Shown here piece by piece: positions 1-64,000 of a DNA stretch of 64,000 nucleotides; position 1 is the first letter of the stretch, and the number at the start of each line of letters is the position of its first letter. The notes beneath the pieces were generated by a model. The model was given only the letters and a program-made list of their open reading frames with translations, was not told where the DNA came from and searched no databases. Both the position numbers and the translations under genes were made by a program. Origin of the DNA: Arbacia lixula (taxonomy: Eukaryota; Echinodermata; Echinoidea; Arbacioida; Arbaciidae); assembly GCA_963669155.1 (NCBI GenBank), contig OZ022581.1, positions 13,060,857 through 13,124,856 on the forward strand, read 5' to 3'.

Positions 1-149
1 TGAAGCCACTTTGATTTCCCGTTTTACATTTTGGTTCTTGCTTGCTCTCATTCTTATCGGGCTAGTCTTTAAAGAAGTTTTCTCTCTTGTGGCTGTTTTT
101 CTTGTTTGTTTGTTTGTTTCTGTCAGAAGATAGGTGTCTATGTACTGTA

Positions 150-578
150 CAGCGTGTCCCAGAAAAAAGGAAACCGAGATTCTGTGTTATTTTTCTAGTT
201 GACTGAAAAAATCATGGAATATTATACACATCATTAGAAAGCACGGTGTTTTGACACCTCACATGGTAGATACGAGTCATGCGTTGAGGAGCAATAGGTG
301 TTTAAAAAATAATTGTCCAAATCAAGTTACGCAGGACAAATGGTCAAGATTTGTAAGGAAGCATCGACGTCGTGCAAACAACATTCATTATTCTGCGCAA
401 AACGAGCACTCGTAATTGCTTGAAATTAGTCATGCGTGAACAATTCATCGTGAATTTGGTACCAAACGAAAGAAGAAACTTTACTCTCAATATTGCTGTT
501 ATTTTTATAATAATATGATATTTTATAATTACGTTAGCAACCTCGAAAAACGGGTTTCATTTTTTCTGGGACACGCTG
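150..578. mobile_element. mariner-like MITE with 26-bp TIRs
   Basis: The left end reads CAGCGTGTCCCAGAAAAAA and continues to GGAAACC. The right end is its reverse complement with about one mismatch over 25 bases. Both ends abut TA (148-149 and 579-580), the target duplication of the Tc1/mariner superfamily. The 429-bp interior has no transposase reading frame, so this is a non-autonomous miniature element. The terminal sequence resembles mariner termini of the GTGTCCC type; that family assignment is from general knowledge. Confidence 0.85.
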
Positions 579-1155
579 TATATTCAGCATTGATTGACAG
601 ATGTTTTCCTTTTTCACCCGATGGCAGAGATAAACGCGCACCTTTTTATTGTAATGTTTTATCCCCTTACGAACTTAATATTTCAGTCAAGAATCGACAA
701 ACGATAACTATTACAACTTACATCGGCAACTAATATGATAATAATCACAGTACATGTATTTATAATCATATTGACAACAATACTAATACGAATACAGTAA
801 ATGTTGACGATGATTATGATAATGAAAATAATGTCATAATCATTTTCTTCTAAAGAAGATTGTTGTAATGCTGATAACAATTATGATATAGACTCTGATG
901 CTGGGGTTAAAGATTGGATAGAATACGGTACAGTTCAAACACTGATAAACGAGTTGTGAATTGAGGGGATATTCAGAAGAGCAAAGGAGAGAGAAAATAA
1001 TGAAAAGGGGGATATAACAGGAGTTCTGAAAGGGGAAGGGAGATGCCATGATTAATTTGAGAGGGGAGATAATATAGATACAAGGATATGATAAATGATG
1101 GTTGACATTCTCTATTGTAATACTTTCGAAAAAGGCGATGCATATTTTTATGGTT
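579..1155. other. unassigned A+T-rich sequence
   Basis: This stretch is rich in ATAAT and short ATG-poor frames. I see no repeat structure, RNA gene or convincing coding sequence in it. Confidence 0.5.
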
Positions 1156-1522
1156 TTAAAGGGCATATACTGTACTGGGAAGACAAAAAGCCTTCAAAAG
1201 GTGATCGTGAGCAATCTTCTTGCCAATGGTTTTAAATTCATATATTGCCCATTTTAGAAACTTGCTGAAAGTTATTTGCCCTCAAATGATCCACATTTGT
1301 AGTCATTAGTGATTAAATCACAAATCCCCCAAATGTTCGGGCCGAACATTTGGAGAATTTCACTGATAATCATTAATTACTCCAAATGTGGATCACTTGA
1401 GGGCAAATTTCAGCAAGTTTCTAAAATGGGCAATACATGAATTTAAGACCATTGGCGAGAAGTTTGCGCACGATCACCTTTTGAAAGCCTTTCGTCTTCC
1501 CAGCACAGTATATGCCCTTTAA
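1156..1522. mobile_element. TTAA-flanked fold-back element
   Basis: Two arms of roughly 180 bp are inverted copies of each other with occasional mismatches and small indels. They meet at a short perfect palindrome around 1334-1348 (TGTTCGGGCCGAACA). Both ends read TTAAAGGGCATATACTG inward. TTAA is the target duplication of piggyBac-type elements, so this is best read as a non-autonomous TTAA element. About seven bases outside each TTAA also match as an inverted repeat, so the true boundary could lie slightly further out. No coding capacity is visible. Confidence 0.8.
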
Positions 1523-1885
1523 GACCATAAGCAGTAGCAATTCTCATTTCATGTGATAACCATAAAATGGCTGTTTTTTTAAAGCAAACTTATGACTGAC
1601 GTTTAGTACTTATTAGGCTACACTTATTGCTTGTCCTTTAAATGTTTCCTGTCTAGAAATAATCATTTGATGTTAACTGTCCAAAAAATATCAATCATTT
1701 TGTAATGTATTGTTTTATTGCATTTTTTTTTTAATGAGAAAGGTGCCTTGTTCTGCTTGATTAACAATCATTGTGAAAAAAAAATGCACAAACGAGCACT
1801 TTATCTGCTATGTCTGTGTCAGTAGTACTAGTAAGCTGAACCCCATCCTGTCTGTACAACATAAAGTGGTTGTTGTAGGCCCCAT
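1523..1885. other. unassigned A+T-rich sequence
   Basis: No gene, RNA or repeat was recognised. The segment contains T-runs and A-runs only. Confidence 0.45.
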
Positions 1886-2334
1886 CAGGGATGTGTTATG
1901 GAAGGATATGAAACAACTTTCTTTCTTTAATCCCATGCGTGCCACCGCCGAAAAAAAAAGTCTTCTCAGCATGTGCTTTTCAGTTGTCTCAGATAGAACA
2001 AAAGAAATGTAAAGTCTTATTTCGCTTGTCCAGTTCTGTTGGATTACATCAATACTTTTGTGAGGAAAAGAGATATCAGCGAACAAAAATAAACAGTTTT
2101 TTTCTACTAAAATATCTCAGTTGCCCGCAAATGCACGCAAACTCTGTTAATGAAAATAAATAACTTCAGATATTATTTTTGATTATGATTGAATTCCACA
2201 TTTGCGGAAATCTGCGGAAAGTGAAGAAATTTGTTAATTGTGTAAGTAAGAATATTATCTTATATCTCCGTTTGTGCATCATTCAACAATCATCTAGAAA
2301 AAAAAAACGAGTACAGGATCTTTAGTGGTGTAGC
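1886..2334 (+). mobile_element. truncated copy of hAT-like element
   Basis: The segment starts with CAGGGATGTGTTA and follows the complete element at 28967-29692 base for base with scattered differences, as far as a GGATCTTTAG(T/A)GGTGT block. Similarity then stops, and the right TIR (TAACACATCCCTG) is missing nearby. The copy also lacks about 40 bases present in the other one. Its short open frames are random by-products. It is a 3'-truncated non-autonomous element. Confidence 0.8.
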
Positions 2335-2340
2335 CCGTAT

Positions 2341-2530
2341 TCACAATTGTCTCCCTATCTGTTATGTAACGCGTTATGGCATTCACACGTGTTTCGTGAT
2401 TCAGCTTCAGTCGATGGAATGCACTGTGAATCTATTAGCTGTTGCGACTCGGACAAATCTCGGACAAGTTTTGGGGTTACCATTAGTAACGTATTGTTTG
2501 AAAGACTTGCATTCAATTTGCATACATAAG
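2341..2530 (+). repeat. dispersed repeat shared with 11812-12000
   Basis: These ~190 bases align with the core of the TTAA-flanked element at 11580-12201. Shared blocks include GTAACGCGTTAT, TGGAATGCAC, GAATCTATTAG and CTCGGACAAA. The long inverted arms present around the other copy are absent here. I do not recognise the family, and it has no long reading frame. Confidence 0.7.
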
Positions 2531-2902
2531 AGATGGTGATACTGATAATGTTGATATAAAGATCCAAATGAGTATCGACTAGTATTAAATACGGTCCAAC
2601 ACTTTATACTGAAGACACTTGCAATTACATGTTTATCACTAAAACGAGTAGATTGTCATAACTTGTTTACAAACAGAGTTCACGGATGACGCGAGCAAGA
2701 AAACTGTGCATCCAGTAATGTAATCAGGGTTTATGGAAACTTGCAATTCACCTTTTACCAGCGATGACATTTAAGGTTTATACAGAGCATGCCCGAAGCT
2801 TACCCGACATCACAACGACGTATGTACACAAGCGTAGCTAGAAGGCAATGTCAGAGAATGGGGGAACACGGTTTCTTGCCAGCAAAGCTGTTTATACCAA
2901 GA
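2531..2902. other. unassigned sequence
   Basis: Between the dispersed repeat and the next TIR element, I see no feature that I can support. Confidence 0.4.
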
Positions 2903-4762
2903 AGGCCCGGTCCCACTGAGGGGAAGTTGAATTACGCATGAATTGCGAATACAAATTTCGATCATTCGTTGTCATCCGCATTAAATTTGGCAAAAAAAAT
3001 AAAAATCCGCTTTAAAATTGCGGATGCATAAAAGATGTACAGCGAACAAATTACGATTAAAAGCGGAAGTATCACGAATAAAAACGAATTACCTTGCGAA
3101 TGCTATTTTACGAGGGACATTGCTTGTAAAATTGTGGAATGTATTGCAGACATTGCGAAAATGTAACGAAAGTAATGCGGAAGTATAACACATGTATTGC
3201 GGACAAAAATAGGATGCTAAACGACTATTGCGGAAGTATTACGTATGCATAGAGAATGCAATGCGCACGTGGTGCGGAAACAACGGTCGCATTGCGAATG
3301 TGATACATTTGAATCTAGACCATATAAAAGAAGAGCACTCCACTCTTCAGCGAAGATGAACAGAAAAGAATGTTGTTTTAAAACTTTTTGTTTTAATTCC
3401 ATGGAAGGTTCATGAATGTTTTTTTTAAGACCACATGAATGAATGGGCTAATTCAGACATAGAACCATATTACCTTATCTTTTATTAAGTATCAATGAAA
3501 AAGACAGTAAATGTTTGTTTAGATGTTTTATGTCTTATTTATCTGCCTTACTTAAAATACACTTGTTTATTTGATGTTTTACATACAATTTTACACTTTT
3601 ATACATGTTTATGCTTTTTCAAAATGTTGATCTTGAACAAAATAAAAGAAGGTGTTGAGATTTAATACTTATTTTTCTTTTATCAGTTTATGTGTTTTTC
3701 AATCATGAAGATTTATTTTCCACGGTTAATTACTTGTTAACACATAAAACGTTATGAAATACTATACTACAAAAGTTTTTTTTTTTTTAGAAAATTAAAT
3801 TCAAAATGTAGCTTCATATCGAATAGCAATTCTCAAAAGAATATGAGGATATTGATAGGGTTTAAGAGGGGATACAAACATAAATCGAGCCTTTGGCTCA
3901 ATTTACCTCTTTCACATGAAACAATGATGTATGGTTGATATGAAAGGAGTATGTATGTGTATTGAAGTGTATGGGCATATTCCATAAGTGTCCGTGTGTG
4001 CATGTTTGTATGTGTGTGTGTGTGTGTGTGTGTCCGTCTGTCAACGAATACCTGAAAATAATTCCAACCTCTTGTAAAATCTCGTTGAGGTGATAAGCTA
4101 TGATTATTATAGCAATTAAAGTGGCAGGGGCAATATGGCAATGACATCCGGGATCTTTATCTTGTGGAATGGCTGCAACTATCAAATGTCCGTGATGATC
4201 CATGGCAACATCTTATATTCTACACAACTGTTCTTAAAATGACGGTCAAATTCCATTTTCTGTTACATTTATATAGAAATCTGGGTTTACGATGAATGTT
4301 TGCTGTGTACTCGCAAGTTGTTCGCGAAACAGTCGTAATACAAATGCACTATTCGTGACCAGTCTGTAAGCATTCTTTATAAATTATTATAGCTTGGTAT
4401 AAAGTCGTATTAGGCACGCTATGCATTCGTTTCGCATCCTGTCCCAGTCCGCTACTTATCCGTAATCCCATGTCCGTTGCGGATATCACAGGATAACTGC
4501 GAAAATTCAGCGCATACATTGAGTATGCATTGCGTATGCATTGCGCATATAAACCGGATGATTTCCGCTCCCAGGAGTTTTGGGCAGCCCAAAACTCCTG
4601 GGAACGGAAAAATGTGCCTTTGCGGATGATTGCGGACATGTGCGGAAAATAACCGTCTTAAAACAGCATACTTTACGAATATTGCGGATGTTAAGCGTCT
4701 GTAATCAAATTTTATCCGCAATTTATGCGCAATCCATCCTAAATGTCACTGGAACCGGGCCT
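2903..4762. mobile_element. TIR element with TGCGGA subterminal repeats
   Basis: The left end begins AGGCCCGGTCCCACTGA and the right end is the inverse of AGGCCCGGTTCCAGTGA, a ~17-bp TIR with two mismatches. Inside both ends, for about 400 bp each, the motif TTGCGGA(A/T) or its complement recurs many times, a pattern typical of transposase-binding subterminal repeats. The middle (about 3330-4330) is unrelated sequence with a GT array at 4012-4033, perhaps a captured or nested insertion. No transposase frame is visible. I could not find a clear target duplication, so the superfamily stays open. Confidence 0.7.
4570..4602. repeat. perfect 16-bp hairpin
   Basis: CCCAGGAGTTTTGGGC is followed after one base by its exact reverse complement. 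Imperfect pairing extends to about 4562-4610 (TTTCCG...CGGAAA). It lies in the right subterminal region of the TIR element at 2903-4762. Confidence 0.9.
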
Positions 4763-6539
4763 AATACTGACATTTTTATTCAGATTTTGCTAAATAGAAA
4801 GTGTAAACTTTTCCCCAATATGTGAGTCCCGTTAGTATCCCAGATAGGAAATACAAGGCCCAAGTGCGTGCGACCCTCATATCGAAACTACGTGATCTAC
4901 ATTACATTATCACACAAGATCTCCCGAAGGGTTATGTCAACGATGTATACAATGAAACAACAACAACAATAACAACAACAACAACAACAATTCAATATCT
5001 GTTTGTTAAAATTAAGGTAGTTCTTGCTCCCATTAAATCCGGAGAGGATATGGCGGATGGGGTGGAGGTGGGCGGGGGGCGGGGCGGGGGGGGGGGGGGG
5101 GGCTGCTCCTTTAAAACAATGTTTCGATATTATCTATACTATTTACTACATCAATAAATGAGCTATGTACCAGCAACCAATCATTTCTCCTATCGGAATG
5201 TGCATTCAGGTGTTGAATGAGAGTGTATTCAACCTAATCTGAAAAGGCCTCCCCTTGAGACATATTTGTTAGCTTTGCTTTACAATGCGGTATTATTATC
5301 ATTATTTTTTTTTACTGATAATCATGGATCCTCTGTTTAGAAGAGGTTTATCAAGTACGTTGACATGTTATGCCACTTTAACGTGCTTGGTTTCTTTATA
5401 CCGGTTCATATATTTGAGTAGACTTGTAGAATATAATTGTCACGTTTTTCTTCTCAGATCAATTATTTAGGCATGAGATATTCACACATAAAGAAATATT
5501 AACCATATATTGTAAGTCGATTTGAATAAAAAGATGATAATAAGAATGATATAATAAAGTAAAAAGATTGATATAACTTAAAAAAAACCTGATCGGATAA
5601 ATAAGTTGTGGATTGTTGTGGAAAATCATCATTACCATACATGTAAATGAATTCTGATCATATACCTTCATGGGCAATTCCGTCAGTCTGCAATGACGAA
5701 CTTAATATAATTGTTTTTATTCTTGTCTACCTTGAATCTACATAGCCAGATTACTAGGCTGGTGATTAAGATTTAAAAACAGATTTACATTTCATATAAA
5801 ATGACTGCATTTTCTCAAACTTGCCAAGCCGTTTCTGTGATTTATTTACGTTTATTCGATTCAACTGATCATCAAGATTTCATTCGTCTTGAAATATACA
5901 ACTGGATAAGGTAACGAGTATTATCAAATATCAGAACATAATATTCCTTCCACTTGGAACCCTTTTAGAGAAGGGTATAATTATTTCAAATTGACATAAT
6001 TTGAGACTTTTGATATACAGAAATGTCGAGGAACAAAATATGACACTGTCCTGCCAGTTGAATGTAGAGTTGTAGACACTATGGGGTTTGTATGTTTCAT
6101 TTCATATTGATTTGGTGAGAAAGTAACTGTATCCCCATGCAGCCAAATTCATTGCATCTTTTCCTCCCCTCGAGTGGGCTCCATGTAACCAATCAATAAG
6201 AAAAGTATCAAAAGAGGGAGGACGAGATGAAATTCATTGGAGGAAATTAGTAGAAAGACGAAAGAGATTTCAGTTTTGAGCTGTGAAACTAAATCCCCAG
6301 TCAATAATTGCCTGACACGGTATAGAATCTGAGAATGCATCCGGTAAGAGAGAGAGAGGAGACACAAAGATGAGGAAAAATGATAAGGGAGATGGAGGAG
6401 GCGTTTTTCTGATGACGGATAGGAGTCAATGATGGTCTCGGGCATTTTGGTAGGAGAAAGAGGAGAGCGGGGGAAGGACCGTAATCAGGAGACGCAAACT
6501 TGCAAGTTTTGGATATGATACATCTATTATATGCTATTT
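4763..6539. other. unassigned sequence with simple repeats
   Basis: It holds a (CAA)n array (about 4953-4990) and a G-rich run (about 5070-5102). No gene, RNA or transposon end was recognised. The open frames here are short and compositionally biased. Confidence 0.5.
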
Positions 6540-7130
6540 GTTTTGAAAGTCTCTCTCCTCATTGCGGGGTCTCGCCTCCAGCGATGTTTGGGTGCCAGCT
6601 TTCCCCGCGTCCCTCTCCCGTTTCGTCTCCTTTAAACTCTTAACGCCTCGCACGTAAACAATAGAGGTGGGGGGATGAAACTCAGCGCGGGCGTTGCGGG
6701 CTGTTCGCGAAACCCGACCCCCATCTCATCTATCCGGGTTAGAGGGGGGAGGGGGGGGGGGAGGGATGCCCCCCTTGCATACAACACCAACACCACCAGA
6801 GCGAAAGGGAGGTGCGGGCGGAGGGGGGTAGCGGGATGCTGTGGCCGACATGGTAACTACGGCGCAATTTATGTGGCAACTCGAGCTCCCATTTAGGGCG
6901 GCTGATATCTGTTTTTCCATTAATTGATTTTTGCCACTGGTTTATGGAAATCGGATATTTGGGAGCTTGGTCTCTTCGTTTGGGGTGGTAAAGATGCGTG
7001 TTAATTCATCGGCTGACACACTTGGATGGAGTCTCACCCGGGCCTGACCACCCATAAGACAAACAACCGTCTATGGATGCTCCCGTGCCAGAGCTGAAGA
7101 AAGATCAGACCACTAATGGGCCTGTATGTA
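6540..7130. other. G+C-richer unique segment, possible regulatory DNA
   Basis: The segment stands out from its surroundings by more CpG and mixed composition. It has a G-run near 6744-6765 and homeodomain-like (CCATTAATTGA) and forkhead/Sox-like (GTAAACAATAG) motifs. No splice-bounded coding sequence is apparent. Its role as a downstream control element of the SALL gene is only a suggestion. Confidence 0.25.
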
Positions 7131-8225
7131 GAATCAGGCGTGAATCTCACATAATGGTGTTTTTTTATTATCATTATTTAGAGCTTCATCGCATTGATTT
7201 CAGCTCATGCCAGGAATATGAAGATACCTTTTAACCATTTGTGTGTCAAACAAATTGACGTTCTATGGGCTTTATGTTCAATGGTGGAGGAACAATACAC
7301 ACATGGCCAACAAAGAGTTATTTATTTATTTATTTATTGGTATTACATGTATTTACCCATGGAAGCCCATTCAGTGGTTGAACAGTGTTCTACCAGGGGG
7401 CCCTGCTTTGACATATAACACAACATTGTTTACATAATTGAGAAATAAACATAATCTTGGAATTTGCGAGATATCAGCCGATAACCTTGATAGGAAATAC
7501 ATAAAATAGCATATGGTTATAATAATAATATTGTGTATCTTCATGCGCGGCATTGTTCGTAATACTCTTTGGTTCATTCTTATATAAGGTGATTGTAATT
7601 TATGGCAGAAAGGGACAATTTGAAAAAAAAAAGAATAAGCCACTCTTGTACCCACATGTACCGATAAATATGATGTTAATAAGGTGATAACAACTATACA
7701 GCTCATTTCTTGTGTGACATTGTTTATTTTCATTGGTCCATTGCCGAAAGCTGGAATTCAGTTTGTGTCAGAACATGGCATTCAAGGGAAAAACAGCAAA
7801 TATTAACTACAATACAAGTTTCAATTAGCTGCAAATGCCTATTGAACCTTGTGCGTATTTTACTATTTAGCATGTATTTGGAAGAGCATTTATTTGAAAG
7901 TGTACAAAGAATGAAAAGGAAAAGTGCATTTCAGAGAACAAAAACGATGATCATGTCACATCGAAAAGGAGTGTATTAATTGTTTTATACTACAAAATAA
8001 TTATGGTGGAATTTGACAAATCTGTCAATTAAAACAGGAAAGGTGCTTCATGTAAAACAGATGCTAGAGGTGCAACAGTATTTGTTGCATGGAGTTGTTA
8101 CATATGGTAGTTTAATTTTAAAGAATTCTATAAAGAAACAGCAAACTTATTGACCATTGTATCATATTGAGCTCTAAACATATGTTATATTTAAATGTCG
8201 AAATCCTTAGACATGTCTTTCTACC
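7131..8225. other. unassigned A+T-rich sequence
   Basis: It contains a short (TTTA)n tract near 7320-7340. The open frames here (up to 120 codons) show no recognisable domain. Nothing else was seen. Confidence 0.45.
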
Positions 8226-8460
8226 TTGGAGGTGTCGTGGTGAAGTGGTTGCGAACTGAAACTGAAGAGCTCGAGGTTCCATGTTCAAGCCCATCTATGG
8301 CACTTGTGTACTTCAGCATTATATCCACATTGCTGCTCTCCACCCAGGTGTATAATTGGGTAGGAATGGAATGAGTGCGCCTAAATGGAGGTCATGAGAC
8401 TGAATGATCCCGTGGGATGGAGAGGTGTCACAAAGATTTACAAGCGACCCGGGTAACCAT
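8226..8460 (+). mobile_element. tRNA-derived SINE
   Basis: The head has a pol III box A-like block (TGGTGAAGTGGTT, 8238-8250) and a box B-like block (GTTCAAGCCC, 8283-8292) about 45 bases downstream, as in a degenerate tRNA. The body contains CACCCAGGTGTATAATTGGG (8341-8360), a motif I associate with SINEs of marine invertebrates. No clear tail or target duplication was identified, so the ends are approximate. Confidence 0.65.
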
Positions 8461-10155
8461 GGTAACTATATAATAGATGATACTGTTTCATATTAATGGC
8501 TATATAAAAACTGCGTATCATAATTATCATTATTATCTATTGCAAAGGGACCTTAAGATGTGGGTATGATTTATACGGTTTCCCCCTTAGAATATAAGTT
8601 TGAGCTTATAAATCCATTGTTATTGTTACATTTATGCTCATCATTTCATTATGATTTATATCAGTATCATCGTTATTATTATCATTTTTATGAACTAAAG
8701 TTCATTTGAGCTCCCCCCCCCCCTACTTCCCAAGTGTTCCTTCGCGCCTGTAATTGAACGATTAACCTGAAATGAAGAATAAATATAATGTTAAACACCT
8801 CTCCAGCCAACATAATGCATGTACCGTTGATATAAAAGCATGATATTACCAAGGATGTTTCACCAATGAATATCCAGCTGCCGTTTGATTAATGCAGATT
8901 CGTTATTATCTCCTTCTAGTCACGAAAGAACGCTTTACGAAGATGTTCTCTTAGATCCCCCATGTTCGAATCCGCCGATTTTCTGGATGATTTTTGCCTG
9001 GATTTGACGTATAAACAAAATCGAATTTGTGGAAATATCCTCACCCCATATGGTTGCGCAGTTGTGACATGTAATACCTACGATGCATCTATGAAGATTC
9101 AATCAAGGAATAGTGTTACAATATGGCAAAAAGGCTATAAACGTGATATCAAGTTGCAGTATGAAAGTCTCAATTTCACTATGTTCCGCATCATACCGGT
9201 TTAGAAAATCGCATGAAACGTTACTTTCAGATATTTTCCTTTCAGACAAGTAACACGAAAAACGTGTCCAGCCGCGCCCAAGCTATTATTTCTATCTCAA
9301 AAAGTATCAAATTTCGTATTCACTTGTCCTTATTAACTACATAACAAGCACTTAGTGACAAAACTAAAAGTTCAGCAGTGAAAGCTGAAATGCATGCATG
9401 TAAAGGACTATGTATTTCCTATTACAATCCAGGTGAAAGTGACGCAATCGCGCATGCATCATATTGTTAAGAGCAGCTGCTAGTCGTGAATATTAAGTGG
9501 CGGAATCAAACCTTGTTCAAAGCAATGCATATCCATGTGCTTAAACATCCTTGATTTTACTAATGCATCATAGAGCTGGGATATGACACTCCTCACTTAT
9601 ATTATATTGATACAGAATCTGTCAAATAAATTGATCTGAGCCGAACAATACCACCAAAAGGAAAACCTTTAAAAATAGTAGGATGTTATCAGCAGTTCTG
9701 CGTTTAAATTATGAATCCTGTCTAATAAAAATGTATCACAATACCGCAAAGTGCATCACCATTTCCAGAAAAAATAACAAAACCCACAATATTCATGACT
9801 TGTCACGCAAAACAAAATGAAAACATATTTCATTTTTATAATGGTGTGATCCATAGCCGTGGGGCACACATAAAAGTGTTGAATGTGTGGTTTCTTTGGG
9901 TCATAATTATTTATGCCAATAGTTTTTATGACTTTATGAAAATGATAGATGTTGCTAGCTTTTTAACGACTTGTGCTCAATAATCAGGGAAATGCTGTCA
10001 AGCATAATCTCGAGTGCAGATCAAATACAATAACATTTATTGGGGAGAGATTGATGCGTTTATCTATTGTCAAAGAATACTTGTGTTTTGTCATATTTTA
10101 GTTGTTTGTGTTATGCTGTTGGTAAAGAGAAATGTTGATATCAATAGAGCTTGAC
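8461..10155. other. unassigned A+T-rich sequence
   Basis: A C-run lies near 8711-8722. The longest frame, 80 codons at 8962-9204, has no recognisable domain and no splice signals that I trust. No other feature was seen. Confidence 0.45.
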
Positions 10156-10490
10156 TTAAAGGTGGCCCGTACTTTTTGCAGACCGAATTCTGAAAGTTCC
10201 CTAACTTTGTCATCATTTGAGAGAGAGAGTGGCTATAAAACCTTTCCCTGGCAAAGCGTAATATTCGGTTTTGAGGAAATAATCTTCGATAATTGATCGA
10301 GCTTCCTTTTTTCGTACCACGAAAATAATCAAAATCAGTGAAAACTAGTAAGATTCTCATTTATTCTACGGGATTGAACAGTACCTCTAACCTTAAAATT
10401 TCACAGTTGGTATCTCAAAGATACGTGCTAAATATGTGCAAACTTTCATGAAGTTTGTAGATTTTTGTAAAAGGGACCGGCCATCTTTAA
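10156..10490. mobile_element. TTAA-flanked MITE (335 bp)
   Basis: The left end is TTAAAGGTGGCCCGTACTTT and the right end, read inward, is TTAAAGATGGCCGGTCCCTT. The TIR is about 20 bp and roughly 80% matched, bounded by TTAA on both sides. There is no reading frame of note inside. It belongs to the same TTAA class as its two right-hand neighbours but has a different interior. Confidence 0.75.
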
Positions 10491-10529
10491 GGTAGGGCAT
10501 CCATCAAGCACTTGACAATATACATACAT

Positions 10530-10532
<3 letters not shown>

Positions 10533-10587
<55 letters not shown>
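10533..10587. repeat. (AC)n microsatellite
   Basis: About 55 bases of uninterrupted AC dinucleotide, lying between two TTAA elements. Confidence 0.95.
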
Positions 10588-10592
<5 letters not shown>

Positions 10593-10749
10593 ATACGCAT
10601 ATACTAGTCATGATTGAGGTATATGTACTATGATAATAACTACTCATACATCGCTCTAATAGGTTTTCATAGACAACAGATTTTTATGACACTAGATGTT
10701 AAATTTATACACATGTATGTATGTTTTTTTATGCACAATGATCATGACT

Positions 10750-11422
10750 TTAAAGGTTCCTTGACATCAAAATGTATGTCGACTCTTGCTGGTCTATAAT
10801 AGTATGTATATTACAAAATCACTTCCTGTGCAATGAAAATATATGTCATATATTTAAAAATAATTCTTCTACATTTTTCTCAGCATAACTAAGCCCCGCC
10901 TCCAAAAAACTCCTCCAGCTCAAGATTCCCATCGTGATATCATCAAATGTAGAAATAAACTGAACAATAGACAAAGTTATGCACATAGCTATTCATTGCA
11001 ATGACTACCTGCAATTGCTTATAATAGCATCACGTGTTTGCGATGCAATGCAAACTTATTGCTTCTTCCTTGGTATAGCTGGCAAATTTGTGACATAACA
11101 AACAAACGATTATTCCCGTCTGAAAGGTTGTGAGATGATATTGTGTGAAGACATGTGATGCTGTTGTGAGCAGGTGGAGGTAATTTTGTTAGCTAGTTAT
11201 GTGCATAAATTATGCCTATTGCATGGCTCATGACGTCACGATGTGAATCTTAAGCTGAAGGATTTTTCTGGGGCGGGGCTTAGCAGTGCTGAGAAAAATA
11301 TAGGAAGATCATTTTAAAACATATGACATAAATTTCCATTGAACAGTTAGTGAATTTGAAATAAACATACTCAGTTTCATCAACAGAGGTCAACATATAT
11401 TTTGATGTCAGTGTACCTTTAA
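10750..11422. mobile_element. TTAA-flanked long-TIR element (673 bp)
   Basis: The left end TTAAAGGTTCCTTGACATC pairs with the inward-read right end TTAAAGGTACACTGACATC. Inverted similarity continues in blocks (GACATCAAAAT, CTCAGCA, AAGCCCCGCC and others) for about 200 bp per arm, around a less symmetrical centre that carries TGACGTCA. TTAA flanks both ends. No coding frame is present. Confidence 0.8.
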
Positions 11423-11579
11423 CGACGTTGTGACGATACTTTATGTGAAGACGTTACAATCGATCACATAATAGGAATACGTAGAGCATTACTTTCACCC
11501 TTAGTGACAGACAATACGATGCCCTATGGGATTTGTGTGTATTACTGGCTGATCAAACTCACATGTGACACAAAAAGAG

Positions 11580-12201
11580 TTAACGGGTTACTAAATTAGA
11601 AAAATAAGTTCCCACTAATCTATGTAAAATTATCCGCTAAAAACGAATTTCCAATTCGTTTGCCGCAATAAACTCTCATTTTGACGAATATTTGAAGAAA
11701 AAAACGTACACCTCCAAGTGACGTTAGAGGAGTCAAATGCCATAAAAGACTCCGCTGTTAAAATTAGGTTGTACGGAAGTCAACGATAGACCATTTTCGT
11801 AATGTATTCAGTAATTTCCCCCTAACTGCGTAGTAACGCGTTATTGCACTCACCTGTATCTTGTCATTCAGATTCAATGGATGGAATGCACCTTGAATCT
11901 ATTAGTTGTTGCTGCTCGGACAAACCTCAGACAAGCTTAGGGGCTCCTATTGCTAACGCATTGTTTGGACCTCGTGAATAAAACTTTCATACATAACGAA
12001 AAAGGTCTATTAGAAATTATTGTTGACTTCCGTACAACCTAAGTTTAACGGCGGAGTTTTTTTATGTTGAGGGTGTGCGTTTTTACAAATTTTCGTCAAA
12101 ATGAGACTTTATGGCGGCACACAAATGTGAAAATTGGTTCTTAGAGGATAATTTTACATAAATTAGTAGAAACTTATTTTTCTAATTTACTAACACTTTA
12201 A
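11580..12201. mobile_element. TTAA-flanked element with ~200-bp arms and a repeat core
   Basis: The outer arms (about 11580-11805 and 12005-12201) are inverted copies sharing CTAAATTAGAAAAATAAGTT-like, TGTAAAATTATCC, CTCATTTTGACGAA and TTGTACGGAAGTCAAC blocks. The ~190-bp core (11812-12000) matches the separate repeat at 2341-2530. TTAA lies at both edges, but the terminal bases match imperfectly, so the boundaries are probable rather than certain. Confidence 0.7.
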
Positions 12202-12913
12202 AGCTACAGTGCGTAGCCTTCTCTACATCTTCTGAAATAAAGCTCGTCAATATGCTAGAGGTGCATTATCTTTTTGCACGCCACTCATGCATTTCTGGCC
12301 AGGCAATATACACATAATATAGACTGATAGAGGAGAAGTTTGTCTGGCAGACGAAGGGCAAAGAAAGACCTGCTTGTATCTAGCACACACAACATGAGCC
12401 CTTCGTTCATTAATAACCTAAACCAATCTATTAACACAACATGATGAATAATTAACATAATGTCACACAAACTGTGCCAGTAGATTTTCATGGTGATAAC
12501 ATTGTGTTGGAAATATTTAGCAGGCGCTACTTCGCGATATTGCACGTACGCTGATGGAATTATTATTGAGATATAACTTTCGACCATGAATCACTGACAT
12601 ATATGTCACATTATGTTTTGATATATTACATGATCATTCGCTTACAAAGTTGCGAATTTGAGTATTTGTGATTAATTCTATTTTTGTAAGCAAAGTGATG
12701 ACAGGGCCAGCTGTTAGTGTTATTAATATAATATTACTCAGATATGTATTTTTGTATGTAAGTATATAAATGATTTCAGCTAAGTGCTCAAAATTATTAT
12801 TATAGCTCTGGGTGAGAATTTATAAGCTGGTGTTGTAATTGGTATCGTCTCATCTTGAATGGAGGAACAAGTCCTTATAATGAGCCTCAGCTCATTCTAT
12901 TCATTGTTTTCTG
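12202..12913. other. unassigned sequence
   Basis: No gene, RNA or repeat was recognised. The 100-codon minus-strand frame at 12285-12587 has no known domain. Confidence 0.4.
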
Positions 12914-12981
12914 CCCCCCCCCCCTCTCCCCCCTCTCTCTCTGTCTGTCTTTCTCTCTCCCTCCCTCCCTCCCTCCCCTCC

Positions 12982-13076
<95 letters not shown>
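12914..13076. repeat. C-run and (CT)n microsatellite
   Basis: A poly-C run at 12914-12924 is followed by an interrupted CT array to 13076. The serine/leucine-rich frames across it are artefacts of the dinucleotide. Confidence 0.95.
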
Positions 13077-13078
<2 letters not shown>

Positions 13079-13883
13079 TATACCTGACTCACATACTCCC
13101 TGTCAATCATTTTTCTTGCCCATAGATTCCTTTACATTATTGCTTTTGTAGAACTTATCATATACATGATCAAAGAACGAGTGATTTACAAAACAAAGCA
13201 AGTCTTTGTGGTGCCAGAAGGTTTGTCATATTAAGGTTGATATTGTGGTTTAAAAAAAACAAGAATAAGAAAACGCGGATGTTTAGGGTTGATAATTCGA
13301 AAGCTATGTTTCAGAACTTTAGGGAGATGGGTAGGTTTTAGAAGAGTCTACAAAATAGCGGTCATGGTCATGGAAGAAAAAAGGTGCTAATATCAAGACT
13401 TTTGGCAGCATATCTCTTATGATTATCCCAGCTGTTGAAAAGAAGGCTGATCAATTTGAAAAAAGAGAAAGTGATTATTACAAATTAAGGCTGCGGAGGG
13501 ATTTGTACATCCTTGGCCTACGACCCATCTTGGCAATGGATCTAGCAGGGCGGTAAAACGTCTTGACAAAGAGAGTGGGATGAAGAGTGAGAGAAGAGGA
13601 GAGACAGATAGTGAAAAGAAGGAGTAAGTGTAAGGAAGAACGGGAAGGGGGAATTGAGAAGGAAGATAGGAAGGAAAGGAGGGGGTGTAAGAGATCAAAC
13701 AAAAAATGAAGAAGAGGGGTGGGGGAGAGAAAAGAAAAGGGGATGGATTATACAACAGGTGAGGTGAGAGGGTGAAAGGGAAAGGGTAAAACAGAATAGA
13801 AACGACATACAAACGGACAGACAGGCCGCCTGAAAAGAGATATTAAAATATATAGAGCGCACCTTACCGAGATAAGATAGACA
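13077..13883. other. unassigned, purine-rich to the right
   Basis: From about 13580 the + strand becomes A/G-rich and grades into the GA array. The minus-strand frames of up to 129 codons here are low-complexity products of that bias. Confidence 0.45.
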
Positions 13884-13884
13884 A

Positions 13885-13963
<79 letters not shown>

Positions 13964-13964
13964 G
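13884..13964. repeat. (GA)n microsatellite ending in a G-run
   Basis: A GA array with single GATA interruptions, ending in about 12 G residues. It is one of the few arrays here with purines on the + strand. Confidence 0.95.
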
Positions 13965-14385
13965 TAGATAGATGAAACTAGAGGGAGTTCCGACAGGAGA
14001 GAGTGTATGTGATAGGAAAAGTATGAGAGAGTGGTAGAGAAAGAAATACAAAGACAGCAATGTAACAATTATGAGAGTAGTAGAGAAAGAGAAGAGAGAC
14101 TAATTTATATTAGGAAAAAAGAAATAGCATTACCAAGTTCAAGACAAATCGAGCGTTGTACTTTGAGAAAAGAAATGCGCAAGCAGATGATAAATAAATA
14201 ATAGCAACCCCGGCATGGTTCCTTTTCCACCCAGCCCTACTTCCCCTCCACGATTGAACTTGAACTTCTCACATTCTTAATTTGTTTTCTTATTCATTCT
14301 TAAGACTTATACGTCCTTTCTCTGCTTTGAACACTTTAACACCTTCTCCACCTCACGTCCCTCGCATTACTTCTTTTTTTTTTAT
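13965..14385. other. unassigned sequence
   Basis: Purine-rich at the left, ordinary A+T-rich sequence at the right. No feature was recognised. Confidence 0.4.
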
Positions 14386-14501
14386 CCCCCCCCCCCTCTC
14401 TCTCTCACACACACACTCACACACAGACACACACACACTATCTTTGTAAATCTCCTCTCTTCCAAACCTCTCCCCGCCTGCGCCCTCTCCATCTCATCCC
14501 C

Positions 14502-14568
<67 letters not shown>

Positions 14569-14603
14569 TCTCCCTCCCTCCCTCCCTCCCTCTCTCTCTC
14601 TCT
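14386..14603. repeat. C-run, (CA)n and (CT)n compound microsatellite
   Basis: Poly-C, then a short CA array (about 14405-14440), then a long CT array (about 14503-14602) with CCCT interruptions. Confidence 0.95.
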
Positions 14604-16496
14604 TTTATTCTCTCAAATTTCTCTCATTGCATAAATACAAACTCATCCGTCATCCATAACAAATAGCAGACTCTATCTCATTTGCATCCAATGTTGTTTG
14701 TTTTATTTTGTTAGACTTCAGTATAATAAAATATACAAGCTTCACTATATACTACTCCAGTGCATACATACATATATTCGTGAGTTGGTACATGTACATA
14801 CATTGCCGTCACGGGTGAAAGAAGGGGGTACGAGGGGCTACTAAAAACCATCATCGAACCAGTCACATGACAGCAATGGCTGATGTTCATTGGCCAGGAG
14901 GCTACCAGAGATGAAGACAGTGTGTAATAATGAATCGACTCCTTAGACAACAACACAACAGTCTTCATTCGCTTGCGATCTCTAAACTAGGCAGTCACGT
15001 GGTAAACTTCTCGTGATCACAAATGCAAGAGTACACAAATACATATTTTTTTCGTTCACACACATTAAACATTTATAAATACAAGCAACAGGCATTAATT
15101 TCAAAGAACATGATCAATTTGGGATAAGCTAGCACGAGTCTCTCTCAAGCGGTGTTGCACCCCCCAGAAAAAAAAGCACACCACCCAAACAATTGTTAAC
15201 TTCTAATATTGACATACTGGCATGATCTCCCAACAACCCCATCCCGAATCCAGCTCGTCCAATTGGACACTTCAATTACTGTAACACAATAGGGATTAAC
15301 CTAGCAGTCCTCAATTCATCAATTGCTCCTTTTCATCTGTTCTTCCCATACACACGGCCGCCCGCCCGCCAATGATTCCCATGGGTCTGCGTGCATTCTG
15401 CAGAAACACCTGCCTGCGCCGCCAAAAGGACGCAAACTCCGTTAATACTGATTAGTTGAATACTAGGACAATTTGCTTGTACCCTTCCCCTGGCGTATTT
15501 GTGCTTGCGCAAAGAACAAAACGATAAACGAAAGCCGACTGCATACTGTTACATAGCTCCAGGGTTGTTTTCTTTAATGCATAATCCATATAAAGAGTCC
15601 AATTAAAAAAAAAAGACAACTTTAGTATGATTAGCATGAATGCATACAAATTCCATTTATTTAACATGATTATTTTGCGTCAGATATGAACAAAAGCTTC
15701 AAATACATGTAGTCTAATGATACAATCCTAGGATTGAGAATAACATTTCTCTTTCGGCTGTCGAGGCCATGGATGCCGTTAACGTTTGAACCATTGGTAA
15801 ATGTAATTCATGTTGCTACATGTATAGGACATTTGCAAAAGTTTGCTAGAAAATAATGCTGGTTTAGTGCGGTTTTTGCTCCATCACATTCTACATTCCC
15901 ATTTATGGGAATGACTTTTTACCTCGAATAACAATGTGGCCATCTATGAAAATATAGACAGCTTATAGGAAGGGAACATGTATTTGTTCATGAAATCAAA
16001 TGTTATTGCAAAGACAAAATTGCTTAAAGGTATCAAAAACAATGAACAGAAATATATTACTACGAGCTAAATCATGTGCTATTAAATGAATTCATGCCTT
16101 ACAAACAGCTGCAAACTTGAAAATAATCATCTTCTATTTACAAAAATTAACAAAAGAAATGTTCATCTTATCAAATTCAATCTCTTTAAATTCATCTGAA
16201 AAAAAAACAATTACAAACACAGTTCATTACAACACATGAAGTGGAAAAACCACACAACCTTACTAAATGAAATACATAATCTACAATCTATGAGGTAAAA
16301 AATATGAACGAAATGAACTAAATAAAAAGGGCAGACTACAAAATTATACTTTAATACTGTAATCGTGTTGATGTCAAAAACTGCATAGAAAATAAAACTC
16401 TCTAGTAGATACATTTTGGTGCAGGACTAAATGTTCTCACTGGAGCGCGGAAAATGGGGGAACAATGGCATAAAAGGTTTTTTTGTTTGATCTGGT
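14604..16496. other. unassigned region downstream of the SALL gene
   Basis: A+T-rich with no recognisable coding frame. Around 15200-15450 the sequence is more mixed (CGGCCGCCCGCC, GGGATTAA, paired CAATTG-type blocks) and could be a control element. The TATTTACA near 16136 is a Pumilio-type TGTAAATA on the minus strand, which matters only if the 3'UTR reaches this far. Confidence 0.3.
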
Positions 16497-16516
16497 GGGG
16501 GGGGGGGGGGGGGGGG
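16497..16516. repeat. homopolymer G20
   Basis: Twenty uninterrupted G residues, a likely site of assembly or polymerase error and a potential G-quadruplex on the + strand. Confidence 0.95.
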
Positions 16517-18619
16517 TGTACCAGTCCACCATAATGCGGGTATGTTTCACATTTGATATCGGCACAGGCAGAAGGCCTTATTTGGATATGCATGGTTTAC
16601 CCCGCTCTTTGTATCTGCCTCATCATCAAAAGTGGTTTAAGGTGCAGACTCAGCGATAGATAGATAGATAGAAAAACGAAATGATCATCTAAAACAGTCT
16701 TGACAGTTTGGGAGCATCGACGGAAGCAGCAGAAGATAAAGGGAAAAAAACATGGATTCTCATTGGAAGTCCAAACCCGAAGGCCACACAGGCAACAAGC
16801 CCACAATTGTCTCCGCTTATCTATCATTTTTCCCACTTGTATTTTATTTTCATCGCGTCAATCCCACGATTCTCACCCCGCTCTGTGAGGGGAAAGTGAA
16901 GCGAAGTATGGATCTATCATAATGAAATAACTGGACAGAAAATTGAAAACGCCCGTTAAAGCCATCAAAAAGCTGATCTAATCAACGTGAGAGGAGCCAT
17001 TCAAAGTTTAAAAAACTTGCGGGGGAAAGAGGGGAAAAAAGTTTCGCGGGGTAAAAAAAAAATTGTCATATCGCAAATGTTAATGCCAGATCGTTGGCCT
17101 TGGAGAGTATGCGTTATGGCCCACGTCCATTTGTTCTTCCTCCCTCTCTATGTGTCTGAGGTCTAAAGTCAAAGTCCCAACCTCGAAGAGACATTGATCG
17201 GGAAAGGGTTCATAAAAAGTCCAACCCGGCAGATGTTAGCTAGATACCGTGTGTATATCGCACATTGTTTGCCGCGCACTCCTATCCGTCATATCTGGTC
17301 TGCCGGGCTTTTCCGAAATTGTATTTTCATAATGAAATTTGCAGGAAGTTTGGACAAGTGTTGAAGTGATTTTGATATTCCACGCTTGTCAAAAAAGCCA
17401 CCACGATAGACCCTCGAATTCTTCCAAAAGTTTTTGTGCCAAAAAGTATATGAGGGGAGAAAAAAAAGAGCGAATTCCTGTGTTGGCTTGAAAGAGGTTC
17501 CTGTTCGGAATGCGGCCCCGTTTGTTTTCATTTATTGTATGTATTAATTTTGTGGTTGACAGATTTTCCCACATTTTGTCACGAATGCCCCGCAAAATCA
17601 CAAGTTCATTCACCAACATTTCAGGATCTCGCTGCTTATCAACCCTAACAATAGCCTCTTTCGTTTCCAAATAAAAACATACGTATAACATGAGCAAATA
17701 CAAAACAATTTTATGTAAACGGAAAACAGTTGCGATAATCTATACCGTGTCTCACTATCTACAGCAGTTTGTTTCCACTAGATAAACGAAGCTCTTCAAT
17801 ACTGTATGGTTTGCACTTTTGTGTGTAATTCTGATCTGTAGTAATTCATCTCCATTAAAATGCTGTCCGATGAGAGGAAATCATAAACAGATGTAAAGAA
17901 CTGAAACAAGGAGGTACGACATTGTGACAATAATTCATGAAATACTGAGAGATAAGTCAACAAGGTATTATGTGGTGCTGAAGCAGGCAGTGTCAAGCTA
18001 CGATTCTCCCCTTCCCCCTCCTCACTCCATCTTACGGCTCCTACGATGATAACAGATCTGCAAAGAATATCTCCCTGAGACTTTGAGGAAACACTGATAA
18101 GACCTACCCCCCCACCCCCGCCCATCCTCACAAGGTTTACTGTACAACAGCAATACAAAGCTTAGCTCCTTTCTTCTCCCCACCCCTCCCTCCCTCGCCA
18201 CAACATACAATTTGAGTCCTCCCCTCCCCCCATCATGTAACAACACTCAATACTTTGTACTCTGAACGCACATAACCCGATGCTCGGTGAAGGAACATAG
18301 CTCGACGAGGTCTGACCAAACTGCTCCGAGATTAATTTCAAGCAGCCAAGATGCTGTTGGTATCATATGATCCTCAAAAGCTACATATGTACAGGTGGGG
18401 GCGGTGTGTGTAGCGAGGGGCATCGACACGGTCTGAACCACAAACCGCTGGCTGCTACTCAAAGCAACATAGAGGGGCACCTTCACACGCCCACCCCCCC
18501 CCCCCCCGCCCCATGTTTAAAACAGACCAATCAAAACCACTCTTCCTCTCCATCATGCAGTGTTCCGTTATTGCAACATCCTACCACACGAGTCCTACAG
18601 ATCAAGGGGGCATGACGAC
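16517..18619. other. unassigned region downstream of the SALL gene
   Basis: It contains C/G homopolymer runs (near 18486-18509), a purine/pyrimidine-biased stretch at 18000-18240, and a mixed-composition segment at about 17020-17480. A TTTATT at 17531-17536 would be an AATAAA polyadenylation signal on the minus strand. The frames of up to 120 codons have no known domain. Confidence 0.3.
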
Positions 18620-20846
18620 GTCTTTGAGTTACTTGATAACCATGCTAAATCTTACATTGCTAATATTTACAATTTACTATTAAGAACAACATCTGCGTGA
18701 TATCAGATATTCCTTTCAAAAGGTTTTCTTTACAATGACAAAGGGTCAACTTGACGTAAACATAGTACTATCAGTCCACTTTTCTGTTCTATAGTTACTG
18801 TATGGTGAAGATGATCACAAGAGAGGGGGTGAAGGGGGATGGGGGGGGGGGGGGGTCGTGGACCCAGGACTGATACTCATGGTGGAGTATCATACAGGGG
18901 AGTCAATGTATCACTGATCACAGACAAATTAGGTATTTAGAAACACTCTAATTGTCACAAAATCTGGTATCTTGTTGATAAGTAGGAATTTAAAGGCTAC
19001 AAAATTAAGTGGAGATGACATCAAGGTGCATATATCACAAAAAAACATACATAAACACTTAAAGACGGTTAGTGGTTTAGCTATAGAACTTCACTCTCTG
19101 TCATTCAAGACAACAACGTACACGGGTAGCACACACAATATCAGAGCAATTCATGGCTTGTTACAATATCACTATTCAGAACAGACCAAAGTTGGTTGCA
19201 GGAAATATCAAGATTTGTACAATAGATGAAAAAAGGTAGGTTATTTTTTTCTTAAATATGTAATATCAATCAGTCAACTACACTGTGAATAAATACCAAT
19301 TTGAAATCTGTACAAGGAAAGTCTCAAACATATTTTCTTGATCTTTCAGTATTTTCTTCTCTCTATCACATATCAAAGCCACAACTTTACTGCATCTAAT
19401 CTCTAATACAATTTCATTAGTAGCATCATAGATTCAATTCAATAATTTAGGTCCTAATATATAGTCATATTCTTTCTTTACACACTAATTCATTGACATG
19501 TTATATCACTGAGATAAAAAAAAATGTATATGTACAGAAATATGAAGGAAACTCATTTCACTTCTCCCCTTTCATTCTCGATCGACATGATTCACATAAT
19601 TAGGTTAAATTCTTTGGTTTTTCAGATCTTAGATGGAACATGGCGACAAGTATAACAAGCTTTTTTTTACAAGATTAAGTTACTCTGTAGCACAGTCACG
19701 GGTGGCATGATTCCAGGTCTCATAAAGTTATCAGCTGTACAGATGCTCAGCTTTTACGTAAAACCACAAAAAAATATTTATAGCCATGTCATCAAGTATA
19801 AAATGACATTTTGAACTTGAGAGATTTGACAGAGCCTGCAAAATCTTGCTCCTCTGCTTGATTTGGAGTCTCAAGATAATTTGTAAAGATACCATACATT
19901 CCATACATCCCTAACACACTGATTATTTGTTCTTGTTAAATGTCCACAATCATGACATGCAGCGAAATGAGGAGATCACCGAAGTCAATCGTAAATACAC
20001 CAAAACTACCGGTCCTTCATGTTATGTAATCCTATATTGATGGTAAAATTAATGACCAGAGATAGATGTTACAAGAATAAGAAAACTACAATTGATTTGT
20101 ACAAGTTGATCGTCACTGATAATGTTTTGTTTAATTCATATGTATAATGTTTAAAAGTCTCCTCCCAAACTATGGCCTTCATGTTATATTTTACACACAA
20201 GTCGCAGAAATCATCACAACTTTAGCAGTAACGACTCTCTTTCAATGTCACAGCCCAATATTAACAGGGGGTAAGTCTATTTCTCTATACAATTCCCTGT
20301 TTTACAAAGATGTTTGCATTTTGCTGGAAAATGCTTCAACTATTCACTAATATACTGATCCTTCAAGTGTTTTTAAAGTTCATATGATATTCATATTCAA
20401 ATAAGAGAAATATAGACAAGTGTAGTACGCAGAAAGAAACATATTAAATAAGACCCTGTTAAAACTCATTTGCCTCTTTAACAAAGTTTGTCACATTGGT
20501 TCTGAGCTTTTCAAAACCTTGTTGAAAAATAAGAAACAAGCACCAAACAGAACATGACTGACTCATGACAAACAGAAGAAATACCCTGATGGAAGCAACA
20601 AAGAAAACACATTGCCATTTTTTTCACTACATAATTCAATTTTGACAAACTAAAGAAATCTCCACTCGGAGAAAAAAATATGTGCGGTACAAAAAAACAT
20701 CGAAACCCAAGGTTTTGGAAGAAAATAATGGAAGCTCTCCCGACTAGCAGTCACCACGGACTCTCAATTTGTAAAATACAAGGTTTAATCAAGATTTGTC
20801 TTTAATGAAATAAAATGGTGGATCAAGCAAGCCCAAACAGAGAGCA
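18620..20846 (-). other. probable 3'UTR of the SALL transcript
   Basis: This is the sequence immediately downstream of the SALL stop codon on the transcribed strand. It is A+T-rich, free of recognisable transposons and without coding frames, as expected of a long 3'UTR. TTTAAT at 20801-20806 and 20783-20788 would be weak ATTAAA signals close to the stop. TATTTACA at 18664-18671 is a Pumilio-type TGTAAATA on the minus strand. The true 3' end cannot be set from sequence alone. A poly-G run lies at about 18840-18855. Confidence 0.35.
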
Positions 20847-23800
20847 TTATGTGCTCATTTGGGGCGCTACTGGTGGGGTTCTATCGGTGTGCCGTTCTAG
20901 CGTCATCTCCTTATTCTGGGCTAAATCTCGTTGGAGCGCAATCTCCCTATGCAGAGCTTCCTCCCGATAAAGGGCTATCTCCCGCGAGAGCGCCTCTTCC
21001 CTACTCGCGGCCATTTCTCGAGACATGGCCTCCTCCCGATTCAACTCCATTTCCCGAGATAGAGCTTCCTCCCTGTTTAACATCATCTTTTCCCGTGACA
21101 TTGCCTCCTCCCTGTTCAGGGCCATTTCCCTAGACAGCGCTTCTTCCCTATTCATCATCATTTTCTCGCGGGACATAACATCCTCCCTGTTGAGAGCCAT
21201 CTCCCTGGACAGCGCTCCTTCACGGTTCATGGCCATTTCCCGATTCATAGCCATCTCACGGGACAGAGCCTCCTCCCTGTTGAGAGCTATCTCGTGGTTA
21301 AGCGCCTCGTCTCTGCTCAAAGCCATCTCTCGGTGTGCCTCCGCCTCCCTGCTGATGCCTGCCTCACGGCTGCCTACCGATGGCGCCATGCTGTTCCTCA
21401 TGATGACGGAGCCCGAGTCCTGAAGGTGCATGCTGGTCGGCTGCTGGATGACCGAGATCTCGTTGGCCTTGGTGGCAGCCGCCGCCACAGCGAAGCCGTT
21501 GAGCAGGTGTGGGGGAGGGTAGTGGTAGAAGGCACCCTCTGCGAACCCTGGGTGCATGCCAAACAGGTCCCCACGGAAGATCTCGCCTTCCTTTGGGCTG
21601 ACAATGAATGGGGGTTCTACTGCGATGCGCCTTCCGCGCCGACCAGCTCCGTTCCACATGTGGGTGCCGAGATGCACCTTGAGGTTGCCCTTGGTGGTGA
21701 AAGCTCTGCTGCAGATGTGGCAGCGGAAAGGCTTCTCCCCGGTGTGTGTGCGCATGTGGATCTCCAGCGCACTATTGGTCTGGAACTGCTTACCGCAGAC
21801 GGAGCAGGAGTGCTTGAACTGGGTGCGTTTGTTGGCCTCCTCAGGAGAGACGCTCAGGCTGCGCTTCAGGGGCGGGGTCTGAGAGTTGGAGGAGCTCGTC
21901 TGCTGCAGGGGCAGCTCCTGACTGACTGGCCGCTTCGGGGTCGGAGGGAGCGGCGACATGGAGAGGACGGAGTTTGATGGAGAGTCGTACCTGGGCATTG
22001 GCATGTCCCGGATCTTGTGGGTTAGCATGTGCTGCTTGAGGTTGCCCTTCGTGGAGAAGCCCTTGCTGCAGACGTCGCAGCGAAAGGGGCGCTCCTTGGT
22101 GTGGCTGCGGTAGTGGATGTTGAGGGCGCTGGTGCAAGCAAAGACCTTCCCACAGAAGTGACAGGTGGTATTGGTTCTCACAGGGCGACGCCCACCGAGC
22201 ATGTTGGGAACACTCATCAGCAGACCAGCAGATGTCATGGTAGGCTTGACATCTTCTGGAAAGTAACCCTCGCGAGGGTATAATCCTGGTATATTTTCAA
22301 GCTCCTTAGAATAGGGAGGGATGTTTTCTTGAGGAGTGCCTTTGGGTCGCAAGTCGAGAGCTCCACTGGCGTCTGTTCTGTCATCATCCATTTTCATTTC
22401 CCCCTCTAGTTCTTCATCCACCATACTGGAGGAGACTGAGTTTGGCCCGTTCTGCTGATACATGGCCATGTTGATGTTCCTGTTCTCATCTTCAGACATC
22501 ATAGACTTGGTGTCAATGCTCTGTCCAGGGCTGGCAGCATTGGGAGACTCTCCATTAGCCATAGAACTCACCGGCTGCAGACCAAGAACACTTGGCATGT
22601 ACGACCTGTTTGAGATTTCTTTGTCCTCACTTGATGCGGTCTGCTCAGAGGAGTGGTTTTCAACAGAGCGGCTTTCAGCAGAATGGTTCTCGGCAGAAGG
22701 CGAGTTATCCTCTGATGGCAGAGCACCATCTTCTGGCTTGTCCCCCTCATGGAAGGAATCCTCAGGGACCTCACCTTCCTCTGGAGTCGGCAGGCCATTC
22801 CTCTCATCGACATCCATGTGGCTCTCCTCTCCAGGCTCTCCAACCTTGTCTACCTTCTCTCCATCCTCTCCCTTGAGCTCCATCTCTTCTGGCCTTGGTA
22901 CATCCACCTTGTGAGGAATGGTCATCCCCTCGGCAGCGTGCAAGCGCAGGTGCTGCTGCAAGACAAGCGGGTTGCTGAAGCGCTTCTCACAAATTGGGCA
23001 GTCATGCAGGATTCTGATGGGTCCCTTGCTCCTGTGAACAGCATAGTGGGTTTTGAGGTTGCCTTTGGTTGTGAACGACCGGCCACAGATCTTGCATTTG
23101 AAGGGACGTTCTCCGGTATGGGTGCGGTAGTGGAGTTGCAGAGAGCTCTTGCAGCTGAGAACCCGATGACAGATGACACACTGGTTGGGATCGGTGATTT
23201 TCTGCTCAATATTCTCAACCAGCTGTTGGAGCTTGGAGGTCTCAGAGGCTCGCATGCCCGCCTCAGCCAGGTTTGCTAGGGAAGGAGGTGTCTCTGGCTT
23301 GGTCAGCTCCATTTGTGCAGCACTTCTGGAAGACTCAAAAGGCATCATGCCATATTCACCATGCATCGGCATACGAGGGAATCCAGCGTAGGGGATCGGG
23401 AACCCGCCAGACATGGGGATACCTCCAGCAGAGACAATTGGGAAGACACTGGAGGCCATGGAGACATTGGGAGAGACGGATGCTTCACTCCTCTTGTCGA
23501 TGGGAGACAGACTACCTGCCTGGCTAGTCGATGGACTCTCGGTGTCTTCAGCGTGGTTCCTGTCCATGTTGCCGGAATGCTTCTTCTCAATTTGGTCCTC
23601 ATCAGGGTTGTGTCTGGACATGTCCCCTAAGCTGCCTTCAGATCCCCCAGGAGAGGTGCTCTTTGACGGCCCTTGAGAATGGAATGGATCTTCACCAGAG
23701 TATCTGGCATGGTCGCCGGGGAAGGTGGGCATTGGAACCTGGTGAATGGATGGTGGCTGGAGGGGCTGATCCATGAGTGGTGGGGTCGGTGGGTGGTGCC

Positions 23801-25132
23801 TGATGTCCATCTGGATGTGTGGGTAGCGGGACTGATGGCGCTGGAAGTGCACCTTGAGGTTCCCCTTGGTCGAGAACCGGTTCCCACAGATGTTGCACTT
23901 GAAGGGCCGCTCACCTGTGTGGGATCTGATGTGGATCTGCAGAGCACTATCGCTGCCAAAGACCTTGTGGCAGAATCTGCATTTGTGGCGGAAGAAGGGA
24001 TCATCAGCACTGAACTTGGGATCAAAGACCGACACATTGGGAGCCTTCCCTTTGTGCTGAGCTGACAGCAGACTCTCGTGGTAGGACAGTGGTGCAGGTA
24101 TTCCCAAAGGGTTGTGGGGTATGTGCCTGGTAGCGTGCTGCTGGAGCATTTCAAATGGAGACTTCTGATTGGGCAGGTGGAATGCTGGTGGTAAGGGTGG
24201 CAGGAGCCTTCCTTGAGCATGCATGGCCTCGATGGCAGACTGCTGGACAGCCGAGGCGGCAGCTGCTCCTGCCGGGGACAGGATGTGAGGCGGGTGGATC
24301 ATCCCTGGAATCGATGGAATCGGAACAATTGGTGCAGATGGAATGCTGGAGGTGGTGGAGGTGTTAGCACCTGAGGAAGCAGCAGCTTCGGAACCCTCCC
24401 GAGAGGGCTTCTCTTCATACTCCTGGGGCTCCTGACTTCCTGCAGAATCTTTAGAGTCCTTAGACTCCTGCTTTTGCTGCTTAGGTTGACCCTGCGGTTG
24501 CTGCTGCTGCTGTTGTTGTTGTTGCTGCTGTTGCTGCAGCTGCTGGTGTTGAATCTGCTGTCTCTGCTGCTGCGCTGTCAGGTGGTTGATCTGGTGTTGG
24601 ATGCTCTGGATCATGTGCAGCTGATGAAGGTGCTGCTGTTGGAGAGCGTACAGCTGCTCCTGGATCATCACCATGTCTGGGTGTCCAGGAACCATGGCAG
24701 ACTCACGAGGAAACTGTGCAACAGCGTAGGGTGTGTTCTCCAAGTTGTCCAGGGAGACATTGGACGGTGGTAGACTGGGATTCGGGCTTTGGTCGGACGA
24801 CCCTCCAGGCTGGTCCATGGGTGGTTGGACCTTGCCTTTCGATACGTAGTTGGGCTCGACGGATTTCCGGCCCTCCGGTGTGGCTGACCGGTCAGATGCA
24901 GTGTCCTGGTCTTTGTCTGACATTCTGCTGGTTTGCTCTTCCATCTCCTCCTGCCCCTCATTGAAGATCATCACCACCTGCTTCTTGGCGCAGCTCTGCT
25001 TGTGTTTGACAAAGTCTGCAAAGATGACAAACTCTCCTCGGCAGTTGCCGCAAACGTGAACATCCCCGATGACCTCATCGTGGTCTTCTGTGCTCATGGC
25101 ATCAAGAGGCTGGTGTGCGCCTTCTGACGAAC
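20847..25132 (-). CDS. SALL-like: spalt/SALL-like zinc-finger protein, large coding exon (5' partial)
   Basis: Spalt/SALL proteins are nuclear DNA-binding transcriptional regulators, mostly repressors, used in body patterning. The exon encodes 1427 complete codons from 25130 to the TAA at 20847-20849. Counting from its first full codon (Ser), I see a C2HC finger (C27, C30, H43, C47), a conserved glutamine-rich segment (151-186) used for dimerisation in the family, and Q13 (199-211). C2H2 fingers follow at 384-432 (two), 651-731 (three), 990-1038 (two) and 1109-1157 (two), with HTGE/KRPF linkers and the family phrase [14 protein letters not shown] at 924-929 resembles a CtBP-binding motif. GRRGRR (1163-1168) and KANEISVIQ (1221-1229) match the vertebrate SALL C-terminus. 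Residues 1258-1415 are hexapeptide repeats not known to me in SALL proteins. The open frame runs on to 25160 only through the upstream intron. The exon starts after a splice acceptor in phase 1, so the true start lies in an upstream exon; an in-exon ATG at 25095-25097 with a good context is the alternative. Orthologue numbering among SALL1-4 does not apply to an invertebrate. Confidence 0.96.
20886..21359 (-). repeat. coding hexapeptide tandem repeat (18-nt unit)
   Basis: About 26 consecutive units of consensus A-[LM]-[NS]-R-E-[EM] lie near the C-terminus of the SALL-like protein, with two units lengthened to seven residues (…SREKM). The charge pattern and lack of proline or glycine after the first unit predict a long charged helix. 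Human SALL1 ends differently after KANEISVIQ, so this is likely a lineage-specific addition. No frameshift occurs, and the stop codon follows after a short PQ-rich tail. Confidence 0.9.
21660..21806 (-). other. SALL fingers 8-9 (last C2H2 pair)
   Basis: This segment encodes the last zinc-finger pair, Cys-x2-Cys/His-x3-His twice, joined by HTGEKPF. It is followed by the GTHMWN and RRGRR residues typical of the family's last finger pair. All metal ligands are intact. Confidence 0.95.
22017..22163 (-). other. SALL fingers 6-7
   Basis: This segment encodes a finger pair joined by HTKERPF rather than HTGE, with complete C2H2 ligands and the STKGNLKQH phrase. An acidic, serine-rich linker separates it from fingers 3-5. 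Confidence 0.95.
22938..23180 (-). other. SALL fingers 3-5 (pair plus associated single finger)
   Basis: This segment encodes a standard pair (HTGERPF linker, TTKGNLKTH) followed about ten residues later by a third finger with C-x2-C…H-x3-H and the phrase [11 protein letters not shown]. This 2+1 arrangement is characteristic of SALL proteins and supports the family assignment. Confidence 0.95.
23835..23981 (-). other. SALL fingers 1-2 (first C2H2 pair)
   Basis: This segment encodes the first canonical pair, HTGERPF-linked, ending with the family phrase [13 protein letters not shown]. All eight metal ligands are present. Confidence 0.95.
24498..24536 (-). repeat. poly-glutamine tract (Q13), mixed CAG/CAA
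   Basis: Thirteen glutamine codons, mixed CAG and CAA, lie just after the conserved glutamine-rich segment (24573-24680). The mixed codons argue against a recent pure CAG expansion. The run is probably length-variable. Confidence 0.95.
24990..25052 (-). other. SALL N-terminal C2HC finger
   Basis: This segment encodes C-x2-C-x12-H-x3-C in a VHVCGNC…KHKQSC context. It aligns with the atypical finger near the start of vertebrate SALL proteins (HVCGRCCAEF…HKKNC). Metal-binding residues are complete. Confidence 0.92.
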
Positions 25133-25161
25133 CTACAGAGGGAGACACACAAAGAAACAAA
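25133..25161 (-). other. 3' splice site (acceptor) before the SALL exon
   Basis: On the minus strand a pyrimidine-rich tract (TTTCTTTG…TCTCCCTCTGTAG) ends in AG at 25133-25134. The following GT at 25131-25132 are the last two bases of a split codon, so the preceding exon must end in phase 1. This explains why the frame upstream of 25132 shows no SALL similarity. Confidence 0.85.
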
Positions 25162-28100
25162 TATTTAATTGCATTGTCACTTATCGGGCTTCTTTTTCAA
25201 AATAAAATCTGTAAATCCTCAATTGTAATATATACATCAACAGACAGTCCATTCTCACAAGTATGATAACAAGCAACTGCAGACACAACATGAATAATAA
25301 AGTATGAAGAAAGCCAACATATCTTACTGGACTTGCAAATGAACGAGGATGTGGGTGAAAAACAAAAATGATTACATTTGTTTTTTCTGTGTGCATATGT
25401 TGCTGGCACAGCATAATATTTGACAAGTGTCACAGTCACCACAAAATGGACCACTCAACCGATGCATTATCCTGACATTAACAAACATCGAACGACAGAA
25501 AATGTGCCATTCTGTTCACACCTCAGACGGTCTGAGCACTTCTACGATTAGTCGCGACCTTTAAGCAAGCAGCCACAAAAGGAAAAACAGCATTATCATT
25601 CCATAGGTTCTCTATTTGGCAGCTATGCAAACAAAGGATTCATCCTTGTCAACTTCTTGTGTAATTTTATTTCACTCGCTGATAAGAGAAATGCCCTGCA
25701 AGGAAACAACAGACAAAACCTCACTTCCTTGTCAAAACTCGTACAGACCCATCATGGGTTTTGTGTCAACAAGTTTTCTGATTGTTTCAGCAATTGCCTT
25801 ATATAGATGCTTCTTTTTCAATGCTAAGAAGTTGAAAGCACGGAACATCCATGAATACAAACATTCAAATTATGCACATGATCAACCCATAGGAATATCT
25901 GACATGCATATATTTAACCACGACTCCAGTAATAGCTCATGGAATGCAGAAGTTATTAAATAGAAAGACAGAAACGAATAATGAGGATTGTGTTAAGACA
26001 ATGAAGTTACATGCAGAAAATGTATTAATGAAGATGAATCATCTCTCTGAATAGTCACATGACATAAACTTACAGTTTTAGTAAATAAATGTGCACCACC
26101 CAAGGTTCTCACCAGAGACAATAGTAGTAACAATTCCACAATATACACAGACTAAATCGTTGCTTCTCTGAAACAGAAGTCAGCACATGAACTGAGCTTG
26201 CAGCGAGAACTTCAATCAAAACTTGACAAATTTCTTCAAACAATAGCTTCACCCCAGGGTCCAATTGGAATGCAGTCTGCTTTGGTTTTCCTTCCTATCA
26301 CGCGGTTGAGCTGGCAAAGGGCTGGGGGTCTGAGCGGCGGCGGGGGAAGCCTTCACTGTCGATGATGTGGCAGGTTCACAACATATCAGAGATTCAGTCC
26401 GCACAAAGGAATGGCTCATTCAAACGTCAGTCAAGTATGGCCGTGCCAAAGTGTAATCCATGGATGCAGTCATATCAGAGATAAAAAAAATCTACAGCAC
26501 TCGTCATTAGCTTTGTCAAAACTAAAGATAACATTAGTAGATGATGGTGTTCTCTTGAGGGAAATGATTGAACACCTAACAAGAAAGGAAGAGAATGAAG
26601 TCCTCCACTGATAGGGTTTATATGTGCATTTTTGTGGTATATTGCGCATTAAACCCCAAACAGACTGTCCGTTCAATGCTTGGAAGATCCCGTAGTGAAA
26701 CTACAGATATGCAGACGCATGAAATAGAAATCACTCAGCAGAATTGCCATAGTTTGGTAAAATCCTCAACTGGAGCAGAGATGTAAGTGTTTGCTGAGAG
26801 AATATCATCGCATTTGCGAGGAGCAGTCAGTGTGCACATTTAGGGCCACTGCCAGATTCTGATGATAACAATAATAATCAAACACTGGAGAGCCCCCACA
26901 ATACATAACATTATGACAGGCAAAGCCACTGCAATCTTTTGACGCTTCACCGCCAGTTGACAAAACGTAAATAGACATTTTTTTTTTTGATCCCCCGTTA
27001 TGAATACACGCCTGTGACGGGAGTGGATGGCTGAATGGTTTGGCTGTTCATCTCGCTAACTCGAGTGACACACTAAGCCCCCAAGGCACAAATTAATACG
27101 AGTGCCGCAGTGATGCCACAGATATGATCGCATCATTCATCAAATATTAAAGTGGTAGCATCAAATTCATCTAATCGCTTCAATTACTCCGTGGTAGCAT
27201 TTTGCAGCCACCCGCATTTACACGCCACTCATGGATGCAATATCATTTTCTGTTTAGTGGCTGATGTTTTATCTCGAGTGCCGATCACTTTAAATTCTCC
27301 ATTCCACATTTGTTGATTGAAGCAAAAGAGACATTTCAGCCAGATGAGAGTTGACAATAAAATGACAGGTTTGGTCTGAGAACAAACGTACATACTCACC
27401 AGAATAAGCCAAAAAACCAATGTATACATCTATCTACCGGTACCTGCAATTTATATCTGCTATTGTGCTGGTCACAATCATTTCTATTCGGTTTTGTACC
27501 CATCCAATTACAGAGAAGCCTATAAAAAATGACAACATGCCTCGTTAATGGCAACTTCATGACTCCTGTGCCCATTGACATTTACAATATCTCATCAATT
27601 TATCATACCTGGCATAAATTTGATGGCACTGCAGAGAATGTATTGCGAGCAGAGGTATATAATGACATTCTGTCTGGTTGATAATGGGGCCTACTCTCAC
27701 ACATTTCAGCTGTCCTCCCCTCCTCCTCCCACCCCTTCTCCTCTCTCTTTCTTTCTTTCTTTCTTCACTATCAAAGCTTTACCTACTTTAATCATTTTAG
27801 TGAGAGGCAATAAGTCATTCATAAAATGGTCATAACATTTACTTAGGCACGCATTATCATAAGCTTTTCTCCCTGTCAAATATGATAGATGTTTCATATT
27901 TTCTGAACAATGCTGGGAATAAAGGGTAACACCCTGCCATTTGGAAATGTAATCTATAATAGATATAATAAGCATACTTGATTCACACCCTAAAAATAAA
28001 CTCCGCACATTTTCAGGAAATAAAATGAGAATTATAAGGTCAAGTTTGTAACTACCCGATGGATAAACAGTGAAAATGGATCCCTTATCCCTAATGTATA

Positions 28101-28367
28101 CATGTCTGTCTGTCTGTCTGTCTGTATGATGTAATGGTTGAAATACATGGAATTAAATGGGTAACAAATTATTGTGCAAGTTTATAAAGCAGGCACAGAG
28201 GTGTGAGAAATGTGAAATATCTTCCTGAAAAGATTGACCATGTTCTTTAAGGTAACATCTGTATCAGTTTGTATGCCAACAAGCATATAGTTTAAATCTT
28301 ACTTAAACTTACATTTTATGTAACTGAATGCATGGTCTATAATCGCGTGTGGACATCATTGGCACCT
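25162..28367. other. intron 1 or 5' flank: unassigned
   Basis: No coding exon was recognised. It holds a (TTTC)n tract (27747-27765) and a (TGTC)n tract (28104-28125). A tRNA-like box A (TGGCTGAATGG near 27030) has no matching box B. Small frames of up to 115 codons show no domains. Confidence 0.45.
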
Positions 28368-28526
28368 GGGCCCTGTTGCATAAAACTTACCATTAATGGT
28401 AACTCTGCTATCGATGGTAACTACCATGGTAACATTGCTCGATAGCCAATCAAAAGCAAGGTTTCCATAGAAGTTGCTATTGATGGCAAAGTTACCATCA
28501 ATGGTAAGTTTTATGCAACGGGTCCC
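28368..28526. mobile_element. 159-bp MITE, GGGCCCTGT termini
   Basis: The left end GGGCCCTGTTGCATAAAACT and the inverse of the right end (GGGACCCGTTGCATAAAACT) match closely. The arms stay complementary through CATTAATGGTAAC/CATCAATGGTAA blocks, so almost the whole element can fold. It has no coding capacity. An element of the same length with related termini lies at 47999-48157. Confidence 0.85.
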
Positions 28527-28966
28527 TGGATTGGGATGGATGATTCTGAGCTCACACCTGGGTTCTGCCTGAAGGTTTGTAGACGTATTCCTGCCCCAGC
28601 TGCCTCATGTTCCATTGTCTAAAGGTCAAAGGTTATTGGTACTTAATCCTCTTACTCAATAGAGTTCATTACAGACACTGGGGATGTCAACTTGAGAAGG
28701 AAACGGTATGCCATGTGATGAATTGTAGTATTTTTAAATCGCATTTAGCAGTAATGAAGTAGTTGAGGCTATTGTGAATCTCTCTGCTTACATGTTGGCC
28801 TAACATAATAAATGAAGTGATTTGAAGAAAAATGAACATTAATCAAACTTGATAATTGTCACATCTCCTTTGAATTCCATAATCACTCATTGAATATTTT
28901 GTACATCTTTCACCAGTTCTGATCATCAAATGACTGTGATGCAGTGAGTACTTTTCTTGACTAGAA
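28527..28966. other. unassigned sequence
   Basis: No recognisable feature between the two mobile elements. Confidence 0.4.
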
Positions 28967-29692
28967 CAGGGATGTGTTAGGAAAGGATATGAAACAACAT
29001 TCTTTCTTTGAGCCCATGCGTGGCACCGCCGAAAAATTGCGTGGTCTCAGCATGTGCTTTTCACGTGTTTTAACAATAACGAACACGATTGCCTAGCAAC
29101 GGTTTCTCAGAGAGAACAAAAGCAATGTAGAGTCTTATTTCGCTTGTCCACTTCTGTTGGATTGCATCAATACTTTTGTGAGGAAAAGAGATATCAGCGA
29201 ACAAAAATTAACAGTTTTTTTAAGTAAAATATCTCATTTGCACGCAAATTCACGCAAACTCTGTTAGTGAAAGTAAGCAGCTTAATATATGATTTTGATA
29301 ATGATTGAATCCGACATTTCCGGAAATCTCCGGAAAGTGAAGAAATTTGTTAATTATGTAAGTAAGAATATTATCTTATATCTCCGTTTGTGCATCATTC
29401 AACAATTATTTAGAAGAAAAACGAATACAGGATCTTTAGAGGTGTTGCCCCTTAACTTTCTTGAAAATTGCAAAAAAAATGTGATAAGAAACACAGCTTC
29501 GAGAAACAAAACAGGCAATTAAAGATACTGCTTTCCAAGTTGACGATAGCAAAATGACGGTGCCGCGCATGGGACTTCAAAGCATTGCAGTGATTGTGGA
29601 ATGCTTTTGACATTCATTAGCACGCTTTAGTATCCATACAGATGTTTGAATATATTATGGTTGAGTTGTCCCTCCTTCCTAACACATCCCTG
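28967..29692. mobile_element. complete non-autonomous hAT-like element (726 bp)
   Basis: It starts CAGGGATGTGTTAGGAA and ends with the inverse sequence. ACTAGAA is directly repeated immediately outside both ends (28960-28966 and 29693-29699), a 7-8 bp target duplication. CAGGG termini plus a ~8-bp duplication fit the hAT superfamily. There is no transposase frame. The 5' two-thirds match the truncated copy at 1886-2334. Confidence 0.9.
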
Positions 29693-32385
29693 ACTAGAAC
29701 AAGTAAATATAGACTCTACAGAAACATGAATATCTGAACAATTTCTGCGTGAGCCACAAACCACTGGACAAATAGCCATCATAACAAAAGTGTTGGTGTG
29801 ACACATTTGGAGTGGAAATATGCAGAATGCCAATGAGTTATTACCTACAAAGAAAGGAAGAAAAAAACACAAAACACACACACCCTGGTTCAGAGGGCTA
29901 TTATTGATCCCACACTAAGAACTCTCTCCAAGAAGCAATCAATAAGAATTCCAACATTATGAAAAGGCATTCACGCCGTAGCAATCTCCCCATTTCAACC
30001 ATCAATAACTATGCAAATCATTTATTTTTGATCACTGCAGTGTGCGTTGTCCCATAACTCCACAGGCCCCAGTCATTCGAATAGAGATTACAGAAGCAGC
30101 TTATTCTATTTCAAAGAAAGGAATGAATGTGGATTTAGGCATATTGTGTGGCTATAATTACCATGTGTGTTTTTTTTCTTCCTGATCTGTTTTTCTTTAA
30201 AAAGGCAGAAATTTAATCTGTTCATCCCACGTCCATTTTTCCCTTTCACCCCTCTCATTATCATTGTCCTCCATTTTTTCATGACTGTTATCTTTTTTCC
30301 CCTAGCTCCTTGTCTAATATATGTTTCCACTATGTTCTGCTTCCCTGAGAATTACAGAAACTCATGAAGACTTATCAGCTCAACCACCTTTTTCTTCATA
30401 ATTGTCTTCCTTCATATGTCTTTGTATGTGTGTGTGTGTGTGTGTGTGTCTCTCTCTCTTTACCCAACCCCTCCCCCGACTACCTCTATCTCTCACCCTT
30501 TCTCCATCTTCCCCCTCCGCATCTCTTTCTCCCATACATTACCCCACCTCCCTTTCCCCCTCCCCTTTTCTCCCCTCACTTTATTTCTTTCTTCCATCTA
30601 CCCGTCTCTCTCTCTCTCCCCCTCCCTCACTTCTCCCCACCCACCCCCACCTTGTCCATTTCTCTCTCTCTCTCTCCCCTTCTCCCCATACCCCCCCTCC
30701 CTCTCTCTCCATCCTCCTCCACACATCTCCCTCTCCCTTTCTGTCACTCTCCAGCTTGTTGAAGAGGCGAGGGACGTGCATCCGTGAGGTTTGAGTGTGA
30801 CGTTGAGAGTCACATTTCATACATTGTTAATTCTCGGGGCGAGCCACGGGTCTCCAAAATATGTAACCGATGCGCCCCACTGCCTCTACCAGACGGCCAG
30901 AAATTGATTGCCTGGTAAGAATCGGCGTACAGGTGAAAGGAATTGGCCTGATCGGGGGATCATAGATATCAAATATTGATAATATTTTGCGCTGAATACT
31001 TCCATGAGAATGTATTCCATGGAGGAGGGTGGCGGAGGTAAACCATCCGATCAAAGAGACGAGCTTCTCCGCTTACTCCCGGCCCCGTTTGAGTGGTGAC
31101 GGATCTTTTGGCAAAATAAAAATGCATTAAATTCTACAGAAATATAGGACACAAATCAAGCAGCTTTTACCCATAAAACTGGCATGACCTTTGTACACGA
31201 TTTTTGTTTTCACAGGTTCTGTGAACACATTGATACACAAGAAGGTTCCACTTGCCATAAGCAGCTATAGGTATTTGTGGAACAAATGTCATCATTTAGA
31301 TTTCAATAGACATCAAGAAATGTGACATCTCATTCATGCTTCCTAAAACAAGACTATTCTGTTATTGTCCTTTGAAATGGTCCGTTGCACTGTTGCACTG
31401 AGTCTTTAGTAACAAACAAATATAATTATGACAGAAAAATCACAACCTCATAACCAAATGCCCGTGACTTAAAAGCAAGGAGCTGAGCTACACTCACCAA
31501 AAAATACTACTAATCACTGCCGTCTCCACACTCAATCTCAGCAAGAAGGAAATAGTTGGCCTTGATACTTAACATCTTCATTCAAGCAAGCGCTCTGGCA
31601 AGGCCACACCACCAAAGATGTGGATCGGGGGAAACTTCAGGCTAATCAAATAAAGTTGAGATATGACGAGAAAGAGAGCGAGAGAGAGTCAGCTCGGTGA
31701 GCGGAGGTGCGTCTGTCCGTCCGCCTCCGTCTTTCTGGCCGTGATATCTGTGACAGCGGGTCCGCCATCCATGAGCGAATCGTTCAGACACCTAATCTCC
31801 TGTTGCGCTTTCGAGCTAATCCCAATTTGATGCTTATTAGCAAACCGCAATGGTCATGCTTGCCGTATCGAGGCCCAGCCTCCGCCATGACTGCACACAG
31901 CATGCTAAATCAAGACGGGATAGACGGAAGGAAGGAAGGAAGGAGAGAGGGAGGGGATGGATGGGAAGAGGATGCAGAGGTGGAGGAGGAGAAGGAGGAG
32001 GAGGAATTTCTTGTAACTTGATTAATTTTCGTTGGGCAATCATACCCAGGTACAATGTGACAGACACAGCCTGCGTCGTCTGATTGGTAGAGATGAAAAA
32101 CTCTGCAATGACTTCGCATCTCTTTGAAGCTGCTAGCCAGTCTCCGGCCAGACAGGAACACAAACTGAAGACGGACACGACAGTACCACAAAAAAGTCTC
32201 TTCACATTTTTTCTCTTTCAATCATTATCACAAATTATTTCCAATGTTAATCTTTCCCCTCTCTGGCATTGCAGTGTCTAAGTGTTAGGTTTATGTGCTG
32301 TACTTGCTTTGTCGAGTGAAGGAAATGAATGACATTTCTTGCTATTATGAACACATAGAAGCTTTACCAAAACACATACAATATA
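29693..32385. other. intron 1 or 5' flank: microsatellites and unique sequence
   Basis: It contains a GT array (30426-30449) and long CT-rich sequence (30450-30741). Unique, more G+C-rich segments lie at about 30830-31090 (with GATCAAAG, a Tcf-type core, at 31049-31056) and 31680-32170. No exon was recognised. Confidence 0.4.
30426..30741. repeat. (GT)n then interrupted (CT)n array
   Basis: A GT dinucleotide run passes into pyrimidine-rich sequence with CT, CCCT and CCAC units. The serine/proline-rich frames of up to 132 codons in this tract are composition artefacts. Confidence 0.9.
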
Positions 32386-32597
32386 CACTACAGCTCAAAG
32401 AAATTGGAAGAAGGGGAAGGAGCCGCAGTTTTAAACCGTGGTATATTTTGTCCAGTTCAGCATGAAACATGATGCTTTTTAGGCTAAAGCATCATGCTTC
32501 ATGCTGAACTGGACAAAATATACTGTGTTTTAAAACTGTGGCCCCTTCCCTTTCTTCCCTTTCCCTTTCCCTATGCCAATTCCTTTGAGCTGGAGTG
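32386..32597. mobile_element. 212-bp palindromic Tc1-like MITE
   Basis: Left CACTACAGCTCAAAGAAATT and the inverse of the right end (CACTCCAGCTCAAAGGAATT) form the TIR, flanked by TA on each side. Near the centre a block containing CAGTTCAGCATGAA is repeated inverted around 32475-32490. No gene lies inside. Confidence 0.85.
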
Positions 32598-34450
32598 TAT
32601 ATTAAAATCAATGCATACTTCTTGTTTTCAGAAGCCGACTGGGAAAAAGTCTCCATGTATCTCAATACAAATCCCTTTTCTATTTTTTAAGCTTCAAATG
32701 CTAAGGATGATAAATCTCTCCTTCACAAAGCCTGAATCATTTTCGCAGTATTTTCATCAGTTTGGCCAAGATATCATAAAATGGGACAGTCCAATATAAA
32801 GATTGTAGTTCTTCTGGCATGTAAAGATGAAATAAATCTTGCCGCATTCAATGACCAGCAATGTCTTTCTTTTGTTTGATGTTTCGCTCGCTGCAACGAA
32901 ACATCAAATAAAAGAATTTTGAGCTGTTATTTCTCAGGAAGAAGTGCAGGAATCTCTATCTCTTTGTACAAGCAATCAAAAGGTTTCAGTTATTTATGCC
33001 GCATACTTTCATTTCTCTCCTTAAGACTCGTCCTTCTGAATGTCCATCCGTTGGTCAATAAGAATGGCTGACCACCAACAATAGACCATAAATGACCAGA
33101 AGAGAAAAAATGCAGCCGGGCAAGATAAGCCGTCCATAGAATTATTATTCATGACATACCTCTGATGATCATCTGTCTGACTAAGCCCTTGAGGCTACCT
33201 CATGTCATTCACGGTGGCAGCATTTTGCCTAAAGTCTTGTTTCTTATGATGAATAACATTGTGCATGCAAGCAGTGTAATCTAGCAAAGTAAGTCATAGG
33301 CAAGATTTTTGAATTTAGAAACTTTAACTTACATACATGTATTAGCTTAGTAATGTACATAAGGTACATGCTACTTATGAGGTGGTTTTGCTATATAACT
33401 TGTATATTACTACTTCCTGTACATTTAACCTGTGCCAAGAGGACTCCACAGCACTGATGACCAACTCAAAATCACAAACAAAATGTATAAATAACATCAT
33501 AAGAAATATACACCATCATTATACCAAGTAACAGTTCTGTAGTTGTTCTGAACATTTGTCTATTTATGGTATGCACGTATATTTTAAGTCCACTTCCATG
33601 TAGTCGCACAAGACTACATGAACCCATTTCATACCAGATTGGTGGATACCCACGGGTGTTAGGACCACTCGGCTCAGTTTGGCACTCGATGTGTTAATCG
33701 GGACACCGGGCTGTTGATGCTTCTTAATGTGCTGCATCTCGCATCTCCATTGTGCAGCATGACACGGAGATGTGACATCTTTTGTCGCCAGCCAATGAGG
33801 AAATAAATCACCACCTCCTCCAACCAAGAACAAACAAAAGAGCCCCTCCAAACTACCACCCCCATTACCCCCCCCCCCCCCCCCCACCCACCCACCTACC
33901 CCCATTACCTCAGGGCCCTAGGCCATTATACAGCTGAAGTGAACTAGTCCTTTCAAGATGGTCCCATTTATAATCACCAGTTTCTCTGACACCCCTCATT
34001 TTTTTTTTGTTGCACTGAACGTGCACACTCTGGACAAGAGGGGGCAGTCATCCATATTGGGTGAGCTAACACCTCTAGACAACTGGAATGAGGAGGTACC
34101 CCCTCTCTCTCCCTTACATGTACCCCTTTGGGGGTGACAGAAGCCCCACTGGGCTCTTTTGTTCCTAGGACCATGAGAGGGTCATTTTTTTTGGCTGCAG
34201 CTAATGACGATTGACTGATGTTGCAAACATATTTCCTGAATTCAAACAAAATCAATAGTGTCATCATGGGCATCGATCAGACATGGTCATCTCTCATTGT
34301 TCACCTGAGAAAAGTTCTCTGCACTTTCATTAGGCAGGTCTTTGGAGCAACTTTGGGCAGCATTATCAAACTGGTAACCACTTTATCTATTTCTCTCATT
34401 CTTGAGCTCTTTTTCCTTTCTCTCCCTTTTCAACACCCCCCCCCTCCCTC
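32598..34450. other. unassigned sequence with small hairpins
   Basis: Short hairpins occur at 32876-32909 (TTTGATGTTTCG arms) and 33597-33620 (CATGTAGTC arms). A C19 homopolymer lies at 33868-33886. No gene was recognised. Confidence 0.4.

Positions 34451-34484
<34 letters not shown>
34451..34484. repeat. (CT)n microsatellite
   Basis: A pure CT array following C-rich sequence. Confidence 0.95.
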
Positions 34485-34486
<2 letters not shown>

Positions 34487-34794
34487 GACAGAGTCCTCTT
34501 TATCTCTCACCTACTCTTCGAAACCAATGTATTAAATCACATAATTCATATTTATAAATCTCTTCATGTCTTCATATCAAATATGAATGTTTATCATTTC
34601 ATCTAATTACAACTACCTTACTCTTTCAGACCTTTAATGCAGCTATCTCTCAAGTCTATAAAATTTTTATATCCCTCTCTGCCCAACACATCATCAGCCT
34701 GTCAGTCTCTGTCTCTCACCTCTCCATCATTACACAATACTCTCCTGCTCTACACCCATCACACAAACACATAGAGGGGGGGGGGGGATGTCCC

Positions 34795-34860
34795 TCCATC
34801 CATCTATCCATCCATCCATCCATCCATCCATCCCTCCCTCCATCCATCCATCCATCCCTC
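34795..34860. repeat. (CATC)n microsatellite
   Basis: A tetranucleotide array with a few CCTC interruptions. Confidence 0.95.
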
Positions 34861-35985
34861 TGGCTAGAGCTCGTCCATCCCATCATCCTAAATGGTAAAG
34901 TCCATGCATATTTTATACACCTGTAGCCAAGCAGGCATATAGAAACGAGATCAATGCACTTCTCTAGACAGAGCGTCCATATTATTTCTATTGATCCACT
35001 CTGTCTTCATGGTCTGTCTCACCCAAACACAATAGCAAGAAAGAAGTGAGAAGAAAGAAAGATATAAGACATATCAATAGAGGGCATAACATACTCGCTC
35101 AGCCAATTTTTCAGTCTGGCATAACACTGTCAGTGTACAATAGAGAAATGTGAAAAAAACAACTTTGACAAAAAAAAAACAAGACTAAGGGACGAATTTT
35201 CCTGGTATGTTTCGTGTGAGCTAGCTTTTCTCTTGAGATATGAAAGTGTAATATTTTGAAAAAAGGAAATACATAATAATCAAGGGGAACTTAACACTGA
35301 AATTAACTCAAGCACTCAAGTAACACTTAAAATAATGAACAAAAATAGAAAGTTTGCAAGAAAAGAAGCTATACCGGAAAAGCAGATCTCTGAATAAAAG
35401 AAATAAAGGCATACAAAAATGAAAGCATCATTTTACATGAGGAAGGTGAAAGCGAGAGAACAAGAGAGAGAGAGAGAGGGGGGGGGGGGGGGGGGAGGTG
35501 GAGAAGTATGGGGCAACGTTGGGAAAGGTAAAGGAAAAAGCCAAGACCTGAAAGCTCTCACTCAATTTGTGAACTTCATTCCTGAGTACTACTTAAGAAC
35601 AAAATTAGCCCCTGGTCATTCACCAGATCAGAAATTTATGGATTCCTGTATATTATTTTCATCAAGGGCTTAATCCCATTTCCTTACGGTATTCCCCCCC
35701 CCCCCTATCCCCCCTCCTACCCCTGCATTAAACAAGCCTCTGACGCAATTCCACCCTCGCATCTTGAATCGGCATTAATACGACACTGTCCTTTGTGCAA
35801 TTTCTGTTTCCATTTCGATGTCATTACTTTCTCTGTAATTGAATTAACAGTAATATGATTTAATTGCCAGTTGTTTAATAACGGTCCATCTTGAGCCTTG
35901 CTGGGTATTCAAAAAACCTTGCATAATCATTGGTTGGGCCCACGGCCCTACCATAGTTCATTTCCTCATTGTTCTGTCTCTTTAC
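34861..35985. other. unassigned sequence with GA/G tract
   Basis: A GA array and G-run occupy 35464-35495 and a C-run lies near 35694-35705. No gene or transposon end was recognised. Confidence 0.4.
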
Positions 35986-36140
35986 CCTCTCTCTATCTCT
36001 CTATCTTTCTGTCTCCCTATCTCTCGCTCTATCTCTTTTGCTCTCTCTCTCTCTATCTCTCTCTCTCTCTGTAATTCTCTCTTTCTTTTCCCTCCCTCTC
36101 CCTCTCTCCTCTTCTTGTCTTTTCTGTCTCTCTCTCTCCT
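35986..36140. repeat. interrupted (CT)n microsatellite
   Basis: CT with CTAT, CTTT and CTGT interruptions over about 155 bases. Confidence 0.9.
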
Positions 36141-38390
36141 CCATGCAATCAAGCAAGCCTTTTTTCTCATTACACATCGCAACATAGACATTCCTATTGA
36201 ATACACAATACCGGCATCATGATGGATGACCAACCCGCGATTAATCGGTCAATTCCGATGAGCGTTGCTTAATAAATTCCCTCAGCCCCCCTTTTTTTAC
36301 AAGACGGGATCCATGCGCACGTCTATCTCATCTCCCAGGATGCACTGCCCGCTCCGCTTTGATGGAGAGAGCAAATGCTTGTGATTTGACACTGTACAAG
36401 AATATGGCACAAAACAAACACGGCGCGATTCCGTTCAAAAGGCCACGCTCCAATTATTAATTTTTTGGGCTATTTACAGATGGGCAATATTTACTTACAC
36501 TGAGGAACGAGAGACCAACAGGATATTAAATAGGAAATGGTAGAGGAAAATGGTTACATCTTTACCTACTCCCGACAAGCGGTGTCAAAATTAAAAAGCT
36601 GGATGGGTATACGGGGGAGAGTGATATTGCTCACCCACTTTTTGGCACAGAATTTCATACTCGCATCCTTCTAGCAATCATGGCACAGCTTTTAAGATGA
36701 GAGAAAAATTTATGAAGGATGACCCAATTCTTTAAACAATGCCAGCTTTCACCACATTTCAATCTCTCCAAACATAATACCAGTACATATCTCTGGCCAG
36801 TAGAAAGGAAACGCAATATGTGGTGCCGTCTAACTACCAATATTGATACAAGTTCTATACATAAACAACCCTCTATACAAGATGTACAAAAAGAGTGAGG
36901 AAAATGCAGCTAGAATATATCAATAAAAGACTTTCACTTCATTTTCATTTGAATCATATTCAATTGCCTTTTTTCAGACAAAGACCTTCATTGATAGTGT
37001 TATTTAAAAAGGCCATGGAACAAAAAATGACATGGATTTCACCTTTTCTAGGCGGTCTTTAAAGTAGGTCACGATCAGACTTGCTGAGTTATGAAACGTC
37101 AGGGCTGTCAAATAAAGGTACATGTAGGAGTGTGTCCTTAAAGATGTCAGCCGAAACCCCTCCTCAAATTGGCCACATGATAATGACTTTGTATTCTTCA
37201 ATCTTCTCCTGCTTCAATCAAAGAGCGTCATTCAATTTCAATTTCTATAAAGTGTCCTCAAGAGAAAGTTAAAATTAATCAAAAGAATGATGTGCAGGGA
37301 AGGAAAGGAAGAAAGAAATGGAGTGGGATGTTACCAAGAATTGTGGATATATCTCTCTGGCATACAGGTGAGTTTTGTGACTTAAATGAACAAAAAGAGG
37401 AAAATAGAAAATAGGAAAATGGGGTCACAGGTGAGCGATGCCACGAGGCTAATATTCTGCCTGCTGTCACATCCATCAACGACCGGTCAGACGCCACATT
37501 CTGCTCAGGAGCTGCCTCCAAACACTAACCTCTCTCTCAAGTTTTCAATATGCCTTCAACGAGAAAGCGCCAGGAGGCGTGTCAGTTATGTAAACACTAT
37601 CATAAATTGTGATTGTATTACCACAGGACAGAGCATTTTTGACGAGACACGAAAATGAAAACGAGGGGGAAAAAAGCTAAGACCGGGGAAGGAAGAGAGG
37701 AAAAAGAAGTGTCATCCAAACACGGGTTTTGCCCCAGGCCCCCTCTGGAATATAAATGCTACAAGTTTTTCCAACCTAAAAATTGACGGGTCGGGGTGGG
37801 GGTCGCCCAAGCGAGCGAGAGTTGGGGGAAAGTACATCGCTTCTTTTCCATCTTCGCCCTAACACCTGTGCTACGTAAACACACTCTACCGGGAGACAGA
37901 GAGGAAAATGCATAATTTGATGGACGTGAATGAGATTTGCCCATTATTGTGATGAAAATGGAAAGTAGGAGAGGAAGGGGGGGGGGGGGGGAAGAGGACT
38001 TGGCGTAACTTCCAGCAAGACATGCCACAAGAAACTGTTGCAATGTGAGCTCATAGCCTTACTTGCTGTCAACCTGATGACTCCAAAATATGATATCACA
38101 CTAGGGATGGACATCTTGAAGTCGATTTGTGATTTACTCCATGGCAAAGCCCATATCTTTGATATCGATTTAAAAAAAAAAAACACACTCTCCTCACCGG
38201 TGACACTTTTTACCATCGTGGCAGTTTGATCGCTGGATTTAAAAGGGCTAGAGAGAGAGAAACCAAAATGTTTTCTGGTCGATAACGAGGAGGGAAAAAT
38301 TACCTGTCAAATCTCAGTTTGGGATTGTCATAGGCGAGACAACCCCGGCCACAGACAGAACTCTGTGTTGATGCTCTCCCTCTTTCACTC
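36141..38390. other. unassigned sequence, partly regulatory-looking
   Basis: Unique, mixed-composition sequence at 36180-36450 includes the palindromic homeodomain-type site CGATTAATCG (about 36237-36246). A G-run lies at about 37978-37991. No exon or mobile element was recognised. Confidence 0.3.
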
Positions 38391-38423
38391 TCCCCTCTCT
38401 CTCTTCCTCTCTCTCTCTCTCTG
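38391..38423. repeat. (CT)n microsatellite
   Basis: A short CT array just left of the candidate exon or conserved segment at 38435. Confidence 0.9.
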
Positions 38424-38434
38424 CTTCTTCAGTC

Positions 38435-38673
38435 GTGCTTTTTACAGCGCCGATGACAGATGTAGAGGCAACAATGGAAACGAGAAGGCGCTCTGGGGAT
38501 GTTTATCCCTATTTTCCACAATCTGTAAAATCCATATCGGCTGGATTACTAATGTTTGGCCAAACTGTCAGGAGGAGTAGGGGCAAAGATGATTTTTATG
38601 ATTTCAGAAGCCCGGGATGTAGTGCTCATCACCGTGGAGATATGGCCGACACCGATTACACCAAGAGGAATCA
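38435..38673 (+). other. weak candidate exon or conserved non-coding segment
   Basis: An open frame runs from 38435 to a potential splice donor (AATCAG followed by GTAAAT at about 38674). It also contains ATGGCC at 38642 followed by ten codons before that donor. The composition is mixed and not repeat-derived. I recognise no domain. A GGATTA homeodomain-type site lies near 38543, so it may equally be regulatory DNA. Confidence 0.15.
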
Positions 38674-38707
38674 GGTAAATTGCTTGTCAAGCTTAAAGCT
38701 GCGGTAG

Positions 38708-41700
38708 GGCCTTTGAATAAAGCTTTCCTTTGTCTAATTTTGCAGCCAAGTATTAACTAAAAATTATGTGATGGATCACCCTATCTCCTATAGGTCATCT
38801 TCGTTTTGCTCAAAACCAAGCTATCAATTCAGTCTGCATATTTTGTCGAAATGCATAGTATGCTCTTACATATTGTAAACCAAAAGAAGTTTTAACAATG
38901 TTGAGTTCTTTCTTTCTTCCTTTTTTTTTTAATATTCAATATATTTCTTTTTTCCCTTCAAAACCTGCAGGCAAGAAGAATTTTGAACTTCTGTTAATGG
39001 ACCTACTGTAATGAATGATACAGCTGACATCAACTTTGAATATCCGAAAGTGAAAGGTGCTACAATATATATATTTTTTCATTTTTGTCGCTAACAATGC
39101 AAGCTCCTCACCTCATCGAACCCCAAGTAGCAGATTTTAGCATCGCGAACACTAAACACACATTCGCTGCTTTAAAAAACGTTTCAGGGTGGAAATATAT
39201 TAATATCTGACATAAACCGGTTCTGTTTGACATTTTGCAGATATGCTCCATAAATCAAGGACTTTATGATCCCACTCGCATAATTGAAACGTTACTGCCG
39301 CACATCTTATGAAATATAATCAAAAGGAGGAGTTCCAAACACAAACTCAAGGTGATATCAAAATGAAAAATACACTTCAACTGAACTACAGTAGCTTCAT
39401 CTCTGCTAGGTCCACAATCTATACAATCTTTTGTAACAGCTCTTAAATAGATTCAATTTCGGTCTATGAGAAAAAAACTCCCAACATCCAAGTAATTTTA
39501 ATTCACTCTTTCAAGGCGACTATCCTCTATATTCTGTCACAGCTTCCGTCAACCCACTTTTATCCATCTTTATCCATGGGGGAATGGAGAAACTATCTCC
39601 CTGTTTTGATTGATGTTAATTTTTGTCTCTGTTACTGGTGGAGCCATTTTAAGAGTTGTAAGTATGTTGTTGAATCATTTGTCTGGTTGTGATGAGACCA
39701 CACAAGACAGGGAGAAAGAACTCCGGTGTTGACATAAAAACTTGCAAGCATCTGCGAACAAGAATTGCTGACAGGAATCCCAGAGAAACAAGCAAAAAAT
39801 GAGGCAAAAAAAAAAGTGCCTCATAACAATTTACCAATTTTCAATTTATGGCCCCAAACTGTGAACTTCTCGACCTCTCACTTCTCGGGGATCATAACTA
39901 GAAAAAAAAAACTGAACTTAAACAGGAGCATCCATTTTTACTTTCTCTGTTTTGGTTCCCGCTCTTTACCTCAGACTTAACAGAAGCTAGTTTTGATGTG
40001 ATTATTAAATTATCGATTGCAGAGTGGCTAAATGTTTTTTGCAAATGCCACTTTATTGGGCATCAAATATTACTGCTGACAGACATGAATTCTGGTCAAT
40101 TTAGCAGCGCTATCTGGTTCTACCAGTCCCCCACTTTTTGGTCCTTCGTTCACGAATCACATCTGTTCCCCCAAAAGTTTCGAGAGTAGGAAGTCACATC
40201 ACACCAGCAATTATGGTCAGCTTACAAGAACAGTCCTGTCTTCTTTCCTTGTCACAGACTGATATCAAGCAAAACAGTCATAAAATTGCTTTATGTTTAC
40301 ATTGGTAGGGAATTCAAACCCATCTTAGTAAATAAGAGAAACAAGGTTTTCACGCGACACACTTAATAGAGCTTGAGAGTTAATCCTATACAAGGCAAAC
40401 CTTCAAAAATGTATATAGTATTCTATTGTGGGATCAGAAAAGAGACAATTTCGAAAGCATCCTTTATGTCCATTTGATCATAGAAAGAGCATCTGCTTAT
40501 TGTTTAGAGAGCAAATTGAGCGTTAAGATTTCATTGCCCCTGATAACATCCTGAAACGGTCTTGCTTTTCTTTATCCTGTAGATTTAAAACACTGATTTA
40601 ATATGATCAATAGTCAAGGTTTAGAGAGCTAATACATTTAACACTTTACAGAAACATCTAACAATGAATTCAATACAAACTTGTTTTAAGGTTCCAGATA
40701 CATTAACAGTTAACAACATGCAAATTGAACTGCAAGTCTGCAAAAACGGATAGATGAAATGGGAGAGGCAGAGAATTTAGCCTTGAACTTGCACATAAAC
40801 TATCGCAGAAAAGGACAAAAATATCTGAAAAAGTGCTGCTATTACGGGAATCAAACAATTCCACAGGAAATATTAGCCAAGCCAGGTGAGAAAATCAATG
40901 ATAATTGCCCTTCAAAATGACTGTAGATGATATTGGTGGAGCTAGTGAGGTGCAAAGGAAAAATGCATGCTGATTTTTGTTTTTGCTCTCTTTCACAGTC
41001 TCTCTCTTCTTCTTCGATCACTCAAGGATGAGAGAACATTTTTCACTCTGCATCTTGTGCTGTTTTGACTAAGTAATTCCCATCTTGGAGGGTATTTCTG
41101 CCAATTTCACTTTATTAGGCAAGCAATGATAAGTGAAATGGAATGAATTTTCTGAATTTTTGAGCAGGGAGCCAAAATTCATGTTCGGCACTCTTGTGTG
41201 AAGATGCATTAGCACTACTGTCTAGCATGAGCATGTTTGGGGGCCATGTTACAACGCTGATTTTGAAGCGGAATGTCACGTGAAGTACACTGTAGTGGTA
41301 ATGGCCAAGCATTTTTCTACAAATTTATTATTCATGACAAGTTCAAACCTTTCTCTACGGTACACAAGATGGAATGAGGGGGCACGAGACTTATATTGTA
41401 TCAAATCAAAGTTTGAAAGAAAGAAAGGATTAAGCTAATTTAAGTTCACTTTTTGTCTGCTCTGCATGTTCAGGCTAATAACAATTAACACACGCACAAT
41501 GAAATTCAAATCTGATTTTTGACATTTCTCTCTGCTAGTCTCCAGACCACACAGCACAACACATGGCACATTTTCTGCGGGAGGCATTAGGTCATCCATT
41601 AGCAAAAAAAAACTTGGCACTTGGTTTAAACTTGGCAAATTAGGTGAGAAAATACAGTATGGGTGTTACGCAATCAAGAACTGCATGTAAGAAGACGAGA

Positions 41701-42843
41701 GAAGAAGATACGGCATCCAGGATCGCTGCAGCATCCCACTGTCAGGATGACGAAGTAGATTAGCGCGGCTATCCCCTACCAGAAGGGCTCAGCAGAAAGG
41801 GGGGCATATTTGCACCCTGCCAGCGGTGATTGAGGGCGAGTTTAAAGAGGCTGTCATCGCCCGTTGCCCCTGGCGACGTGAAAGCCAAATGCCGGGCTAA
41901 TGAGCCGAGTCTGTTCCCGACATCAACAGTTTTTGTTGAGCTCCTAAACTTTTCTCTCCCACTTTCATCTGCCTGGCAGATTTCTTCATTGTTTCATGCA
42001 CTATTTTGTCTCACCCTTAGTTAACCCCCTCCCTCATCCTATACCCTTTTCGCCCCCATATCCTATCATACATGATTTACAGCATAATCTGTATGAAGAT
42101 ATAAACACACACATACAACTCATTCTTCTTTATTCAATTTCCTGATTCAATTTGAGCGAAAGGCTATGCAACACTTGTCTTACTCTTAATCATCACGCTG
42201 TTCCTTTTTTTTTTCTTCCTTCGCATGTCGCCCAATCTTTGGATAAAAATCAAGATTCCTAACGTCATTCTTATCATTAATTGTTTTCACTCTCCAATCT
42301 TGGCAGGGTGTTCAATGCGAAGAACAAAGAGATAATGTTACCTGTAGATATGACATCCCTCAAGTCAAGCAGCCTAACCGCACAGAAAACATAAAAATAT
42401 ATACATGACATCATGGCGGCTTATGGACTGACCACAAAAACGGCTGCTATATTCTTGATGGGCTTGTTAGTAAGCTTGTGCCAGTCAATTCAGACCAGAC
42501 CTGTGACTTTTGACGCAACGACATCTGCTTGATGGCCAATATAATCCTGGCACTTGCCTATGACTCATTCCGGAGACATGTGAGCAGTCTCGTCTCTCCC
42601 ACAACATTCATGCATGTATGTATCTGCCATCTCCTCTGACCCTTCTTCAGTCTTGCAGATTTATTATTATCACATTCGCTGAAAACAGAGGTATGCAAAA
42701 ATCAGCCCCTCCTACGATAAATATCAAAAAGCTGAAAACATGAAGACATCGCGATGATGGGGGTGACGGCGGAGGCGACGACCGACGAAGATGACGAAAA
42801 TGAGTGGGGAAAGTGAATTACGTAAATGAATTGGGCAGTGGGG
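38708..42843. other. unassigned sequence
   Basis: A+T-rich non-coding DNA with only short frames. I found no TIRs, tRNA boxes or long arrays. The segment at about 41700-41900 is more G+C-rich. Confidence 0.4.
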
Positions 42844-43173
42844 CAGGTGGCTGATTGGAGGAGGAAGTACGCTGATTATGAGAAATGAAAATAATAGGCC
42901 GGCACCTGGTGACATCACAGGTTTGGCTGCTTCACCTGTTGCCTGCATCAGCCATACAGGGACAGAGGGGGAGAGAGAGAGCAGTGTGGGATCAGCACAC
43001 AACTCCTCCAAGCATGGTGAATCACCCCCCAATTGAAGGCCTATTTCCGTGCTTGCCGATCATTTTACCAGTCGGCTCGACGTCTTTCTCGCCTTCTTTG
43101 GGCAATACGGATGATACGTGTTAATCCCTTTTAATGTGAATTGAAGAAAGAGACAGCCATCACGAGGCACCTG
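42844..43173. promoter_or_regulatory. cluster of CACCTG/CAGGTG E-boxes
   Basis: Perfect CAGGTG or CACCTG hexamers occur at 42844-42849, 42903-42908, 42933-42938 and 43168-43173, with a CAGGTT half-match at 42918. These cores are bound by Snail/ZEB repressors and some bHLH factors. The surrounding DNA is unique and not repeat-derived. Clustering suggests, but does not show, an enhancer or silencer. Confidence 0.25.
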
Positions 43174-44004
43174 TCAAATGAAGTCTTTAGAGATTTGTTT
43201 TTCTTCCGTCTAATATCAGCATATCACGTTATCAAGATTCTGTGTATGATCTTGGACGATTTAAAATTCTGTTCCCCCCCCAAAAAAAAAAAAAAAAAAA
43301 AATTAGTTAAATACACTAATGCTAATATCTTTGGATACTCATCACTTTGTTCAAAGGAACAAAGACAGAAGAAAAAATATGCAGAAAACAGAACGGCAGA
43401 GTTAAAAAAAAACAAAAAAAACTCAACTGTAATGTCGTATGCAAAATGAGAATCAAGTCTGGAAATAGAAGACTACAGCTCCAGTTATCTGTCTTGTTCT
43501 AAATGAGGCCTATACACCATCTATTATTACCATACCTACATGTAGTCTTGGCATGCAGACTCTATGACTGACCAACAAGTGTTTGTGTCTGCAAACTAAC
43601 ACCTGACGGCACTTGATTTTCAGAAATATGGCATTCTCAACAGGATGACAAAGAACGCTTTGCTTGGAGAGAGAGAAGCTTGCAAACTCCTTTAACAAAC
43701 ACAATAATCAAAAAGCCCTGAGGGAGGTTTCAGTCCTTGCCACCTTTTCTTGAGACATATTAAGAGGGATGTTCTTGGGAGGCAAGAAAAGATAACCAAA
43801 AGCCCCCCTTCCACAGGAGTAGAACAAACAGGATAATATTTGCATTCATACAATAGGTCACATCCCACCATAGAGCCAGTGTACATATTTACTTCATTTT
43901 ACCCTCAAAAGGAGGTTTGTAAGAACAAAAGTGAAACCAACATGTTATATGAATTAACAAAGTTACATAACAGTTTGCTTTCATTGTGGTCTTTTCTCCC
44001 TTTC
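43174..44004. other. unassigned sequence
   Basis: It contains an A-run (about 43282-43302). No feature was recognised. Confidence 0.4.
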
Positions 44005-44008
44005 ACTC

Positions 44009-44039
<31 letters not shown>

Positions 44040-44116
44040 ATCTCTCCCCCTCTCAGTCTCTCTCTCTCTTTCTCATTCTCTCTCTCTCTCTCCCTCGATC
44101 TCTCTCCCTCCCTCTA

Positions 44117-44150
<34 letters not shown>

Positions 44151-44204
44151 TCCCTCTGTCTCTCTCTCTCCCTCTGTCTCTCTCCCTCTGTCTCCCTCTC
44201 TCTT
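44005..44204. repeat. (CT)n microsatellite
   Basis: About 200 bases of CT with CCCT and CTGT variants. The 192-codon frame across it is an artefact. Confidence 0.95.
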
Positions 44205-45068
44205 TCACCCAGATAAGTTCTGTGGTCAGAGGTACTTATCATTCCTACCAAAGGACAGTGAAAGAGAATATCTTCTCAATTTCTGCAAGGAGAAGAGGGG
44301 GGCCACTTTACAAATCGTCTCCAACAAAATCAAGCCATTCAACTTGCTGAATAACATTTTGGCGCTGCACATTAGTCACCTTCACAGAGCCAACACTCCA
44401 CAGAAGGCTGTAAGATAAATCTATTACTGAGATCAGTAACAGTATTATGTCTTCATTATGCCATCTCCATCCGACATTTGTTATCGAGAGCTCTCTGCAT
44501 TGTTTGCAGAGCATGAAATTCAATGAAGAAATTAAAATGCACAATCAGATTAATGCTAGTAATTAGCGAGACCTTATTTGATTATGCTAACGCAGAGAAG
44601 TCGCGTAATTACCTATTCAGGGAGTTAATTCCGCGATTGCAGGAGCCCAGTGGCCAGCACACCGGAAGGATTCCCCCATTCCCTTCCTCCCCCTCTCTCA
44701 CCGTCGCTTGTTTATGATTAAGTCAGGTAATATTCAGAAAATTATGGAGGGTTTGGGCCACTTACGAATTGGATGAGGCAATCAGGAATATGGAGAGTAC
44801 AGGCAATCTCAGGAAACAGCGCCAGAAAAAAAAACCTGCGATTCTCCGTGCTCGCTCGATTAGTCCCCGCTGAAAGCCATCGCTCATCCATGTCGAAATG
44901 CACTCGCAGAATGGATGTAATAATTTCATCAATATTTCCATAATTATCACTCAGCTTTGCAGCTACATGTCTCTTGGAGGGTTAATAATTAACAGAATTA
45001 ATTCACACACATTTTCAGTCAGTGCCCGGGACGGGCCCAAGGTTTCACACACGAGCCTGCCACTCCAC
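44205..45068. other. unassigned unique sequence
   Basis: Mixed composition with several TAAT/ATTA cores (44540-44640 and 44930-45000). It could be regulatory; no gene was seen. Confidence 0.3.
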
Positions 45069-45085
45069 TCCTCTCCCTCCCTCTC

Positions 45086-45120
<35 letters not shown>

Positions 45121-45335
45121 GTCTCCTCCTCTCTCTCTCTCTGTCTCTCTCTCTCTCTCTGTCTCTCTCTCCCTCTCTCTCTTCTTTCCATCTCCATCTT
45201 TCCCTCACCATTCCTGTCTCACTTTCTCACTCTCTCTACATAACTCCCTACCTGTCTCTCCTCTATCTACCTCCCCCTCTTCCCTCTCCCTCTCTGACTC
45301 TACCTCCCTCTCTTCCCTCTCTCTCTCTCTCTACA
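45069..45335. repeat. (CT)n-rich pyrimidine tract
   Basis: CT with CTGT units, grading into CCCTCT-type sequence. The frames here are artefacts. Confidence 0.9.
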
Positions 45336-45971
45336 CCTTAGCTTTCTCGTCTCATTTCACTAAATGGCTCACCAGAGCAACTCATTTCCCGCTTTTATCA
45401 AACCACTAACTTTCATCTGATGCATCAAAAATGCATTATGTTAACAAAGCATGATGAAAGTTTTTTCAAATCCCCTTTCAGTATAATGCCCTTCCAGATT
45501 TAATGACTTTATATTGTATGTAATTGGCCTTTTCAGGGGACTATTATGAACAAAATCATTCATTCGGCCAAGTTAAATCTAACTATTCTATTTCTATTTC
45601 TATTTCTCTTTCAGATGAAAAAATAGTAACTGTTTTGGGAAAAGCATTGGTTGAAATTGAAATTTTATTTTGGATTTATGGAACACCGAAATATTAACAA
45701 ATCCTAATACTTCAATGGCAAAATCATCTACATCAAGGGCAATCGAGTGATGTTGAAATATTGAAAATATTGAAAAGAAAAGAATGTAAGCTTACCTTTA
45801 ATATTGTACACGCCTACCTTTATAAGCATGTAAATGTTGAGGTTACTGTTACTTAATAAACTTTAAAATAAGCAAAAGATGTTTTGTATTGTTGATAGAA
45901 TAACAAATAAAATGTACATGTAAAACAACTGTACAGCAGTAACTAAGTCACCATCTTTCCTGTTGTGTAAC

Positions 45972-45977
<6 letters not shown>
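45336..45977. other. unassigned A+T-rich sequence
   Basis: No feature was recognised apart from a short (TTTCTA)n-like stretch near 45590-45610. Confidence 0.4.
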
Positions 45978-46049
<72 letters not shown>

Positions 46050-46072
46050 TCTCTTATCTTTCTCTCCCTCTC
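45978..46072. repeat. (CT)n microsatellite
   Basis: Nearly pure CT array. Confidence 0.95.
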
Positions 46073-47998
46073 ACTCACTTTCATGCAAGAAACTACACGT
46101 TGCTGAAGAGCTAGGCTCTCCACAAGGAGAACAAGAAGAAATATGATTAGCTTCAATTTCTCCCCCGCAGTCTTGCAGCGCCCACCTCGCCTCTGATCCG
46201 TGGACCCCGGCTCTCCATGCTTGATCTCCACTCCCCACTTACCCCATCGGCTCCAGGATAATACGTCATAAATATAATTGCAATTAGCTCCACCGAGCAG
46301 AAACCCCTCCATGTCTTCTCCTCAACAAGTGTGAAAACGCTTCTCCTCTTCAGCTGACAGCACCAAACCATCGCTTGAATTATTCATCTTTCCGCCAGGA
46401 ACAAGAAACAAGGAGCCCAACAAGGCCAGAGTTACAGTACACAACATCTACAAGCAGAGGCGCGCAATCAATCTTCACTGCCTCCCAGAATATATATACG
46501 TGTTACCGGTAGATAAAAAAAGACAATACTTGCTATCTGTTGTGGTCTTCCCTACCCTATCCTACGGAACAGATCACAGATGCTTGCGAGTGGAAACCTT
46601 GTTTTCTCTTCCTTCATACTCTATTCTTTGATTTTCTGTCATTGATCAGAAGTTGCTATACACTTCAAACATTCTGTTTTCCCCCTTTTTTTGGCAATCA
46701 CTTTTCCTCGTTCCGTTTTTTAATGGTCCTTGCTCTCCATTATTCCTCTCCCTACTTTACTTTTCACACTTATTCTCCTCTCTCCCAATTTTTTCTCTTA
46801 TGCGTCGTCCATCTGCTGAAATTTGTGGGAAGAGTTCTCAGTGCGTTTTCCAGTCCGCGCACAGATGAACCAGCCATCCAACCTGAAACGCGCCGTCGCT
46901 AGCCTCCCGCCTTGCCTGCCGATCAACAACAACACGTGAGGGAGAGAGAGATGGGGCAGAGGCGAGGGCGAGGCGAGCGAGAGCCGACGCCAACCATCCA
47001 TGCCTCGGAACACATGCACGGCCTCGGGGTATCCTGCCCAAAAACATTACCAAATATTTCACAAGATGGCACACACACAAAGCCAAACACTGAAACATTT
47101 TGCGAGCAAGCAAGCATGGAAACTCGCCAGCCATTAGCTCATAGTTCCGAGAGGAGCAACAGTTTCTTGTACCCCCTCCTCAAGTATCGCCTAGCAACCC
47201 CTCCAGGTAAGCCAGTGGCAATTTGCTCCGAAGTAAAATGACCCTTGGAGAAGTACACACCACCCTCCTCTTTCCTCCTCATCACTTCCCCCTCCCCTCT
47301 CTTCTCTTATTAGTCCCCCCAAATTAAGAAAGTTACTAAATTGACCATAGTACGATTGGGCTTTTATTACATTCTACATGTATTTACTTGATAAACAAAC
47401 TGCATTTCCACTTGATTCAACGACAGACCTAAAACAAACCTGTTTTTGTCATTTTAAGTTTGTTCTGAAATACAAAGTACTTTGCTCATAAGTCCCCCAA
47501 CAAGAAGGGAATTATATGGTTTGCTTCAATCGGGCTCTATAATTGTGTTTGCTGTCTTAACTTCTTCTTTTAATTCAAGTGTTTTTCATTCTGCGCCAAT
47601 TTCATGGCTGTGTCCACATGCTTAAAACTTGACAATAACCAAAAAAAGGAAACTGTAAACAATGTCAAATGTAAAGGGATTTGAACTTTCTTTCAAAGCT
47701 CATCACCCCTGCATCCAATTTTCTTCTTCATTTTGAAAAGCCCTAACTTCTAATGTCCCTTTTCGTTCATCTCTTTTCCTTGCACCTCCATGTAGTCTCC
47801 CATATTTAGTTGTTATTCTTTCTCTCTGTCTCTCTTCACGGGTAATACACACAAATCCCATAGAGCAGCTGTTTCTATGACACCTAAAGGGTAAAAGGTT
47901 CTCCATTATTGGTAAACTCAGAGTGGTTGTACTAAAAAAAAAAATGTGGGTTCAATGAACTTCGAAATAAAGCTAAAGCATGGTATTATTAATGATCA
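46073..47998. other. unassigned sequence
   Basis: A CpG-containing stretch at about 46840-47000 (GCCGTCGCTAGCC, GGCGAGGCGAGCGAG) stands out. No exon with the SALL N-terminal motif was found on the minus strand here. A pyrimidine-rich stretch lies at 47230-47310. Confidence 0.35.
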
Positions 47999-48157
47999 GG
48001 GCCCTGTAACATAAAGGTTTGCAATCAATCGCAAAATGGTGATGGTCAATCAACACCTTTGTTACATGGGCTTTTTGTTGAAAAGACTGACCTGTAACCA
48101 ATCAGAATTTGTCTTTCAAATTTGCAATTGATCGCAAACCTTTATGTTACGGGTCCC
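47999..48157. mobile_element. 159-bp MITE, GGGCCCTGT termini
   Basis: The left end GGGCCCTGTAACATAAAGGT and the inverse of the right end (GGGACCCGTAACATAAAGGT) match closely, followed by complementary TTGCAATCAATCGC/TTGCGATCAATTGC blocks. It has the same length and terminal pattern as the element at 28368-28526, so the two probably belong to one family with diverged interiors. Confidence 0.85.
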
Positions 48158-48718
48158 AGGTAACCAGAACCAAACAGGCAGAGCGGAATGAGAGAACAAA
48201 ATGGCTGAAGACGGATCATAACAGCATTATATATTGTCTGTACAATGAATTCCATATGGTCTCTGTAAATACCAGCAAGCAAATTTGTTTTATTGATTGA
48301 TTTAACATACAAAGATTCATCCTAACTCATCTCTTAATTGTCCTTCCCCTTTCATATCCCTACCCCACCCAAACCACAAACCGCCATTCTCCATCCCGCA
48401 CCTCATAATTATCACACCTATGCAGAAGACGAGAAAGACCGCGGATGATGCCCTCTACACTATTTCAGTAATAAACTACATGCAGCCAATTTACCATTCC
48501 ATAAATTAGGCCCCCCAATAACACATATTCATTAGATTTCCTGATGAGAAATTCCTTGTTGCATAACAGTCACTAATAAATATTTGTCTCTCCCGTCCCG
48601 GCTAAGACGCCTCCACAAATGAGATAAAGGTCGTCGAGATGGCCAATCGTCCAAAGGATAGAAAAATTAATTCTCCTTCGTTGCAAGCCCGTTGTCTCTT
48701 TCCTTTTGACCATCAATA
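48158..48718. other. unassigned sequence
   Basis: No feature was recognised. Confidence 0.4.
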
Positions 48719-48725
48719 TGTGTGT

Positions 48726-48810
<85 letters not shown>

Positions 48811-48838
48811 TGTGTGTGTGTGTATGTGTGTGTGTGTC
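48719..48838. repeat. (GT)n microsatellite
   Basis: About 120 bases of GT with TATG interruptions. Confidence 0.95.
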
Positions 48839-51800
48839 ACAAAGTACTGCCATAAACTTCCTCACTGGTGCAAACAGTTTACGGAATAACAAACCCAAAT
48901 ATAAAAGGAAATGCTTGCAGAGCGGTACTTAATTACGCATCATAAACCCTTGAATGTCCTCTTAAGACCCAATGCTTAAAATCTTCACTCCCAGTCCCAG
49001 CCCCACAAATTGTCAAGTCTAAAATTAACTGTCTTCTTCTCTTAAAACTGAATCATGACTCAAGTATTAACATGAGTAATGACCTTAGTAATACAATGAA
49101 TCCCTATGAAATGTTAGCAGTATGCAAATTGACTTACAGACATGTATATAAAGTGTAAATGTGAGTCACATATTCTCGACCTTCCTAATTCTCTGAAAAA
49201 AGTGGAATGCGTGTCTGGTCCTGGGGTGTGTGGGTAGGTCTAGCAACAAGATCAGGAAACAACTCAATGTTGATTTTGGTTTTATCATATCTTAAACTAT
49301 AAATACAAAGAGAGAGGGAAAAGGGAAAAAAGGGGAGTTCATTGCCCACATTATTTCATACTACAAAACCTAAAAAGATCATTTCCTATGATTGCCACAT
49401 GCCGTGGAAAACGTTTTTTGCTTGACAAAATAAAAACACTTGAACAAACATACCCCATACAGGCCTATCTATATGTCGGCGGATATGGTTATCTCATGAC
49501 ACATTGAGTAATATAGTTCACCACCATGGATAAAAAACATGGCGTAGATGCATACAGTTTGAAATTTTATATAATTTGATACAATCTTATTTTCAAGAAT
49601 TGCCCATCTTTAAATTGCCCTTGTAAATAACTTCACTGCAAAGAAGCTTTGAAGATTGTTAGCACATCGCTTCAATTTTGTTGCACAAATCTATTGGATT
49701 TGTGTGTTTTACTTGTACACAAATGAAACATTGACAGAAAAGTAAAGACAGCACAAATACATTGTATGTTCCCTCCTATACTAGTGTAGAGATTATCTAT
49801 GGGGCCTACATGCTTAGGGTTCATGATTTTGACTTTGGTTTATCATCAAACCCCCAAGGAGACAGTAAAGCTTTTACCCCTGCATCTATTCATCCAATCC
49901 TAATTAACTGAGTTAATCCCTTGCAGAATCTGACCCTATTAAAGCTACCATCACCCCTGCCTGCACCCTAACCATTCATTCACTCCCTCCGTCCACCCCT
50001 CTGTCCATCCACAGACTCCCCAGTGTCCACTCCGCCCTACAGCGCCTTTAACCCCTCCTGCTCAAACACACCCCTCTCCACAAAGCAAAGAAAATATGCT
50101 AAAAACCATCTTATTGTGTGGAGCCACCCTACCCCCCTTTGTGGACATTGCATAATCATACACCACACAACCATGGAGACCCATTGTAGGGTAGGACAAA
50201 GGGCAGTCAAACCCCAAACTGACCATTCAGAGTGACCATTTGATTAAGTATGCGTTATGCACCCAAGCTATTCATATCTGTATTTGGCCTGTACCAGGAA
50301 ATTGGCTATTGAATCAACATTGTGGTATGTATGCTAGGCAGAGAGGGCTCTGTGTGTGTATGCATACAATGTCCATGTATGTCAGTGGGGAGGCTGTTGC
50401 AGCGCACTAGTTACAAGATGGTCATAAAAAGAGGATTATATGAATAGTAGGATGGCCAAAGCACCGTTCTGTTAGATAAGATAAACCCTGCCTAACTGAC
50501 CACACATTTTTGTTTAATTACCATATGAGTCATGAGCAGGAAATGTCTCGTGCAGGAAATAGGAAAGAAATCATTTGTACTTTTCTAAGAAAAGGAGGAC
50601 ATCTCTGCCGTGATCAGTCTCATCCTCTCTCTCTTTCTAGATTAAAAACAATTATCTATTGATTTCAACCTCATATGTGTGTCCACATTTCCCCATACTT
50701 TCAAATGTATGAAGGAGACCATATGAACCATTGCAAACTCCTCTCTATAAGGATTTCTATTAAGTATTTGTACCGATATACATCACTTATAATATCTATA
50801 CATGATCTGCCATACAGAATAATATAATCTGTCTAAGACAAAACATGCAAAGGAGAAATTGGATTGGACTTTCATTCAGAGCACCATTGTTAAAAGAGTT
50901 TTTTTTCTTGCAAGATGCTCTCTTATGACTACCATAGATAGATGCGGATTGCCGCCGCTTCCATTGGTCATAATTCGGAAGATAGCCATCCACTTGGAAG
51001 ACTGGATTGGAAACAGCCAGATGTTTGCGGCTCTGATAATTACCTTTATTAATTAACCAGGGAGAGACAACACATGCCCCGCGCTTAACCAATCACAAAA
51101 AACTGTTGTGGATAGCCCCCCCCCCCCCCCCTCCCGCCCCAATCATTGTGATCACCACATTACAGCATTCTGCCCCCTGTCATTCCACATTTTATCAGCG
51201 ATGAGCGAGATCTGTATCAGAAGGCCACCACAATTACGGCCAGTTCTGCGCACTAATGACAGAAAAACATACTTGACATGACATCATAGTGTGCTCCCTA
51301 GCCCGATAGTTCCCCCTAGCCCAAACTTCCCCCCCCCCTCCTCCCTCCTCGCCTCCCACCAGTGAAATCATCCCTCATCATGCCGCCCATTCTGACCATC
51401 ACAGAAGCATATGGTCAGCCTCCGACCATCCCTCCCTGAAGCATAAGAAACAGATCTGACCAGAGATAGAGGCAATTATTTGTTCATTAAGAAGTGCTTT
51501 CTGTGCGTGCTGCATCTTTGATTAATGGCTAATTCAATTTCTACTTCCGAGATGCAATCATGTCTTATAAATGAGGCCTCTGTGCATGCATGCCCACAAA
51601 CAAAATATTAGGTATGCAACAACGTGCATGAAACACCCATTAATTATTCAAGCCTGATTCGGCTCGGTAAACATATCTGTCAGACAGACCCCACATGTAA
51701 CATATCTTGCACAAAAGACATCACAACCAACACTTTGATGTGGGTCAAAGAATAACAATCTTTGTCATTATGTCACCAACTCTGGTGGTCAAACTCAAAT

Positions 51801-52461
51801 AGCACTCTGGACACAGTGGAACAAAGCAAAAGAGCTGACCATTACGAACAATCCATCAAATACATCTCTACAGAGCAGTTGAAAATGAGATGGCTGAGTT
51901 CTCAGAAAAGCCCCCCTCTTCCGAAAAAAGGAGAGTTCGCTGACCCTTTTCGCTAATTCCAATAAAAAAGGATATAACTGTATATGGATTGGACAATACA
52001 GGATGATTCAAAACAGATTAATGTGGATGTGATACAACTGACAGAATAAGCTTAACTGGAACAACGAGCAGGAGAGAAAATTGCACTGAGTTGAGAATGA
52101 ATCACAATCACATAAACATGTATTTATGTGAGAAAAACATACCAACTAACTGGAAAACTCACATTTTATTCTAATACTGCACAGATATAAGGGAAATGTG
52201 CAGTACTTTACGCATGTAAATAAATGAAATAAAATAAGGAAAGAATTTGTAACTTAATATATCTCATGATCTATTACTTTGCATAATTTATGTTTGATTA
52301 TGACGCTGATATGATACTTGATGGGTACCATGCAAATATCAGAAAACAATTGATCATCTCTTCAGATAAAATACACACTCATGCATCCCAGCACTAGTTA
52401 TGTAATATGAAATTAATATCACAAGTATTGGAGCAGGAGAAGTAACAAGCAACACATGGTA
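48839..52461. other. unassigned sequence, parts regulatory-looking
   Basis: No exon, RNA or transposon end was recognised. A C-run lies at about 51118-51131. Unique sequence at 51140-51700 contains CATTAATTATT, GTAAACA and TGTCAGACAGAC (homeodomain-, forkhead- and SMAD-type cores). Confidence 0.3.
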
Positions 52462-52505
52462 GTACAATGCACAGACTTATGTGTCTACTTGTCTGTGCAT
52501 TGTAC
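52462..52505. repeat. perfect 15-bp inverted repeat (hairpin)
   Basis: GTACAATGCACAGAC and its exact reverse complement flank a 14-base loop, about 50 bases left of the hAT-like element. Confidence 0.95.
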
Positions 52506-52555
52506 TTCAGGTCTCTCTTTTTTTCTCTCTGTCTCTCGCTTTTACTGTATTCTGT

Positions 52556-53924
52556 CAGGGCTCTACAAACCCACTTGCCCGATTGCCCGGGGCAAGTAAA
52601 AATGACGCCCGGGCAAGCATTCCTCAAAAACACTTGCCCGTCAGGGCAAGTGGTTATTTTTCACCAAAAAATATGAAAATAACATTGTTCTTACGCATAT
52701 GCGAGAAAATTAATGTGAATGTGTCTCGTATCATGTCAAACCAGGCAAACACAGCCGAAATTGGAGTGAGATCACTGAGATTTTGTCATGCGTCTGAAAC
52801 TCTGTTCCGTGGACACTGCCATCTTGAACTGAAAAATAAATTCTGTGCATGAGCGATACCCGCATTACCAGAGCACTGGCTTGCGATCGCGAATGCGCGA
52901 TGTGAAATTTTTCGTAACAGCTGTCTTTATTTGTGTGTCTCGCGCCCACATACCATATTTACGTGGATTACTACATATGGGACTGTAATGTGAAAACGTG
53001 CGTAAGCGATTGTTGTGTGAGTTTAGCACATATACCTGCCGTGGAGCAGCAATGATTTAATTGATTTGCCCATGATTTTGATCGCTCCCAGTACACTTGA
53101 AACGGCAACATTAGCACATCTACCAAGAACCCTACCCAGAAATATCGGGCTGATTACTCTAAGGTTTTCTGTATTGACAAGCACGAAACTGGGAGATCAT
53201 GCAGCTAGTTCATAACTACGTGTATCCATGACAGCCTACGGCTATGCGGCTAGTCACGGGTAGCTAGCCGCCTAGCCGTCCCGGGGCTATAGTGTCTAAA
53301 CGGACGCTAATGCAGACATAGAAATCACTTTTTGGACGAATTCAACAGCAAAGAAGTTGTCTAGGGTTAGACATTTTACTTTTGAAATGTGACTGTTTGT
53401 AATCCTGTCAGCGTGCTTATGAGTTACATGTATTATGACAAGCTTTGCCACCTACAAATTACAATGCAATGTGGTGTAGTCAGTGTCATCAATATGTGTT
53501 TTTTAAATGCCTCTAGTCTTGTGAAAGTGTCCTATACCTGCCTACATGTAGTGAGCAGAGTCTGCTCCCAACATGCCCAATTATTAAATTAAGGGAGGTC
53601 AGGCGTATGTGTGCTTCATTTCAAGTGAAGGCAAGAGTTCTATAATTAGGAGAGTCAGTGCTAAACATGATGGACTCATATGATTAAAAACAAACACCAG
53701 TAACTTGTCAAACTCTGTGTAAATATCTATTGTTAAGTTCAGTTGTCCTGTAAAGTATGTTACAATTCGGCAGGATAAGGTATGCCGTTTCTGCAGAAGA
53801 ATTAGTGAAAAACAAAGATTATAATAAGAAAAAACGGGCAAGCAGTTTTTCCTCCAGGGCAAGCAAATATTTTTACCACTTGCCCGAAAGGGCAAGTGGT
53901 AAAAAAAATTTTTGTAGAGCCCTG
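52556..53924. mobile_element. non-autonomous hAT-like element (1.37 kb)
   Basis: Both ends carry the 14-bp TIR CAGGGCTCTACAAA, followed by CCACTTGCCC on each side. ATTCTGT is directly repeated outside both ends (52549-52555 and 53925-53931). GGGCAAG and its complement recur in the subterminal regions, as transposase-binding repeats do in hAT elements. Only short frames exist inside, so it is non-autonomous. It has split what was one pyrimidine-rich tract. A 16-bp hairpin lies at 53238-53279. Confidence 0.9.
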
Positions 53925-53978
53925 ATTCTGTCTTTCATTATTCTCCCTTTTTCTTTTCCCCTCCTACTTCTCTTCCCC

Positions 53979-53986
<8 letters not shown>

Positions 53987-54036
<50 letters not shown>

Positions 54037-54069
54037 CTCTCTCTCTCTCTCTCCCCTCTCTCTCTCTCT

Positions 54070-54134
<65 letters not shown>

Positions 54135-54167
54135 TTCTCTCTCTCTCTTTCTCTTTCTTCCTCTCTG
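53987..54167. repeat. (CT)n microsatellite
   Basis: About 180 bases of CT with CCCC and CTTT interruptions, directly right of the hAT-like insertion. Confidence 0.95.
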
Positions 54168-56440
54168 TCATTCTCTCCTTTTTCTTTATCATCTCCCTCC
54201 ATCTCCTGGTAAATCAATCTCTGTGCAACTTAATTTTCGACCAGGAAATATGCATTATCACATGGATGCATAATACAAATGTGTGATATGCACTGCACTG
54301 TTCTTCCCCATCTTATAATTGAGTACTTCAAGGAATTTCAGCAATTTCAATTCACACATTGTGTTATTCTGGCGATGATTTAACTTCCTGTTGTTCTCAT
54401 GATTGCACCCCCACCCCCCCCCCCCTCTCTCTCTCTCTATCTATCCTTGTCTGTCGAGCTATCTTCTAAACAAAACAGACTATGCACAGTTGTTGCCAAT
54501 AATGATAACAAAGCATATCTGTACCATAACAAACTGTGCAATATACAGTGCAACTCAACGCAATTCATTGTTTAATATGATAGCTTGTATTGGCAACACA
54601 GTAATAGGTGGCAATGTCAGTAACACATATAAAAATCAAGGAATTCAAGACATTACCAATCACAGCTGAACAAGTTTATGTCCATGTACATGCATCCTCA
54701 TAATCTTGTGTAGGAGTGTTTCCTAGATACTGCTACAATTCACATACAACTGCTCTTAAATGATTTATCAGCCAAGTGACAAAATACAATTGGAGGTGTG
54801 TAATATCATGGGAATTTGTGTAGGTCCGTGGTGATACAAAACCAATATACATGGACTTCCTCCTCTTTAGCTTGTAAATGACCAGCTTTCTAAGTAAATC
54901 ACTCAAATTGGTTATCAGCTTTCTCTTGAACTTTATCCCTTTAGACATGGATATGGAAAGTAATTAAGTACCCTTGAGAGCAATACTTTGGTCTGTTGCA
55001 TCAACATTACAAAAACAGCTTTATTGGTCATAGCAAAACTTTTTGAAATCAGTTGAGCGATGAAGGGCTTCCACGCCAGAATAAGAAGCTGTTCAAGAGA
55101 AAAGAAAACTTGGAACTCTTTTTTGATGCTTTCAGCTGAACTGAAGCCTACTTTCTCTTGCATCAAACCCCAGAAATGCCCCCTGTCAGTAAATCTCCTC
55201 AGAGGACATTTCCATAATCATAAATATTTTCTCAGCAGTTGACAATTGTCAGAGTATCGCCTAAACCCCCAGTTTTCAGAGGCCCCGCTTTCTCCAGATA
55301 CTTCCACCCCAGCCAAAGAATGAGCCCCCGAAATACACACCCCAACAAAAACAGAGCCTACCTGAAGACAAAAGCCCGTCTTTTGTGCCGGGAGAGAGTT
55401 GGGAGGAAATCAACACCGTCTCAAAATCAAATTTCATACTGTTTTCCATGCAATTTTGCTTCCCCAACTCACATCTAATTGCCACGGGTTACGCACGGGT
55501 TATGAAAGACGGGATGGAGCCAACAATAGGGATTAGGTCCAACCTTTGCTCTACAATTCCAGGGTGTTATTTGGGAAGGAGATAGGCCAGAGCTACGGCT
55601 GGCAACCCTACCAGGGCTCCTTCTTTGGAGGCTGAACGTTTTTTACGGAGGAAAGCAGTGAAGAGGGAAAATGAGGTGGAAATATAAACAGATTGGAAGG
55701 GGGGAATATAAGTATTTTAAGGAATAAAGCTATCAGAGGGCTAATCTAAACAGTGGTATTGTTGTATCGCGGGCAGGACAATGAATACCGTTAGATTCCC
55801 TCGGGCCCAAATGGAATATGAGTGACACCACTAACTGTGTCCTGGAATGAAACCCCATTCACACAATGAAAATAAGTTGAAATAAAGAGTGAATTAAACC
55901 CCGAAAGAATTTCAATCGTATCCTTGCAGAAGCATCAACATAGATTTTACTTGATGTCATTATCTTTTAACTGAAAAAAAATGCACCCAAAAATGTTTTT
56001 TGCAACATCATCCTTTTTATTGAAATATTTTGTTTGTTTAAAATGAATCCTGAAAAAAAACTCTCCCAAAAATAGAAACAGCCGGAGGCATTTGAAAGAA
56101 AATAAAATTTGTGATTATTCAACTTCAAATGTAAGTAACATATCCAAAGAAAAATACATATCACATTTCCTAGCAAAAAATATGCAAACTCACAGTGAAA
56201 AACAAATACATATATACATATGAATCCTCTTTGTCATTAAAAAAACACATCCAGTTTTTGACAATTTCAAGTGGGAACAGCTTTCAGTGCAAAACCTGCT
56301 ATTCTCGCAAACCCTGGGAACGGGGTGGGGAAAACAGAAAAATATATCAACATACACATAGAGAGGGAGGCAAGACATTAGGAGGTATGGCTGGAATCAT
56401 GAGAACACTGTGTAATTAGAGATGGAAAATTGTTTGATGC
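54168..56440. other. unassigned sequence
   Basis: It contains a C-run plus short CT array (about 54408-54438). A unique mixed segment at 55250-55600 is free of repeats. No gene was recognised. Confidence 0.35.
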
Positions 56441-57960
56441 CTCCAAGAGGTTGCGCTAACAAAGAAGTGGAGCAGCGCCCCGTCCGAACGAACGCGAGCC
56501 TTGCTCGGGAGCAATGTATCGACGCACAAAGAACAAGCAGACGAGGACTGCCGGGGTGACTTTCATCCCCTCCCTACCCACCGATATTGAGTAAAGGAAT
56601 TTGTCGCTTATTACACTAGAAAAGCGGGGAGACATACGACACCAAGTCCAATAGCCAACTTATCAATATTGCTTGCAATTATTTCATTTGTAGGGTGTAG
56701 GGTTTCACCCCTGTTTTAGTCTTCCCTCGAATGTTCTGATTTTCTACGGCCCTTGCAGGTAAATTATATGATCTGCGCTCCCTGCGTTCTCCAGGCCAGG
56801 ATGGGTTTGTTAGAAAGATTGATAATGCACAAGAGAAGAGAATCTCTCTTCTCTTTCCTGAGTGAGAAAATTGAACACCATTTCTTGTTTTGTGCAACTT
56901 TCATGGGGAAAAAAACCAAAGTCCGCGGGACAAATGCAATCATATGAAATGGAAAAGGCGTAGGACTCTTATTGGATTGCAGGATGTGGCTCTCGGACTT
57001 CAGAAACTTCTGAAATTGATTGCTAGATCTGAAGAGATGAGATAGATTGAAGGTGGAGAAAGTGAAGTGAGGTATCGGGGGTTTCTCTGTAAAGTTACGA
57101 AGAGATTTGCATTTAGCTGAATAATTGATAGTTTTTTGATCCCCGAAGATCAAATTTGTTTGCGAGGACGGAATGACAGGCCGAGCGTTTTGTGTACGGC
57201 TGATATTGGCCTCCCTCGGCACACCTCCGACCAGACACATATATGACAAATATTGTGACAGGGCAGTCATTGTGTATTTATGAGAGCAGCTCTTGACTTG
57301 AATGAAAGCGCAACAAGTGTTGTTACAATCCGTGCCTAGAATAACTGTTTTTCTTGGATGAAACCAAACGAGGCACTTTGCCGGAGCTGAAATGTGTCAA
57401 CGTACCAAGCGCCTCGAAAATGGAAAAAGGGAGAGCCGGTGAGAATCGAAGACGAGATAAAAATTTAATGGCAGGGGAAAAGAGGTCCGGTGTAACAGTG
57501 TCCAACCCGTCATCTCCAGTTGCTTCCGAATGAATAATTGAGCGGGGCGCAACGTAAAGAAATCTGTGCTCCACGGAGAGGACAACTGGAGAGGGGAAGG
57601 AGAGAGGCTCGCTCGCGAGGAGCGCAGAGGGAGGAAAAAACTGACGCAGCGGTAGCAGCGAGAGTTGACATGAATTCATGTATAGGTATCTTATCATCCC
57701 GAGAACAGAGAACTGGGGGTAAGAGGAGAGAGTTCTTGCAGATGCACTGGAGAGATGGGGAGGAAAAACAGCAGAGCTGGGGAAAAGCGGCGTTCCGCAT
57801 CACTCGGGGAACGCAGAGGGGGAGAGCGTATTCGGTGTCAAATGAAGAAAGCATGAACTAGCCTCTTGTCTGAGATTAGATCTCGTGTCAATCAGGGCCG
57901 GAGAGGGAGAGAAAATCAAAAACAGACCCTTGTTGAATTGGAGATTTTTTTGTCTTCAAG
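56441..57960. other. unique, CpG-containing segment
   Basis: More G+C and CpG than its surroundings, especially 56460-56560 and 57530-57840. A 168-codon minus-strand frame (56764-57270) has no recognisable domain and no convincing splice sites. Possible roles are promoter, exon or regulatory DNA, none supported strongly. Confidence 0.2.
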
Positions 57961-58700
57961 TAAGGTAAGAAGGAGAGGAAGAAAATGACCAGCGTCTGTT
58001 CAGCAAACTGGAACGGTTCAATATATGACAACCCCTCTCCTCTCTCTCTCTTGATTCTGGGGTCTAGTGGCGCTGTTATAATTCAATATTCCCAGCCCAC
58101 TTCTCCTTCCTTCTCACCGAGGCTCATGTCGCGCCCCGGCCCGTTCCACATCCAAGATGCCTCAGTCCACGGGGGACGTCTTTATCCAGTATCCCTCAAC
58201 AAACTCATTTTCCTTTCACTGCACAACACACCCTACTTGTTTGTCATCGGCTTGTAACGTAAACGGCACAACATCTCCCTTATTAATTAAAAAACAGAGA
58301 GTGGATTTTGTGGTATATGTGTAATCATAATCTAAAGTTGACTTTATAGCAGAGCACATTAAAGCCAGGAAGTGCACTGTTAAATTTTACAAAGACAAAT
58401 AATTGCTATCCTGAAATTCCCAAGAGTGCATGTGACAGTCATCACATGAACAAGCGCTGTGTTTAATAATCCAAGTTACAACCCCCCACAATCTTTGGGG
58501 TCATGAGTACCCACCTGTGCTTACTGTATATCCTCAGCAATAAAATGCAAACAAAACAAAACAACAAAACGGAGGTTCCAGCACCGCAGGAGAAGAAAAA
58601 AAGGGGGCAGTTTCTAATCAAGCGGGTGGCAAGCCTGCCCGATTTGGGAACGACCTGTGCAGCAAATGAAACCAGGGGGAATTTATTGCTCGCACTGAAT
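57961..58700. other. unassigned sequence
   Basis: No feature that I can support. Confidence 0.35.
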
Positions 58701-59890
58701 ATGCCAGGACCTAATCCAATACATCACTAATCTCGCCATTTTTTAATAAATCACACGTGCTGTATAATCCAGCACTCTTGGGAGCGTACCTATGATACAG
58801 CGGGTGATATAATGATATACAGACACACGAAAGGTGTGTGGTTTCCCTGGCGATCTCGTTTCTGACGCCGGACATGATTCTCGTATGCATCATTTCGTTG
58901 TCAAAACTACTCCCTCTCAATAAATCAGAAACATAATGCCACACGCAGGAGAGAAAAAAGGAAAAGCTATTATAATCAGGGGCATTTTACGGGGAAACCA
59001 TATTTTCTTCTCTTGTTCCGGGGACACTACATGATATATCTTTTCTCTCGCTTTTTTACGTTGTCATCACGGAGCTCTCCAAACGATTTACAGCTAATCA
59101 GTCCCTGATTTCCCCCGAGTGGCGTTTCGCTTATTCCCCGCAAATTTTCAAAATTGTCCACTTACGCTCCCTGCCCCAGTCTCCGGGCAATTCCTCGTAG
59201 GAGAGAAATAGATGGAGTACACAATACTCGGGGAAAATCTGGATATCGTTCATAAATCATAATCTCTCTCAGGAGAGGTACAATTTACAAACTTCAAGCC
59301 AAATTTGGAGTGTCGATCTCCCCCCCTCACAGCTCAATAATCAAAGCAGATGAAACACAAAGCTGATCGATTCAATATTCCCCAATAAAGTGAGTTAGGC
59401 CGCAGTTCTCTGGGTGGAGGGTGTAAGGCAGTGGCCGCGCGGATCTCTTGCGCAGAACTGAAAATAGTTTGTAGCCCCTGCCTGCTTAATTTGCGGAATG
59501 GCTTAATGCCATAAAACAGCTGATATGACCTGACGGCTCAAATGATCCCAAAGGAAAATAATTTTCAAAATCAGATTGACTCCAAATTTGGTCTCTGTCT
59601 CTTGCGCTGAGTGAGACATCAGGCTTCGTAAATCTAATGATGATCGCCAAGTTCAGCACCCTATTCCCGGACGGACGCGCAGCTCAGGGGTTGACCCAGT
59701 GCACGTTCGACTGCCCATGAGCACATATTCCTCCCTTTTCTGTGCTACTGCCCTCTCTAGGACATAGCTTGCACAGCCTTTAAGATATCATATCAGAAGT
59801 AAGGTTTTTAAATTCTGTGAAACTCGCCTTGTGATCATTTTGAGATTTCAACCACCAGACACCTTTGATCAACCGCTACCATTAAAAAAA
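58701..59890. other. unique segment with clustered transcription-factor-like cores
   Basis: Non-repetitive sequence with CATAAATCATAA (Hox/caudal-like, about 59250), TCAAAGC (about 59341) and the exact Tcf/Lef consensus CCTTTGATC at 59862-59870. It is a candidate enhancer by composition only. Confidence 0.25.
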
Positions 59891-61559
59891 AATTCATGTG
59901 AAAAATCAATTTATCACTTAAAGTTAACATGTCAGCATGTCAGTATCCTAGAATGTTATCAACTCAGAAAACAGTTTCATTTTGGATAAGAGCAAAACAA
60001 ATCAGAGAGGCTAGTGGGTGAAGGAAATGAAAATATATTTCTTCTTTCATATACTATCTTGTCAGTTTGTTTTTTCCTTCTTTAATGGTTGTTAGCTCTA
60101 CACAAAACAATTCCACAGAATGTACATTTTATGTATTCAATCATGACTTCAAACATTACTGGACATGAAATTACTCTGAACTGCTCTATAAGCCTTCCAT
60201 AAACAGGAGAAAAACCTGGCTAAGTCTTTTTATCTTAACAAGTATTTAAATGCAGGATGCATTCCATGAAACAATAAAGACTTGGCAGAGAGCAAGGGGC
60301 AAAATTATGATCTAGACATGCACAGATTTTTTAATCAGATTTCAGTCCAAATTGGAGAGAGTCAGAGGGGCAGAGAATTTGAAAGCATTTCCCCCACCCC
60401 GCGTCCATGTACACACACAGGAAATGAGGGTGTGAGGAGGGGAGGGGGCGTAAATTTGTGAAATTAATTTGCAATTCAGTGATGATTTACATCTTTATGG
60501 GGAAATTGGCCACTGCTGGCTGTCATTATGTGCTTAGCTGCTCTTAAAACCTGTTCATAATTTGGATGAGCTAGGGGAAAGAAACAAATATGTCGAAGTC
60601 ACTTAAAGTTAAGGTGTTAATAATGAGTGCCAATTATTTAGTTGAGTTTTCTGATTGGCCAAAATATTGCGACACTAAACAAAATTACTCCATGCTGTGA
60701 CCACAAAAAGCTAAATAATTGCGATGAAAAGTGAATTTCCTGGCAGAGCTGATTACTTCCAAACAGGATGTTCAAATCTGACACATAAAAAATACAACAT
60801 ACTGTACACTCTACATAATGTACATGAATGCAGGATGTTTTATTTATTCAACTTATGTATTATTTGTTTTACAACCCTATTGATCTTTAAAGGTTCGTTA
60901 AGTTGTCTTCCCTGAAACAGGTTTGTATTAATTGTGAGTCTTATCATCTTCCATGCAAATCTCCTTGCAGAGCCAACTTAAATCTTGACAAGATTTCTTT
61001 TGAAGGACATTTGGAGGTTGGGACAGATTGAAATCTGAAATCAAACTAGAAATGGGAAATACTTGTACTGTGACATCTCATTAAAAAACAATGTTTTTAC
61101 AATAAGTAAAAACTCAAGGAAAACATGATGATTTTACATGTACAACTTCCATTGCACTTTCATTGCTGCCATTAGTAGGCACACAACTACTTGAGACTTA
61201 TATTAAGATTGCATATGAAGCATCCCCGAGATATTTAACACTGATTCTCTATGAAGGACATTCAATAACAATTTCAATTGAGGATTATCAGCACCCAAGG
61301 ATTATTGGGATAAAAATTAGACTAAAGGTCTCTCATATACTGTCTCTTGCTACGCTGACCTGCTTTCTTAGCCGCTCTACTTACCAAGGAACAAATCAAG
61401 TCAAATTCCCTTTTATTTTGGTTAAGACAAAACAAAAACAAATCCTGACTGAACATCTCATTGCTGGAACCCTGGGAAAAACCACAGCAAATTGATACAA
61501 ATTTCAGTTTGATTACATGTCATCACAAAAGCAGCAATTATGAGCAATTTTCTGGGAGT
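59891..61559. other. unassigned A+T-rich sequence
   Basis: A short inverted repeat (CAATTATTTAG arms) spans 60631-60721. No gene or repeat family was recognised. Confidence 0.4.
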
Positions 61560-62150
61560 AGTGAACAATAAAGCGGCGCTAAATTGATAGCTGCAGAAAA
61601 TAGAGCAGAGTCGTATTCATTGTACGAGGCCTGCGTTGCTTGCTCCCCACAAGAACAGCCCCCAGACATTCCTATGACTGCAAAAAAAACCCGATTGCTA
61701 ACTTCTCCCCAACCGCAACTATCGGCGCAGGTTCAACGCTCTTCCCATCTCCGTCTGCGTCGTCGGGCCACCTTTGTAATATCTCCATTATAACAGCGCC
61801 GCAAATATTTATCGGCATTTAGGAGCACATGCCAAGAAGCAAATCCAATACTCGGCCCCGTGCGTTGTCCGTCCAACGTGTCGCGGCGAGATTAGGCCGA
61901 CGAGATGATGCGCCAATTACGGCCCAGCCTCCAGAGGCGCGCACCAATTTTTTGCAATAAAATTCATTCCTCGTGATGCCTCCCTCAAACGCATGAATCA
62001 CCCGATACATTTCTCTCTTCTCGCTCCTCACCAATCTCTTAAGCAGCTAGTACCCCTTCCCTCTCCTTGCTCTCTGCGGCTCTCGCTTACAAACCAATAT
62101 TTCTTCGATTCATCACAAGGTCATTATTTTTCATCTCTGCCCTGACTCGC
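61560..62150. other. unique mixed-composition segment, candidate regulatory DNA
   Basis: This island is richer in CpG than both flanks, has no repeats, and contains homeodomain-type cores such as TTGCAATAAAATTCATT and CCAATTACGG. The frames are short and without domains. A conserved non-coding element is the more likely reading. Confidence 0.25.
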
Positions 62151-64000
62151 TGCCGAGGACTGATATCAAGCCATTTCTCGAAAAATGACCAGCGGAGAAG
62201 GGCCCGACTGATGAATCCCGAGAAAGAGATATGAGATGTGATCGTTCACACAAAGTGCAACAGGTTTTTCTCGTTGTTGTTTAGTTATCAACGACACAAA
62301 GCGATGATCCAACTGCTTCTGCCATTGCCAATTTAAACAAAATTTTATCAATTTTCAGTTCAGACGGAAGCACATTTTCTTGATGCGTTTTTTTTCATAC
62401 TTTTTCTTTCCAACCACAAAAGTTATTGCACTTTTCCTATCGATATAATTCCCCTTTTTCTGATAAACACCAAAATCATGATAAACTGTCCATCAGTTCT
62501 CTTGTTTGGATAAATGCTTCTTTTCAAATTACTCACTTAAGTGCAGAAAATATATAAATTAAGTAATTTTGCCATACCTTACTATATATTTACTCATGTG
62601 TGTACCCTACATATGCAGTCTTATGAGTATATGTGAGTGAGATGTGAAGTGGAATATAATTCAGGAAAACTGAAAAAACAAATCACTATAGCTAATCTTC
62701 TCCCCAACATATATTCTGATGATTAAGATAATAAGATAATAAGGAAATACACAAACAAATGGCCCCCTCCCAACCCTTTTAATGTCTAATGAAAGTGAAA
62801 AAACCCAATTGTTCATGTCCACTGTGTGGTATTCCTCTGTGACAGCAGACACCATTTGCTTCAATGCTACCCGAGACAAAAAACCATGCAGAAATGACGA
62901 GCCCCTCACAAGCAAGATTATATTTCCTTGTTAGGCGGGGAACAACAAAAACCTGGTCCCTTATCTGCACACGTAATGCCATATCAATCCCTCACAATCC
63001 TTGTATGCTCTACATTGCCAGCAGCCTGGAATTTTTTGTTTGCATTATATTGTTTATTTAGCAAACGATTACATAACATTTTTTCAGGAAGTATGAGTTA
63101 AAAGGAAGTGAACCTGATTATCCGACAGAGCACAAAGCATCCCTTCTGTTCAAGCCAGAGTGTGGTATTCTCCGCATTTCTAAGCAAAAATTCACACATT
63201 GTGGGGGCGGGTTATGACTAAAAGGAATGGAAAGCAAACCCCCTAAAAAAAGTCTTTCCACATTATGGTTATTTTCTAATAGCATTGCTACAGATTGCTT
63301 TTATACTGTAACTATAAATCCATGTGCACAGGACCTACATCATGTTAGTGTCTACAGTAACTAAAACATTATGTAATTGTATTAAACTTTTCAGATATAA
63401 CAAAATAAAGGAGCTGATTTAGTGACAATCTAATAATTCAAGAAACATTAGCATTAAAGTGTCATTCACTAAAATCGTCTTCCTGTATCAAAATTAAATC
63501 AGTTTATCAGTCTCCCTCTAGAAACAAAATGTATTTCCTTGACTTCTCCTGATTGATGCATTGCGATTCAAGTGAATATGACAGGGAGACAAAAATATGA
63601 CCGATCAGGAAACGGGGGTTGGAGTGGAAATAGGGAAGGGATGACATTTGCCTTGACAAAAGTCACACTCTAACGTCACACCGTGTTTCCATAGAGCATT
63701 AGAATGCAGCGGTTGTGTCGGCCGCACTTCAATCAAGTATCCCAGCATTCCCAGGGCTCCTCGTGCTCAAAATAATGTTATAATATGAATTATCAGCCAC
63801 CATATTCCACCATAAGCATTTCACTTTAGTTTAGCGGCTCTGTGACTTGAATCCTAATCGGTTGTCGCTGACAAATATGTGGCGGAAATCGGGATTCCCA
63901 TTCTTTTTAATGCAATACATGTGCATATGAAGGCACTATCAATCAGAAGCAATCCTTTGATTGTATGGCTGATTTATAAATTTAGAAGTTCTATTCTATC
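62151..64000. other. unassigned A+T-rich sequence
   Basis: No feature was recognised up to the window edge. Confidence 0.4.

Follow-up and report, generated by a model that had tools for sequence, protein, structure and literature searches.

A SALL transcription factor gene of the sea urchin Arbacia lixula ends in a long array of hexapeptides, which raises the question of whether this tail is a working part of the protein or tandem-repeat DNA that happens to lie in frame. We analysed a window of 64,000 nucleotides of contig OZ022581.1 (forward-strand positions 13,060,857 to 13,124,856); coordinates given without a contig name refer to this window. The first-pass annotation had described about 26 hexads following the motif KANEISVIQ on a SALL protein, and the open frame, the identity at a lag of six residues and a six-frame scan all bear this out. 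Its placing needed only small shifts, as the repeat occupies 21374-20895 of the minus strand (about 160 residues) rather than 20886-21359 (158 residues).

A single open frame of 1449 residues on the minus strand (20847-25196) carries the zinc fingers, KANEISVIQ and the hexad tail together. Read from the N-terminal side, it contains the C2HC finger ZF1 (24990..25052), a poly-glutamine run of 13 residues between ZF1 and ZF2 (24498..24536), the pair ZF2 with Sal-box FSTKGNLK (23835..23981), the triplet ZF3 with FTTKGNLK (22938..23180), the pair ZF4 with FSTKGNLK (22017..22163) and the pair ZF5 with FTTKGNLK (21660..21806), giving nine C2H2 fingers in four clusters with four Sal-boxes. KANEISVIQ follows at 21444..21470, then the hexad array (20895..21374, open-frame residues 1275-1434), a non-repetitive C-terminus of 15 residues (20850..20894) and the stop codon TAA (20847..20849), all on the minus strand. 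A scan of 14001-20847 on the gene strand places the first exact AATAAA after the stop at 17536, about 3.3 kb away, which may mean a long 3' untranslated region.

The first exon lies outside the window. A degenerate pattern for the 12-residue N-terminal NuRD motif matched once in 607 Mb, on the same contig and strand, with no control matches; this exon (MSRRKQAKPQ..) is found 57 kb upstream at C6:13143068-13143097. It ends in a good donor whose phase, read by eye, fits the acceptor before open-frame residue 22 (CTGTAG followed by GTTCG), so that the predicted splice would make 20847..25132 of the minus strand the coding part of exon 2 and the predicted protein 1452 residues long.

The protein thus has in common with the SALL family the NuRD motif, the C2HC finger, the poly-Q run between ZF1 and ZF2, the four Sal-box finger clusters and [KT/KA]NEISVIQ. 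A PDB sequence search gave its best E-value to Sal-like protein 4, and chains of Sal-like 4 and Sal-like 3 were among the matches. No finger pattern was found after ZF5 in the SALL frame, in agreement with the deuterostome pattern without a C-terminal ZF6. An excerpt of PMC5892016, the source also of the ZF1 and poly-Q layout, gives that pattern and describes the domain order of SALL proteins as highly consistent across bilaterians; it drew on echinoderm sequences, whose species its main text leaves unnamed. With 150 of 1338 first-look candidates scored, a genome search with ZF4-ZF5 returned 25 matches that reached E 1e-10 or better, those beyond the gene itself being partial and at most 37% identical; the two best of these, read as candidates for a second SALL gene, proved to be generic C2H2 fingers without a Sal-box. 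Judged from its sequence, the gene is an intact and otherwise standard SALL gene on the minus strand.

What departs from human SALL4 is the C-terminus. That protein shares the motif as KTNEISVIQ and then continues into a different, non-repeat end of about 60 residues, finishing FPHFLEENKIAVS (peptide table of PMC9813410), whereas the Arbacia protein carries the 160-residue hexad repeat in its place. The earlier statement that vertebrate SALL C-termini do not carry such repeats holds for human SALL4, the one protein compared by means of that table. The open-licence PMC literature searched yielded no SALL protein described as having a C-terminal repeat, and the excerpt of PMC5892016 uses the word "repeat" once, for a telomere factor.

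The array follows the consensus A-[LM]-[NS]-R-E-[EM], with 26 anchor dipeptides listed and 25 full units tabulated. Position 1 is Ala in 19/25 units, position 2 Leu or Met in 21/25 and position 3 Asn or Ser in 21/25; the most regular positions are 4, which is Arg in 23/25, and 5, which is Glu in 23/25 and Asp in the other two, and position 6 is Glu or Met in 16/25. Two inserts of one residue each (around MMM and MML) shift the hexad register. The identity of the tail with itself at lag 6 is 0.48, a value reached by none of 1000 composition shuffles. Longer orders are superimposed on the hexad, namely a 12-residue alternation (lag 12; unit lags 2 and 4) and a super-unit of 25 residues or 75 bases (period-75 arrays), two copies of which lie at 21215-21141 and 21140-21066 of the minus strand. 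When 324 stop-free stretches of 96 residues over all six frames were ranked by 6-residue periodicity after subtraction of 1-3-residue periodicity, the ten highest all overlapped the SALL-frame repeat, followed by two from the antisense of the repeat DNA. None of the protein's best stretches in a Pfam search falls in the tail.

The tail is predicted to be helical. Single-sequence AlphaFold, run without an alignment on the last 327 residues, returned one helix of 154 residues (model residues 161-314; 20889..21350, minus strand), with ten-residue mean pLDDT values of 91-98 over model residues 171-310 and of 79 and 58 at its two ends. As a control whose composition is not matched to the tail, the antisense frame of the repeat DNA had a mean pLDDT of 36.8, with 149/150 residues below 50. 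Since the zinc fingers in the same fragment also scored below 50 and no alignment was supplied, the confidence of the helix is weak evidence. Mean helix propensity agrees with the model: the tail averages 0.321, compared with 0.725 elsewhere in the protein and 0.612 in the best other 160-residue window. A helix rises 1.5 angstrom per residue, which makes 154 residues about 23 nm.

The tail had been proposed to form a long charged alpha-helix. The helix stands as a prediction, but charge does not account for it, and this bears on the reading that the tail is a monomeric single alpha-helix (SAH) acting only as a stiff spacer, the role that the first-pass annotation named first, with no self-association. 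SAH domains, such as those of myosin levers and the CAF-1 KER region, resemble the tail in their long predicted helix, low complexity and many Arg and Glu residues, and the unbroken helix prediction, 41% charged residues and a six-residue alternation of charge all speak for the spacer. Known SAHs, however, consist mainly of charged residues joined by salt bridges at spacings of i,i+3 and i,i+4, as described in excerpts of PMC5812594 and PMC5347031. The tail has fewer charges, many Leu and Met residues (Leu/Met/Ala 58/160) and no enrichment at these spacings. Opposite-charge pairs at the four SAH spacings number 2, 8, 2 and 0 vs shuffle means of 6.4, 6.3, 6.3 and 6.2; acidic-to-basic i+4 alone matches or slightly exceeds chance (8 vs 6.3, reached by 126/500 shuffles), and the other three are depleted. 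Judged by spacing counts rather than by the published Waggawagga score, the tail thus lacks the surplus of opposite charges three and four residues apart that marks a single alpha-helix. Like-charge pairs at i+3/i+4 spacings are depleted as well, and charge therefore neither zips nor splits the helix. We consider the spacer doubtful.

Self-association through an ordinary heptad coiled coil finds no support in the periodicity of the tail either. The hydrophobicity power at 3.5 residues is 0.37 vs a shuffle mean of 1.01 and is reached by 347/500 shuffles, nothing in the tail stands out between 3.5 and 3.67 residues, and its helical moment, a measure of amphipathicity, lies below that of 300/300 shuffles. 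The hydrophobicity peak falls instead at six residues (power 18.9, reached by 0/500 shuffles), with a weaker two-residue signal that 37/500 shuffles reach. On a helical wheel this order appears as three apolar stripes (Leu, Ala, and Met or Glu) separated by stripes of Glu, Arg and Asn or Ser. As Glu is as frequent as Met at position 6, the stripes are weakened.

The reading we prefer, with a probability of roughly 0.55, is that this SALL transcription factor, ordinary in other respects, carries an alpha-helical arm that is translated and has been conserved for a long time. Three hexads, or 18 residues, would make five turns of a helix with 3.6 residues per turn and would set the Leu, Ala and Met/Glu stripes 120 degrees apart along its length. 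The arm would then be a straight, stiff rod, about 23 nm long if all 154 residues were helical, whose weak seams would let it pack sideways into stacks or onto partners instead of forming a two-stranded coiled coil. Its likeliest job would be to hold SALL molecules together or to engage a partner C-terminal to the last DNA-binding fingers; among possible jobs we infer lateral self-association first, partner docking second and pure spacing third. The tail would then add to the poly-Q region, which is thought to do such joining in SALL proteins: an excerpt of PMC8490708 describes nuclear bodies formed by SALL1 and a possible dimerisation of SALL proteins through their Gln-rich region. If so, a core developmental repressor would have gained a large and old structural module in one lineage without losing its fingers. 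A natural hexad repeat of 160 residues would also be a test of period-six helices without salt bridges or a heptad seam, and the SALL tail offers a clean deletion test.

The constraint on Arg at position 4 and Glu at position 5 (23/25 each), which would point outward between the stripes, also suits a different use of the array. A helical or flexible arm could dock one partner, a co-repressor or the cytoskeleton, through the avidity of repeated A-L-x-R-E, any contact between SALL molecules being incidental. No partner is known, and a PDB search with the tail gave nothing below E 0.7, its two matching chains (E 0.70 and 0.88, one of them the CEP85 coiled coil) being taken as noise. This reading seems rather unlikely to us.

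A further version of self-assembly, outside the heptad and hendecad classes, would be a three-seamed helix lattice aiding SALL nuclear bodies, or, more speculatively, a natural assembly built wholly of hexads, which the authors of the alpha/beta coiled coils predicted but did not find (excerpt of PMC4786415). The tail resembles those proteins, exemplified in the same excerpt by Tcar0761 and its MATKDDIAN nonads, in a repeat length that heptads cannot absorb and in the fixed position of a small Ala within the hexad, ahead of polar, Arg and Asp or Glu residues. The strict beta-layer motif [aliphatic]-A-T-K-[polar]-[DE] has no match in the tail; a relaxed form has 10, and in 8 further hexads the first place is taken by a charged residue. 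Unlike the alpha/beta coiled coils, the tail is modelled by AlphaFold as a monomer of plain helix, and this together with the missing strict motif leads us to rate an assembly of alpha/beta type low. Self-assembly in either of these two forms is, overall, unlikely.

The substitution pattern within the array supports the arm as a translated and old part of the protein. Free drift of the units would let residue-changing and silent differences accumulate at like rates. Over all pairs of the 25 units, pS is 0.86 and pN 0.34 in the SALL frame, a ratio of 0.39, in tests that treat the units as independent, which they are not. The other five frames give 0.68, 0.80, 1.03, 1.47 and 1.49, so that the SALL frame is the lowest. 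Random codon redraws from the gene's own usage yield pS of 0.82 ± 0.04, which means that the silent sites of the units are saturated. The two super-units are sharper, with pS 0.82 vs pN 0.057 (Fisher p 8e-8, from rounded counts), and in neutral simulations of the super-unit 0/400 runs at each of two divergence levels gave pN so low, although these simulations reached mean pS of only 0.41 and 0.61, below the observed 0.82. Saturated silent sites with residue changes held down indicate a coding tail, mostly old and constrained as protein; from this residue-level constraint, the tail is very probably translated. Residue pairs near offset 30 have pS of 0.07-0.34 and fall within the bottom eight of 364 similar block pairs (median pS 0.83), so part of the array is recent, copied or converted. 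On these substitution data the tail is mostly old and not a young satellite, with one segment more recently exchanged.

These figures weigh most directly on the idea of a functionless expanded minisatellite that is open and translated by chance. The genome does carry dispersed 18-base minisatellites, part of the array looks recently exchanged, and a tail past the last domain may tolerate expansion. The young minisatellites of the same genome share with the tail an 18- or 36-base period and open frames. A 36-base array at C17:21049016-21049816 (L003/L004; at least 25 copies, 375-residue open frame) served as control and shows the opposite pattern, with pS 0.012 and pN 0.090; unlike the tail, its copies are nearly identical and its changes mostly nonsynonymous. 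With a ratio of 0.39 overall and so low a pN in super-units at saturated pS, the minisatellite reading is improbable. Still less probable is that splicing removes the repeat, wholly or partly, from some or all transcripts, as donor-like sites at 21377 (directly before the repeat), 21367, 21259 and 21004 might suggest, because constraint kept to the stop codon means that the repeat is not always removed, which leaves room for some isoforms without it.

The search for relatives covered the genome of 606,990,701 bases in 590 contigs. A protein search that used the 207-residue tail as query returned 68 matches with E of 10 or less, led by the gene itself (3.6e-116) together with its own antisense; the best match after self had E 1.7e-6 at 27% identity, and a short one reached 43% identity at E 4.2. 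Eight of the 14 non-self loci listed were translated on the matching strand, and all eight were tandem repeats of other units (ARQSRL, DRRASL, LNRGSPLSMSLV and a 13-residue unit). No second copy of the tail was among the matches listed, and at the DNA level the gene itself was the only hit. The unit ARQSRL is read from a near-perfect 18-base minisatellite on C6, C15 and C20 (L007, L008, L009, L011), open for at least 100 residues; unlike the tail, these arrays have near-perfect translated copies.

Several minor features of the window were noted along the way. The antisense of the repeat is itself open for 150 residues on the plus strand (20971-21423), reading ISRDxASSLF-like units; with pN/pS of 0.68 to 1.47 in the antisense frames and the AlphaFold control above, it appears to be a side effect of the 18-base period. 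Rfam at the gathering threshold returned nothing in the 64,000-nt window. Long CT/AG microsatellites at 12933-13075, 14503-14603, 43995-44203, 45071-45332 and 53987-54177 yield many spurious Ser-Leu repeat open frames. Elsewhere in the assembly, contig C590 carries COX1, whose codons we compared with bovine COX1: AAA stands at Asn in 2/2 cases, TGA at Trp in 12/12, and ATA at Ile in 6/9, Leu in 2/9 and Val in 1/9, never at Met. This usage indicates the echinoderm mitochondrial code. Flatworms also read AAA as Asn, but the deuterostome-like SALL gene speaks against a flatworm origin.
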